This document shows, piece by piece, positions 1 to 39,504 of a stretch of DNA of 39,504 nt; position 1 is the stretch's first letter; each line of letters opens with the position of its first letter. The notes under the pieces are model-generated. The model did no database searches and was not told the DNA's origin. It was given only the letters and a program-made list of their open reading frames with translations. The translations under genes and the position numbers were made by a program. Origin of the DNA: Thiomargarita sp. (GTDB lineage Bacteria > Pseudomonadota > Gammaproteobacteria > Beggiatoales > Beggiatoaceae); NCBI GenBank assembly GCA_022729575.1, contig DZAL01000037.1, positions 1 to 39,504 of the forward strand, given 5' to 3'.

Positions 1-45
1 CGAGAAATGTGGGGCAACTTTCCTACACCAGTACCACGAATTTAG
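1..45 (+). pseudogene. 3' end of an antitoxin gene cut by the window edge
   Basis: Reading from base 1, the frame gives REMWGNFPTPVPRI and then a TAG stop at 43-45. The REMWGN motif matches the C-termini of the two antitoxins downstream (RREMWSGQ and ARREMWGNG), which sit just before their PIN toxin genes. This is therefore probably the tail of a third copy of the same antitoxin family. No PIN toxin follows; the next 180 bases hold an inverted repeat and then the next antitoxin. The homology is read by eye, and the rest of the gene lies outside the window. Confidence 0.55.
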
Positions 46-95
46 AAATAAACGAATTGACTCACCTTGACCCATTCGTTTATTTCTAAATTCGT
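36..95. repeat. perfect 22-bp inverted repeat
   Basis: Arms at 36-57 and 74-95 are exact reverse complements (each begins or ends in ACGAATTTAGAAATAAACGA) around a 16-base loop. The left arm overlaps the stop codon of the antitoxin tail at 1-45. The stem is AT-rich with no U-run after it, so it may be a terminator-like structure or the two ends of a tiny palindromic element. Confidence 0.75.
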
Positions 96-138
96 TGTCC
101 TCATTTGAAATAGCACGATACCAAGCCCGTCTCGGCCA

Positions 139-168
139 GTGACAATTGCCAAATAGCCGTGATATAAT
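139..168 (+). promoter_or_regulatory. candidate sigma-70 promoter for the first antitoxin/PIN operon
   Basis: GTGACA at 139-144 and TATAAT at 163-168 are separated by 18 bases and lie 56 bases before the antitoxin start codon at 224. The -10 is a perfect consensus and the -35 matches five of six bases. Identified by eye only. Confidence 0.4.
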
Positions 169-223
169 TCACTGTGCTCAGTTGTTACTGTGGCCAATTA
201 TTACTAACAAGGAACCTCACAAC

Positions 224-454
224 ATGACAAACACCGAAACATTGATTCACAAATTTTTTAGATTGCCCGAACACCATCAACAAAAAATCCTGATTTTCAT
301 TGACACTCTGGCAGAACCGCTGGCACCTGCGAAAGCACCGATAGACCCTTATGGAATGTGTGCGGACCTCTGCACGGACTTGAGTTTTGAAGAGTTTAAA
401 CAGAATCGGCGGGAGATGTGGAGTGGCCAACCGAGAGAGGAAAACCTGCTATGA
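224..454 (+). CDS. antitoxin of a PIN-domain (VapBC-like) module
   Basis: This 76-residue protein is likely the antitoxin for the PIN toxin that follows. It has an N-terminal helix (TLIHKFFRLPEHHQQKIL, followed by FIDTL), matching the LNKLPLGKQQEVLDFVEFL segment of the antitoxin at 1635, and ends RREMWSGQ like that protein. This resembles DUF2281-type antitoxins. The start at 224 was chosen because AAGGA lies at 209-213; an earlier in-frame ATG at 146 has no such site. Its stop overlaps the toxin start as ATGA (451-454), a normal sign of translational coupling. The middle region is divergent, so the family name is tentative, but its role as antitoxin is supported by position and by the paralogous pair downstream. 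Confidence 0.7.
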   Translation: MTNTETLIHKFFRLPEHHQQKILIFIDTLAEPLAPAKAPIDPYGMCADLCTDLSFEEFKQNRREMWSGQPREENLL

Positions 455-859
455 CAACGCCGTTGGTGTTGGATACTCACGCACTTATTTGGTACCTGGG
501 TGCTTCTTCACGACTGTCTGCGGTGGCCCAGTCCGCCATACAATCAGCCATTCAAAACCGAATGCCCGTGTATGTGTCTGCCGTCTCTATGGTAAAAATT
601 GCTTACCTGAGTGAGAAAAAAACGTTTATCGGCTGAGTTGTTTGACCAAGTCGTCCACGTTTTAAAACAAGGTAATCATGGATTGGTTGAAATCCCCTTT
701 ACGGTGGTGATAGCAGAAACCTTGAGGACTATTCCTGTTACCGTGGTTCCAGAATTGCCGGACCGTATGATGGCTGCCACGGCATTACATTTGAACTTGC
801 CTCTGGTAACGTGTGACCATGAAATTCGGGCGGCCTCCATGGTGGTGACCATTTGGTAA
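451..859 (+). pseudogene. PIN-domain toxin (VapC-like), frameshifted in a 7-A run
   Basis: The first frame from ATG 451 begins MTTPLVLDTHALIWYLG, a classic PIN start with the first catalytic Asp. It continues to VKIAYLSEKK and then hits TGA at 634-636. The +1 frame picks up at once with RLSAELFDQVVHVL, then ELPDRMMAATAL and VTCDHEI, which supply the later PIN acidic residues, and ends at 859. The switch falls in A7 at 616-622; six As would restore one 136-codon frame, the normal VapC length and colinear with the intact copy at 1904-2305. Three explanations fit: a decayed gene, a sequencing error, or a gene rescued by transcriptional slippage on the A-run. The ATGA overlap with the antitoxin is intact. 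Confidence 0.85.
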
Positions 860-908
860 CTGGTGATTGACAGTGAGGATAATGATTATGCAGATGGCAT
901 CGTTCCTA

Positions 909-1120
909 ATTTGAGTCCGTGCCGGGTTTTTCATCTGCGTCATCAGTGTCATCTGTGGTCCTCTGCGATTCAGAAGAAAAGAAGACGGAATAAATTCCGG
1001 ACTCCAACTGCATTATTTGAGTCCGTGCCGGGTTTTTCATCTGCGTCATCAGTGTCATCTGTGGTCCTCTGCGATTCAGAAGAAAAGAAGACGGAATAAA
1101 TTCCGGACTCCAACTGCATT
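909..1120. repeat. 106-bp tandem duplication, two copies
   Basis: Bases 909-1014 and 1015-1120 are essentially identical. Each unit contains TCATCTGCGTCATCAGTGTC, then the sequence GTGGTCCTCTGCGATTCAG, and ends in GGAATAAATTCCGGACTCCA. That last motif recurs at 14873-15000 and 19687-19708, so part of the unit is a dispersed intergenic repeat. Short open frames across it are repeat translations and not genes. Confidence 0.9.
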
Positions 1121-1145
1121 TAAGGCAGGCGGGCAGTCTTGGTGT

Positions 1146-1174
1146 GGTGGGCAACGGTAAACCTGTTGCCCACC
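1146..1174. terminator. hairpin GGTGGGCAAC/GTTGCCCACC
   Basis: A perfect 10-bp stem (1146-1155 with 1165-1174) and 9-base loop is followed by CTACTTAAA. It lacks a clean T-run, so it may be a weak terminator or another dispersed hairpin of the G(T)GGG...CCCACCCTAC kind common in such spacers. Confidence 0.4.
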
Positions 1175-1509
1175 CTACTTAAACTAGCGCGGGGCGAAAA
1201 GGAAAAGGCCCGCGAGTGTTGGCAACGGGCGAAAATGGGAATGGAGGTGACGGGGTATGGGTTGCGGGAGAGGGAGAGAGAGGTGCAAATTTTATACAAC
1301 GCCTTGTAGTAGTGTTACAAAGGTAATGGTTCAGGTTGCTATTGGCTTTGTCTGTGCTGGAAATGTGGAGGTGGCAATTTGGTATTTCACAGTGAAAAAT
1401 ACATTGATGAGATTAAGGAGTTGTTACACAAACTCTAACCAAGTTGGGTGGCCACAATTCGTTGTGTCTATCCCAGCGTTTTGGTTATCAACAGATAAAT
1501 GAGGTTATT
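1175..1509. other. gene-poor spacer with a possible gene tail
   Basis: No complete gene is recognisable. At 1388-1438 one frame reads HSEKYIDEIKELLHKL and stops; its amphipathic composition suggests the last codons of a decayed gene. The purine-rich stretch at 1183-1290 shows no repeat or known site that I can see. Confidence 0.35.
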
Positions 1510-1635
1510 ATGAAAACTTTGTCTAAGGTTAAGAAAAAGAGTCCACCTGAAGCGGCAAAAGTGTTAGGGCGTTACATTGTTAGCGACCCGAAAATTTGTC
1601 ATGGTATTCATAACTCTATTAAGGAGGTACAATGA
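1510..1635 (+). pseudogene. truncated DUF433-type antitoxin remnant
   Basis: The frame from ATG 1510 gives 41 codons including VLGRYIVSDPKICHG, the conserved N-terminal signature of DUF433 proteins (short VapB-like antitoxins). It then departs from the family after HG and ends in KEVQ-stop. The paralogue at 3538-3699 continues after HG with KPTFRGTRIF, showing what has been lost here. The TGA stop at 1633-1635 overlaps the next antitoxin start and the last codons carry its AAGGAGG ribosome site, so the fragment may survive only as leader for the next gene. Confidence 0.65.
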
Positions 1636-1904
1636 TGAACATTGAACAAGCCATCTTGAATAACTTAAATAAATTACCTCTTGGTAAACAACAGGAGGTG
1701 TTAGACTTTGTGGAATTTCTGACGACCAGAGTTTCTCCACCTCGACCACTAGATGACCAGAAGGACCCACCACGGTTATCAATGGGTGCCTTGCGGCAGT
1801 CTTTAGAAGGGGCGTATGCAGACCTTGGCGTACATCTGACCCAAGAGGATATTACCGAAGCCCGACGCGAAATGTGGGGGAACGGTCTAAGGGAGGTGAA
1901 CTAA
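1635..1904 (+). CDS. antitoxin of the intact PIN-domain module
   Basis: This 89-residue antitoxin has N-terminal NLNKLPLGKQQEVLDFVEFL, typical of DUF2281-like antitoxins, and C-terminal TEARREMWGNG. AAGGAGG at 1621-1627 sits seven bases from ATG 1635; ATG 1632 is also possible but only four bases away. Its TAA stop shares bases with the toxin ATG (TAATG at 1902-1906), so the pair is translationally coupled. It is expected to bind and neutralise the PIN RNase encoded next and to autorepress the operon. Only the TA role is firmly supported; the fold assignment is by eye. Confidence 0.8.
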   Translation: MNIEQAILNNLNKLPLGKQQEVLDFVEFLTTRVSPPRPLDDQKDPPRLSMGALRQSLEGAYADLGVHLTQEDITEARREMWGNGLREVN

Positions 1905-2305
1905 TGGGACCTGTGGTGCTAGATACTCATGTGTTGCTATGGTACCTGTTTGACCCAAAGAGATTGTCTAGCACGGCGCTAGATGCCATTAGACAATCTC
2001 TAGCAGAAGGCCACCTGTTGCACTTTTCGGCCATCTCTATGGTTGAATTGATTTACCTCATAGATAAGGGTAAGTTGCCTCCTGTGTTTTTAGAAAGGAT
2101 TAGCAATGACATTGCGGATAAGAATACCGTGTTGAAAGTCATTCCGCTAGATTTCCTGATAGCGATGGTTCTTCAAAAAGTTGCGAAAGTACGTGTTCCA
2201 GAAATGGCCGACCGAATTATTGCCGCCACCGCGGTTGCCTTGGAGATGCCTTTGATTACTTGTGACCATGTCATTCTGGCTTCTGGGATTAAAACCATTT
2301 GGTGA
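1904..2305 (+). CDS. PIN-domain RNase toxin (VapC-like), intact
   Basis: This 133-residue protein matches VapC in length and motifs. It has MGPVVLDTHVLLWYL with the first metal-binding Asp, ISMVELIYL with the conserved Glu, MADRIIAATA with the third acidic residue, and ITCDHVIL with the last. VapC toxins are Mg-dependent RNases that cut tRNA or rRNA. GGGAGGTGAA lies just before ATG 1904, which is in frame ten codons after an alternative upstream ATG at 1874. It is paralogous to the frameshifted copy at 451-859, so the two modules probably arose by duplication. This is the only complete pair in the left part of the window. Confidence 0.88.
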   Translation: MGPVVLDTHVLLWYLFDPKRLSSTALDAIRQSLAEGHLLHFSAISMVELIYLIDKGKLPPVFLERISNDIADKNTVLKVIPLDFLIAMVLQKVAKVRVPEMADRIIAATAVALEMPLITCDHVILASGIKTIW

Positions 2306-2429
2306 AGCACGCATAGCGGTATTCAACACCTGTCTGAACTGGAGGTTAGGTGGAAGACTCCTGGAGTTCGCTTCGTGAACTTCAACCTACGCAGGTTTTT
2401 AAGTTTCAGACCTTTAAAAAGTTTAGATT

Positions 2430-2583
2430 GCTACGCTATGAAGTATAATTTTCTCCTTCCCAGACTGGTTACAGTCTGGGAAGGAGGGGTTTTCGTAGAA
2501 AGAAACACAGGTGAACCATGTCAAAATTTATCCTAACCAGTTACATTAACAGCGCTTTAACTGAAGCTGAATATGACAAATTG
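2430..2583 (+). repeat. 154-bp duplicated block, copy 1
   Basis: This block matches 3681-3834 closely over its whole length. It comprises the last codons of a DUF433 gene (LRYEV-stop), a strong hairpin, and the start of a hicB gene. The 5' side of copy 1 has lost the rest of the DUF433 gene, so this copy is a fragment of an ancestral DUF433-hicB arrangement. Confidence 0.85.
2453..2486. terminator. 15-bp perfect hairpin before hicB remnant 1
   Basis: CTCCTTCCCAGACTG at 2453-2467 pairs perfectly with 2472-2486 around a four-base loop. It is followed by GGGGTTTTCG and preceded by TTTT, so it could terminate in either direction. Its position between a DUF433 tail and a hicB start suggests it separates two TA operons. 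Confidence 0.55.
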
Positions 2584-2628
2584 GAGGATGGAAGTTTTTG
2601 CGGCACTCTTCCCAATTGTAAAGACTAA
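2518..2628 (+). pseudogene. truncated HicB-type antitoxin, copy 1
   Basis: The 36-codon frame starts MSKFILTSYINSALTEAEY and continues with KLEDGSFCGTLPNCKD before TAA. The start, the EAEYxKLEDG core and the following LPxCK are characteristic of HicB-family antitoxins, which normally run to 70 or more residues. Reading stops exactly where a palindromic element begins (2629). The upstream region GGTGAACC provides a weak ribosome site. No hicA toxin is visible nearby. Confidence 0.7.
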
Positions 2629-2746
2629 GGGTAGTGATGCAATGTGGGTGATAACGGAGAACTGACCCGCCATCAAGTTTGGTCAGACCTCCGAGGTCGG
2701 ACCGTACCGGAGGTCTAAACTTATCGCCCAGATTGCATCACTACCC
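2629..2746. mobile_element. 118-bp palindromic element, GGGTAGTGATGCAA family (copy A)
   Basis: The left end begins GGGTAGTGATGCAATGTGGG and the right end is its inverse, with two mismatches in 26 bases. The core holds a further hairpin (AGACCTCCG/CGGAGGTCT). It interrupts hicB remnant 1. Copy B is at 3834-3928 and a solo left end at 33779. It is too small to encode protein and looks like a MITE-type non-autonomous element. Confidence 0.8.
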
Positions 2747-2777
2747 GAAAAATTCCGCTCAGAATTAAGTAACCTTA

Positions 2778-2945
2778 GTGACTAACAACATCAAAGAAGT
2801 TGCCCGCATTCCGCAGTTAAAACTGGAAAATTGGTTGTTGCACGTATCAACCTCACAATATAAAAAGCAAGGCCGGTTTTCGTTACCAATTGTTACAGTT
2901 GAAGAAAGTAAAAAATATTTGAATTTTTTAGGAGAACCCCGGTAA
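2778..2945 (+). CDS. small hypothetical ORF or gene remnant
   Basis: The GTG-started frame of 55 codons reads MTNNIKEVARIPQLKLENWL and ends LNFLGEPR-stop. Composition is protein-like and no repeat covers it. The first codon lacks a clear ribosome site. It overlaps the start region of the vapB-like gene that follows, and that gene's AGGAG site (2930-2934) lies in its last codons. I do not recognise the family; it may be the 3' remnant of a longer gene truncated by element A. Confidence 0.35.
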   Translation: MTNNIKEVARIPQLKLENWLLHVSTSQYKKQGRFSLPIVTVEESKKYLNFLGEPR

Positions 2946-3148
2946 AAACCACTACTATTACGCTGAAGGATACGATAGTAGAAACTCTACTCTCTTATAC
3001 CCAAGCGAAAACCCAGAAGGAAGCCATTTATCAAGCCATTCAAGAATATATCCGTTATCAATAACGCCAAGAATTACTGACTTTACGCGGCGCGGTGGAG
3101 ATTGAGGATAATTGGCAACACTTACGCCATTTGGAGTTAAATAATTGA
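2942..3148 (+). pseudogene. VapB-type antitoxin with lost start codon and internal stop
   Basis: The frame reads KTTTITLKDTIVETLL, then TKTQKEAIYQAIQEYIRYQ, an in-frame TAA at 3062-3064, then RQELLTLRGAVEIEDNW to TGA at 3146-3148. This is the ribbon-helix-helix VapB layout, including the RQELL linker after the EYIR helix. The codon at the expected start, a suitable distance after AGGAG (2930-2934), is GTA, not ATG or GTG. Both lesions imply a dead or truncated antitoxin. Its terminal TGA overlaps the TTG start of the toxin (TTGA), preserving the ancestral coupling. Confidence 0.7.
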
Positions 3149-3534
3149 AGCCGGTGCTGATAGATACCTGTGTCTGGATTGATTTTTTCAAATTTCAAAC
3201 TGGACCATTAGGCAGTGAAGTTACCCAATTAATTGATAGTAATCTAGCGGCTATCACAGGTGTGGTCATAGCAGAATTATTACAGGGTCTCAAAACTGAA
3301 ACTGAAAGTAAACGGTTGGAAAGGTTGCTGCATTCCATTCACTATTTAAAAACTGAAGAAAGAGATTGGATAAACGCTGGTCAACGGTCTCAACAATTGA
3401 GAACTAAAGGGGTTACTTTACCTTTGACGGATATGCTGATGGCCACGATTGCGCAACGTCATGCGGTTGCTATTTTAACCATTGATAAACACTTCCAGCA
3501 TCTGCCCATTTCTCTTTATAAATGGTCACCTTGA
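3145..3534 (+). CDS. vapC: PIN-domain RNase toxin (VapC)
   Basis: This 129-residue protein has all VapC landmarks: LIDTCVWIDFF (first Asp), VVIAELLQG (Glu), LPLTDMLMATIAQRH (third acidic residue) and LTIDKHF (fourth). The TTG start at 3145 is supported by its overlap with the stop of the vapB-like frame; no other start lies near. The toxin frame is intact although its antitoxin frame has an internal stop and no usual start codon. It may be expressed poorly, neutralised by a paralogous antitoxin, or inactivated in ways not visible here. It belongs to a different PIN subgroup from the copies at 451 and 1904. Confidence 0.85.
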   Translation: MKPVLIDTCVWIDFFKFQTGPLGSEVTQLIDSNLAAITGVVIAELLQGLKTETESKRLERLLHSIHYLKTEERDWINAGQRSQQLRTKGVTLPLTDMLMATIAQRHAVAILTIDKHFQHLPISLYKWSP

Positions 3535-3537
3535 CTG

Positions 3538-3699
3538 ATGAAAGTGTTAGGCCGTTATCTGGTTAGCGACCCGAAAATTGGTCATGGGAAACCGACGTTT
3601 CGTGGCACTCGTATTTTTGTCGCTGATGTTTTAGAACAAGTCGCTAGTGGTATGGCTTGGGAAAGCATGGTGGAAGAATGGCTACGCTATGAAGTATAA
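3538..3699 (+). CDS. short DUF433 protein, probably C-terminally truncated
   Basis: This 53-residue frame reads MKVLGRYLVSDPKIGHGKPT, then FRGTRIFVADVLEQVASGMA and WESMVEEWLRYEV before TAA. The SDPxIxHGKPTFRGTRI signature is the hallmark of DUF433, a family of small VapB-like antitoxins usually paired with DUF5615 PIN-like toxins. The family normally extends beyond this point, so the end at LRYEV may be a truncation. The start lies three bases after the vapC stop. No DUF5615 partner follows; instead there is a hairpin and a hicB fragment. This gene's tail is duplicated at 2430-2444. Confidence 0.7.
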   Translation: MKVLGRYLVSDPKIGHGKPTFRGTRIFVADVLEQVASGMAWESMVEEWLRYEV

Positions 3700-3703
3700 T
3701 TTT

Positions 3704-3737
3704 CTCCTTCCCAGACTGCTCACAGTGTGGGAAGGAG
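3704..3737. terminator. hairpin after DUF433 gene
   Basis: CTCCTTCCCAGACTG (3704-3718) pairs with 3723-3737 with one mismatch. It lies five bases after the DUF433 stop, which fits a terminator of the vapC-DUF433 unit. A perfect version exists in copy 1. Confidence 0.55.
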
Positions 3738-3768
3738 AGGTTTTCGTAGAAAGGAACACCGGTGAACC

Positions 3769-3834
3769 ATGTCAAAATTTATCCTCACCGGTTACATTGA
3801 CCGCGCATTAACTGAAGCGGAATATGACAAATTG
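3769..3834 (+). pseudogene. truncated HicB-type antitoxin, copy 2
   Basis: The frame reads MSKFILTGYIDRALTEAEYD and KL, matching HicB remnant 1, and then enters palindromic element B at 3834. The frame stays open to 4197 only because it runs through two palindromic elements; those downstream residues are repeat translation and not protein. Confidence 0.7.
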
Positions 3835-3928
3835 GGTAGTGATGCAATCTGGGTGATTAACCAGTATCAGGACTGGCAGTTCTTCAAGGACTGCCAGTCC
3901 TTTCATCACCCACCTTGCATCACTACCC
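3834..3928. mobile_element. 95-bp palindromic element, GGGTAGTGATGCAA family (copy B)
   Basis: The left end GGGTAGTGATGCAA is matched by the inverted right end at 3915-3928. The core is a different hairpin from copy A: GGACTGGCAGT pairs perfectly with ACTGCCAGTCC. It interrupts hicB remnant 2 thirteen codons earlier than copy A interrupts remnant 1. Confidence 0.8.
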
Positions 3929-4071
3929 AAAATTCAATCGTTGGAGTAATTCAGATGGTGAAAATAACTCATTTGACCATCTTAGATATAGTAATATTCA
4001 TCAACTTTTGTACTTTTGAAGCATTAGCTGGTGTGCCACACCTATTTTCTTATATGAATTGGAGTAGAGGC

Positions 4072-4229
4072 TTTAGCCGCAATGCCATTAAGTTAAGCCA
4101 GATGACGGCGTTGGAGTCCAAAGCTTCAGATTTGGGAACGCCGTCTCACTTTGACCAGTCTCGTCCAAAGCTGAAACTTTGGACTCCAACGCCGTAATTT
4201 TAGCTTAACTTAATGGCATTGCGGCTAAA
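4072..4229. mobile_element. 158-bp palindromic element, TGCCATTAAGTTAAGC family (N1)
   Basis: Perfect 27-bp terminal inverted repeats lie at 4072-4098 and 4203-4229 (TTTAGCCGCAATGCCATTAA inward). The core holds an imperfect inverted repeat built on GGCGTTGGAGTCCAAA. Related elements: 8380-8473, 10626-10753 and the cut copy at 39425-39504. Confidence 0.9.
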
Positions 4230-4353
4230 CGCCGGGTGTGGCGTAAGTCCTGTTGTATAATCTTTGAAATCTTGTTGTATAATCTTCTTTGAAAATTAAT
4301 TAATTTAATAAAACATCAGTATTAAATCACTCTAAAAAATTGTAAAATTACCG
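4230..4353. promoter_or_regulatory. leader with duplicated TATAAT blocks
   Basis: TGTTGTATAATCTT occurs twice, with TATAAT at 4256-4261 and 4278-4283, ahead of the membrane protein gene. The blocks look like tandem -10 boxes, but no good -35 is visible at the right distance. The first bases resemble the CGCTGGGTGTGGCGTAA tail next to N2 at 10771. Confidence 0.3.
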
Positions 4354-5049
4354 TTGGAAACGCCACTTTTTAATATTTTTAATAAAAATGCTTGGATCAA
4401 TATTATTGTAGGAATCTTGTTAGGGGTAGGAATTTATTTTAATGAGTGGCTTCAAAATTTAGTTTATCCCGTCATAACAACAGCTCACGAACTAGGACAT
4501 ACCTTTGCAGGGTGGTTATTGGCTTATCCTTCTATTCCTTATTTTGATTTTAGGCAAGGAACGGGTGTGACTGTGCATGGGCCACGAAATTTTATGATTT
4601 TTATATCTATTTATGTCATTTTTACTGGTTTAGGCTGGTATTATCGTCATCACTTATTTATTTTAATCATTTTATTAATCAGTGTTCTCAGCTATCCATG
4701 GATTGCTTTTAGTGAATTATCACAAACAATTATTTTAGTCATGGGGCATGGTACTGAATTAGCCTTATCAGGATTAATGTGGTATTTAGCGCTGACCGGA
4801 AATTCAGGCTGGCAAGTCTTTTATGCTATGTTAGGAAGTTTTATTATGGTGTATGATCTCTCTTTTGCCTACAAATTGATGTATGATAATACTTATCAAA
4901 TGATATATACCTATCAGGGTCATGGTGATTTTAGCCAATTGGCAGAAATGTATTGTGAAGGTAAAGTGAATACGGTCGCTAATATTTTCTTTTGGTGTTG
5001 TTGGTTGCCGCCCTTAACTAGCTTTATCATTTCTAGTTATCGGCGATAA
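4354..5049 (+). CDS. membrane protein with HELGH zinc-protease motif (M50-like)
   Basis: This protein of about 231 residues has several hydrophobic segments: roughly residues 13-30, 75-110, 112-130, 145-165 and 205-225. The motif TTAHELGHTFAGW near residue 46 is an HExxH zinc site inside a hydrophobic context, as in M50/site-2-type intramembrane proteases; the usual second metal-ligand motif is not obvious. Conserved-looking GHG segments occur at about 130 and 188. The start is uncertain: TTG at 4354 is the only standard start before an upstream stop, and no ribosome site is visible. It stands alone between palindromic elements and could also be a non-protease relative of the family. Confidence 0.6.
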   Translation: METPLFNIFNKNAWINIIVGILLGVGIYFNEWLQNLVYPVITTAHELGHTFAGWLLAYPSIPYFDFRQGTGVTVHGPRNFMIFISIYVIFTGLGWYYRHHLFILIILLISVLSYPWIAFSELSQTIILVMGHGTELALSGLMWYLALTGNSGWQVFYAMLGSFIMVYDLSFAYKLMYDNTYQMIYTYQGHGDFSQLAEMYCEGKVNTVANIFFWCCWLPPLTSFIISSYRR

Positions 5050-5081
5050 TAGTGGATAACAGATAGTGGAATTGCCTACTT

Positions 5082-5195
5082 TATAGTAATATCCCTATTT
5101 GTCCCACCATGAGTTTGGCCAACCGGCAGGGATAACACCCTTCGAGGGGTGTTATCCCTCAGACTTAAGTACAACAGTGTATGAATATTACTATA
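5082..5195 (+). mobile_element. 114-bp palindromic element, TATAGTAATAT family (T1)
   Basis: The ends are TATAGTAATAT (5082-5092) and its inverse (5185-5195). The core carries the hairpin GGGATAACACCC/GGGGTGTTATCCC. Its reverse complement is almost identical to 6831-6949, so two inverted copies bracket the CYTH-CHAD gene. Confidence 0.9.
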
Positions 5196-5236
5196 TTTAG
5201 CAAAAACCATTTTTTATGTCATAAAATGTGAAAATT

Positions 5237-6748
5237 ATGGAAACTGAATTAAAATTACGTATAGAACCTAAACATATCAAAAAGTTCATGCAGCATAGCT
5301 TATTAAAAGCGACCGCAGGGGATCCTGAATCTCAACATCTTTACAATACTTATTTTGATACCCCTGAGCATAGCTTGTTGCGGCGGGGAATCGGATTGCG
5401 GGTACGACGAATTGAAGGGAAACACTGGCAAACCGTGAAAACTGCAGGAAATGCTTTGGGGGGATTGCATCAACGGCAAGAGTGGGAAATAGAAATTACA
5501 GGAGATACCCCAGATTATCAACGGTTACCAGCTGGGCCATTAACTCAGTGGTGTGCTAATGAACATAATTTGCAACGCCTACAGCCCTTATTTACCACGG
5601 ATTTTACTCGAACTCTGTGGAATGTTATTATCGATGGTAGTCAAATTGAAGTCGTCCTGGATCAAGGAGAAATTAGGACTACTAGCGAGAAGTTACCCTT
5701 AAGCGAAGTGGAATTAGAATTAAAATCTGGCTCGCTAGATCGACTTTATCACTTGGCACTGTTGTTACAAAAAGCCGTGCCTTTATTGGTTGAAAACCAA
5801 AGTAAAGCCGCCCGTGGCTATGGTTTACATACCCCGGTGTCTCCAACTTATCATAAAGCCAAATCGACGGTGGGACTGACTTTGGAAATGACCACGGAAG
5901 AGGCTTTTGTCAAAATTATCTGGCATTGTTTGGAACATTTGCAATCGAATGAAGAAGTAGTATTACACGGCGAAGACATTGAAGGAGTACATCAGATGCG
6001 CGTGGCCATGCGTCGCTTGCGCTCAGGTTTAACCCTGTATAAATCGGTGATTCCCAATCGCACCCATACGAAAATTCGCAAAGAGCTGAAATGGATTAGC
6101 AATGTACTGGGGGTAGCCAGAGATTGGGATATATTTAACTTGACCTTGAGTTCAATTCCGCTAGAATATCATAAAATTTTACAAGAATTATTCACGATAA
6201 CGGCTAAACAACGGCTGGAAACCTATACTACCGTGCGGGAAGTTTTACAAGATAATCGCTACAGTCGCTTGTTATTGATGTTAGGCAAATGGTTGACTCG
6301 ACGCAGTTGGCAATTACATATAGCCGAATCTGACTTACCCTATTTAGAGCAACCCGCTTACGAATTTGCGCAAAGAATATTGGAGCAACATTATCAATCA
6401 ATATGCCGAGACGGTGAGCAGTTGCAAACCTTGGAACCGGAACAACGACACCGATTACGAATTTCTATTAAAAAATTAGCTTATGGCATACGCTTTTTTG
6501 CCGAATTATTTCCCTCTGCGGAGGAGGCTTCACGTTTATTTGCCAAAAATTTGTCACTCTTGCAAAGCGAATTAGGGATACTCAACGATGTTAACACCGC
6601 GGTGAAATTGCTCAATCAAATAGGGATTGAAGGACAGGCGCCGGCTCGGCATTTTTTAAATGGTTGGTATGCCCACCAGGAAGCTGTTCATTTGACTAAT
6701 TTGGAAACTACTTGGCAACAATGGCGTAATTTACCCGTGTTTTGGTAA
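5237..6748 (+). CDS. CYTH and CHAD domain protein (YgiF-like triphosphatase)
   Basis: This protein of about 503 residues begins METELKL, giving the CYTH ExExK signature at the very N-terminus, which supports ATG 5237 over the GTG at 5228. The CYTH tunnel domain (residues 1 to about 200) includes FDTPEHSLLRRGIGLRVRR, the WQTVKT strand and SEVELELKSG, all with metal- or phosphate-binding charges. The CHAD helical domain (about 220-500) has GVHQMRVAMRRLRSGL and HRLRISIKKLAYGIRFF, the two conserved His/Arg-Lys helices that bind polyphosphate. E. coli YgiF, with the same architecture, is an inorganic tripolyphosphatase. Polyphosphate storage is common in large sulfur bacteria, so a role in polyphosphate turnover is a reasonable inference. 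It stands alone between inverted repeat elements. Confidence 0.88.
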   Translation: METELKLRIEPKHIKKFMQHSLLKATAGDPESQHLYNTYFDTPEHSLLRRGIGLRVRRIEGKHWQTVKTAGNALGGLHQRQEWEIEITGDTPDYQRLPAGPLTQWCANEHNLQRLQPLFTTDFTRTLWNVIIDGSQIEVVLDQGEIRTTSEKLPLSEVELELKSGSLDRLYHLALLLQKAVPLLVENQSKAARGYGLHTPVSPTYHKAKSTVGLTLEMTTEEAFVKIIWHCLEHLQSNEEVVLHGEDIEGVHQMRVAMRRLRSGLTLYKSVIPNRTHTKIRKELKWISNVLGVARDWDIFNLTLSSIPLEYHKILQELFTITAKQRLETYTTVREVLQDNRYSRLLLMLGKWLTRRSWQLHIAESDLPYLEQPAYEFAQRILEQHYQSICRDGEQLQTLEPEQRHRLRISIKKLAYGIRFFAELFPSAEEASRLFAKNLSLLQSELGILNDVNTAVKLLNQIGIEGQAPARHFLNGWYAHQEAVHLTNLETTWQQWRNLPVFW

Positions 6749-6830
6749 ATCGTCAGGGAGTCCAACTTTCGAAAACCGGGAAACTCTCACCGTCAAATTT
6801 TCCAACTCACGCAGATAAAGACTTGGAAAC

Positions 6831-6949
6831 TATAGTAATATTCATACACTGTTGTACTTAAGTCTGAGGGATAACACCCCTTCGAGGGGTGTTATCCCTG
6901 CCGGTTGGCCAAACTCATGGTGGGACAAATAGGTAAGGATATTACTATA
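6831..6949 (-). mobile_element. 119-bp palindromic element, TATAGTAATAT family (T2)
   Basis: It is bounded by TATAGTAATAT (6831-6841) and its inverse (6939-6949). It is the inverted twin of T1, differing mainly in the hairpin loop and a five-base insertion. It overlaps an upstream in-frame ATG for the ThiO gene, which is why that start was rejected. Confidence 0.9.
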
Positions 6950-6994
6950 ACTCACAGCGAAACACATATTCTAACTCGAAACAGTTGCAACCAG

Positions 6995-8104
6995 ATGTCT
7001 GATTGTTTAATCATAGGAGGTGGAGTCAGCGGCTTATTAACAGCGCTACAACTTCACTCAGCAGGTTTAAAAGTAACTATTCTTGAACGAGGCACCATGG
7101 GTCAAGAATCCTCGTGGGCCGGTGGTGGCATCATTTCGCCATTATATCCTTGGCGTTATCCACCCGCGGTGACCGCCTTGGCCCGTTGGAGTCAAGCCCA
7201 CTATCCCAACTTTGCCGAAGACCTATTTCAACGCACTGGCATTGATTCTGAATATATTCGCAACGGCATACTGATTCTTGACCTAGAAGATTCAACCGAG
7301 GCTTTAGCCTGGGCCAAGCATGAGCAGATTCATCTGGAATATCTGACAGGCCACCACGTCCATGATTGCGAGCCTGAATTAAACGGCTATGACGAAGCCT
7401 TGTGGTTGCCAGAAGTAGGACAAATTCGCAATCCACGATTATTGAAGGCGTTAATACAAGCATTGGTGCTGGCCAAGATCCCGGTGTTAGAACATCACCT
7501 AGTACAAAGGTTAAAAACACCGCACGGTAAACTCATTGGCGTTGAAGTTGAACAACATGGTTTTTTCGCGGCCGAGCAAGTAGTTATCACTGCTGGTGCT
7601 TGGAGCGCCGACATTCTAAAAACCGTCAATACTATTCTACCCATCACCCCAGTGCGGGGTCAAATGATTCTATTTTTTACCCAGCCAGGTTTAATTTCTC
7701 GAATCGTGTTAGCCAATGACCGTTATGTCATTCCACGTCGTGATGGTCATGTCCTAGTGGGAAGTACCTTAGAAGAAACCGGTTTTGATAAATCGACTAC
7801 CCAAACTGCACTAGAAGATTTAAAGTATGCCGCGTTTAGTTTAATTCCGCGGTTAGCCGACTATACGGTACAAAAACAATGGGCGGGGTTGCGCCCTGCC
7901 TCTATTAACGGTATTCCTTACATTGGTGAACATCCTCAAATTAAAGGTTTATATGTGAACACCGGTCATTTTCGCAACGGTATTGTGTTAGGACTCGCTT
8001 CAGCCCGATTGATCTCAGATATAATTTTAGGTCAAAATCCAATTTTAGACACTGATGCTTATGCCTTAACTGCACCGCGGGAATCAACCTTGGTTCGGCC
8101 TTAG
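6995..8104 (+). CDS. thiO: ThiO-like FAD-dependent glycine oxidase
   Basis: This protein of 369 residues is the length of bacterial ThiO. It opens DCLIIGGGVSGLLTALQL, a Rossmann FAD site, followed by ILERGTMGQESSWAGGGI, the typical DAO-family flavin loop. The C-terminal part has GLRPASINGIPYIGEHPQ and YVNTGHFRNGIVLGLAS, characteristic of glycine oxidases and related D-amino-acid oxidases. ThiO oxidises glycine to the imine used to build the thiazole ring of thiamine. ATG 6995 was preferred; an upstream in-frame ATG at 6905 lies inside repeat T2. No thiG or thiS neighbours are present, so another DAO-family substrate cannot be excluded. Confidence 0.8.
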   Translation: MSDCLIIGGGVSGLLTALQLHSAGLKVTILERGTMGQESSWAGGGIISPLYPWRYPPAVTALARWSQAHYPNFAEDLFQRTGIDSEYIRNGILILDLEDSTEALAWAKHEQIHLEYLTGHHVHDCEPELNGYDEALWLPEVGQIRNPRLLKALIQALVLAKIPVLEHHLVQRLKTPHGKLIGVEVEQHGFFAAEQVVITAGAWSADILKTVNTILPITPVRGQMILFFTQPGLISRIVLANDRYVIPRRDGHVLVGSTLEETGFDKSTTQTALEDLKYAAFSLIPRLADYTVQKQWAGLRPASINGIPYIGEHPQIKGLYVNTGHFRNGIVLGLASARLISDIILGQNPILDTDAYALTAPRESTLVRP

Positions 8105-8135
8105 TTGCCTTCACCTTACAGGCAAAGGTAAAACC

Positions 8136-8158
8136 TGACAGGTCTCAAAGACCTGTCA
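8136..8158. terminator. perfect 10-bp hairpin after thiO
   Basis: TGACAGGTCT and AGACCTGTCA flank a three-base loop 32 bases after the thiO stop. No T-run follows. A near-copy of the same hairpin lies at 8614-8636, so it may be a dispersed element that also acts as a terminator. Confidence 0.45.
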
Positions 8159-8188
8159 ACCTGGTGTGCAACACCTGTTAATTAGGAT

Positions 8189-8300
8189 CTCACCTTACGC
8201 ATAACCACCCCTTTAGTAAGGAGGGGAATATGCGCCAACTGAGTCGGCCGGGACCACTCCCCTTAACAAGGAGGGGCTGGGGGTGGTTGAGTTAGGATTT
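8189..8300. repeat. degenerate CTCACCTTACGCAC-family element
   Basis: The left end CTCACCTTACGCAT and inner AACCACCCC arm are present, and a matching GGGGGTGGTT arm lies at 8279-8288. The expected right end GTGCGTAAGGTGAG is missing. Related complete elements: 9889-9988, 25325-25459 and 38101-38249. Confidence 0.5.
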
Positions 8301-8379
8301 ACGCCACAGCTGAGAATCACCCCAACCCTCCCCGCACGCGGGGAGGAAGTTGCGTGCGGGGGAGGGGGTAAACTCTCAC

Positions 8380-8473
8380 TGCCATTAAGTTAAGGAATCC
8401 CCCGTCAGGTTTTAACCTTGAAGGTCTGGTTTTAGACCTTCAAGGTTTCTTTGGTAGGCTTAACTTAATGGCA
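8380..8473. mobile_element. 94-bp palindromic element, TGCCATTAAGTTAAG family (N3)
   Basis: Perfect 15-bp terminal inverted repeats lie at 8380-8394 and 8459-8473. The core differs from N1 and N2 and holds the hairpin CCTTGAAGGTCT/AGACCTTCAAGG. This shows that the family keeps its ends while swapping cores. Confidence 0.85.
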
Positions 8474-8672
8474 TTGGGGGGAAACTCTAAGGACCAGACC
8501 GGACCTGTGTTCCACAACCGTTCAGTTCCTAAAAGCCTCTCGCGGCAGTGAACACACGGACAAAGGTGTGGCACACAAGGACAGTCAGATTTAAACCACT
8601 ACCTTCAAACCTGACAGGTCTCAAAGACTTGTCAGATTTAAACCACTATCGTTCTTAAGAAATAGGTGACCA

Positions 8673-9740
8673 GTGTTTAGATTTTTCAAAAATGTTGTTA
8701 TTATACTCATAGTTATAGCAATAAATGGCTATTTGATAACGGAGGTACATGCTGCAAAGGAGGCCATTTTAAGTTCCGCGGCCATTCGCACTTTGACTGC
8801 TCATCAAGACTCAGTATTAAGTATCGCTTTTAGCAAAACGACTCCTTCTCTGCTCGCGTCTGGCAGTAAAGATCATACCATTATGTTATGGGATGTCACA
8901 CAAGCGGAATCGAAACCCAAAGCTATTCTTAAAGGTCACCATGATAAAGTGTATGCCGTAGCCTTCAGTGTGAACGGGAAACTATTGGCCTCCGCCAGCA
9001 CTGATGATACGGTTAAATTCTGGGAAGTTAACACGGGCCAAGTGATGAATACTTTCAGCGGAACCGGTGAAAAAAATGAACGAGTATCTAGTTTAGCATT
9101 TAGCGCGGACGGTCATTTTTTAGCCACCGGCCACTGGAACAACAACATCAAATTATGGAATTTGGAACAACAAAAATACTGGCGGACCATAGGCGGAGGT
9201 GGTCACTCAGAATGGTTATGGGGGTTATTCAGTTATGGAGAAGGTCATGAAAATTCAGTGAATTCCGTAGCCTTTAACCTCGATGGCACTCTTTTGGCTA
9301 CAGCCAGTTTTGATAAAACGGTCAAAATCTGGAAAGTCGACACGGCCAAACTCATTCGTACCTTAACCGAACCAGAAAGTTGGGTACTGTGTCTTGCCGT
9401 CAGTCCTGACGGCAAAATACTCGCGGCTGGTGGATATGACCAAACCATTAGATTCTGGGATTTTAACACGGGTCAATTATTAAAAACTTTAGCGGCAGCT
9501 CATAAAGCGGCGGTCTCGACGCTGGCTTTTCATCCAAACAATCAGCTACTGGCCTCTGGTGGCTTTGATGAAACGGTTAAATTATGGGACGTGAAGGATA
9601 TGAAAAACATTAATCTAATAGACACCAGAGGAGAACATGAGGACTATGTTAATACCGTAGCTTTTAGCGCCGATGGTAAATATCTCGCTACCGGCAGTGG
9701 AGATAAAACCATTAAGTTATGGCAAGTCAACAAAAAGTAA
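8673..9740 (+). CDS. exported seven-repeat WD40 protein (first of two)
   Basis: This 355-residue protein has a signal peptide at residues 1-27 (hydrophobic VVIILIVIAI, probable cleavage after VHA) and then seven WD40 repeats from about residue 40 to the end. Repeats carry the usual GH...VAFSxDGxLLASxSxDxTVKxW pattern, as in NSVAFNLDGTLLATASFDKT. Seven repeats make one closed beta-propeller with no other domain, so it is likely a periplasmic or secreted binding scaffold. The GTG start follows AGGTGA by four bases. A paralogue lies at 10965-11939, with 1.2 kb of repeats between. No partner gene is adjacent and the ligand is unknown. Confidence 0.85.
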   Translation: MFRFFKNVVIILIVIAINGYLITEVHAAKEAILSSAAIRTLTAHQDSVLSIAFSKTTPSLLASGSKDHTIMLWDVTQAESKPKAILKGHHDKVYAVAFSVNGKLLASASTDDTVKFWEVNTGQVMNTFSGTGEKNERVSSLAFSADGHFLATGHWNNNIKLWNLEQQKYWRTIGGGGHSEWLWGLFSYGEGHENSVNSVAFNLDGTLLATASFDKTVKIWKVDTAKLIRTLTEPESWVLCLAVSPDGKILAAGGYDQTIRFWDFNTGQLLKTLAAAHKAAVSTLAFHPNNQLLASGGFDETVKLWDVKDMKNINLIDTRGEHEDYVNTVAFSADGKYLATGSGDKTIKLWQVNKK

Positions 9741-9888
9741 TTTTAGTGGAAAGTGAATAGTGCAGGATTGATGCACTAACACCGGTAAATCTTGGTTAAT
9801 CTGAGAAATCAGTGATTATAATCAGTTTCTGACTGTTTCAAATTTTAGATTATGGTGGTCCAGCATCAGTCTCATAATAATAATTTCA

Positions 9889-9988
9889 GATACTAACTCA
9901 CCTCACGTATAACCACCTCCAGCCACTCCTGGTTAAGGAGGAGGGGCTGGGAGAGGTTAAGTTAACCGTGCATAGGGTGAGATACTAG
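9889..9988. mobile_element. CTCACCTTACGCAC-family palindromic element (P2)
   Basis: The ends ATACTAACTCACC and GGTGAGATACTAG are inverted, and the core holds CCTCCAGCC...GGCTGGGAGAGG arms. It is the first of three palindromic elements placed head to tail. Confidence 0.7.
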
Positions 9989-9992
9989 ATAT

Positions 9993-10129
9993 TAACTTAC
10001 CTTACGCACCGTTGTAGGTTGGAGTGAATTGTAGGTTGGAGTGAGCGCCAGCGAACTCCAACCAGGTGATTCGAATTTCCTTGCCGCTCACCCCAACCTA
10101 CTAAATCGCGGAAGTGCGTAAAATGAGAT
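9993..10129. mobile_element. CTTACCTTACGCAC-bounded element (P3)
   Basis: It begins CTTACCTTACGCAC and ends GTGCGTAAAATGAGATAAG. The core contains GTAGGTTGGAGTGA twice and its inverse once. It abuts P2 on the left and the next element on the right. Confidence 0.6.
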
Positions 10130-10234
10130 AAGTACTGAAGCCGAAATTCGATGGTATTTTCCCTCACCCCCGGTCCCTCTCCCAGAGGGAGATGAGCGAA
10201 AGCAAATACGAGAAAATTTCTGCTTCAGTACTTA
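10129..10234. mobile_element. 106-bp palindromic element, TAAGTACTGAAGC family
   Basis: Inverted ends TAAGTACTGAAGCCGAAATT (10129-10148) and AATTTCTGCTTCAGTACTTA (10215-10234) flank a core of CCCTCACCCCCGG and CCCTCTCCCAGAGGGAG. A partial copy lies at 33691-33778. Confidence 0.8.
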
Positions 10235-10558
10235 TTAAATACTTGGATGACCGTACCCCTGGCGTTTTCTTAAAAGTCAGCAACCTTTAATCAGCAGCCT
10301 TTAATTGGAGGTTTTCCAGAATTAATAACTAAAAATACCATTGATGGTAGTGAGTAGTATAATGATAAGATAAGTTGCGCTGGCAAAAGCGTGACCTGAG
10401 TTTTATGAATAATGAATGTTTGGTATAGAGGAGTGAAACCATGCAATAATCATACTCGATGTTCAAATTGTTTATAACTCATTGAAATGTAATCGCTACT
10501 TTAGTAAAAGAGCAGCGATAAAAAATTTACTTATCTCTATTCTTTGAAATTACCAAGT

Positions 10559-10793
10559 CAGGAATCACGCTACACCCGGCGTTCACCCCAATCCAAGCCG
10601 TTGTACGGGGGGGTTATAGGGGCACTGCCATTAAGTTAAGCCGCGTTGGAGTCCAAACCTTCAGCTTTGGACGAAACTGGTCAAAGTGAGACGGCGTTGC
10701 CAAATCTGAAGATTTTGACTCCAACGCCGTAACCTTAGCTTAACTTAATGGCATTGATAGTTGGGGTGAACGCTGGGTGTGGCGTAAATCCTG
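10559..10793. mobile_element. outer inverted-repeat element containing N2
   Basis: A 33-base left arm at 10559-10591 (CAGGAATCACGCTACACCCG onward) matches the inverse of 10761-10793 with four mismatches. Element N2 lies inside, giving a nested palindrome. The right arm is also found beside N1 at 4229-4253. Confidence 0.75.
10626..10753. mobile_element. 128-bp palindromic element, TGCCATTAAGTTAAGC family (N2)
   Basis: It has 16-bp perfect terminal repeats (10626-10641 and 10738-10753) and the same GCGTTGGAGTCCAAA core as N1. It is nested in the outer element at 10559-10793. Confidence 0.85.
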
Positions 10794-10964
10794 GAGTAAA
10801 CAACAATATTGCTTGAGAATTAATATTGGTTTAGGGTATGGTATTAGTTGTGATATGAGTTTCGAATTCGGTTTTTGGGATAATGGTTTTATCTCCGCTA
10901 TCCACTATCCACTATCCACTAAATATAAACCAATAACAATGATAGACTTAATGAGATAACGACT
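10794..10964. other. leader of the second WD40 gene
   Basis: The stretch is AT-rich with three direct repeats of TATCCAC at about 10900-10920, a motif (GTGGATA on the other strand) also seen at 5052 and 39384. The open frame across it (10777-10959) includes the repeat end and has no gene-like features. Confidence 0.35.
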
Positions 10965-11939
10965 ATGAAAAAACCTACTAAACTGTTTGCCATTATCATC
11001 TCCTCTCTGCTGGTAACTTTATGTCTAAGCTCAATTCTCGTGGCAGAGGAATATAAATTACCCACTGATGTTTTATACAACCTTACAGGACATGACCGCG
11101 ATATTACAGCCATTGCTTTCAACCCAAACGGACGATTCTTGGCTTCCAGTAGCGAAGACAAATCGATTAAATTGTGGAACATGTCGTCAGGTAAATTGGA
11201 ACGCCCGCTGGTGCGAAGTGAGTTTTGGATAACCACTATCGCTTTCAGCCCGAAGGGAAATTTATTAGCCTCAGGTAGTCACGATAAAACCATCATTTTG
11301 TGGGATGTGGACACTGGCGCCGAAGTTCGTCGATTGGAAGGACATGACAATTCGGTCACCGCGGTGGTCTTCAGTCCCGACGGTAATTTATTAGCTTCAG
11401 CCAGTTGGGACCGTACCATTAGAATTTGGAATGTGAACACGGGTAAACCACTTTTGGTCTTAACCGGTCATAAACGTAATGTTCCCTCACTGGCCTTTAG
11501 TCCAGATGGAAAAATATTAGCCAGCGCCAGTTGGGACATGAGTATTATTTTATGGGAGGTCAAAACTGGTGAGAAAATCCGGATGTTAACCGGACATCGC
11601 GGCTGGTTAAATTCAGTCGCCTTTAGTCCCGATGGCACCTTACTGGCCTCTGGCAGTTTAGACCGTAGCATCAGACTCTGGGAAGTAGAAACCGGTAAAA
11701 GAATACGAGTGTTAAGAGGTCACCAATCAGCAGTTATGTCGGTATCATTTAACCATGATGGGAAAATATTGGCCTCCGGCAGTTTAGATAAGACGATTAA
11801 ATTATGGGAAATCAACACCGGCAAAGAACTTAGCTCTTTACCAGACCATTGGGGACATGTAATAGCAGTCGTCTTCAGTCCAGATGGAAAATTATTAGCC
11901 TCTGGCAGTGAAGATAAAACGATTAAAATTTGGGAATAG
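10965..11939 (+). CDS. exported seven-repeat WD40 protein (second of two)
   Basis: This 324-residue protein has a signal peptide (KKPTKLFAIIISSLLVTLCL core, probable cleavage after ILVA near residue 27) and seven very regular WD40 repeats from about residue 40 to the final IKIWE. Repeats read like LAFSPDGKILASASWDMS and are more uniform than those of the paralogue at 8673, suggesting recent repeat homogenisation. The final tryptophan strand completes the last blade only two residues before the stop. It is likely a periplasmic seven-bladed propeller. The start ATG follows GAGATAACGACT, a weak ribosome site. No enzyme domain is present; the partner is unknown. Confidence 0.85.
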   Translation: MKKPTKLFAIIISSLLVTLCLSSILVAEEYKLPTDVLYNLTGHDRDITAIAFNPNGRFLASSSEDKSIKLWNMSSGKLERPLVRSEFWITTIAFSPKGNLLASGSHDKTIILWDVDTGAEVRRLEGHDNSVTAVVFSPDGNLLASASWDRTIRIWNVNTGKPLLVLTGHKRNVPSLAFSPDGKILASASWDMSIILWEVKTGEKIRMLTGHRGWLNSVAFSPDGTLLASGSLDRSIRLWEVETGKRIRVLRGHQSAVMSVSFNHDGKILASGSLDKTIKLWEINTGKELSSLPDHWGHVIAVVFSPDGKLLASGSEDKTIKIWE

Positions 11940-11987
11940 CACTTTCGCACGTTAACCTTTTAATCTAGTTAATATAAGTGATAAACC

Positions 11988-12010
11988 TCGCCGGTTTGAA
12001 ACACCGGCGA
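11988..12010. terminator. hairpin TCGCCGGT/ACCGGCGA after WD40 gene 2
   Basis: A perfect 8-bp stem lies 48 bases after the stop, followed by AGTTTAG. It is a plausible weak rho-independent terminator. Confidence 0.45.
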
Positions 12011-12760
12011 AGTTTAGTAACAGTATGCCATTCTGATAAAGTCTGAACTCTGATTAGAATGAGTTTAAGATGAACTCTGATTAGTAAAGATTCTCTTCAT
12101 AGTCTTCATTTAATCAGTTAAATCATAGTTCAAGACTGAAAGAGAAACCTCTCGATATTTCACCCACATTTCATCACTACCTGCTATTCTGATAGTTTAA
12201 ACATCATCCTCTTAACTCGGGCACCTCAGTCCCCTCTTTCGTGGTTGCTAATACACTTCCTTGTTCATCAAGTTTATCTTTAGTCATAGATAACCCGTGC
12301 CAACAAGAGAAGCCTCGCTCGATAGAGAAATACTTCTTCTTTAATGCACATACCGAGGTCTCGTTTTTACACTAAAAATCAGGTACCACCAACCCCAAAC
12401 CGTAAGGGACACTTTCGCGTCACCAATCTTCCCAGAAAATATCCTTATCGTGTATTTTCGGTAGTCCCTCCAAGCTGATTGATGGAGGTATTAAAATTCA
12501 ATAGGTTATCAAAGGTCAAAATTTCCTAAGCCTCAAAGGCTTAGGAAACTTAGGTTGACCCAAGGTTTCCTAAGCCTTGAAGGCTTAGGAAACCTAGCAC
12601 CTGTCAGATTTTGAAACTCCAGCACCTCTATCGCCATTGACTGGCATGGACTACCCAAGGATTCTCTTGAAACATAATGACTCTAATCAAGAACATCAAG
12701 GTTCAGACTATTTGAACGTGGCCAAATCTGTTCTCAAATCTGTTCAAGGCAATAAAACCA
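12011..12760. other. 750-bp gene-free spacer before the first orphan sensor
   Basis: No coding frame looks real on either strand. A direct repeat GAACTCTGATTAG occurs twice near 12046 and 12071. Two neighbouring hairpins of one sequence family lie at 12522-12548 (TTTCCTAAGCC stem) and 12564-12594 (GGTTTCCTAAGCCT stem), separated by 15 bases. No promoter or riboswitch could be identified with confidence, but the long leader could hold regulatory RNA. Confidence 0.4.
12522..12594. repeat. pair of CCTAAGCC hairpins
   Basis: The first stem pairs 12522-12532 with 12538-12548. The second pairs 12564-12577 with 12581-12594 around three bases. Both stems share TTTCCTAAGCC. They could be tandem copies of a short palindromic element. 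Confidence 0.75.
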
Positions 12761-14860
12761 ATGAATACTTTTAACAATTTCAAAGTTAGCACTAAAATGT
12801 TTATCGGCTTCTTGACTATTCTAATCTTGATGGTTATAGTCAGTGGCATAGCACTTTTCCAGATTATCCGTATCCAAACCACGGTAACTCACCTGGCAGA
12901 CCATCTGGCCAGTAATCAGCACCTCGCTGACCAACTGGTTGCCAAGATTTTACAGGTTCGCCTTCATGTCAATAGATACATTTTTGAACACAAACCGGAG
13001 AGCTTAACTCGTTCCAAAGAGGAGATTGCCAATCTGGCGACACTGTTGGCCAAGGCTGATGAAAATATTACCGACCAGACACAAGTTAACCTGCTTACCC
13101 ACATCAAAGCTGATGTGCAAACTTATGAAAACTCTTTTGCGGAAATCACTAAATTAATGGCGGAGCGAAACCAAATTTTCGTGGAAATACTTGAGGTCCA
13201 AGGCCCATTGGCAGAGGAGAAACTAGAGCAACTGCGTGACCAGGCGCTCCAAGCCAATGATGCCACTACTTCCTTTTACGCCGGCAATTTGCAGCAGGCA
13301 TTGCTCTTGATGCGCCTAGAGGTTTTCAAGTATCTGAAAGCAGGAGACATCCAGCAGATACCAAAGTTTGAAGCACACTACCAAGAAGCACAGGTAGCGG
13401 TTAAGAAACTTGACGAAACCCTTAAAGCCAACTCGACCCTGCATCAACTGGCCCAAGCAACGAACACGGCCATTAATTTGTACCATCAAAATTTTCTGGG
13501 ACTGCAAACGGCTTATGCCCGCCAAAACCAACTGATTGAGACCCAGTTAGACAAACTTGGCTCCCAAGTACGAAAAACCAGTGCCGACCTGTCAGACCGT
13601 ATTGCGACTGAATTCGCCAATGCCAATCAAGCAACCCAAGCACTGGAGACTCAAACTTGGAAACACCTACTAATCACTTTGAGTATTGCTATCCTCATCG
13701 GGTTAGGTTTGGGTATTGCCATTTCGCGGAGTATCACTGTACCCCTGGCCACCGTAGTCGAAATGACCAACCAAATAATGATTGGAAATTTAATTCAACC
13801 AGCCGCCGTGAACAACGAAATTCGCCAAGTCACGGCTCGTGGGGATGAAATGGGTGAGATTGGACGAGCTTTTGAGGCTTTAGCTAGTTATATTCAGACC
13901 CTCATTGCCGATATTGTCCAAGTCTCCCAAGGGTTAGCGGCGGGCAATCTACAGGTGACACCCCAAGCCGAATATCGGGGCGATTATGCCCGCATCAAAA
14001 CGGCCTTAGAAATCGCTTCGACTAACTTAAAACCAGTGATTGATGACCTCGTGCAAATCGCGCAAGGTCTAGTCAAAGGCAACTTGCGCGTCACTCCCAA
14101 AGCCGAATATCGAGGCGACTTCGTGCAAATCAAAACCGCTCTCACTACAGCCTTAGCCGACTTATCTCAAGTGATAGCAGACATCGTGCAAGTCTCGCAA
14201 AGTTTAGCCGAAGGCAAACAACGAGTGGTAGCGCAAGCGGAATATAGAGGAGATTTTGTCCAAGTCAAAACGGCGTTAGAAACCGCTTCTACTAAATTGG
14301 TGGTAGCCACTGCCAAAAATGCCACTCAAGATTGGTTAAAGACCGGCCAAACGTTGTTAAATGAACAAATGCGCGGCGAACAAACAGTGATTACCTTGGC
14401 CAAAAATATTATCACCTTCCTCACCCCGTATGTAGAGGCCCAAGTAGGTGTCTTCTATCTCTGGGACCCGGTCCACGAAGGCAAGCGCGAGATCAGCCAA
14501 TTAAAATTGGTGGCCAGTTATGCTTATACTCAGCGGAAAGGTTTGCCTACCGAGTTTCAACTAGGCGAAGGATTGATTGGACAAGCCGCATTGGAACAAC
14601 AAATTATCCTCGTGACCGACGTGCCAGACGATTACATTCATATTGAATCTGGTTTAGGTGAAGCAGTTCCGCAAAATCTTCTAGTCATGCCATTTCTGTA
14701 TGAAAATACGGTAAAAGGAGTCATTGAACTCGGTGCCTTCCACGCCATGACCGAAATACAATTGGAATTTCTCAAGCAAGTGATGTTAAATATTGGGATA
14801 GCCGTAAATACTGCCGAATCACGGACTAAGATGCAAACACTGTTGCAGAAAATTCAGTAG
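12761..14860 (+). CDS. orphan transmembrane HAMP-GAF sensor without output domain (first)
   Basis: This 699-residue protein has TM1 at about residues 13-37, a helical periplasmic sensor of about 265 residues (four-helix/HBM-like), TM2 at about 302-325 and a HAMP domain to about 375. Then come three 45-residue HAMP-like repeats (about 377-514) with the consensus VIxDIVQVSQGLAxGNLxV and AEYRGDFVQIKTALE. A GAF domain (about 540-690) follows, with LIASYAYT-type and GEGLIGQAALEQQ motifs. It ends NTAESRTKMQTLLQKIQ, exactly where the related kinases at 15095 and 25558 go on into coiled coil and HisKA. There is no kinase, methyl-accepting, GGDEF or receiver domain. It probably signals by partnering with a kinase. 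No strong ribosome site is seen. Confidence 0.85.
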   Translation: MNTFNNFKVSTKMFIGFLTILILMVIVSGIALFQIIRIQTTVTHLADHLASNQHLADQLVAKILQVRLHVNRYIFEHKPESLTRSKEEIANLATLLAKADENITDQTQVNLLTHIKADVQTYENSFAEITKLMAERNQIFVEILEVQGPLAEEKLEQLRDQALQANDATTSFYAGNLQQALLLMRLEVFKYLKAGDIQQIPKFEAHYQEAQVAVKKLDETLKANSTLHQLAQATNTAINLYHQNFLGLQTAYARQNQLIETQLDKLGSQVRKTSADLSDRIATEFANANQATQALETQTWKHLLITLSIAILIGLGLGIAISRSITVPLATVVEMTNQIMIGNLIQPAAVNNEIRQVTARGDEMGEIGRAFEALASYIQTLIADIVQVSQGLAAGNLQVTPQAEYRGDYARIKTALEIASTNLKPVIDDLVQIAQGLVKGNLRVTPKAEYRGDFVQIKTALTTALADLSQVIADIVQVSQSLAEGKQRVVAQAEYRGDFVQVKTALETASTKLVVATAKNATQDWLKTGQTLLNEQMRGEQTVITLAKNIITFLTPYVEAQVGVFYLWDPVHEGKREISQLKLVASYAYTQRKGLPTEFQLGEGLIGQAALEQQIILVTDVPDDYIHIESGLGEAVPQNLLVMPFLYENTVKGVIELGAFHAMTEIQLEFLKQVMLNIGIAVNTAESRTKMQTLLQKIQ

Positions 14861-15094
14861 TCCACGGAATAAATTCCGGACCCCAACTCCCAGGTTTTGG
14901 AGTCCGGAATTTATTCCGAGAAACCTGACAGTTTATGGATAGTTGTCAAGTCGGTTTCGGAATAAATTCCGTACTCCACGGAATAAATTCCGGACTCCAA
15001 AACCAACGGACTCCAAAACCAATTCGACTCTATGAGTTCACAACATAGCCAAAGTGGTGCGTGGGACGCACCCTACTTTAGATAAAATCAAATT
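14861..15094. repeat. GGAATAAATTCCGGACTCCA repeat cluster and leader
   Basis: The motif GGAATAAATTCC with adjoining GGACTCCA or its inverse occurs several times between 14876 and 15000, forming hairpins after the sensor stop. A perfect GGTGCGT/ACGCACC hairpin lies at 15056-15072, shortly before the kinase start. The same hairpin occurs at 37989-38005. Confidence 0.7.
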
Positions 15095-18000
15095 ATGACG
15101 ATAACTACTTCCTCTTTTACCAACACACACCTTAGCTTCTTCCGCTCCTTGCGGGGGAAACTCATTTTATGGTTTCTACTGATTTCACTATTACCACTCC
15201 TGACCATGGGAATGTTGGCTTACCTTAAAACTAGCCAAGCTCTGAAAAATGAGGTGACTGATAAATTGTTAGCGGTGCGTGACATCAAAGCTAATCAAAT
15301 TCAAAATTACTTCAAAGAACGACTAAGTGACTTAACAGTGTTAAGTCGTGATCCAAACCTTATTGCTACGGTACAGGCCTTTAACCAAGCGCTGGAAAGT
15401 GATATAAAGGCTGTTTCGGGCAAGACACCGACGGAAATCCTAGAACATTATCGTTCCCTGTATCTAGGGAAACCTGACTTAATAAATGCTGACGACGGAA
15501 GCACTTACAGCGTAGCACATGCTCAATATCATTCTTGGTTTAAAGAGTACCTTGCAATCTATGGCTACTATGATATATTCATGGTAGAATCACAACACGG
15601 GAATGTTCTTTACACCATGAAAAAAGAAAACGATTTCGGCTCCAATCTACTGAATGGCTTATATGCCGATACCAATCTGAGTGAAGTTTTCAAGGAAGTT
15701 TCAGCGACTAAGAGTCGTGATTCTATCCGGCTAAAAGACTTTGCCTACTATGAACCTTCCAAGAATGCCGCCGCTTTCGAAGCGTTACCCGTTTTTGATG
15801 ACTCTGAATTAGTTGGCGTGCTGATTTTCCAATTACCTATTGACCTCATTGATGCCATCATGCAAGAACATGCTGGCTTAGGCGAAACGGGGGAAACTCT
15901 CCTAGTCAGTGCTGACGATTTTCTCCTCCGTTCCAATTCGCGCTTGGTTAAGGAAAACACTTTGTTCAAACTTAAACTGGATAACGTAGCCACTCGCGCC
16001 GCAGCTACGGGTGAGAGTGGAGTCAAAACCATTCTTGATGCTCGCGGTCACTCAATGGTCGTGGCCTATAGACCTCTTGATATTCCCGGAGTACGCTGGA
16101 TATTGACGACCCAGCTTGAGGAAGCAGAAGCCTTTGCCGTGGCTAACCATTTATTGAATTTGATGGTGCTGTTGATAGTGGTAATAGCGGTGATAGTAGC
16201 CAGTATAGCGATGGCCGTGGGTAACTCTATCGTTAAACCATTGCTGACCGTGACTAAGATTGCCAGTCAATTGGCCGCGGGCAATCTGAATCAAACCATT
16301 GAAATCAACCGCCGTGATGAGATTGGGGTGATGAGTCAGGCTTTTCAACAAATGATTAACAGTTTACGCCTAGTCATTGATGATGTGGTTAACGTGTCGC
16401 AAGGTTTAGCGACGGGCAATTTGCTGGTCACTCCGCAAGCGGAATATCGAGGCGATTTTATTTTAATTAAAAAAGCCATGGAGATGGCTTTATCCAGCCT
16501 CTGGCGAGTCATTGAAGACCTGGTGCAAGTATCACAAGGGTTAGCCGCAGGTAACTTGCACATCGCCGTGCAAGCGGAGTACCAAGGCGACTTCGTGCAA
16601 ATCAAAAATGCCTTAGAAACTTCTTTAGCCAATCTAAGACAAGTGATTGAAGACAGTGTGCAAGTCCTCCAAGGATTAGCCCAGGGTAATTTACAAGTCA
16701 TGCCTAAAGCGGAATATAATGGAGAATTTGTCCAACTGCAAAAAGCCCTAGCCACCACGGCGATTAAACTTTCGGACGCAACCTCCAAAAATTTGACTCA
16801 AAATTGGCTGAAGACCGGTCAAATGCAATTAAGTACCCAAATGAGTGGTGAACAAGACCTGGTGACACTGGCTAAAAATATTATCACCTTCTTGGCGACT
16901 TATTTAGAAATGCCCGTGGGATTATTCTATCTTCAGGAAAATGGCGACCAGACTCCAACCGCCCGCCTGAAATTGATAGCCAGTTATGCGTATACCCATC
17001 GTAAAGGTCTCTCCAGTGAATTTGTAATTGGCGCAGGAGTGGTTGGACAAGCCGCGTTGGAACGGAAAACCATTCTGATGACCAAAGTACCGGATAATTA
17101 CTACATTCACATTCAATCTGGACTGGGCAAATCCCTACCTCGTCAGGTGTTAGTCCAACCTTTTTTATATGAAGACACCGTGAAAGGCGTGATTGAATTG
17201 GCTTCGTTTAAACCGATCACTGAATTGCAACAGGAATTTCTGGCGCAGGTTATGTCGAACCTTGGCATCGCGGTCAACACGGCCCAATCCCGTGCTCGTT
17301 TACAAGAGTTGTTACAACAAAGCCAGACGCAAACGGAAGAGTTGCAAAGTCAAGCCGAAGAGTTACAAAGTCAGACCGAAGAATTACAATCGCAACAGGA
17401 AGAGTTAACCCAAATTAATGAGGAATTGCAAGAACGTTCTAAAGAATTAGAACGGCAACAAGAGGAAGTTCGGGACAAAAACGCGGTGTTGGAACAAACC
17501 CAACAAACCATTGTCGCTAAAGCCAAAGAAGTGGAATTGGCCAGCAAATATAAATCGGAATTTTTAGCCAATATGTCCCATGAATTACGCACGCCTTTAA
17601 ACAGTATGTTGATTCTGGCCCAATTATTGGCCGAAAATAAAGCGGGCAATTTGACTAATAAACAATTAGAATATGCCCAAACGATTCAAAGTGCTGGCAG
17701 CGATTTGCTGAAACTGATCAATGACATTTTGGATTTATCGAAGATTGAAGCCGGTCGTATGGAAGTTCATCTGGAAGAGGTCTCGTTGAGCGATTTAGTG
17801 GACACGTTTGAGAAGAAATTCCGTCCCGTGGCAGACAGTAAAGGACTGGCTTTTCACATTACCACTACGCAGGAGTTGCCACCGGTATTACACACCGATG
17901 CTCAACGTTTCCAACAAATCATCAATAACTTACTCTCCAACGCTTTTAAATTTACTACTCAAGGTGCCGTTACCTTAACTATCAGCAAACCTGCTGGAGT

Positions 18001-19663
18001 GCAAAACTTCAGTTTTGCGGTGACCGACACCGGCATCGGCATTCCCAAAGACAAACAAGAGATTATTTTTGAGGCGTTTCAACAAGTTGATGGCACCACC
18101 AGCCGCCGTTTCGGTGGCACCGGCCTTGGCTTATCGATCTCCCGTGAATTGGCGAATTTGCTGAAAGGAAAAATTCTGTTGCACAGTGAAATCGGTAAAG
18201 GTAGCACCTTCACCTTAGAGTTGCCCGAAACTCTCGCCGGTCAGTTTGCCACCGTCGCGGTTCCCAGCCCCTCAAAACCGGTAGTCTCCCCAACTACGAA
18301 GCTGGCCTCACGAGGTGGAAATAACCAAGTATCTGAGATGCCGGGGCCCTCAATTTTAGAGTCAACGGCTACCCTGCCGGTTCCCAGCACCCATTCAACG
18401 ACGGCAACATCCAGCGCTCTACCGGCGGTAGTGGCGGGCATTGGTTTGGAGGGAGTCATTGATGACAAACTAACACTCAACCCGACCGATAAATCGCTGT
18501 TGATTATTGAAGATGACGTAAAATTTGCCCGGATTCTGATGGAACTTGCGCATGAAAAGCACTTTAAATGTTTGCTGGCGGAAGATGGTCAAACGGGTTT
18601 ACAATTAGCGACTCAATACCAACCGACGGCCATTATTCTTGACGTAGGTTTGCCGAAAATGGATGGAGAAACCGTGATGGAAAAATTGAAAGACCATTCG
18701 CCAACCCGACATATTCCAGTCCATTTTATGACCGCTTCTGATCAACAACAAGGTGATGCGAAAAAGTTGGGAGCGATTGGTTATTTGCTAAAACCGGTCA
18801 CCATGGAACAGTTGCGCAAGGCGTTTCAAAAAATTGAACATTTTATTGCGCGGGCTGTGAAAAATTTGTTGGTGGTCGTCGACCAGGTAGTGCGACAACG
18901 GGAAATTTTAGACTTAGTGGAGAATAAAGAGATTCAAATTACTTGGACCGCCACCCGAACCGAAGCCTACCAATATTTACAAACGACTACCTGTGATTGC
19001 ATTATCCTTGATCTGGAAGTCGAACAACGAACCGGTCTGCAACTGCTGGAACAACTATATCATGATGAGAACCGGTCACAAATTCCAGTGATTATTTATC
19101 CGGCCCGCGAAGTGACACCGCAAGAAGAAATGACTCTGCATCAATATGAAAAAAATCTCACCGTCAAATTGGTGCGGTCGCCAGAACGGTTGTTAGAGGA
19201 AGCTACCCTGTTTTTACATCAAGTGGAATCACGTTTGCCTAAGGATCAGCGCAATATACTTCAGATGATGCACGATAAAGAAGCGATTTTGAATGGCAAA
19301 AAAGTGCTCATTGTAGATGACGATACTCGCAACACCTATGCTTTGATGACCGTGTTAGAGGAGAAAGGGATGGAGGTGATGGTTGGCAATAATGGTCAAG
19401 AAGCGTTAGCATTGTTGAACCAACATCCAGATGTTGATTTGGTCTTAATGGACATTATGATGCCAGAAATGGACGGTTATGAAGCTACTCAGAAAATTAG
19501 AGCACAAGAGCATTTTAGAAAATTGCCGGTGATTGCCTTAACCGCCAAAGCCATGAAAGGGGATAAAGCTAAATGTATTGAAGCGGGGGCGAATGATTAT
19601 TTATCTAAACCGGTGGATATTGACAAATTGGTGTCGTTGATGAGAGTGTGGTTGTATCGGTAA
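15095..19663 (+). CDS. Cache-HAMP-GAF hybrid histidine kinase with three receiver domains (first)
   Basis: This protein has 1522 residues. TM1 lies at about 21-44, a large Cache-type periplasmic sensor follows to about 350 (GETGETLLVSADDFLLRSNS), then TM2 at about 353-376 and HAMP to about 428. Three 45-residue HAMP-like repeats (423-558), a GAF domain (588-732) and a glutamine-rich coiled coil (735-818, repeated TEELQSQ) come next. HisKA has FLANMSHELRTPLNS with His829. HATPase_c (about 938-1046) has NNLLSNAFKFT, DTGIGIP and GGTGLGLSIS. Receiver 1 (1134-1246) keeps IIEDD, Asp1183 and LLKP. Receiver 2 (1258-1380) has VVVDQ where two acidic residues are expected, keeps Asp1306, and looks degenerate. 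Receiver 3 (1403-1522) has LIVDDD, Asp1453 and LSKP. There is no output domain. It likely heads a phosphorelay. Confidence 0.95.
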   Translation: MTITTSSFTNTHLSFFRSLRGKLILWFLLISLLPLLTMGMLAYLKTSQALKNEVTDKLLAVRDIKANQIQNYFKERLSDLTVLSRDPNLIATVQAFNQALESDIKAVSGKTPTEILEHYRSLYLGKPDLINADDGSTYSVAHAQYHSWFKEYLAIYGYYDIFMVESQHGNVLYTMKKENDFGSNLLNGLYADTNLSEVFKEVSATKSRDSIRLKDFAYYEPSKNAAAFEALPVFDDSELVGVLIFQLPIDLIDAIMQEHAGLGETGETLLVSADDFLLRSNSRLVKENTLFKLKLDNVATRAAATGESGVKTILDARGHSMVVAYRPLDIPGVRWILTTQLEEAEAFAVANHLLNLMVLLIVVIAVIVASIAMAVGNSIVKPLLTVTKIASQLAAGNLNQTIEINRRDEIGVMSQAFQQMINSLRLVIDDVVNVSQGLATGNLLVTPQAEYRGDFILIKKAMEMALSSLWRVIEDLVQVSQGLAAGNLHIAVQAEYQGDFVQIKNALETSLANLRQVIEDSVQVLQGLAQGNLQVMPKAEYNGEFVQLQKALATTAIKLSDATSKNLTQNWLKTGQMQLSTQMSGEQDLVTLAKNIITFLATYLEMPVGLFYLQENGDQTPTARLKLIASYAYTHRKGLSSEFVIGAGVVGQAALERKTILMTKVPDNYYIHIQSGLGKSLPRQVLVQPFLYEDTVKGVIELASFKPITELQQEFLAQVMSNLGIAVNTAQSRARLQELLQQSQTQTEELQSQAEELQSQTEELQSQQEELTQINEELQERSKELERQQEEVRDKNAVLEQTQQTIVAKAKEVELASKYKSEFLANMSHELRTPLNSMLILAQLLAENKAGNLTNKQLEYAQTIQSAGSDLLKLINDILDLSKIEAGRMEVHLEEVSLSDLVDTFEKKFRPVADSKGLAFHITTTQELPPVLHTDAQRFQQIINNLLSNAFKFTTQGAVTLTISKPAGVQNFSFAVTDTGIGIPKDKQEIIFEAFQQVDGTTSRRFGGTGLGLSISRELANLLKGKILLHSEIGKGSTFTLELPETLAGQFATVAVPSPSKPVVSPTTKLASRGGNNQVSEMPGPSILESTATLPVPSTHSTTATSSALPAVVAGIGLEGVIDDKLTLNPTDKSLLIIEDDVKFARILMELAHEKHFKCLLAEDGQTGLQLATQYQPTAIILDVGLPKMDGETVMEKLKDHSPTRHIPVHFMTASDQQQGDAKKLGAIGYLLKPVTMEQLRKAFQKIEHFIARAVKNLLVVVDQVVRQREILDLVENKEIQITWTATRTEAYQYLQTTTCDCIILDLEVEQRTGLQLLEQLYHDENRSQIPVIIYPAREVTPQEEMTLHQYEKNLTVKLVRSPERLLEEATLFLHQVESRLPKDQRNILQMMHDKEAILNGKKVLIVDDDTRNTYALMTVLEEKGMEVMVGNNGQEALALLNQHPDVDLVLMDIMMPEMDGYEATQKIRAQEHFRKLPVIALTAKAMKGDKAKCIEAGANDYLSKPVDIDKLVSLMRVWLYR

Positions 19664-19747
19664 CTCACCGTTTTTTCGTTCCCAAAGACGGAATAAATTC
19701 CGGACTCCAACACCGTAAATTCCGGATTTCACCTTGATTTTTCGTTC

Positions 19748-19793
19748 AGTTATACGTCTTTGTTATCTAACTAGACGTATAACTTTATTTTAA
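19748..19793 (+). terminator. rho-independent terminator after hybrid kinase 1
   Basis: AGTTATACGTCT (19748-19759) pairs perfectly with AGACGTATAACT (19773-19784) around 13 bases and is followed by TTATTTTAAA. It separates the kinase from the next gene. The symmetric arms could also be a regulator site for the gene at 19807. Confidence 0.55.
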
Positions 19794-19806
19794 ACGGCTG
19801 ACCACC

Positions 19807-20841
19807 ATGAACATAGAAAGAACCTTAGAAAGTACCAATTTACTTTATTCAGAACTGCTACAACAATGTGAAATAGCCGCTCCCCAGGGTAACGGTTTAT
19901 CGTTTGTTACCAAGGCTATTAAAGGACGTACTTATTGGTATCTGCAAGTTAAAATCGGTAATCGTCAAACCCAACGTTATGTGGGTACCGATTCCTTAGA
20001 AACGCGGGCTAAAATAGAATCTGAAAAGCAACTTTGGCAAAATGCCAAACCCGAACTGGCAAAACGCAAAAAATTGGTGGCGATGCTACAAGCCGGCGGG
20101 GCTTTTTACGTAGGTCATAATGAAGCGCGGGTGTTGGAATTGCTAGAACAACTAGGCGTGTTTCTCGTCGGCGGAATCTTAGTGGGTTCTCATGCCTTTA
20201 ATCTCTACCAAAATATGTTGGGGGTCCGTTGGCGGTCTCAAACGACTAAAACTCGTGATATTGATATAGCCGAGAACAATTGCTTGACCATTGGTATTTA
20301 TGATAAACCGGTTAACTTGAAAGATGAACTATTACAAAGTGGTATGGGCTTTTTGGAAATTCCGGCTCTCAATACCAGAGAACCTTCCACCGCGTTTCGA
20401 ATGCGCGGGCAGGAATTAAAAATAGACATTCTCACCCCTATGATCGGTAAAACGTCTTCCCAACCGATCTTTCTAAAATCGCTGAATGCTTCTGCCACTC
20501 CTATTCGCTTCTTAGAATTTTTGCTAGAAGCCGTCCAACCTGCGGTAGTAGTGGCCAGGGCTGGAATTTTGGTCAATGTACCTTCGCCAGCCCGCTACGC
20601 TTTGCATAAATTAGTGGTCTCACAGCGTCGAGCAGTGGCTTATCACTTAAAAGCTAAAAAGGATATTGAACAGGCCGCCCAATTGTTATCTGTATTGTTG
20701 GAAGAGCGCCCCGGTGATATTTTATTCGCTTGGGAAGCCGCCCAGTCTCGTCAAGATAAGTTTGGTCGTTTGTTGCAGGCGGGAATTCAACAGTTGCCGG
20801 AGGATTTACAAAAACGGTTGCAGGCAGAAATTCAATGGTGA
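19807..20841 (+). CDS. nucleotidyltransferase-fold protein (NTP_transf_8-like)
   Basis: This 344-residue soluble protein has an N-terminal region (about 1-90) that includes GRTYWYLQVKIGNRQTQRYV, a DNA-binding-like beta hairpin module. Its central part has LVGSHAFNLYQNMLGV (GS start of a polymerase-beta-type nucleotidyltransferase) followed by TRDIDIAEN, the two catalytic acidic residues, and LKIDILTPM for the third. Its C-terminal part is helical and basic (YALHKLVVSQRR). This fits the NTP_transf_8/GSLPR group, whose function is largely unknown and sometimes TA-like. Its last codons overlap the region of the next gene's start (24 bases between stop 20841 and ATG 20865), so it is probably co-transcribed with the second orphan sensor. 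Confidence 0.65.
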   Translation: MNIERTLESTNLLYSELLQQCEIAAPQGNGLSFVTKAIKGRTYWYLQVKIGNRQTQRYVGTDSLETRAKIESEKQLWQNAKPELAKRKKLVAMLQAGGAFYVGHNEARVLELLEQLGVFLVGGILVGSHAFNLYQNMLGVRWRSQTTKTRDIDIAENNCLTIGIYDKPVNLKDELLQSGMGFLEIPALNTREPSTAFRMRGQELKIDILTPMIGKTSSQPIFLKSLNASATPIRFLEFLLEAVQPAVVVARAGILVNVPSPARYALHKLVVSQRRAVAYHLKAKKDIEQAAQLLSVLLEERPGDILFAWEAAQSRQDKFGRLLQAGIQQLPEDLQKRLQAEIQW

Positions 20842-20864
20842 ATAGACAATTACAGGAAACATTC

Positions 20865-22829
20865 ATGAACATTTTTACTCATTTAAAAATCAGTACCAAA
20901 ATTTTAGTCGGCTTCTTAATTATCTTAACTCTGATGATTGCCACTGGCGGGATAGCCCTCGTGAAGATTTCCCAAATTCACGCCACTGTCATCGACTTTG
21001 CCGACAATTTCGCCAGTGACCAGCATCTGGCCAACCAATTGGTTAGCCAAATTTTACAAGTTCGCCTCCAGGCGAATAGATATATTTGGCATCAATCTGC
21101 CACCGATGTGAACCACTTCAAGGAAGAGGTAGCTAACCTGGATAAACTCTTAGCGAGAGCTAATCAAGAATTTCCTGACCAAGAACAAAGTGTCGTCACT
21201 CAACTTAACAGCGGCGTGCAAGCCTACGTTAATCACTTTGATGAAATAATGAAACTGTTCGATAATCGTCATAAAGCTATAACGGAGGTTCTTAATGTAC
21301 AGGGACCTCTGGCCGAAGATAAATGGCAGCAACTTCAAGAAAAATTTTTCCAAGCTAATGATGCGAGTACCTTATTCTATGTGAGCAAATTTCAGCGTTC
21401 GCTCCTCTTAATGCGCCTAGATGTCTTCAAGTATTTGGAAGCAAGAGATTCTCAGTGGGCACAAAAATTAGAGCAACGTTACCAGGAAGCACAAGTCGTC
21501 TTTAAACAACTGGACGAAACGCTTAAAGATGCTACACTGCATCAACTGGCCAACGATGCAGAAACGGCTATGAATTTGTACTATCAAAGTTTCGTGGCAC
21601 TGCGAGCCGATTATGACCAACAACTCCAACTGATTGAAAAGCTATTTTACACGATTGGTCCCCAACTGCAAGAAACCAGTTTAGGTATATCGTCCAGAGT
21701 CAGTGCGGAGTTTACTAAAGGTAGTCAGACCACCCATCTCCTAGTTACCGACACCTGGATGCAACTATTAGTGACTATGAGTTTAGCTATCTGCATCGGC
21801 TTGGTTCTCGGTGTCACCTTGTCACGGAGTATCACCGCTCCCCTGGCAACGGTGATGGCCATGACTGATCAGATGATGACGGGCAATTTAAGTCAAATCG
21901 TGGCGGTTAAGAATCGTAGTGATACTAATAACATGACAATGCGCCGTGACGAGCTGGGGAATCTGTGGCGAACTTTTGACGCGGTCGCTGGTTATTTTCA
22001 GACCGTGATTGCAGATATTGTCCGAGTGTCTCAAGGGTTAGCGGTGGGAAACCTGCGGGTCACCCCCACCGCCGAATATCGAGGCGATTTTATCCAAATT
22101 AGACAAGCCTTAGAAACTGCCTTATCGGACCTCCAGCAAGTGATAGAGGATATTGTGCAAGTGTCGCAGGGACTTGCCGAAGGCCAGCAAATTATGCCTA
22201 AAGCCGAATATCGAGGCGACTTCGTACAAATTAAAACGGGCTTGGAAACCGCCGCGACTAAACTGGCCGCCGCGACTACTAGAAACGCTACTCAAGATTG
22301 GTTGAAAACCGGCCAAACCTTGTTAAATGAACAATTGAGAGGTGAGCAGGAGGTGGCGATGTTGGCGAAAAATGTGATTAATTTTCTCACGCCTTATGTA
22401 GAAGCACAAATCGGGGTTTTCTACCTGTTGGAAGAAGCCAACCAGGGAACTTCTGAAGCGGCCCGCTTGAAACTGGTAGCCAGTTATGCGTATACTCAAC
22501 GGAAAGGTTTGCCTACCGAATTTCCCATTGGGGAAGGACTGATAGGACAAGCGGCGCTCGAGCAGCAATTTATTCTGGTGACTGAGGTGCCAGAGGATTA
22601 TATTCATATTGAATCCGGTTTAGGAGAAGCGGTGCCCCAAAATATTTTGGTGATGCCATTTTTGTATGAAAATGTGGTAAAGGGCGTGATTGAGCTGGGT
22701 TCCTTCCAAGTGATGAACGAGATAAAACTAGAATTTCTCAAACAGGTCATGCCCAGTATTGGAATCGTAGTGAATACGGCTGAATCACGAACGAAGATGC
22801 AGGCGCTTTTGCAAAAGATTCGTGGGTAA
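20865..22829 (+). CDS. orphan transmembrane HAMP-GAF sensor without output domain (second)
   Basis: This 654-residue paralogue of the protein at 12761 starts MNIFTHLKISTKILVGFL against MNTFNNFKVSTKMFIGFL, which supports ATG 20865 (AGGA at 20853) over the in-frame ATG at 20835. TM1 lies at about 11-33, a helical sensor follows, TM2 is at about 298-322, and HAMP comes next. There are only two 45-residue HAMP-like repeats (377-467); the second is one residue short (GQQIMPKAEYRG). GAF covers about 494-642 and the end is NTAESRTKMQALLQKIRG. It has no kinase or other output. It probably forms an operon with the nucleotidyltransferase-like gene upstream. The sensor sequence differs from the first copy more than the GAF domain does, suggesting different ligands with a common partner. 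Confidence 0.85.
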   Translation: MNIFTHLKISTKILVGFLIILTLMIATGGIALVKISQIHATVIDFADNFASDQHLANQLVSQILQVRLQANRYIWHQSATDVNHFKEEVANLDKLLARANQEFPDQEQSVVTQLNSGVQAYVNHFDEIMKLFDNRHKAITEVLNVQGPLAEDKWQQLQEKFFQANDASTLFYVSKFQRSLLLMRLDVFKYLEARDSQWAQKLEQRYQEAQVVFKQLDETLKDATLHQLANDAETAMNLYYQSFVALRADYDQQLQLIEKLFYTIGPQLQETSLGISSRVSAEFTKGSQTTHLLVTDTWMQLLVTMSLAICIGLVLGVTLSRSITAPLATVMAMTDQMMTGNLSQIVAVKNRSDTNNMTMRRDELGNLWRTFDAVAGYFQTVIADIVRVSQGLAVGNLRVTPTAEYRGDFIQIRQALETALSDLQQVIEDIVQVSQGLAEGQQIMPKAEYRGDFVQIKTGLETAATKLAAATTRNATQDWLKTGQTLLNEQLRGEQEVAMLAKNVINFLTPYVEAQIGVFYLLEEANQGTSEAARLKLVASYAYTQRKGLPTEFPIGEGLIGQAALEQQFILVTEVPEDYIHIESGLGEAVPQNILVMPFLYENVVKGVIELGSFQVMNEIKLEFLKQVMPSIGIVVNTAESRTKMQALLQKIRG

Positions 22830-22836
22830 TTTTCTC

Positions 22837-22965
22837 GTTCCCACGCGCCGGCGTCCCTTTCCCGCAACGCTGGCGCGTTGCCCACGGCATTCCCACGCTG
22901 GCGCGTGGGAACGAGATAAAGCTTGCCCACGGCATTCCCATGCTGGCGCGTGGGAACGAGATAAC
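22837..22965. repeat. cluster of GGCGCGTGGGAACGAG dispersed repeats
   Basis: The motif CTGGCGCGTGGGAACGAGAT appears twice (about 22892 and 22944), and its inverse CTCGTTCCCACGCGCCGGCG starts at 22833. Related copies lie at 30009-30032 and 33843-33866. Short frames reading through this cluster are not genes. Confidence 0.8.
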
Positions 22966-23003
22966 GCTTGGTTTAAAACTTCGCTTGGTACTCATGGAGT
23001 GGT

Positions 23004-23312
23004 CTAAGGTGAGACCACACTTAAAAACGGTTGAATTTGCCTAATCTGCTTCGCTTTACTAGAATGACGCACCTCCCATAAATCAACGGCCAATTGCAAA
23101 TTTAGCCACATCTCGGGGCTAGTTTGCGTAAACTGACCTAGTCGTAGCGCCATATCCAAAGTAATTCCTCGTTTGTGATTGACCAGTTGACTGATGGCAT
23201 GACGTGAAACCCCCAAGGTTTTTGCTAGTTGGGTTTGGGTCATACCGAGTTCTTGTAAAATATCGGCTTTGATAAATTCACCGGGATGGGTGGGGCGATA
23301 TTTGGGAGTCAT
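23004..23312 (-). CDS. higA: HigA-type antitoxin
   Basis: This 102-residue protein has MTPKYRPTHPGEFIKADILQ, then a helix-turn-helix LGMTQTQLAKTLGVSRHAIS with QLVNHKRGITLDMALRL, followed by the WLNLQ segment typical of HigA (VapI-type XRE antitoxins). HigA binds and neutralises HigB and represses the operon. It lies 21 bases after higB, in the toxin-first order characteristic of hig loci. The C-terminal tail after RHSSKAKQ is a little longer than usual. Confidence 0.92.
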   Translation of the reverse strand: MTPKYRPTHPGEFIKADILQELGMTQTQLAKTLGVSRHAISQLVNHKRGITLDMALRLGQFTQTSPEMWLNLQLAVDLWEVRHSSKAKQIRQIQPFLSVVSP

Positions 23313-23333
23313 AGTAAAGGTTTTCCATTTGGT

Positions 23334-23615
23334 TTAGTGGTAATCCTCAAAATAAACATCGTGTATGTTATTATTAATCCATAGAAAACTAATTCGCCAC
23401 TGTTTATTTACCCAAATAGCATAACGTTTGGGATTAAATCCGTCAAGTACATGAAATTGCTTGGAAGGCGGAAAATACAAATCTTCAATTTTTTTGGCAG
23501 CTCCCAACAATTCAAGACGACGGCGGATCTTTTTGGCTAAGTTTGAATCAATACGCGGTACCGATTCGCCATTAAACAGCATTTGGGTGCGCCGGTCTCG
23601 GAAACCAACAATCAT
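23334..23615 (-). CDS. higB: HigB-type mRNA interferase toxin
   Basis: This 93-residue RelE-fold protein has MIVGFRDRRTQMLFNGE, then LAKKIRRRLELLGAAKKIED with LYFPPSKQFHVLDG, NPKRYAIWVNKQWRISFLW, and a C-terminal VYFEDYH. These are the standard motifs of HigB (plasmid maintenance killer family), including the basic and final His residues used in ribosome-dependent mRNA cleavage. It is intact and is followed by an intact antitoxin, so this is a functional-looking module. Confidence 0.92.
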   Translation of the reverse strand: MIVGFRDRRTQMLFNGESVPRIDSNLAKKIRRRLELLGAAKKIEDLYFPPSKQFHVLDGFNPKRYAIWVNKQWRISFLWINNNIHDVYFEDYH

Positions 23616-23741
23616 AATTTAAAAATTCTTCAAAGGCGGTTTTAGATATGATATATTTTTAGAATACGAAAAGCAAATACCATAATCCAATCGATTTGTT
23701 CAAAAACTTTACTTTCTTAGAACTTTAGAGGATACTTTCTG

Positions 23742-24302
23742 ATGGCACTTCACGCCGTAATTCCTGTCTTGAGTGAACAAGACTATTTAGACCTAGAAGC
23801 ACATAGCCAAGTGCGCCACGAATATGTGGAGGGCCACATTTTCGCAATGTCTGGTACAACGAAAGCACACAATCAAATTGCTGGGAATTTATATATGCTG
23901 ATTCGTTCTCACATACGCGGGACGCGCTGTCGGGCGTATATAGCCGAAGTCAAAACCCGGATCCCGCGCAAACAGATTTATTACTATCCTGATATTATGG
24001 TGGGTTGTGACCCCACCGACCATCAATCGGAATATTATCTGGAACGTCCTTGTCTATTGGTTGAAGTTTTGTCCGAGAGTACCAAACATATTGATAAACG
24101 GGAAAAACTGTTAGCTTATCAGACCTTGGGCCGTGTCCAAGAATATGTCATTGTCAGTCAAATCGAGCCGTTAGTGGAGGTTCACCGCCGCGATGAACAA
24201 GGACAATGGTATGTGGATACTTATAATACCATGGAGGAGAAGATTTACTTCCGTTGTATTGACCTGCCAGTGACGATGCAAGATATTTATGAGGATGTTT
24301 AA
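23742..24302 (+). CDS. Uma2 family (DUF820) PD-(D/E)XK nuclease
   Basis: This 186-residue protein has LSEQDYLDLEAHSQVRHEYV with EGHIFAMSG, TKAHNQIAGNLYMLI, YYYPDIMVGCDP, CLLVEVLSESTKHIDKREKL and YVIVSQ. PD...EVLSxxT...K is the restriction-endonuclease-like catalytic layout of Uma2 proteins, a large family abundant in cyanobacteria and sulfur bacteria with a poorly known role. TAGAGGA lies before the ATG. It is transcribed divergently from higBA with 126 bases between, which must hold both promoters (AT-rich GATATATTTTTAGAA near 23648). Confidence 0.9.
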   Translation: MALHAVIPVLSEQDYLDLEAHSQVRHEYVEGHIFAMSGTTKAHNQIAGNLYMLIRSHIRGTRCRAYIAEVKTRIPRKQIYYYPDIMVGCDPTDHQSEYYLERPCLLVEVLSESTKHIDKREKLLAYQTLGRVQEYVIVSQIEPLVEVHRRDEQGQWYVDTYNTMEEKIYFRCIDLPVTMQDIYEDV

Positions 24303-24505
24303 AGCAGACAGCCCGCAAACTCCGTAAACTCCGCAAACCAGGAGTACAAAGCGAAGCTTTGTTCCTAGCCACTATTCTCTCTGGAGCGCAATAAGGATTA
24401 TTGCGAATGGTGCATGGGACCCCCCCCCCGACCCCTCGGGACGAACTCCTGGCTTGAATGTTATCTATCTAACAAGCATTAACTCGAATTTTAAGGAGTA
24501 CCACT
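24303..24505. other. spacer with a 10-C tract
   Basis: It contains ACTCCGTAAACTCCGCAAAC repeats and a run of ten C bases at 24420-24429. The gene start at 24506 follows TAAGGAG. The long C-run is a likely slippage or assembly weak point. Confidence 0.5.
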
Positions 24506-25039
24506 ATGAATGAAAATTTGTTAGTTGCCAGCATTTTTTGGTCGGCGATAGTCGCATCAGCGATAGAAGGATACTTTAGACCCATTCATCACTTTCTCGC
24601 CCGTCTGTCCTCTACTTTGAGACAACGTCAGCGACACTTTGAGGCTACCAATCGACAATATATCGTTGACTTGGTCCGAGATAAGAGTTTTTTCCTCATG
24701 GAAACGGTGCGGGCGTTTGCTAAGGCTATTTTATATGCACTGTTGCTAATTTTTCTCTGGCTGTTGTCCAGACCACCAGGAGGATGGATAATAGAACTGA
24801 TAACCGTCGCCGGCTGGGGATTCGCCTTGTGGGCTGGGTATCAAGTCAGTATCCATTTAAGCCTAGTCAATCAAGCTCGTGAATACTACCGAGAAGACCT
24901 GGAAATTGCAACCGAACTGGGTCCCGATTTTGATGAAACGGCTTATCTGTTAAAGTCTCCTGCCAATGTGGCAGCGTTAGAACGCTCTCTGCAACAATAT
25001 GAAACAGGACAACATATTAGTCTGGATTTAGAGCCATGA
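24506..25039 (+). CDS. membrane protein of unknown family, coupled to a YoeB-type toxin
   Basis: This 177-residue protein has a hydrophobic start (about 5-20, LLVASIFWSAIVASAI) and two further membrane segments (about 68-90, AFAKAILYALLLIFLWLLS, and 95-115, IIELITVAGWGFALWAGYQV). A basic helical stretch (RQRQRHFEATNRQYIVDL) lies between the first two, and an acidic tail follows (YYREDLEIATELGPDFDETA). AAGGAG lies eight bases before the ATG. I do not recognise the family. Its stop overlaps the next gene's start as ATGA, an arrangement normally seen between antitoxin and toxin, so it may influence the toxin, but it shows no similarity to YefM or any DNA-binding antitoxin. Confidence 0.75.
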   Translation: MNENLLVASIFWSAIVASAIEGYFRPIHHFLARLSSTLRQRQRHFEATNRQYIVDLVRDKSFFLMETVRAFAKAILYALLLIFLWLLSRPPGGWIIELITVAGWGFALWAGYQVSIHLSLVNQAREYYREDLEIATELGPDFDETAYLLKSPANVAALERSLQQYETGQHISLDLEP

Positions 25040-25293
25040 GAAAGTTAAAATGGGAGCCTGAGGCAGTTACAGATTTAAAATACTGGAAGATAACGGATCT
25101 CAAAAAATACCGCAAGATTATGACATTATGCGAGGATGCTTGTAGGGAACCGACAACAGGTTTAGGCAAACCAGAACTCTTGAAGTATAAATGCCCAGGT
25201 TGTTGGTCACGGCGCATTGATAAAGAACATCGTCTAATTTACAAATTTGATGATGACACGGTGTATATTATTCAAGCCCGCTATCATTACTAA
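25036..25293 (+). CDS. YoeB/Txe-type mRNA interferase toxin without YefM
   Basis: This 85-residue protein has the YoeB hallmarks: KLKWEPEAVTDLKYW, LCEDACREPTTGLGKPELLK, SRRIDKEHRLIYKF and a C-terminal ARYHY, with the catalytic Glu (PELLK), Arg (HRLIY) and His (YHY) in place. YoeB cleaves mRNA at the ribosome and is normally held by a YefM antitoxin encoded just upstream. Here the upstream overlapping gene (24506-25039) is a membrane protein instead. The frame is complete and of normal length, so it is not obviously dead. A YefM could be encoded elsewhere in the genome. Confidence 0.88.
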   Translation: MRKLKWEPEAVTDLKYWKITDLKKYRKIMTLCEDACREPTTGLGKPELLKYKCPGCWSRRIDKEHRLIYKFDDDTVYIIQARYHY

Positions 25294-25324
25294 AGTAAGT
25301 TCTGAAGCGTGAATCTTCTGATAT

Positions 25325-25459
25325 ACTAACTCACCTTACGCACCACCACCCCCAACCCCTCCTTGGTAGTATCCTGGCGGTGCCGGTAGTGCGTACCCCC
25401 CTCCTTACCAAGGAGGGGTTGGGGGTGGTGGTGTTAACCGTGCGTAAGGTGAGATACTA
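25325..25459. mobile_element. CTCACCTTACGCAC-family palindromic element (P4)
   Basis: The left end TACTAACTCACCTTACGCAC and right end GTGCGTAAGGTGAGATACTA are inverted. Inside, CCACCACCCCCAACCCCTCC is mirrored by the GGAGGGGTTGGGGGTGGTGG arm, giving a long hairpin. Confidence 0.85.
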
Positions 25460-25484
25460 AGGTGTTTTTATCCGAAACTCTACC

Positions 25485-25556
25485 AAAGCATTCGAAACAG
25501 GACTAACTAAAGCATTCGAAACAGGACTAACTAAAGCATTCGAAACAGAACTAACT
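25485..25556 (+). repeat. three 24-bp direct repeats abutting the kinase start
   Basis: Units at 25485-25508, 25509-25532 and 25533-25556 read AAAGCATTCGAAACAGGACT plus AACT, with one base changed in the third. TTCGAA in each is a palindrome. The last unit ends one base before the kinase ATG at 25558, so no ribosome site fits between. They could be tandem operators or a translation-control segment. Confidence 0.9.
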
Positions 25557-25557
25557 T

Positions 25558-28500
25558 ATGATAACTACCTTTTCTACCCAAAACCGCTTCCGCTTCTTCC
25601 AATCCTTGCGCAGCAAGGTCATTTGGTGGTTGCTATTAGCTTTACTGCTTCCACTCTTCACTCTAGGAGTGTTAGCTTATTTTCAGGCCAAACAAGCCTT
25701 AGTAGCTGAAATTAACAATAAATTGGTGGCCGTGCGTGATATTGAAGCTAACCACCTTGAAACATACTTGAAAAATCAACTCTTGGCGGTGGCCTTGCTG
25801 TCTAATAATCCATCAGTCATAGTTGCGATGCGAGCTTTTAATGACGCTATGACCACGACCATGAAGGACTTGAGTACGGACGAAGCAGGGGCTTTGAAAA
25901 AATTTCGTTCTCTGTATCTGAATAAGCCCGACCTACTAGATGCTAACGATGGCAGTGCTTACAGTATGGCACACGTCCAATATCAATCGCTCTTCAGTGA
26001 ATATCTAAAAGCCTACGACTACTATGACGTTATGCTAGTAGAATCGCAGACGGGTAATATTCTCTACACCGTTAAGAAAGAAGACGATTTGGGCAACAAT
26101 ATTCTTCAAAATAGTCTTTTCCTTAACACCGGTCTAAGTGAAGATTTCAAAGAGTTGGCCGCGACCACCGATATTTATCTCACCTCGCAGACTGATCTGG
26201 TCCATTATGAACCTTCCAAAACTATAGCTTGGTTCGTGTCTTCAGCGATTTTTGATGGTCCCAAGGTCATCGGTGTACTGGTTTTTGAATTGTCGATTAA
26301 CCAAATTGATGCCATTATGCAAGATCATACAGGGCTGGGAGAGACTGGCGAAACACTGTTGGTCAGCGCTGACGATTTTCTCCTCCGTTCCAATTCACGC
26401 TTTGTTAAAGATAGCACGGTGTTAACATTGAAACTGGACAACGAAGTCACTCGCGCTGCTGCCGCCGGTGAGAAGGGAGTCAAAACGATTACTGATGCCC
26501 GTGGCCAAGCCGTCATCGTGGCTTATGCCCCAATTAACAGCGCTGGGGTACGATGGTTGTTAACCGTTCAGATTGATGAAACCGAAGCGTTTCTTGGTGT
26601 ACAACGGATGCTGATTCTCATGTGGAGTCTGGTAGCTATGATGACGGGCCTCATGGTAGGAATAGCTTTGTTCCTGGGCAATTCTATCGTGAAACCAATA
26701 CTTACGATGACGGAAGTTGCCCGTAAATTGGCCAACGGTGACATTAACCAAACGGTGACTATCCAAAGTCAAAACGAAATCAGTGTCGTCTTAGGTAACG
26801 CTTTCCAACAGATGATTAGCAATTTACGTCAGGTGGTTGATGACCTGGTTAAAATTTCTCAGGGATTAGCGGAGGGAAACTTGCATGTGATGCCGCAAGC
26901 GCAATACCAGGGAGATTTGGTCCAGATAAAAAATGCCTTAGAGACCGCTTTGCCTAATTTAAGCGAAGTGATTGAGGACATTGTGCAAGTTTCCCAGGGA
27001 TTAGCCGCCGGCGAATTACAAGTGACCCCTAAAGCCGAATATCGGGGCAATTTCCTGCAAATCAAAGTTGCTCTAGCCACTGCTTCTAGCAAACTAACTG
27101 AGGCCACCACTAAAAATATCACTCAAAATTGGTTGAAGACGGGACAAATGCAGTTAGGGACGCAAGTGAGTGGGGAACAAGACTTAATGAAATTGGCTAA
27201 AAACATTATCACCTTCTTGACCACTTATTTAGAAATGCCCGTGGGCTTGTTCTATCTACTGGAAGGTCAAGCCGATTCGCCGACGGCTCGTTTCAAACTC
27301 ATCGCCAGTTATGCCTACACCCATCGCAAAGGTATTACCAGTGGTTTTGCGCTAGGTGAAGGCGTGGTTGGGCAAGCGGCGTTGGAGCGGAAACAGATTC
27401 TCCTGACGAAAGTGCCAGACAGTTATTATCTCCAAATTCAATCAGGTTTGGGTAAATCCTTACCTCGCCAAGTGTTAGTCTTGCCATTTCTGTATGAAGA
27501 CACGGTGAAAGGCGTACTAGAATTAGCTTCGTTCAAACCTATCACCGAGTTGCAACAAGAATTTCTCTCCCAGGTGATGCCCAGTATCGGCATCGCAGTG
27601 AATACCGCGCAATCACGATTACGTTTGCAAGAGTTATTACAACAAAGCCAGACGCAAACTGAAGAATTACAAAGTCAATCCGAGGAACTACAAACGCAAA
27701 CTGAGGAATTACAAACCCAGCAAGAAGAGTTGACTCATGCTAACGAGACAATGCAAGAGCGCACTAAAGAGTTAGAACGGCAAAGAAATGCAGTTCAAGA
27801 GAAGAATTTAGTGCTGGAACAAACTCAAGTCGAAATGAAGAAAATTCAGGTGGCGCTGGAGACTAAAGCCCATGAATTGGAACTGGCCAGTCAGTATAAA
27901 TCGGAATTTTTGGCCAATATGTCCCATGAATTACGCACGCCCCTAAATAGTCTGCTCATTTTATCGCAATTGTTGGTCGAAAATAAAGCGGGCAACTTAA
28001 CTAATAAACAAGTAGAATATGCTCGCACGATTTGCAGTGCCGGGACCGATTTGCTCAAGCTAATCAATGACATTCTGGATTTATCCAAGATTGAAGCGGG
28101 CAAAATGGAAGTTCATTGGGAAGAAGTTTTGCTCAATGATTTGGTGGAAGCCTTTGACCAGAAATTCCGTCCGGTGGCGGACAGCAAGAGTCTGGCTTTC
28201 CACATTACGATAGCCAAAGATTTGCCACCGCTCTTACATACGGATGCCCAACGGTTGAAACAAATTCTTAATAACTTGCTGTCCAATGCGTTTAAATTCA
28301 CTGCACAAGGGGAGGTCACGCTAAATATTAACCGCAGTGCGGGAGTACCAAACTTCAGTTTTGCCGTGAGCGACACTGGTATCGGTATTCCCAAAGATAA
28401 ACAAGAAATTATTTTTGAAGCGTTTCAACAAGTTGATGGCACTACCAGTCGCCGGTTCGGTGGCACTGGCCTCGGCTTATCGATCTCCCGTGAATTGGCT

Positions 28501-29985
28501 AACTTGCTGGGAGGAAAAATTTGGCTCCACAGTGAGACCGGTAAAGGTAGCACTTTCACTTTAGAGTTGCCAGAGACCTCCGCCAGTCAGTTTGCTACCA
28601 CCAGTTTGCCAAAGCCGGCAATTTCCCCTGCCACTGGAAAGGTCCATCAAGGGGGAAGTAACCAAGTGTCAGAAATGTTAGAGTCCAGAATTTCGCAGTC
28701 AGAGTCAGCCACTCCAGTTTCCAGTGCTCGCTCCACGATGGCAATGTCCGCTACTCGGCCGGCGGTAGATTTGGAGGGAATAGTTGATGATAAAATAGCG
28801 ATTAAATCGACCGACAAATCGCTGTTGATTATTGAAGATGACATAAAATTTGCCCGAATTTTGATGGAACTCGCACATGAGAAACATTTTAAATGTTTGC
28901 TGGCGGAAGATGGCCAAACGGGTTTACAATTGGCCATCCAATATCAACCGACGGCTATTATTCTTGACGTAGGTTTGCCGAAAATGGATGGGGAAACGGT
29001 GATGGAAAAATTGAAAGACCATCCCCAAACCCGGCATATTCCGGTCCATTTTATGACCGCTTCTGATCAACAACAAGGTGATGTGAAAAAGTTGGGGGCG
29101 ATTGGTTATTTGCTAAAACCGGTCACTATGGAACAGTTACGCAAGGCGTTTCAAAAAATTGAACATTTTATTGCGCAGGCCGTGAAAAACTTGTTAGTAG
29201 TCGTCGACCAGGTAGCGCGGCAACGGGAAATTTTAGAGCTAGTGGAGAATAAAGAAATTCAAATTACCTGGACCGCCACGCGGGTCGAAGCCTACCAATA
29301 TCTACAAGCGACTACCTGTGATTGCATCATTCTCGATCTGGAGGTGGAACAACGGACTGGTCTGCAACTGCTGGAACAATTATGTCATGACGAGGGCCTA
29401 TCACAAATTCCGGTGATTATTTATCCAGCCCGCGAAGTGACACCGCAAGAAGAAATGACCTTGCCTCAATATGAAAAAAATCTCACCGTCAAACTGGTGC
29501 GGTCACCAGAACGGTTGTTAGAGGAAGCCGTGTTGTTTCTGCATCAAGTGGAATCACGTTTGCCCAAGGAGCAGCGCAATATGCTTCAGTTGATGCACCA
29601 TAAAGAAGCGATTTTGCAGAATAAAAAGGTGTTGATTGTAGATGATGATGCCCGTAACACCTATGCTTTGCTGACCGTGTTAGAGGAGAAAGGAATGGAG
29701 GTTATTGTTGGTAACAATGGTCAAGAGGCACTAAAAATCTTGAACGAACGGCGAGACATTGACTTGGTATTAATGGACATTATGATGCCAGAAATGGACG
29801 GTTATGAAGCGACTCAAAAAATTCGCGCCCAAGGGTGTTTTAAAAAATTGCCGGTGATTGCCCTGACGGCGAAAGCCATGAAAGGTGATAAGGCTAAATG
29901 TATTGAGGCTGGCGCGAATGATTATTTATCCAAGCCGGTAGATATTGATAAATTGATTTCGCTAATGAGGGTGTGGTTGTATTAA
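25558..29985 (+). CDS. Cache-HAMP-GAF hybrid histidine kinase with three receiver domains (second)
   Basis: This 1475-residue paralogue of the kinase at 15095 has the same domain order. TM1 lies at about 21-44, a Cache-type sensor follows, TM2 is at about 357-380, then HAMP. Only two 45-residue HAMP-like repeats (about 422-511) are present, then GAF, coiled coil (TEELQSQ and TEELQTQ repeats), HisKA with His790, HATPase_c (NNLLSNAFKFT, GGTGLGLSIS) and three receivers with Asp1137, Asp1260 and Asp1407. Receiver 2 again reads VVVDQ at its acidic pocket, so this degeneration is shared and older than the duplication. The kinase-to-receiver region is far more similar between the paralogues than the sensor region. 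The ATG follows three direct repeats with no normal ribosome site. Confidence 0.95.
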   Translation: MITTFSTQNRFRFFQSLRSKVIWWLLLALLLPLFTLGVLAYFQAKQALVAEINNKLVAVRDIEANHLETYLKNQLLAVALLSNNPSVIVAMRAFNDAMTTTMKDLSTDEAGALKKFRSLYLNKPDLLDANDGSAYSMAHVQYQSLFSEYLKAYDYYDVMLVESQTGNILYTVKKEDDLGNNILQNSLFLNTGLSEDFKELAATTDIYLTSQTDLVHYEPSKTIAWFVSSAIFDGPKVIGVLVFELSINQIDAIMQDHTGLGETGETLLVSADDFLLRSNSRFVKDSTVLTLKLDNEVTRAAAAGEKGVKTITDARGQAVIVAYAPINSAGVRWLLTVQIDETEAFLGVQRMLILMWSLVAMMTGLMVGIALFLGNSIVKPILTMTEVARKLANGDINQTVTIQSQNEISVVLGNAFQQMISNLRQVVDDLVKISQGLAEGNLHVMPQAQYQGDLVQIKNALETALPNLSEVIEDIVQVSQGLAAGELQVTPKAEYRGNFLQIKVALATASSKLTEATTKNITQNWLKTGQMQLGTQVSGEQDLMKLAKNIITFLTTYLEMPVGLFYLLEGQADSPTARFKLIASYAYTHRKGITSGFALGEGVVGQAALERKQILLTKVPDSYYLQIQSGLGKSLPRQVLVLPFLYEDTVKGVLELASFKPITELQQEFLSQVMPSIGIAVNTAQSRLRLQELLQQSQTQTEELQSQSEELQTQTEELQTQQEELTHANETMQERTKELERQRNAVQEKNLVLEQTQVEMKKIQVALETKAHELELASQYKSEFLANMSHELRTPLNSLLILSQLLVENKAGNLTNKQVEYARTICSAGTDLLKLINDILDLSKIEAGKMEVHWEEVLLNDLVEAFDQKFRPVADSKSLAFHITIAKDLPPLLHTDAQRLKQILNNLLSNAFKFTAQGEVTLNINRSAGVPNFSFAVSDTGIGIPKDKQEIIFEAFQQVDGTTSRRFGGTGLGLSISRELANLLGGKIWLHSETGKGSTFTLELPETSASQFATTSLPKPAISPATGKVHQGGSNQVSEMLESRISQSESATPVSSARSTMAMSATRPAVDLEGIVDDKIAIKSTDKSLLIIEDDIKFARILMELAHEKHFKCLLAEDGQTGLQLAIQYQPTAIILDVGLPKMDGETVMEKLKDHPQTRHIPVHFMTASDQQQGDVKKLGAIGYLLKPVTMEQLRKAFQKIEHFIAQAVKNLLVVVDQVARQREILELVENKEIQITWTATRVEAYQYLQATTCDCIILDLEVEQRTGLQLLEQLCHDEGLSQIPVIIYPAREVTPQEEMTLPQYEKNLTVKLVRSPERLLEEAVLFLHQVESRLPKEQRNMLQLMHHKEAILQNKKVLIVDDDARNTYALLTVLEEKGMEVIVGNNGQEALKILNERRDIDLVLMDIMMPEMDGYEATQKIRAQGCFKKLPVIALTAKAMKGDKAKCIEAGANDYLSKPVDIDKLISLMRVWLY

Positions 29986-29989
29986 GGTC

Positions 29990-30367
29990 TCACCTGACGC
30001 ACGGTTTTTCTCGTTCCTGCGTGGGAACGAGAAGATTGGTCTTAGATTTTGGTCTTAGATTTGTCAACTCTCGAAGAGTTGACAAATCTCGACTTCGGTG
30101 GCAATAATTTCTCCCGTGTATTGGTCTTAGATTTGTCAACTCTCGAAGAGTTGACAAATCAGAGTTGACAAATCTTGGCACTGGTGGCAATAATTTCTCC
30201 CGTGTATTGGTCTTAGATTTGTCAACTCTCGAAGAGTTGACAAATCTCGGCTCCGGTGGCAACAATTTCTCCCGCGTCTCTGCCACCCACTGTCTAGCAA
30301 TCTCCGCCCCTCGTCGCAAACTAGGAATATCCGCGGCGGCTGGTTCGAAATGAAATGAATAAGACAT
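29990..30367 (-). pseudogene. small gene start invaded by palindromic repeats
   Basis: The first 40 or so residues (MSYSFHFEPAAADIPSLRRG, then AEIARQWVAETREKLLPPEP) look like a genuine protein start. After that the frame consists of translated repeat: TREKLLPPxPRFVNS alternating with DLSTLRELTN, the reading of the palindrome at 30057-30247. Repeat spacing is not a multiple of three throughout, so the original frame has been lost. I judge it a decayed gene whose 3' part was replaced by repeat expansion. Family unknown. Confidence 0.55.
30048..30280. repeat. three tandem units carrying the GATTTGTCAACTC palindrome
   Basis: Units start TTGGTCTTAGATTTGTCAAC at 30048, 30121 and 30208 and continue to TTTCTCCCGTGTA or similar. 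Each holds AGATTTGTCAACTCT paired with AGAGTTGACAAATCT (30057-30089, 30129-30160, 30215-30247). The second unit has an extra half-palindrome (30161-30175), giving unit spacings of 73 and 87 bases. Confidence 0.9.
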
Positions 30368-30399
30368 GATATAAAATTCCCCAAAAATTGGCTAGAATA

Positions 30400-30430
30400 G
30401 ATTTGTCAACTCGTTGAGAGTTGACAAATC
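30400..30430. repeat. solo GATTTGTCAACTC palindrome
   Basis: The arms 30400-30412 and 30418-30430 are exact inverses around GTTGA. It is the same palindrome as in the array 150-340 bases to the left and lies directly upstream of the first rpn gene. Confidence 0.9.
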
Positions 30431-30448
30431 CGGTTAATCCGGTATAAT
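30421..30448 (+). promoter_or_regulatory. consensus sigma-70 promoter for the first rpn gene
   Basis: TTGACA at 30421-30426 and TATAAT at 30443-30448 are separated by 16 bases; both boxes are perfect. The -35 lies inside the right arm of the palindrome at 30400-30430. The gene start is 46 bases after the -10. Confidence 0.65.
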
Positions 30449-30493
30449 ATTTTTATACTATACCACCAACCCATTTCAATTGCAACTTATCCC

Positions 30494-31504
30494 ATGACCA
30501 CCACCACTACCCTAGACTTTGACCACCCTTGGAAACACATCATTGAACGACACTTCCAGGACTTTACCAAATTTTTCTTTCCGCGATTAGCGAAACAAAT
30601 TAACTGGCAAATTCCGGTGGAATTTCTCGACCAAGAATTATCCAAAGTGGTCCGCTCGGCCGTCAACAAAAGTCGACGAGTAGATAAACTGGTCAAAGTT
30701 TGGCTACTTGACGGCCACGAAACTATCTTGTATATTCATCTGGAAATCCAATCGCAACGAGACTCTGGATTTGCCAAACGAGTATTTATTTACCACTACC
30801 GTCTGTATGACCGTTATGGCCCCTGCGTGACCAGTTTAGCCATTTTAGGCGATGACAGTCCCGAGTGGCGACCCAACCGTTACCAATACCAAACGCCAGG
30901 GTGCCAGATGTCATTTCGTTTTACCACGGTTAAACTATGGGATTACCGAAACCAACTGGAACGTCTCCAAAAGTCTCGTAATCCCTTTGCGCAAGTGGTG
31001 AGAATCCACTTAATGAGTTTGCAAACCCGTCATGCTACCGCCCAACGGTTAGACGGGAAAAAGGCGTTGCTGCAAGCCTTATATGAAGCAAACTTTACCG
31101 AGCCGCAATTTTTTGATTTATACGTGTTTCTCGACTGGGTACTGACTTTACCCGACGAGTTAGAACATCAATTTAACGAGTTCGCAGTGATTTGCGAGGA
31201 GACTAAAAAAATGCCATTTATTACCGGTATCGAACGTCAGGGGATTCAGAAGGGGTTGCAACAGGGGATTTTACAAAAATCCCGTGAAGCCTTGATTGAA
31301 GTGTTGAAAGCCCGCTTTCAACGGGTGCCTAAACCGTTGCGGGCGAAAATTGAGACTATGGAAGAGGTGTCACAGTTATCTACACTGCTACGAGAAGCGG
31401 CGGTAGTTGACTCGTTAGCGTTGTTTGCACAACGGTTACAGCAACTTCTTCCAACGACGACGGTGATGCCAACGACTAACTCACGTTCGCGTCGTCAAAC
31501 GTAA
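30494..31504 (+). CDS. Rpn/YhgA-like PD-(D/E)XK nuclease, tandem copy 1
   Basis: This 336-residue protein has HPWKHIIERHFQDFTKFFFP at its start, then RRVDKLVKVWLLDG with ILYIHLEIQSQRD. That is the RxDKL and HxExQ layout of Rpn (recombination-promoting nuclease) and YhgA-like families, in which the acidic residues and the Gln form the nuclease site. FAKRVFIYHYRLYDRY and later helical regions follow, ending in a variable tail (GIQKGLQQGILQKSREALIE). Rpn proteins promote RecA-independent recombination and have been linked to mobile elements and defence. It is nearly identical in DNA to the next gene. Codon choice matches the neighbours. Confidence 0.85.
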   Translation: MTTTTTLDFDHPWKHIIERHFQDFTKFFFPRLAKQINWQIPVEFLDQELSKVVRSAVNKSRRVDKLVKVWLLDGHETILYIHLEIQSQRDSGFAKRVFIYHYRLYDRYGPCVTSLAILGDDSPEWRPNRYQYQTPGCQMSFRFTTVKLWDYRNQLERLQKSRNPFAQVVRIHLMSLQTRHATAQRLDGKKALLQALYEANFTEPQFFDLYVFLDWVLTLPDELEHQFNEFAVICEETKKMPFITGIERQGIQKGLQQGILQKSREALIEVLKARFQRVPKPLRAKIETMEEVSQLSTLLREAAVVDSLALFAQRLQQLLPTTTVMPTTNSRSRRQT

Positions 31505-31509
31505 CGAGT

Positions 31510-31535
31510 GGAGTCCAAAACCTGTTTTGGACTCC
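31510..31535 (+). terminator. hairpin GGAGTCCAAAAC/GTTTTGGACTCC between rpn copies
   Basis: The perfect arms lie six bases after the first rpn stop and are followed by TCTTAATTT. The same hairpin with a slightly different loop follows the second copy (32575-32600). Confidence 0.6.
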
Positions 31536-31561
31536 TCTTAATTTCAATTGGAACTTATCCC

Positions 31562-32554
31562 ATGACCACCACTACCCAAGAATTTGACCACCCTTGGAAA
31601 CACATCATTGAACGACACTTCCAGGATTTTACCAAATTTTTCTTTCCGCGATTAGCGAAACAAATTAACTGGCAAATTCCGGTGGAATTTCTCGACCAAG
31701 AATTATCCAAAGTGGTCCGCTCGGCCGTCAACAAAAGTCGACGAGTAGATAAACTGGTCAAAGTTTGGCTACTTGACGGCCACGAAACTATCTTGTATAT
31801 TCATCTGGAAATCCAATCGCAACGAGACTCTGGATTTGCCAAACGAGTATTTATTTACCACTACCGTCTGTATGACCGTTATGGCCCCTGCGTGACCAGT
31901 TTAGCCATTTTAGGCGATGACAGTCCCGAGTGGCGACCCAACCGTTACCAATACCAAACGCCAGGGTGCCAGATGTCATTTCGTTTTACCACGGTTAAAC
32001 TATGGGATTACCGAAACCAACTGGAACGTCTCCAAAAGTCTCGTAATCCCTTTGCGCAAGTGGTGAGAATCCACTTAATGAGTTTGCAAACCCGTCATGC
32101 TACCGCCCAACGGTTAGACGGGAAAAAGGCGTTGCTGCAAGCCTTATATGAAGCAAACTTTACCGAGCCGCAATTTTTTGATTTATACGTGTTTCTCGAC
32201 TGGGTACTGACTTTACCCGACGAGTTAGAACATCAATTTAACGAGTTCGCAGTGATTTGCGAGGAGACTAAAAAAATGCCATTTATTACCGGTATCGAAC
32301 GTCAGGGGATTCAGAAGGGGTTGCAACAGGGGATTTTACAAAAATCCCGTGAAGCCTTGATTGAAGTGTTGAAAGCCCGCTTTCAACGGGTGCCTAAACC
32401 GTTGCGGGCGAAAATTGAGACTATGGAAGATGTGTCAGTGTTGTCAAACCTTCATCGGGAAGCGGTGCTGATTGACTCGTTAGCGTCGTTTGCACAACGG
32501 TTACAGCAACTTCTTCCAACGACGACGGTGACGCCAACGACTAACTCACGTTAG
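31562..32554 (+). CDS. Rpn/YhgA-like PD-(D/E)XK nuclease, tandem copy 2
   Basis: This 330-residue near-duplicate of the protein at 30494 has the same RxDKL and HLEIQ motifs. The start MTTTTQEFDHPW is chosen by alignment with copy 1; an in-frame ATG at 31508 lies in the intervening hairpin. The DNA is almost identical for some 870 bases. A patch of about 46 bases (32431-32476 against 31366-31411) then differs at many positions with no length change, and after it identity returns. The tail ends at NSR because of a TAG absent in copy 1. There is no independent palindrome-borne promoter upstream, so it may be read through from copy 1. Confidence 0.85.
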   Translation: MTTTTQEFDHPWKHIIERHFQDFTKFFFPRLAKQINWQIPVEFLDQELSKVVRSAVNKSRRVDKLVKVWLLDGHETILYIHLEIQSQRDSGFAKRVFIYHYRLYDRYGPCVTSLAILGDDSPEWRPNRYQYQTPGCQMSFRFTTVKLWDYRNQLERLQKSRNPFAQVVRIHLMSLQTRHATAQRLDGKKALLQALYEANFTEPQFFDLYVFLDWVLTLPDELEHQFNEFAVICEETKKMPFITGIERQGIQKGLQQGILQKSREALIEVLKARFQRVPKPLRAKIETMEDVSVLSNLHREAVLIDSLASFAQRLQQLLPTTTVTPTTNSR

Positions 32555-32574
32555 CGTCGTTAAACGTAACGAGT

Positions 32575-32600
32575 GGAGTCCAAAACACGTTTTGGACTCC
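32575..32600. terminator. hairpin after rpn copy 2
   Basis: GGAGTCCAAAAC (32575-32586) pairs with GTTTTGGACTCC (32589-32600). It lies between convergent genes and could serve both. Confidence 0.6.
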
Positions 32601-32611
32601 GGTTGAATGTG

Positions 32612-33511
32612 TTAGGAATGGGACTGAATGATTTTACGTCCCGCTTTTCTTTGCTCCCATAATTCATTCAACTGTTTGCGATACTGTTTATAGAATCTCG
32701 TGGCAATGGGTGGTGCTGCCGCCGTCGCCACTGCGTAGTCGCCAAAGACGGCGAGAAGTTCTTCTAGCGGAGCATTTTGAGATTTCAGCAAGTCACCCAC
32801 CCGCCGGTCCACTTGGGTCGCACTGTCAGCTGCCTCCCACCAGGCTACACCTGTGGTCAGTTCATCGGCTAACCAAAATATGAAGAGGACACTGAACAGT
32901 TTAGGAATAATAGAAATATTGCTGGTGGCGGCCACTGGAATGATGGCAAACACGATAACTATCACCGTAAGCAAGACTAAACCAATCATCCAAAAGGTAC
33001 GACGGGCAATAATTCTATACAGGTAACTGGACCAGAAGGCACTTTCTTGTAGGTTATCCAAAAAACGGGTGGTACCTGGGGAGAAGTCGCTGGTAAAATA
33101 GCCACCGCCATCTTGATAAAGTTGGTCAAATTGAGTGGCCCGTTGCAGAAACTGAGGGTTAGCAAAACTTTGACCAAGATGGACGATTTCTTGAGTGTTA
33201 CCGGTTTTACCAAAGGCATCTTCTAAAATCGCACGACGCATCAGTTCTCTGGAGAGGTGGTGAGAGTGTTCTTCTTTATAGCGAAACCACCAAGCAAAGA
33301 TTTCTGCCAATATCGCTATTACGGCTAAAAAGTATACTAACAAATCATAGTGTTTGAGTAGCAACATGAACAGCGAAAGAACCAGGGCGATTAAGTGGGC
33401 CAGCCGATGGTAGTTAAAGTAATTTTGGGCTTGTTCACTGCCGGCTTTGGCCAAGGCCGGCAAAGAGGGAGAAGTTGCTGAGGAGGTAGGTTGAGTAGCG
33501 GGTGATGGCAT
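32612..33511 (-). CDS. four-TM membrane protein of unknown function
   Basis: This 299-residue protein has a Ser/Pro/Ala-rich start and KAGSEQAQNYFNYHR before TM1 (about 42-57, LAHLIALVLSLFMLLL) and TM2 (about 63-82). A soluble helical middle (about 85-170, YKEEHSHHLSRELMRRAILE) comes next, then TM3 (about 175-198) and TM4 (about 205-230). The cytoplasmic tail has DYAVATAAAPPIATRFYKQY and ends QRKAGRKIIQSHS. The 2TM-loop-2TM plan recalls SLATT or S-4TM putative pore-forming effectors of conflict systems, but no diagnostic motif was recognised, so that is only a suggestion. No SMODS, SLOG or cyclase partner is adjacent. It is convergent with the rpn pair. Confidence 0.65.
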   Translation of the reverse strand: MPSPATQPTSSATSPSLPALAKAGSEQAQNYFNYHRLAHLIALVLSLFMLLLKHYDLLVYFLAVIAILAEIFAWWFRYKEEHSHHLSRELMRRAILEDAFGKTGNTQEIVHLGQSFANPQFLQRATQFDQLYQDGGGYFTSDFSPGTTRFLDNLQESAFWSSYLYRIIARRTFWMIGLVLLTVIVIVFAIIPVAATSNISIIPKLFSVLFIFWLADELTTGVAWWEAADSATQVDRRVGDLLKSQNAPLEELLAVFGDYAVATAAAPPIATRFYKQYRKQLNELWEQRKAGRKIIQSHS

Positions 33512-33690
33512 AAAGGAGTCTCTTTGATTGATAAATGTTTAATGTTTGGTAATCCTGAAAGGTGAGTAACATACCCTCTCCTTCTGAGGATGGCTGTTTC
33601 AAAATAAAATACTTATAATTCATGTATATAGATAATTAAAACCACTAACTGGTGGAGTAAGTAGAGGATTTTTCCCTGGGGTAATTATAA

Positions 33691-33778
33691 GTACTAATGC
33701 AGAAATTCAGCGGTATTTTCCCTCACCCCCGGCCCCTCTCCCAAAGAGAGAGGGGCGAAAGAAAATACCAGAAAATTT
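33691..33778. repeat. partial TAAGTACTGAAGC-family element
   Basis: ATAAGTACTAATGCAGAAATT and the CCCTCACCCCCGGCCCCTCT core match 10129-10234, but the right inverted end is missing where a different element begins at 33779. Confidence 0.7.
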
Positions 33779-33803
33779 GGTAGTGATGCAATGTGGGTGA
33801 TAA
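33779..33803. repeat. solo end of the GGGTAGTGATGCAA family
   Basis: GGTAGTGATGCAATGTGGGT plus GATAA is identical to the left end of copy A at 2630-2654. No inverted right end follows within the spacer, so it is a remnant or a junction. Confidence 0.7.
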
Positions 33804-33905
33804 CCATCATTCCAAAGCGCCAGTGTGGAAACGTCGGCTCCGCAACGCTGGCGCGTGGGAACGAGGAAAACGAGGAAAACGTAAGTAAAAAATGAGGAAG
33901 GAAAA

Positions 33906-33942
33906 GGTGCGTTACGGCACAACCAGACGTGCCTAACGCACC
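33906..33942 (-). terminator. long hairpin after the coiled-coil gene
   Basis: GGTGCGTTACGGCAC pairs with GTGCCTAACGCACC, with one bulged base. On the minus strand it lies 43 bases beyond the stop of the gene at 33986. It shares the GGTGCGT/ACGCACC arms seen at 15056 and 37989. Confidence 0.5.
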
Positions 33943-33985
33943 CTACGTTGGATACGCTGGATTGGTTACGAAGTTTAGGTCTGAA

Positions 33986-34807
33986 TTATTCTATCGAAGC
34001 CGCACCGCCACGTTCTAAATTTCTGGTTAACCGCACGGCAATTTCGTTAAAGAATGCCGCTAAATCGCTACGATTAACTTTATCCTCTTGCAATTGTGCT
34101 ACTTCTTGGGTAATTAGCGTGGTCAAGGTTTCATTTTGTTGCCGTAGTTGTAACCCCAATTCTTGGAATTTATTATGAGATTGTTGACGGAAGGATTTAA
34201 TCTCCTTGGTCAATTGCTCATCCAATTGTGTTAGCCGAGAATTTAGTTCATTTTTCAAGGCACTCAACTCTAGCCGCAGGTCTTGTTGAGATAATAATCG
34301 TTCTTGTCGCTCCAGCTTGGATTTTTCGGCCAGGCTTTCAACTTCACCGTTAACCCTCTCTTCCAATACTTTCAGTCGTTGTACGATGTCATCACGTAAA
34401 TGCAAACTTTCTTGCGCAAAACGCTCTTCCATACGTTTGAAGCGTTTTTCATAATCACGCATCTGACCACCAAACAAAATATCGCGCACTTGGTCGATAT
34501 TACCGATTTTGGCTCCCATCATGGTATCAGTTAAATCCAGCGAGGAGGATAGTGAGGGTGCTGTCGTCTTGTCTTCCCGTGAGGCAGAAAAATTACTTTC
34601 CGATAACCGTGATTTTCTCTCGGCTGCTTCTAATGAAGCGGTAGTGACACGCTCTGATTTTTCCTCTGGCATTTGACTTTCTCCAGTAATAGAGGCGCTG
34701 CCGCGTGGTCTATCAAATGGTGATAATTCGGTGGTGGATGGGTTAAGTGGTTTATAGGACATGAGCCGGTCTCCTAATTGTTTAATATTTTGGGGTTTAT
34801 AAGACAT
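33986..34807 (-). CDS. coiled-coil protein of unknown function
   Basis: This 273-residue protein has a disordered Ser/Glu/Arg-rich N-terminal half and the segment MMGAKIGNIDQVRDILFGGQ at about 100. A long coiled coil runs from about 120 to 250 (MEERFAQESLHLRDDIVQRL, then LSQQDLRLELSALKNELNSR), and the end is FFNEIAVRLTRNLERG. The start at 34807 follows AAAGGAGAATATCCG, a strong ribosome site. A second in-frame ATG at 34762 is also preceded by AGGAG, and the two starts share the peptide MSYKP. There are no membrane segments, so it is likely a cytoplasmic structural or scaffold protein. No family was recognised. The reading frame upstream of 34807 stays open but includes repeat-poor, non-gene-like sequence. 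Confidence 0.7.
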   Translation of the reverse strand: MSYKPQNIKQLGDRLMSYKPLNPSTTELSPFDRPRGSASITGESQMPEEKSERVTTASLEAAERKSRLSESNFSASREDKTTAPSLSSSLDLTDTMMGAKIGNIDQVRDILFGGQMRDYEKRFKRMEERFAQESLHLRDDIVQRLKVLEERVNGEVESLAEKSKLERQERLLSQQDLRLELSALKNELNSRLTQLDEQLTKEIKSFRQQSHNKFQELGLQLRQQNETLTTLITQEVAQLQEDKVNRSDLAAFFNEIAVRLTRNLERGGAASIE

Positions 34808-35149
34808 CGGATATTCTCCTTTTGTGCGTGATGGTCGCGACGCTAAAGGATGTTTCTGCAAAATTTTCGCGAAACAGTAGTTTAACGGTTTCAGAATTTT
34901 CCTAAATATTTTAACTGGCCGCCGGCTCAATACCATTAAATTAGCGTCATTGTCATCGCGGTTTCTGGCATCTGGATCCCGCCAACTTTCCAAAAGTTTA
35001 AAATTTTCTGGAAATTATCAGTTACCACTTAGGTTGGACTGAGTATTGAAATGAGGTGATGTCATCTCAATTTAATGGCATGGTCTCACCGGTCCCCAAG
35101 ATTTAGGAATAAGGGAATAAATGTTTAGGGAAAGTTTTCTCGAAACATT
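34808..35149. other. spacer between coiled-coil gene and rluB
   Basis: It has no recognisable gene. It ends with CAATTTAATGGCATGG near 35067, resembling the right end of the TGCCATTAAGTTAAGC family without a left partner. Confidence 0.35.
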
Positions 35150-36070
35150 TTAAAATTTATAGGATTTATGGGATTTGTAGGGTTTATTAGAATGTTTACT
35201 ATTACGAGGTAACGTAGATTTAAATTTAGGTCGCACCACCGGTACTTTTACCTTAACCTCTTCTAATCCAACTTGCTGTAACAATAATTGTTCAGTCTCA
35301 CTATCCATCATCACTGAATGTCCTGACCGCAAGCCTTTTGGCAACCAAACCGGGCCAAAACGAATCCGCATAAGACGACTAACGGTGATTCCTTGAGATT
35401 CCCATAACCGGCGTACTTCATGTTTGCGGCCTTCACTTAAAATCACATGATACCAATGATTTGCGCCTTCTCCGCCGGCTGGCAGAATTTGTTTAAACCG
35501 TGCTAGACCATCTTCTAATTGCACTCCATTGAGCAATCGTTGCAAGATCGTAGGCTCAACTTCACCGAGCACTCGCACCGCGTATTCTCGTTCAATCGTA
35601 TAAGAAGGGTGCATTAAACGATGAGCTAATTCGCCGTCGGTGGTTAATAATAATAATCCGCCGGTATTAATATCCAATCGACCTACACTAATCCAACGTC
35701 CTTGTTTCGGTTTGGGTAAATGTTCAAAGATGGTCGCTCGTTCCTCTGGATCATGACGACTACAGATTTCACCGATAGGTTTGTGGTAACATAAAATTTG
35801 ACGAGTCGTGGCAAAGGTTTTTTGTAAATACACCTTGCGACCATCTATTTGAATGTTATCGGTTTGACTCACTCGTATTCCGATAGTGGCCATTTGTTGA
35901 TTAACCCTCACTCGTCCTTGGCGAATCCACTCTTCTACTTGTCGTCGTGAACCTAAATTAGCACGGGCTAAAACTTTTTGGAGTTTTTCCGTTTTTTCCG
36001 TTATCAATGGTGAACCTAAATCAGTACGGGTTAAGACTTTTTGGTGTTTTTTCGTTTTTTCCGTTATCAT
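35150..36070 (-). CDS. rluB: RluB/RsuA-family pseudouridine synthase with duplicated N-terminus
   Basis: This protein of about 306 residues isomerises uridine in rRNA; RluB acts on 23S helix 89 (position 2605 in E. coli). An S4 RNA-binding domain (EKLQKVLARANLGSRRQVEE) is followed by the catalytic part with WISVGRLDINTGGLLLLTTD, holding the nucleophilic Asp, then YAVRVLGEVEP, LSEGRKHEVRRLWES and VSRLMRIRFGPVWLP. A basic Lys/Ser/Tyr-rich tail follows. The first 21 codons (ITEKTKKHQKVLTRTDLGSP) are an imperfect repeat of the next 21 (ITEKTEKLQKVLARANLGS), so the 5' end holds a 63-bp duplication. ATG 36070 is used; TTG 36079, or TTG 36007 inside the second copy, are alternatives. No clear ribosome site is visible. 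Confidence 0.88.
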   Translation of the reverse strand: MITEKTKKHQKVLTRTDLGSPLITEKTEKLQKVLARANLGSRRQVEEWIRQGRVRVNQQMATIGIRVSQTDNIQIDGRKVYLQKTFATTRQILCYHKPIGEICSRHDPEERATIFEHLPKPKQGRWISVGRLDINTGGLLLLTTDGELAHRLMHPSYTIEREYAVRVLGEVEPTILQRLLNGVQLEDGLARFKQILPAGGEGANHWYHVILSEGRKHEVRRLWESQGITVSRLMRIRFGPVWLPKGLRSGHSVMMDSETEQLLLQQVGLEEVKVKVPVVRPKFKSTLPRNSKHSNKPYKSHKSYKF

Positions 36071-36499
36071 AAGAATCAATTCGCTTTTGAAAATTTAATT
36101 AATTTGAGTTAGTTTAAATAACTTACCTTACGCATCCAAACTAAAATAAGGTGTATAATATATACTTTAATAGTTGATTTCAGCATTGAGTAGAGGAGAT
36201 TTTAACCGACGTAATTCCTCAAATGCACTACGTATCGCCATCAAATAAATCTTACTCTTAAGAGCAAAATAGTTGAGTTTAGTCGATATGTTCAAGGTTT
36301 CTAACCGAAGGTTAATCAACGTATAAATCGAGTAGCAAAGTATTATACATGGGATTTAATTTGACATTCAGTAATCATTTAAGAAATGTTTTAAAATGAA
36401 GTGTATACTTTTCATTTGTAATGTCAAGTGAGCGTAAATCCGTTAATAATATACAACTTTTTTTAGTTAGGATACGTAAGATGAGTAAGGAGTAAACAA
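36071..36499. promoter_or_regulatory. 430-bp divergent spacer between rluB and the two-paralogue operon
   Basis: This is an AT-rich region that must hold promoters in both directions. AACTTACCTTACGCAT at 36120-36135 is a solo end of the CTCACCTTACGCAC family. GGTGTATAATATATACTT near 36151 includes TATAAT-like boxes. The gene start at 36500 follows TAAGGAG. No single promoter can be fixed by eye. Confidence 0.4.
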
Positions 36500-37219
36500 A
36501 TGCCTTATGTCAGATCCATTCATCCTAGCACGATGGGTAAATTATTACGGGAACATTTTACTGGCGAAATCCCCATCTCTATTAAAACCGCCAGTGAACA
36601 GAAAAAGTTGATTTCACAGATAAAAGCGGAGTTGAAAAAAATCCAGGCGGTTCATCTCTCCGATAATTATTATCCTCATGATAAGGAAAGGGAAGAATGC
36701 ACCCTGCGTTTCTCTTTGGAGGATGATTCACCTCACTATTATCGTCCTTATTGTTCGTTAACCCTAAAATTTGGCGCAGACGACTATTGCCTGATTATCG
36801 AGGACTCTCTACGTCGTGCCTTGGTTTATCAAGTTGAACAGATTTATTCTTTCATTGACAAACTGAAGGCCGAATTTGACAAAAAGAAAGCTCAATCTCA
36901 CAAAACGGAGAAGATTAACAACTTGAAACAACAAGCGATTATTGCTAGAATCAAGGAAATCGCGAAGGAGGATAAATTTGAGTTTGCTACCACCTGGCGG
37001 GAATATCAAAATAAACTCAAAGTGATGGTTCGTCTGGAGGGCGGTATTCTCCTGGAAGTGGATATTCCTTATAATAGTTTCCAGGAAGTGTTAAAGAATC
37101 TACGCCCGCTAATTCGCAACGTCAACGAACTTCAAAAATTGGGTATTTCTTTCAAAATCAAGTCGGATTCTGGGTATAGTGGTCATGGTTGGATAACCCC
37201 TGAAGGTGATAGTTTATAA
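36500..37219 (+). CDS. unknown protein, paralogue A of a two-gene operon
   Basis: This 239-residue soluble protein starts near TMGKLLREHFTGEIPISI and has a middle (about 65-125) with YCSLTLKFGADDYCLIIEDS and VYQVEQIYSFIDKLK. A helical segment (IIARIKEIAKEDKFEF) and the C-terminal LEVDIPYNSFQEVLKNLRPL follow. It aligns along its whole length with the next gene. No catalytic motif, signal peptide or membrane segment is visible, and I do not recognise the family. AAGGAG lies eight bases before the ATG. A gap of 49 bases to the next gene and a MoxR-like ATPase gene further on suggest a functional cluster. Confidence 0.75.
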   Translation: MPYVRSIHPSTMGKLLREHFTGEIPISIKTASEQKKLISQIKAELKKIQAVHLSDNYYPHDKEREECTLRFSLEDDSPHYYRPYCSLTLKFGADDYCLIIEDSLRRALVYQVEQIYSFIDKLKAEFDKKKAQSHKTEKINNLKQQAIIARIKEIAKEDKFEFATTWREYQNKLKVMVRLEGGILLEVDIPYNSFQEVLKNLRPLIRNVNELQKLGISFKIKSDSGYSGHGWITPEGDSL

Positions 37220-37268
37220 GCAGAATTGGCGAAGTTGTCTATTCTTGCGAGGATAGGAGAAGAACAAG

Positions 37269-37976
37269 ATGCATAAAATTGACTTACACGACAGCACCCT
37301 CAAAAAAATTTTTCGGGAACACTTTCGTGGTGAGACCCCGATTACGATTCCTGCTGAGTCTGAACAGGTAGAACTGTTGACCGAACTCAAAAACCAATTA
37401 AGCACTAGATCAGACAAAGTATCATCTATTTCTTGGTCAATGCCGGCCGGTTGCTGCTTTGAAATTATCTCTTCCTCACCTTACTACCAGAATCAAACTT
37501 TTTGCGTAAAATTCAATGAGCAGCATGAATTGATTATCACCACGAAATTCTACTGGTTGTCGATAGATTCGCCGGTGTATCAACTTGAACAAATTTATAC
37601 GCTGATTGAGGCAAAAATGCCCGTAGAGTATGAAAGACTCAATAAACTTCGGGTGGAAAAGACTAACAACGTCATCAAACGGGAGAAAATTAAAAGCCTC
37701 AAACATACCGCCATCTTGGCAACTATCCACGAAATTGCTAAAGAGGACAAATTTGAATTTCGGATTCACGAATATACAACCAAAGTGAAATTGATAGTTC
37801 GTCTGACTGAAACAGAACAACTAGAAGTTGATATTCCGTATAGCCGATTTCAAGAGACTTTGAAAAATTTACGTGACACCATTCAACAAATTCGAGGTTA
37901 TTACGAATTGGGACTGACTTTCAAAGTTCGGTCTTATCTGAGGGAAAGGGATCCGCAATGGATTCGGTATGATTAA
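37269..37976 (+). CDS. unknown protein, paralogue B of a two-gene operon
   Basis: This 235-residue protein is paralogous to the product of 36500. Shared landmarks are TLKKIFREHFRGETPITI, VYQLEQIYTLIEAKM, ILATIHEIAKEDKFEF and LEVDIPYSRFQETLKNLRDT. The region between about 40 and 75 diverges, with SWSMPAGCCFEIISSSPYYQ here, so this part may decide partner or ligand specificity. A GGAGAAGAACAAG ribosome site precedes the ATG. No known domain was recognised. A perfect GGTGCGT/ACGCACC hairpin lies at 37989-38005, after the stop. Confidence 0.75.
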   Translation: MHKIDLHDSTLKKIFREHFRGETPITIPAESEQVELLTELKNQLSTRSDKVSSISWSMPAGCCFEIISSSPYYQNQTFCVKFNEQHELIITTKFYWLSIDSPVYQLEQIYTLIEAKMPVEYERLNKLRVEKTNNVIKREKIKSLKHTAILATIHEIAKEDKFEFRIHEYTTKVKLIVRLTETEQLEVDIPYSRFQETLKNLRDTIQQIRGYYELGLTFKVRSYLRERDPQWIRYD

Positions 37977-37988
37977 CCTGATGGGTAG

Positions 37989-38005
37989 GGTGCGTCCTAC
38001 GCACC
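37989..38005. terminator. GGTGCGT/ACGCACC hairpin after paralogue B
   Basis: A 7-bp perfect stem with a three-base loop lies 13 bases after the stop. The same stem precedes the kinase at 15095 and forms part of the hairpin at 33906. There is no T-run, so termination is uncertain. Confidence 0.4.
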
Positions 38006-38100
38006 ACTGATGGGTAGCTGACACGGTGTGGTCCCTCAACTGGTGCGTGGCACCCCACTAACTACTAACTATATAATTCCATATTAACTTTGTCACCACC

Positions 38101-38249
38101 TTATAAACTCACCTTACGCACGGCTAGCTCAACCACCCCCGGCCCCTCCTTGGTAAGGTGGGGAGTATCCCCTGCGATTCAGTGGGTGCGTACTCCCCGC
38201 CTTGGCAAGGAGGGGCCGGGGGGTGGTTTGTGCGTAAGGTGAGTTATAA
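38101..38249. mobile_element. CTCACCTTACGCAC-family palindromic element (P5)
   Basis: The left end TTATAAACTCACCTTACGCA and right end TGCGTAAGGTGAGTTATAA are inverted with one extra base on the left. Inner arms AACCACCCCCGGCCCCTCCT and AGGAGGGGCCGGGGGGTGGT make a long hairpin. It sits between paralogue B and the ATPase gene and may split the operon. Confidence 0.9.
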
Positions 38250-38272
38250 AGAAAAACCGAGAACCAATCCTG

Positions 38273-39364
38273 ATGGCTATAAAAATTGACGTTCAAGAAT
38301 TTCTTGAAATTTTAAATCTCACTCCGCCCGAACAAAACATTATGTTAATTGGTAGACACGGGCTGGGTAAATCACAAATCATTACTCAATTTTACCAAAA
38401 GAAGAAAATGAGAGTGGTCGCCTTCTTTTTAGGGCAGATGAGTGACCCTGGCGACCTCATTGGATTAATGCACAAAGACCTGCAAACTGGACATGCCGAA
38501 TTTCTACCGCCTTACTGGTGGCCTACGGACAATAAACCCATCGTCTTATTTTTGGACGAACTGAACCGTGCCCGTCCTGAAATTCTCCAATCGGTTCAAG
38601 ACCTAACCCTCAATAAAACGTTGGCGGGGAAGAAGTTACCCCAAGGCAGCATTATCATCTCCGCGGTCAATGAAGGAGACGAGTATCAATTAACGGATTT
38701 AGACCCCGCATTGGTCTCTCGATTCAATCTCTATGAATTTGCCCCAACGGTGGAAGATTGGCTACTCTGGGCGACTGCACATGACCTTGATGATCGCGTC
38801 ACGACCTTTATCCAAAAAAACCATCATTTTCTGGATCCAGAGGAACCAAACAGCAAAGAACTTCCTACCTTTACTTCGGGTCTCAATAAAACCCCAGACC
38901 GCCGTGCCTGGGAAAAGGTTTCCAATTTGATTAAACCATTGGAGGTGATAGAGGACATTCACATCAAAATCATCGCCGGGATTGTTGGGATTAAAGCGGC
39001 CATGAATTTTAAAAAGTCTCTGGAAACGACTTTAGCCATCTCCCCTGACCAACTGCTGTTAAATTTCAATAAAACCAAAACGAAGTTAAAATTATTGAAA
39101 TTGAAGGATTTGGTCTTACTTAATGAACAAATCGTGTTTTGGCTAAATAATAGCAGTAACTATAAGCCCGAACAAAAGGACACAGTGTTGAAGAATTTCC
39201 ATCAATATTTGGTCTATCTTAAAAAGGCCAAGCAGACGGAAGCGGTTGCTCATGTTGCTTCGATGTTGGAAAGTGATAATTTCCAAAAAGTAGCGGGCTT
39301 GTTGTTGGTGGAAGATGACATTTTGAAAGAGTTGACGGAGTACATTCGGAATATCAAACTTTGA
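38273..39364 (+). CDS. MoxR-like AAA ATPase
   Basis: This 363-residue protein has a Walker A motif, IMLIGRHGLGKSQII (residues 27-34), a Walker B motif, IVLFLDELNRARPEILQSVQ (about 90-105), a sensor-1 region, GSIIISAVNEG, and an arginine-finger-like LDPALVSRFNLYEF. This is the AAA_5/MoxR layout. Such ATPases work as chaperone-like remodelers, usually with a von Willebrand factor A partner encoded next to them; here the downstream region lies outside the window. The C-terminal 150 residues are Lys-rich and helical. The gene follows two unknown paralogues with a palindromic element in between, so operon membership is plausible but not proven. The ribosome site is weak. Confidence 0.85.
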   Translation: MAIKIDVQEFLEILNLTPPEQNIMLIGRHGLGKSQIITQFYQKKKMRVVAFFLGQMSDPGDLIGLMHKDLQTGHAEFLPPYWWPTDNKPIVLFLDELNRARPEILQSVQDLTLNKTLAGKKLPQGSIIISAVNEGDEYQLTDLDPALVSRFNLYEFAPTVEDWLLWATAHDLDDRVTTFIQKNHHFLDPEEPNSKELPTFTSGLNKTPDRRAWEKVSNLIKPLEVIEDIHIKIIAGIVGIKAAMNFKKSLETTLAISPDQLLLNFNKTKTKLKLLKLKDLVLLNEQIVFWLNNSSNYKPEQKDTVLKNFHQYLVYLKKAKQTEAVAHVASMLESDNFQKVAGLLLVEDDILKELTEYIRNIKL

Positions 39365-39424
39365 TGATGGAATGGTGGACTTAGTGGATAGTGGATAATG
39401 AAAAAATAAGGCTGGACTAGAGGC

Positions 39425-39504
39425 TTTAGCCGCAATGCCATTAAGTTAGGCCGCGTTGGAGTCCAAACCTTCAGATTTGGACGAGATTGGTTAAGGTAAG
39501 ACGG
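39425..39504. mobile_element. TGCCATTAAGTTAAGC-family element cut by the window end (N4)
   Basis: TTTAGCCGCAATGCCATTAA and then the GCGTTGGAGTCCAAACCTTC core match N1 and N2. The right inverted end lies beyond the window. Confidence 0.8.

Follow-up and report, generated by a model that had tools for sequence, protein, structure and literature searches.

The gene pair at positions 24506-25293 of the window (the whole stretch of 39,504 nucleotides that was analysed, which is contig 311 in the draft genome, 6.57 Mb in size, of Thiomargarita sp., a filamentous sulfur bacterium) is likely a type II toxin-antitoxin (TA) module of the yefM-yoeB kind, in which a membrane-tethered YefM-type antitoxin would hold the YoeB toxin at the inner membrane. 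This reading draws on the homology of the antitoxin tail to YefM, on the hydrophobic segments that precede it, on the conservation of the pair and on the selection acting on the membrane domain. Judged from these sequences, the upstream gene product is very likely the cognate partner of the adjacent YoeB.

The overlapping gene pair and its YefM tail

The antitoxin open reading frame (ORF) is preceded by AAGGAG and encodes 177 amino acids, while that of the toxin encodes 85, the two sharing the four nucleotides ATGA. The features of the locus are the following:

24493..24498, + strand: AAGGAG, Shine-Dalgarno sequence of the antitoxin gene (read in the sequence)
24506..25039, + strand: candidate membrane-anchored YefM-type antitoxin gene, 177 amino acids (ORF; NCBIfam NF008499, E 4.9e-4; tail HMM, E 9.6e-11)
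24518..24574, + strand: predicted transmembrane (TM) helix 1, residues 5-23 (mean hydropathy 1.63)
24713..24769, + strand: predicted TM helix 2, residues 70-88 (mean hydropathy 2.18)
24779..24835, + strand: predicted TM helix 3, weaker, residues 92-110 (mean hydropathy 1.32)
24923..25027, + strand: YefM toxin-binding tail, residues 140-174, core ETAYLLKSPAN (phmmer alignment to the YefM of 2a6q; NCBIfam; tail HMM over residues 144-170)
25036..25039, + strand: ATGA stop/start overlap, antitoxin first (sequence; also readable in the broken GMC7 copy described below)
25036..25293, + strand: yoeB gene, putative mRNA-interferase toxin, 85 amino acids, full length (PF06769, TIGR02116, gapless alignment to E. 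coli YoeB)

The toxin covers positions 1-80 of the 80 in PF06769 (E 1.9e-30; 105.2 bits for a cut-off of 27) and also matches TIGR02116 (E 2.4e-28; 98.1 bits, cut-off 51.8). E. coli YoeB (PDB 2a6q) aligns to it without gaps, its residues E46, K49, R59, R65, H83 and Y84 being all conserved as E47, K50, R60, R66, H84 and Y85. In E. coli numbering, E46, R65, H83 and Y84 are among the residues that we take to be catalytic. By family criteria the protein is thus assigned to YoeB/Txe, with mRNA cleavage at the ribosomal A site and growth arrest as its putative activities. The initial annotation of a full-length YoeB with its catalytic residues, overlapped by the upstream gene at 25036 through ATGA, was borne out on both points. 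The adjacency of the genes, their ATGA coupling and the recurrence of the pair, as broken copies, in three other genomes are the features by which a type II TA module is recognised.

The same annotation had seen in the upstream protein an acidic tail and no YefM features, and here it has to be corrected, since the acidic tail corresponds to the toxin-binding segment of YefM. Antitoxin residues 142-174 align to positions 48-80 of the 83 in the NCBIfam YefM model NF008499 (E 4.9e-4), with a score far under the whole-protein cut-off of 121 bits because the tail alone is present. Among PDB sequences, the antitoxin is best matched by YefM as found in complex with YoeB in 2a6q, again over the tail (phmmer; E 0.12 on its own), with 14 of 35 residues identical between antitoxin 140-174 and E. 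coli YefM 49-83 and the motif ETAYLL.SPAN in common. For an independent test, 51 canonical YefM proteins from other Pseudomonadota families were cut at their ET..L motif, and separate HMMs were made from the N-terminal and the tail halves. Searched against a set of 95 YoeB partners, the tail HMM matches residues 144-170 of the window antitoxin (E 9.6e-11) and the N-terminal, Phd-domain HMM does not match it; a Pfam scan of the protein did not return PF02604 (Phd/YefM) either. The toxin-binding half is therefore present and the DNA-binding half absent. Failing the Phd profile and matching that of the tail, the antitoxin falls outside the Phd/YefM domain family as defined, yet would act like YefM.

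A soluble tail started internally was considered and rejected: no ATG, GTG or TTG codon occurs between residues 109 and 154, so that a complete untethered tail is not expected from internal initiation.

The surroundings of the pair hold other elements. Directly upstream, at 23004-23615 (- strand) and 23742-24302 (+ strand), are found a HigB-like toxin (PF05015, E 4e-18) with an HTH antitoxin (PF01381, E 1e-9) and a putative restriction endonuclease of the Uma2 type (E 4.3e-35). Between this HigBA pair and a chemoreceptor-like ORF, positions 22822-23007 hold a short ORF in which the peptide CPRHSHAGAWERD occurs more than once and which is possibly a dispersed DNA repeat. Just 3' of yoeB, at 25326-25448, lies an inverted repeat of 43 nt, with 84% complementarity and a spacer of 37 nt, that is reminiscent of a small mobile element or a REP-like one, followed at 25482-25556 by three direct copies of a 27-nt repeat with 24-nt spacing (AAAGCATTCGAAACAGGACTAACT unit), right before the start codon of an ORF for a hybrid histidine kinase of 1475 amino acids.

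The membrane domain and its relatives

The N-terminal part of the antitoxin carries two or three predicted TM helices, one strong (70-88), one moderate (5-23) and one weaker (92-110), the first and third of the sequence lying close to or under the usual hydropathy cut-off. Of the three-TM protein originally annotated, the hydrophobic segments thus stand and the number becomes two or three. Hydropathy by itself is weak, as 6% of composition-preserving shuffles match the maximum of the antitoxin, and the case for a membrane domain consequently rests on conservation, the hydrophobic domain recurring in the relatives of the protein. The loop of residues 23-69 contains nine K/R and four D/E residues, an excess of positive charge that by the positive-inside rule would make the loop cytoplasmic; if there are three helices, the C-terminal tail would lie on the same side, which is also where YoeB is synthesised. 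The domain gave no noteworthy match in Pfam, NCBIfam, PHROGs or PADLOC, and the AlphaFold2 model of the antitoxin, computed from an eight-row alignment, was poor (pLDDT 55, pTM 0.25), leaving the packing of the TM helices and the docking of the tail without structural support.

When 43 genomes of the order were searched with profiles, five further copies came to light (G036:C264, G017:C157, G017:C307, G062:C647 and G062:C307), from a Thiotrichaceae metagenome-assembled genome (GMC7), Ca. Thiomargarita nelsonii and Ca. Parabeggiatoa sp. nov. 1. All five are broken, the window copy alone being intact. In GMC7, three short palindromic insertions split both genes, the ATGA overlap remaining readable. 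In one Thiomargarita copy an insertion interrupts the antitoxin and most of the toxin is deleted; in the other the antitoxin is internally deleted and the toxin truncated. In Parabeggiatoa, tail and toxin are gone from one copy; of the other, a disrupted antitoxin is left and no toxin. Nowhere among the five is a broken TM antitoxin accompanied by an intact YoeB. That the insertions hit one and the same TA operon of GMC7 three times (L013 / L221) suggests an active MITE-like element.

What recurs in the three other genomes is the membrane domain, together with the tail or YoeB remnants where these remain. Pairwise dN/dS values of the membrane domain are 0.16 (0.12 for the two-helix core), 0.24 and 0.19, with 0.09 for the N-terminal segment, and on the strength of these values the domain is considered to have been under purifying selection before the copies broke. 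It was, moreover, kept in two diverged subgroups that are about 40% identical. A membrane-tethered function is nevertheless not obviously favoured in the long term, given that only the window copy is intact and its five relatives are broken.

The toxin remnants point to co-inheritance with the membrane antitoxins. Of all fetched YoeB loci, none comes closer to the window toxin over the N-terminal part than the remnants found beside TM antitoxins, and the same holds over the C-terminal part for the one remnant available there. Over toxin residues 1-32, identity to the window toxin is 62.5% for GMC7 and, over 24 residues, 75% for Thiomargarita C307, the next best loci reaching 57-61%; over residues 40-85, GMC7 comes first by bit score with 70% identity, others being near it (up to 69%). 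A query made of the linker plus the tail ranks the same TM-antitoxin copies first.

These results bear on the capture of the toxin gene behind an unrelated gene, one of two alternatives put forward in the initial annotation. In its full form this rival takes the upstream gene to encode an unrelated membrane protein and the true antitoxin of yoeB to be a YefM encoded elsewhere. The search for a distant yefM proposed there yielded 29 matches to Phd/YefM in this genome, which also holds at least 11 YoeB loci, so that another YefM could neutralize the window toxin; such cross-neutralization is putative, and none is needed to account for the pair. Against capture count the YefM tail in the upstream gene and the recurrence of the pair as a unit in other genera, with matching relatedness of the toxins, and we regard it as highly improbable. 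The annotation had also advised looking for the same pair elsewhere and had named uniqueness to this one locus as the outcome contrary to its proposal, and the five broken copies in three other genomes show the opposite.

The membrane domain was also sought more widely. Scanning a general collection of genome contigs with the window antitoxin gave no match, a second scan with a Parabeggiatoa copy returned the already known relatives only, and phage, plasmid and viral-contig searches returned none. With the membrane-antitoxin profile, class-wide and phylum-wide searches retrieved the membrane domain only from the window's own genome, their sole other match being restricted to the tail, in one genome, next to a canonical YefM. 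The alignment of the membrane antitoxins is too divergent for pattern scans.

Partners of YoeB in the family and beyond

The 43 genomes of the order hold more than 150 YoeB-family matches among those listed, with 95 distinct upstream partners. Phd domain and tail occur together in 42 of these partners, the Phd domain only in 3, and the tail without Phd in 36, an upper-side count that includes a few truncated ORFs (e.g., L085 and L088). The remaining 14 have neither domain or are broken or misassigned, some of them also resembling swapped antitoxins with weakly matching tails. The replacement N-termini are diverse and match, at best weakly, MazE, RHH-type or other families. Loci such as L003, L005, L010, L016, L060, L074, L095, L115 and L121 show varied N-terminal domains on a YefM-like tail, some of the tails weakly matched; falling under the Pfam cut-offs, these antitoxins are easily missed by annotation. 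Among all swapped N-termini found in the family survey, that of the window antitoxin represents the only membrane type.

Outside the family, 90 YoeB loci were recovered from 398 genomes of the phylum, 76 of them with Phd plus tail, 11 more with both once read in the correct frame and three being truncated toxins, whereas tail-only partners numbered none of the 90. This contrast is partly by construction, both HMMs having been derived from the outside set, although inspection of the sequences agrees with it. In 18 YoeB loci on viral contigs, the readable partners look YefM-like and none is membrane-anchored. All survey counts come from automatic ORF pairing in draft genomes, almost all of them from Pseudomonadota; other phyla were covered through plasmid, phage and viral records and one genome-contig scan per query.

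The ease with which N-termini seem to be replaced in this family, many unrelated ones bearing the same tail, fits the idea that the antitoxin function resides in the tail alone and that the membrane domain was fused to it neutrally or is decaying, as just one swap among many and with no membrane-specific role. The broken state of all other TM copies points the same way. However, dN/dS values as low as those given above (0.09-0.24 across three genomes) and the retention of the same domain in both subgroups count against such a fusion, and we consider this explanation unlikely.

In yefM-yoeB and axe-txe a paired TGTACA operator has been described (PMC7730913); no TGTACA was found near 24506. Its absence was considered as a sign of lost autoregulation and then dropped as evidence, because it is likewise missing from most canonical YefM operons of this bacterial family (present in 3 of 41 Phd-type operons).

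Proposed mechanism and comparison with known systems

In the model that we favour, a membrane domain of two or three helices would have taken the place of the N-terminal Phd/YefM DNA-binding domain. The antitoxin would be anchored in the inner membrane, its C-terminal tail facing the cytoplasm as the positive charges of the 23-69 loop suggest, and by analogy with YefM the tail would bind and inactivate YoeB as the overlapping ORF is translated, the toxin thus being stored at the membrane. Once the anchored antitoxin is degraded or otherwise removed, YoeB would be able to cut mRNA at ribosomes, as expected from the biology of this toxin. Neutralization, membrane localization and the trigger of release are the parts of the model that we infer. 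DNA-binding autorepression by the antitoxin was probably lost, or would be provided by another regulator. With respect to the proposal, made in the initial annotation, of a membrane protein acting as a novel type of antitoxin or sequestering the toxin, a cognate membrane-anchored antitoxin is thus very likely, and the neutralizing part is an ordinary YefM tail and not of a novel kind.

A tentative extension of the model is that the module answers to the state of the membrane in place of DNA-binding autoregulation: YoeB, kept at the inner membrane by its anchored antitoxin, would be let go once damage or infection is signalled by the membrane itself or by a membrane protease. A stronger form of the favoured model, compatible with it and rather doubtful at present, views the membrane protein as a sensor of stress or phage in an abortive-infection device, with membrane damage or cleavage by a membrane protease freeing YoeB. 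The module does adjoin the HigBA-type pair and the Uma2-type nuclease gene, and ToxM membrane toxins were proposed to sense the passage of DNA through the membrane (PMC11980606, a speculation of its author). However, neither protein has a PADLOC match, no sensor domain was recognised, and the phage and viral searches gave no relatives.

Type II antitoxins are expected to be soluble and usually carry a DNA-binding domain. A membrane anchor in place of this half would uncouple neutralization from autoregulation and provide a natural case in which to ask whether a YoeB module can do without DNA-binding autoregulation. In addition, the YefM tail of this family of sulfur bacteria is joined to many different N-terminal domains, so that automatic annotation misses many YoeB antitoxins. 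A genome survey of 2009 discarded pairs with membrane proteins, no type II system with a membrane component being then known (PMC2701414). The RelE/ParE superfamily was surveyed in 2025, and ToxM, a toxin with a TM domain of its own, was presented there as possibly the first type II complex to be associated with the membrane (PMC11980606). A full-text search of open-access papers retrieved no description of membrane-bound or membrane-anchored antitoxins. What is probably new here is a YoeB antitoxin that kept the toxin-binding tail and exchanged its DNA-binding half for a membrane anchor, and that probably holds the toxin at the membrane.

The module resembles yefM-yoeB of E. coli and axe-txe of Enterococcus in its YoeB-family toxin with all catalytic residues, in the antitoxin gene coming first with an ATGA overlap, and in a C-terminal antitoxin tail (ETAYLL.SPAN) related by homology to the segment with which YefM binds YoeB. 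It differs from them in the membrane domain that stands in for the Phd/YefM DNA-binding domain and in the absence of an upstream TGTACA operator, which is rare in the canonical copies of the family too. With ToxM-ToxR (Gerdes 2025, PMC11980606) it shares a toxin of the RelE/YoeB (BECR) superfamily in a module at the inner membrane, a location that is predicted in the present case. There, however, the toxin bears the TM domain and the antitoxin is soluble and DNA-binding, whereas here the antitoxin would be anchored and the toxin is a plain soluble YoeB of 85 amino acids, with a single YoeB domain and no TM domain. The closest parallel within the family is offered by the other swapped antitoxins (e.g., L003, L010, L016, L060 and L115), in which a YefM-like tail on a non-Phd N-terminus is likewise followed by yoeB, but whose N-termini lack TM segments, some being weakly MazE-, RHH- or DUF2281-like.
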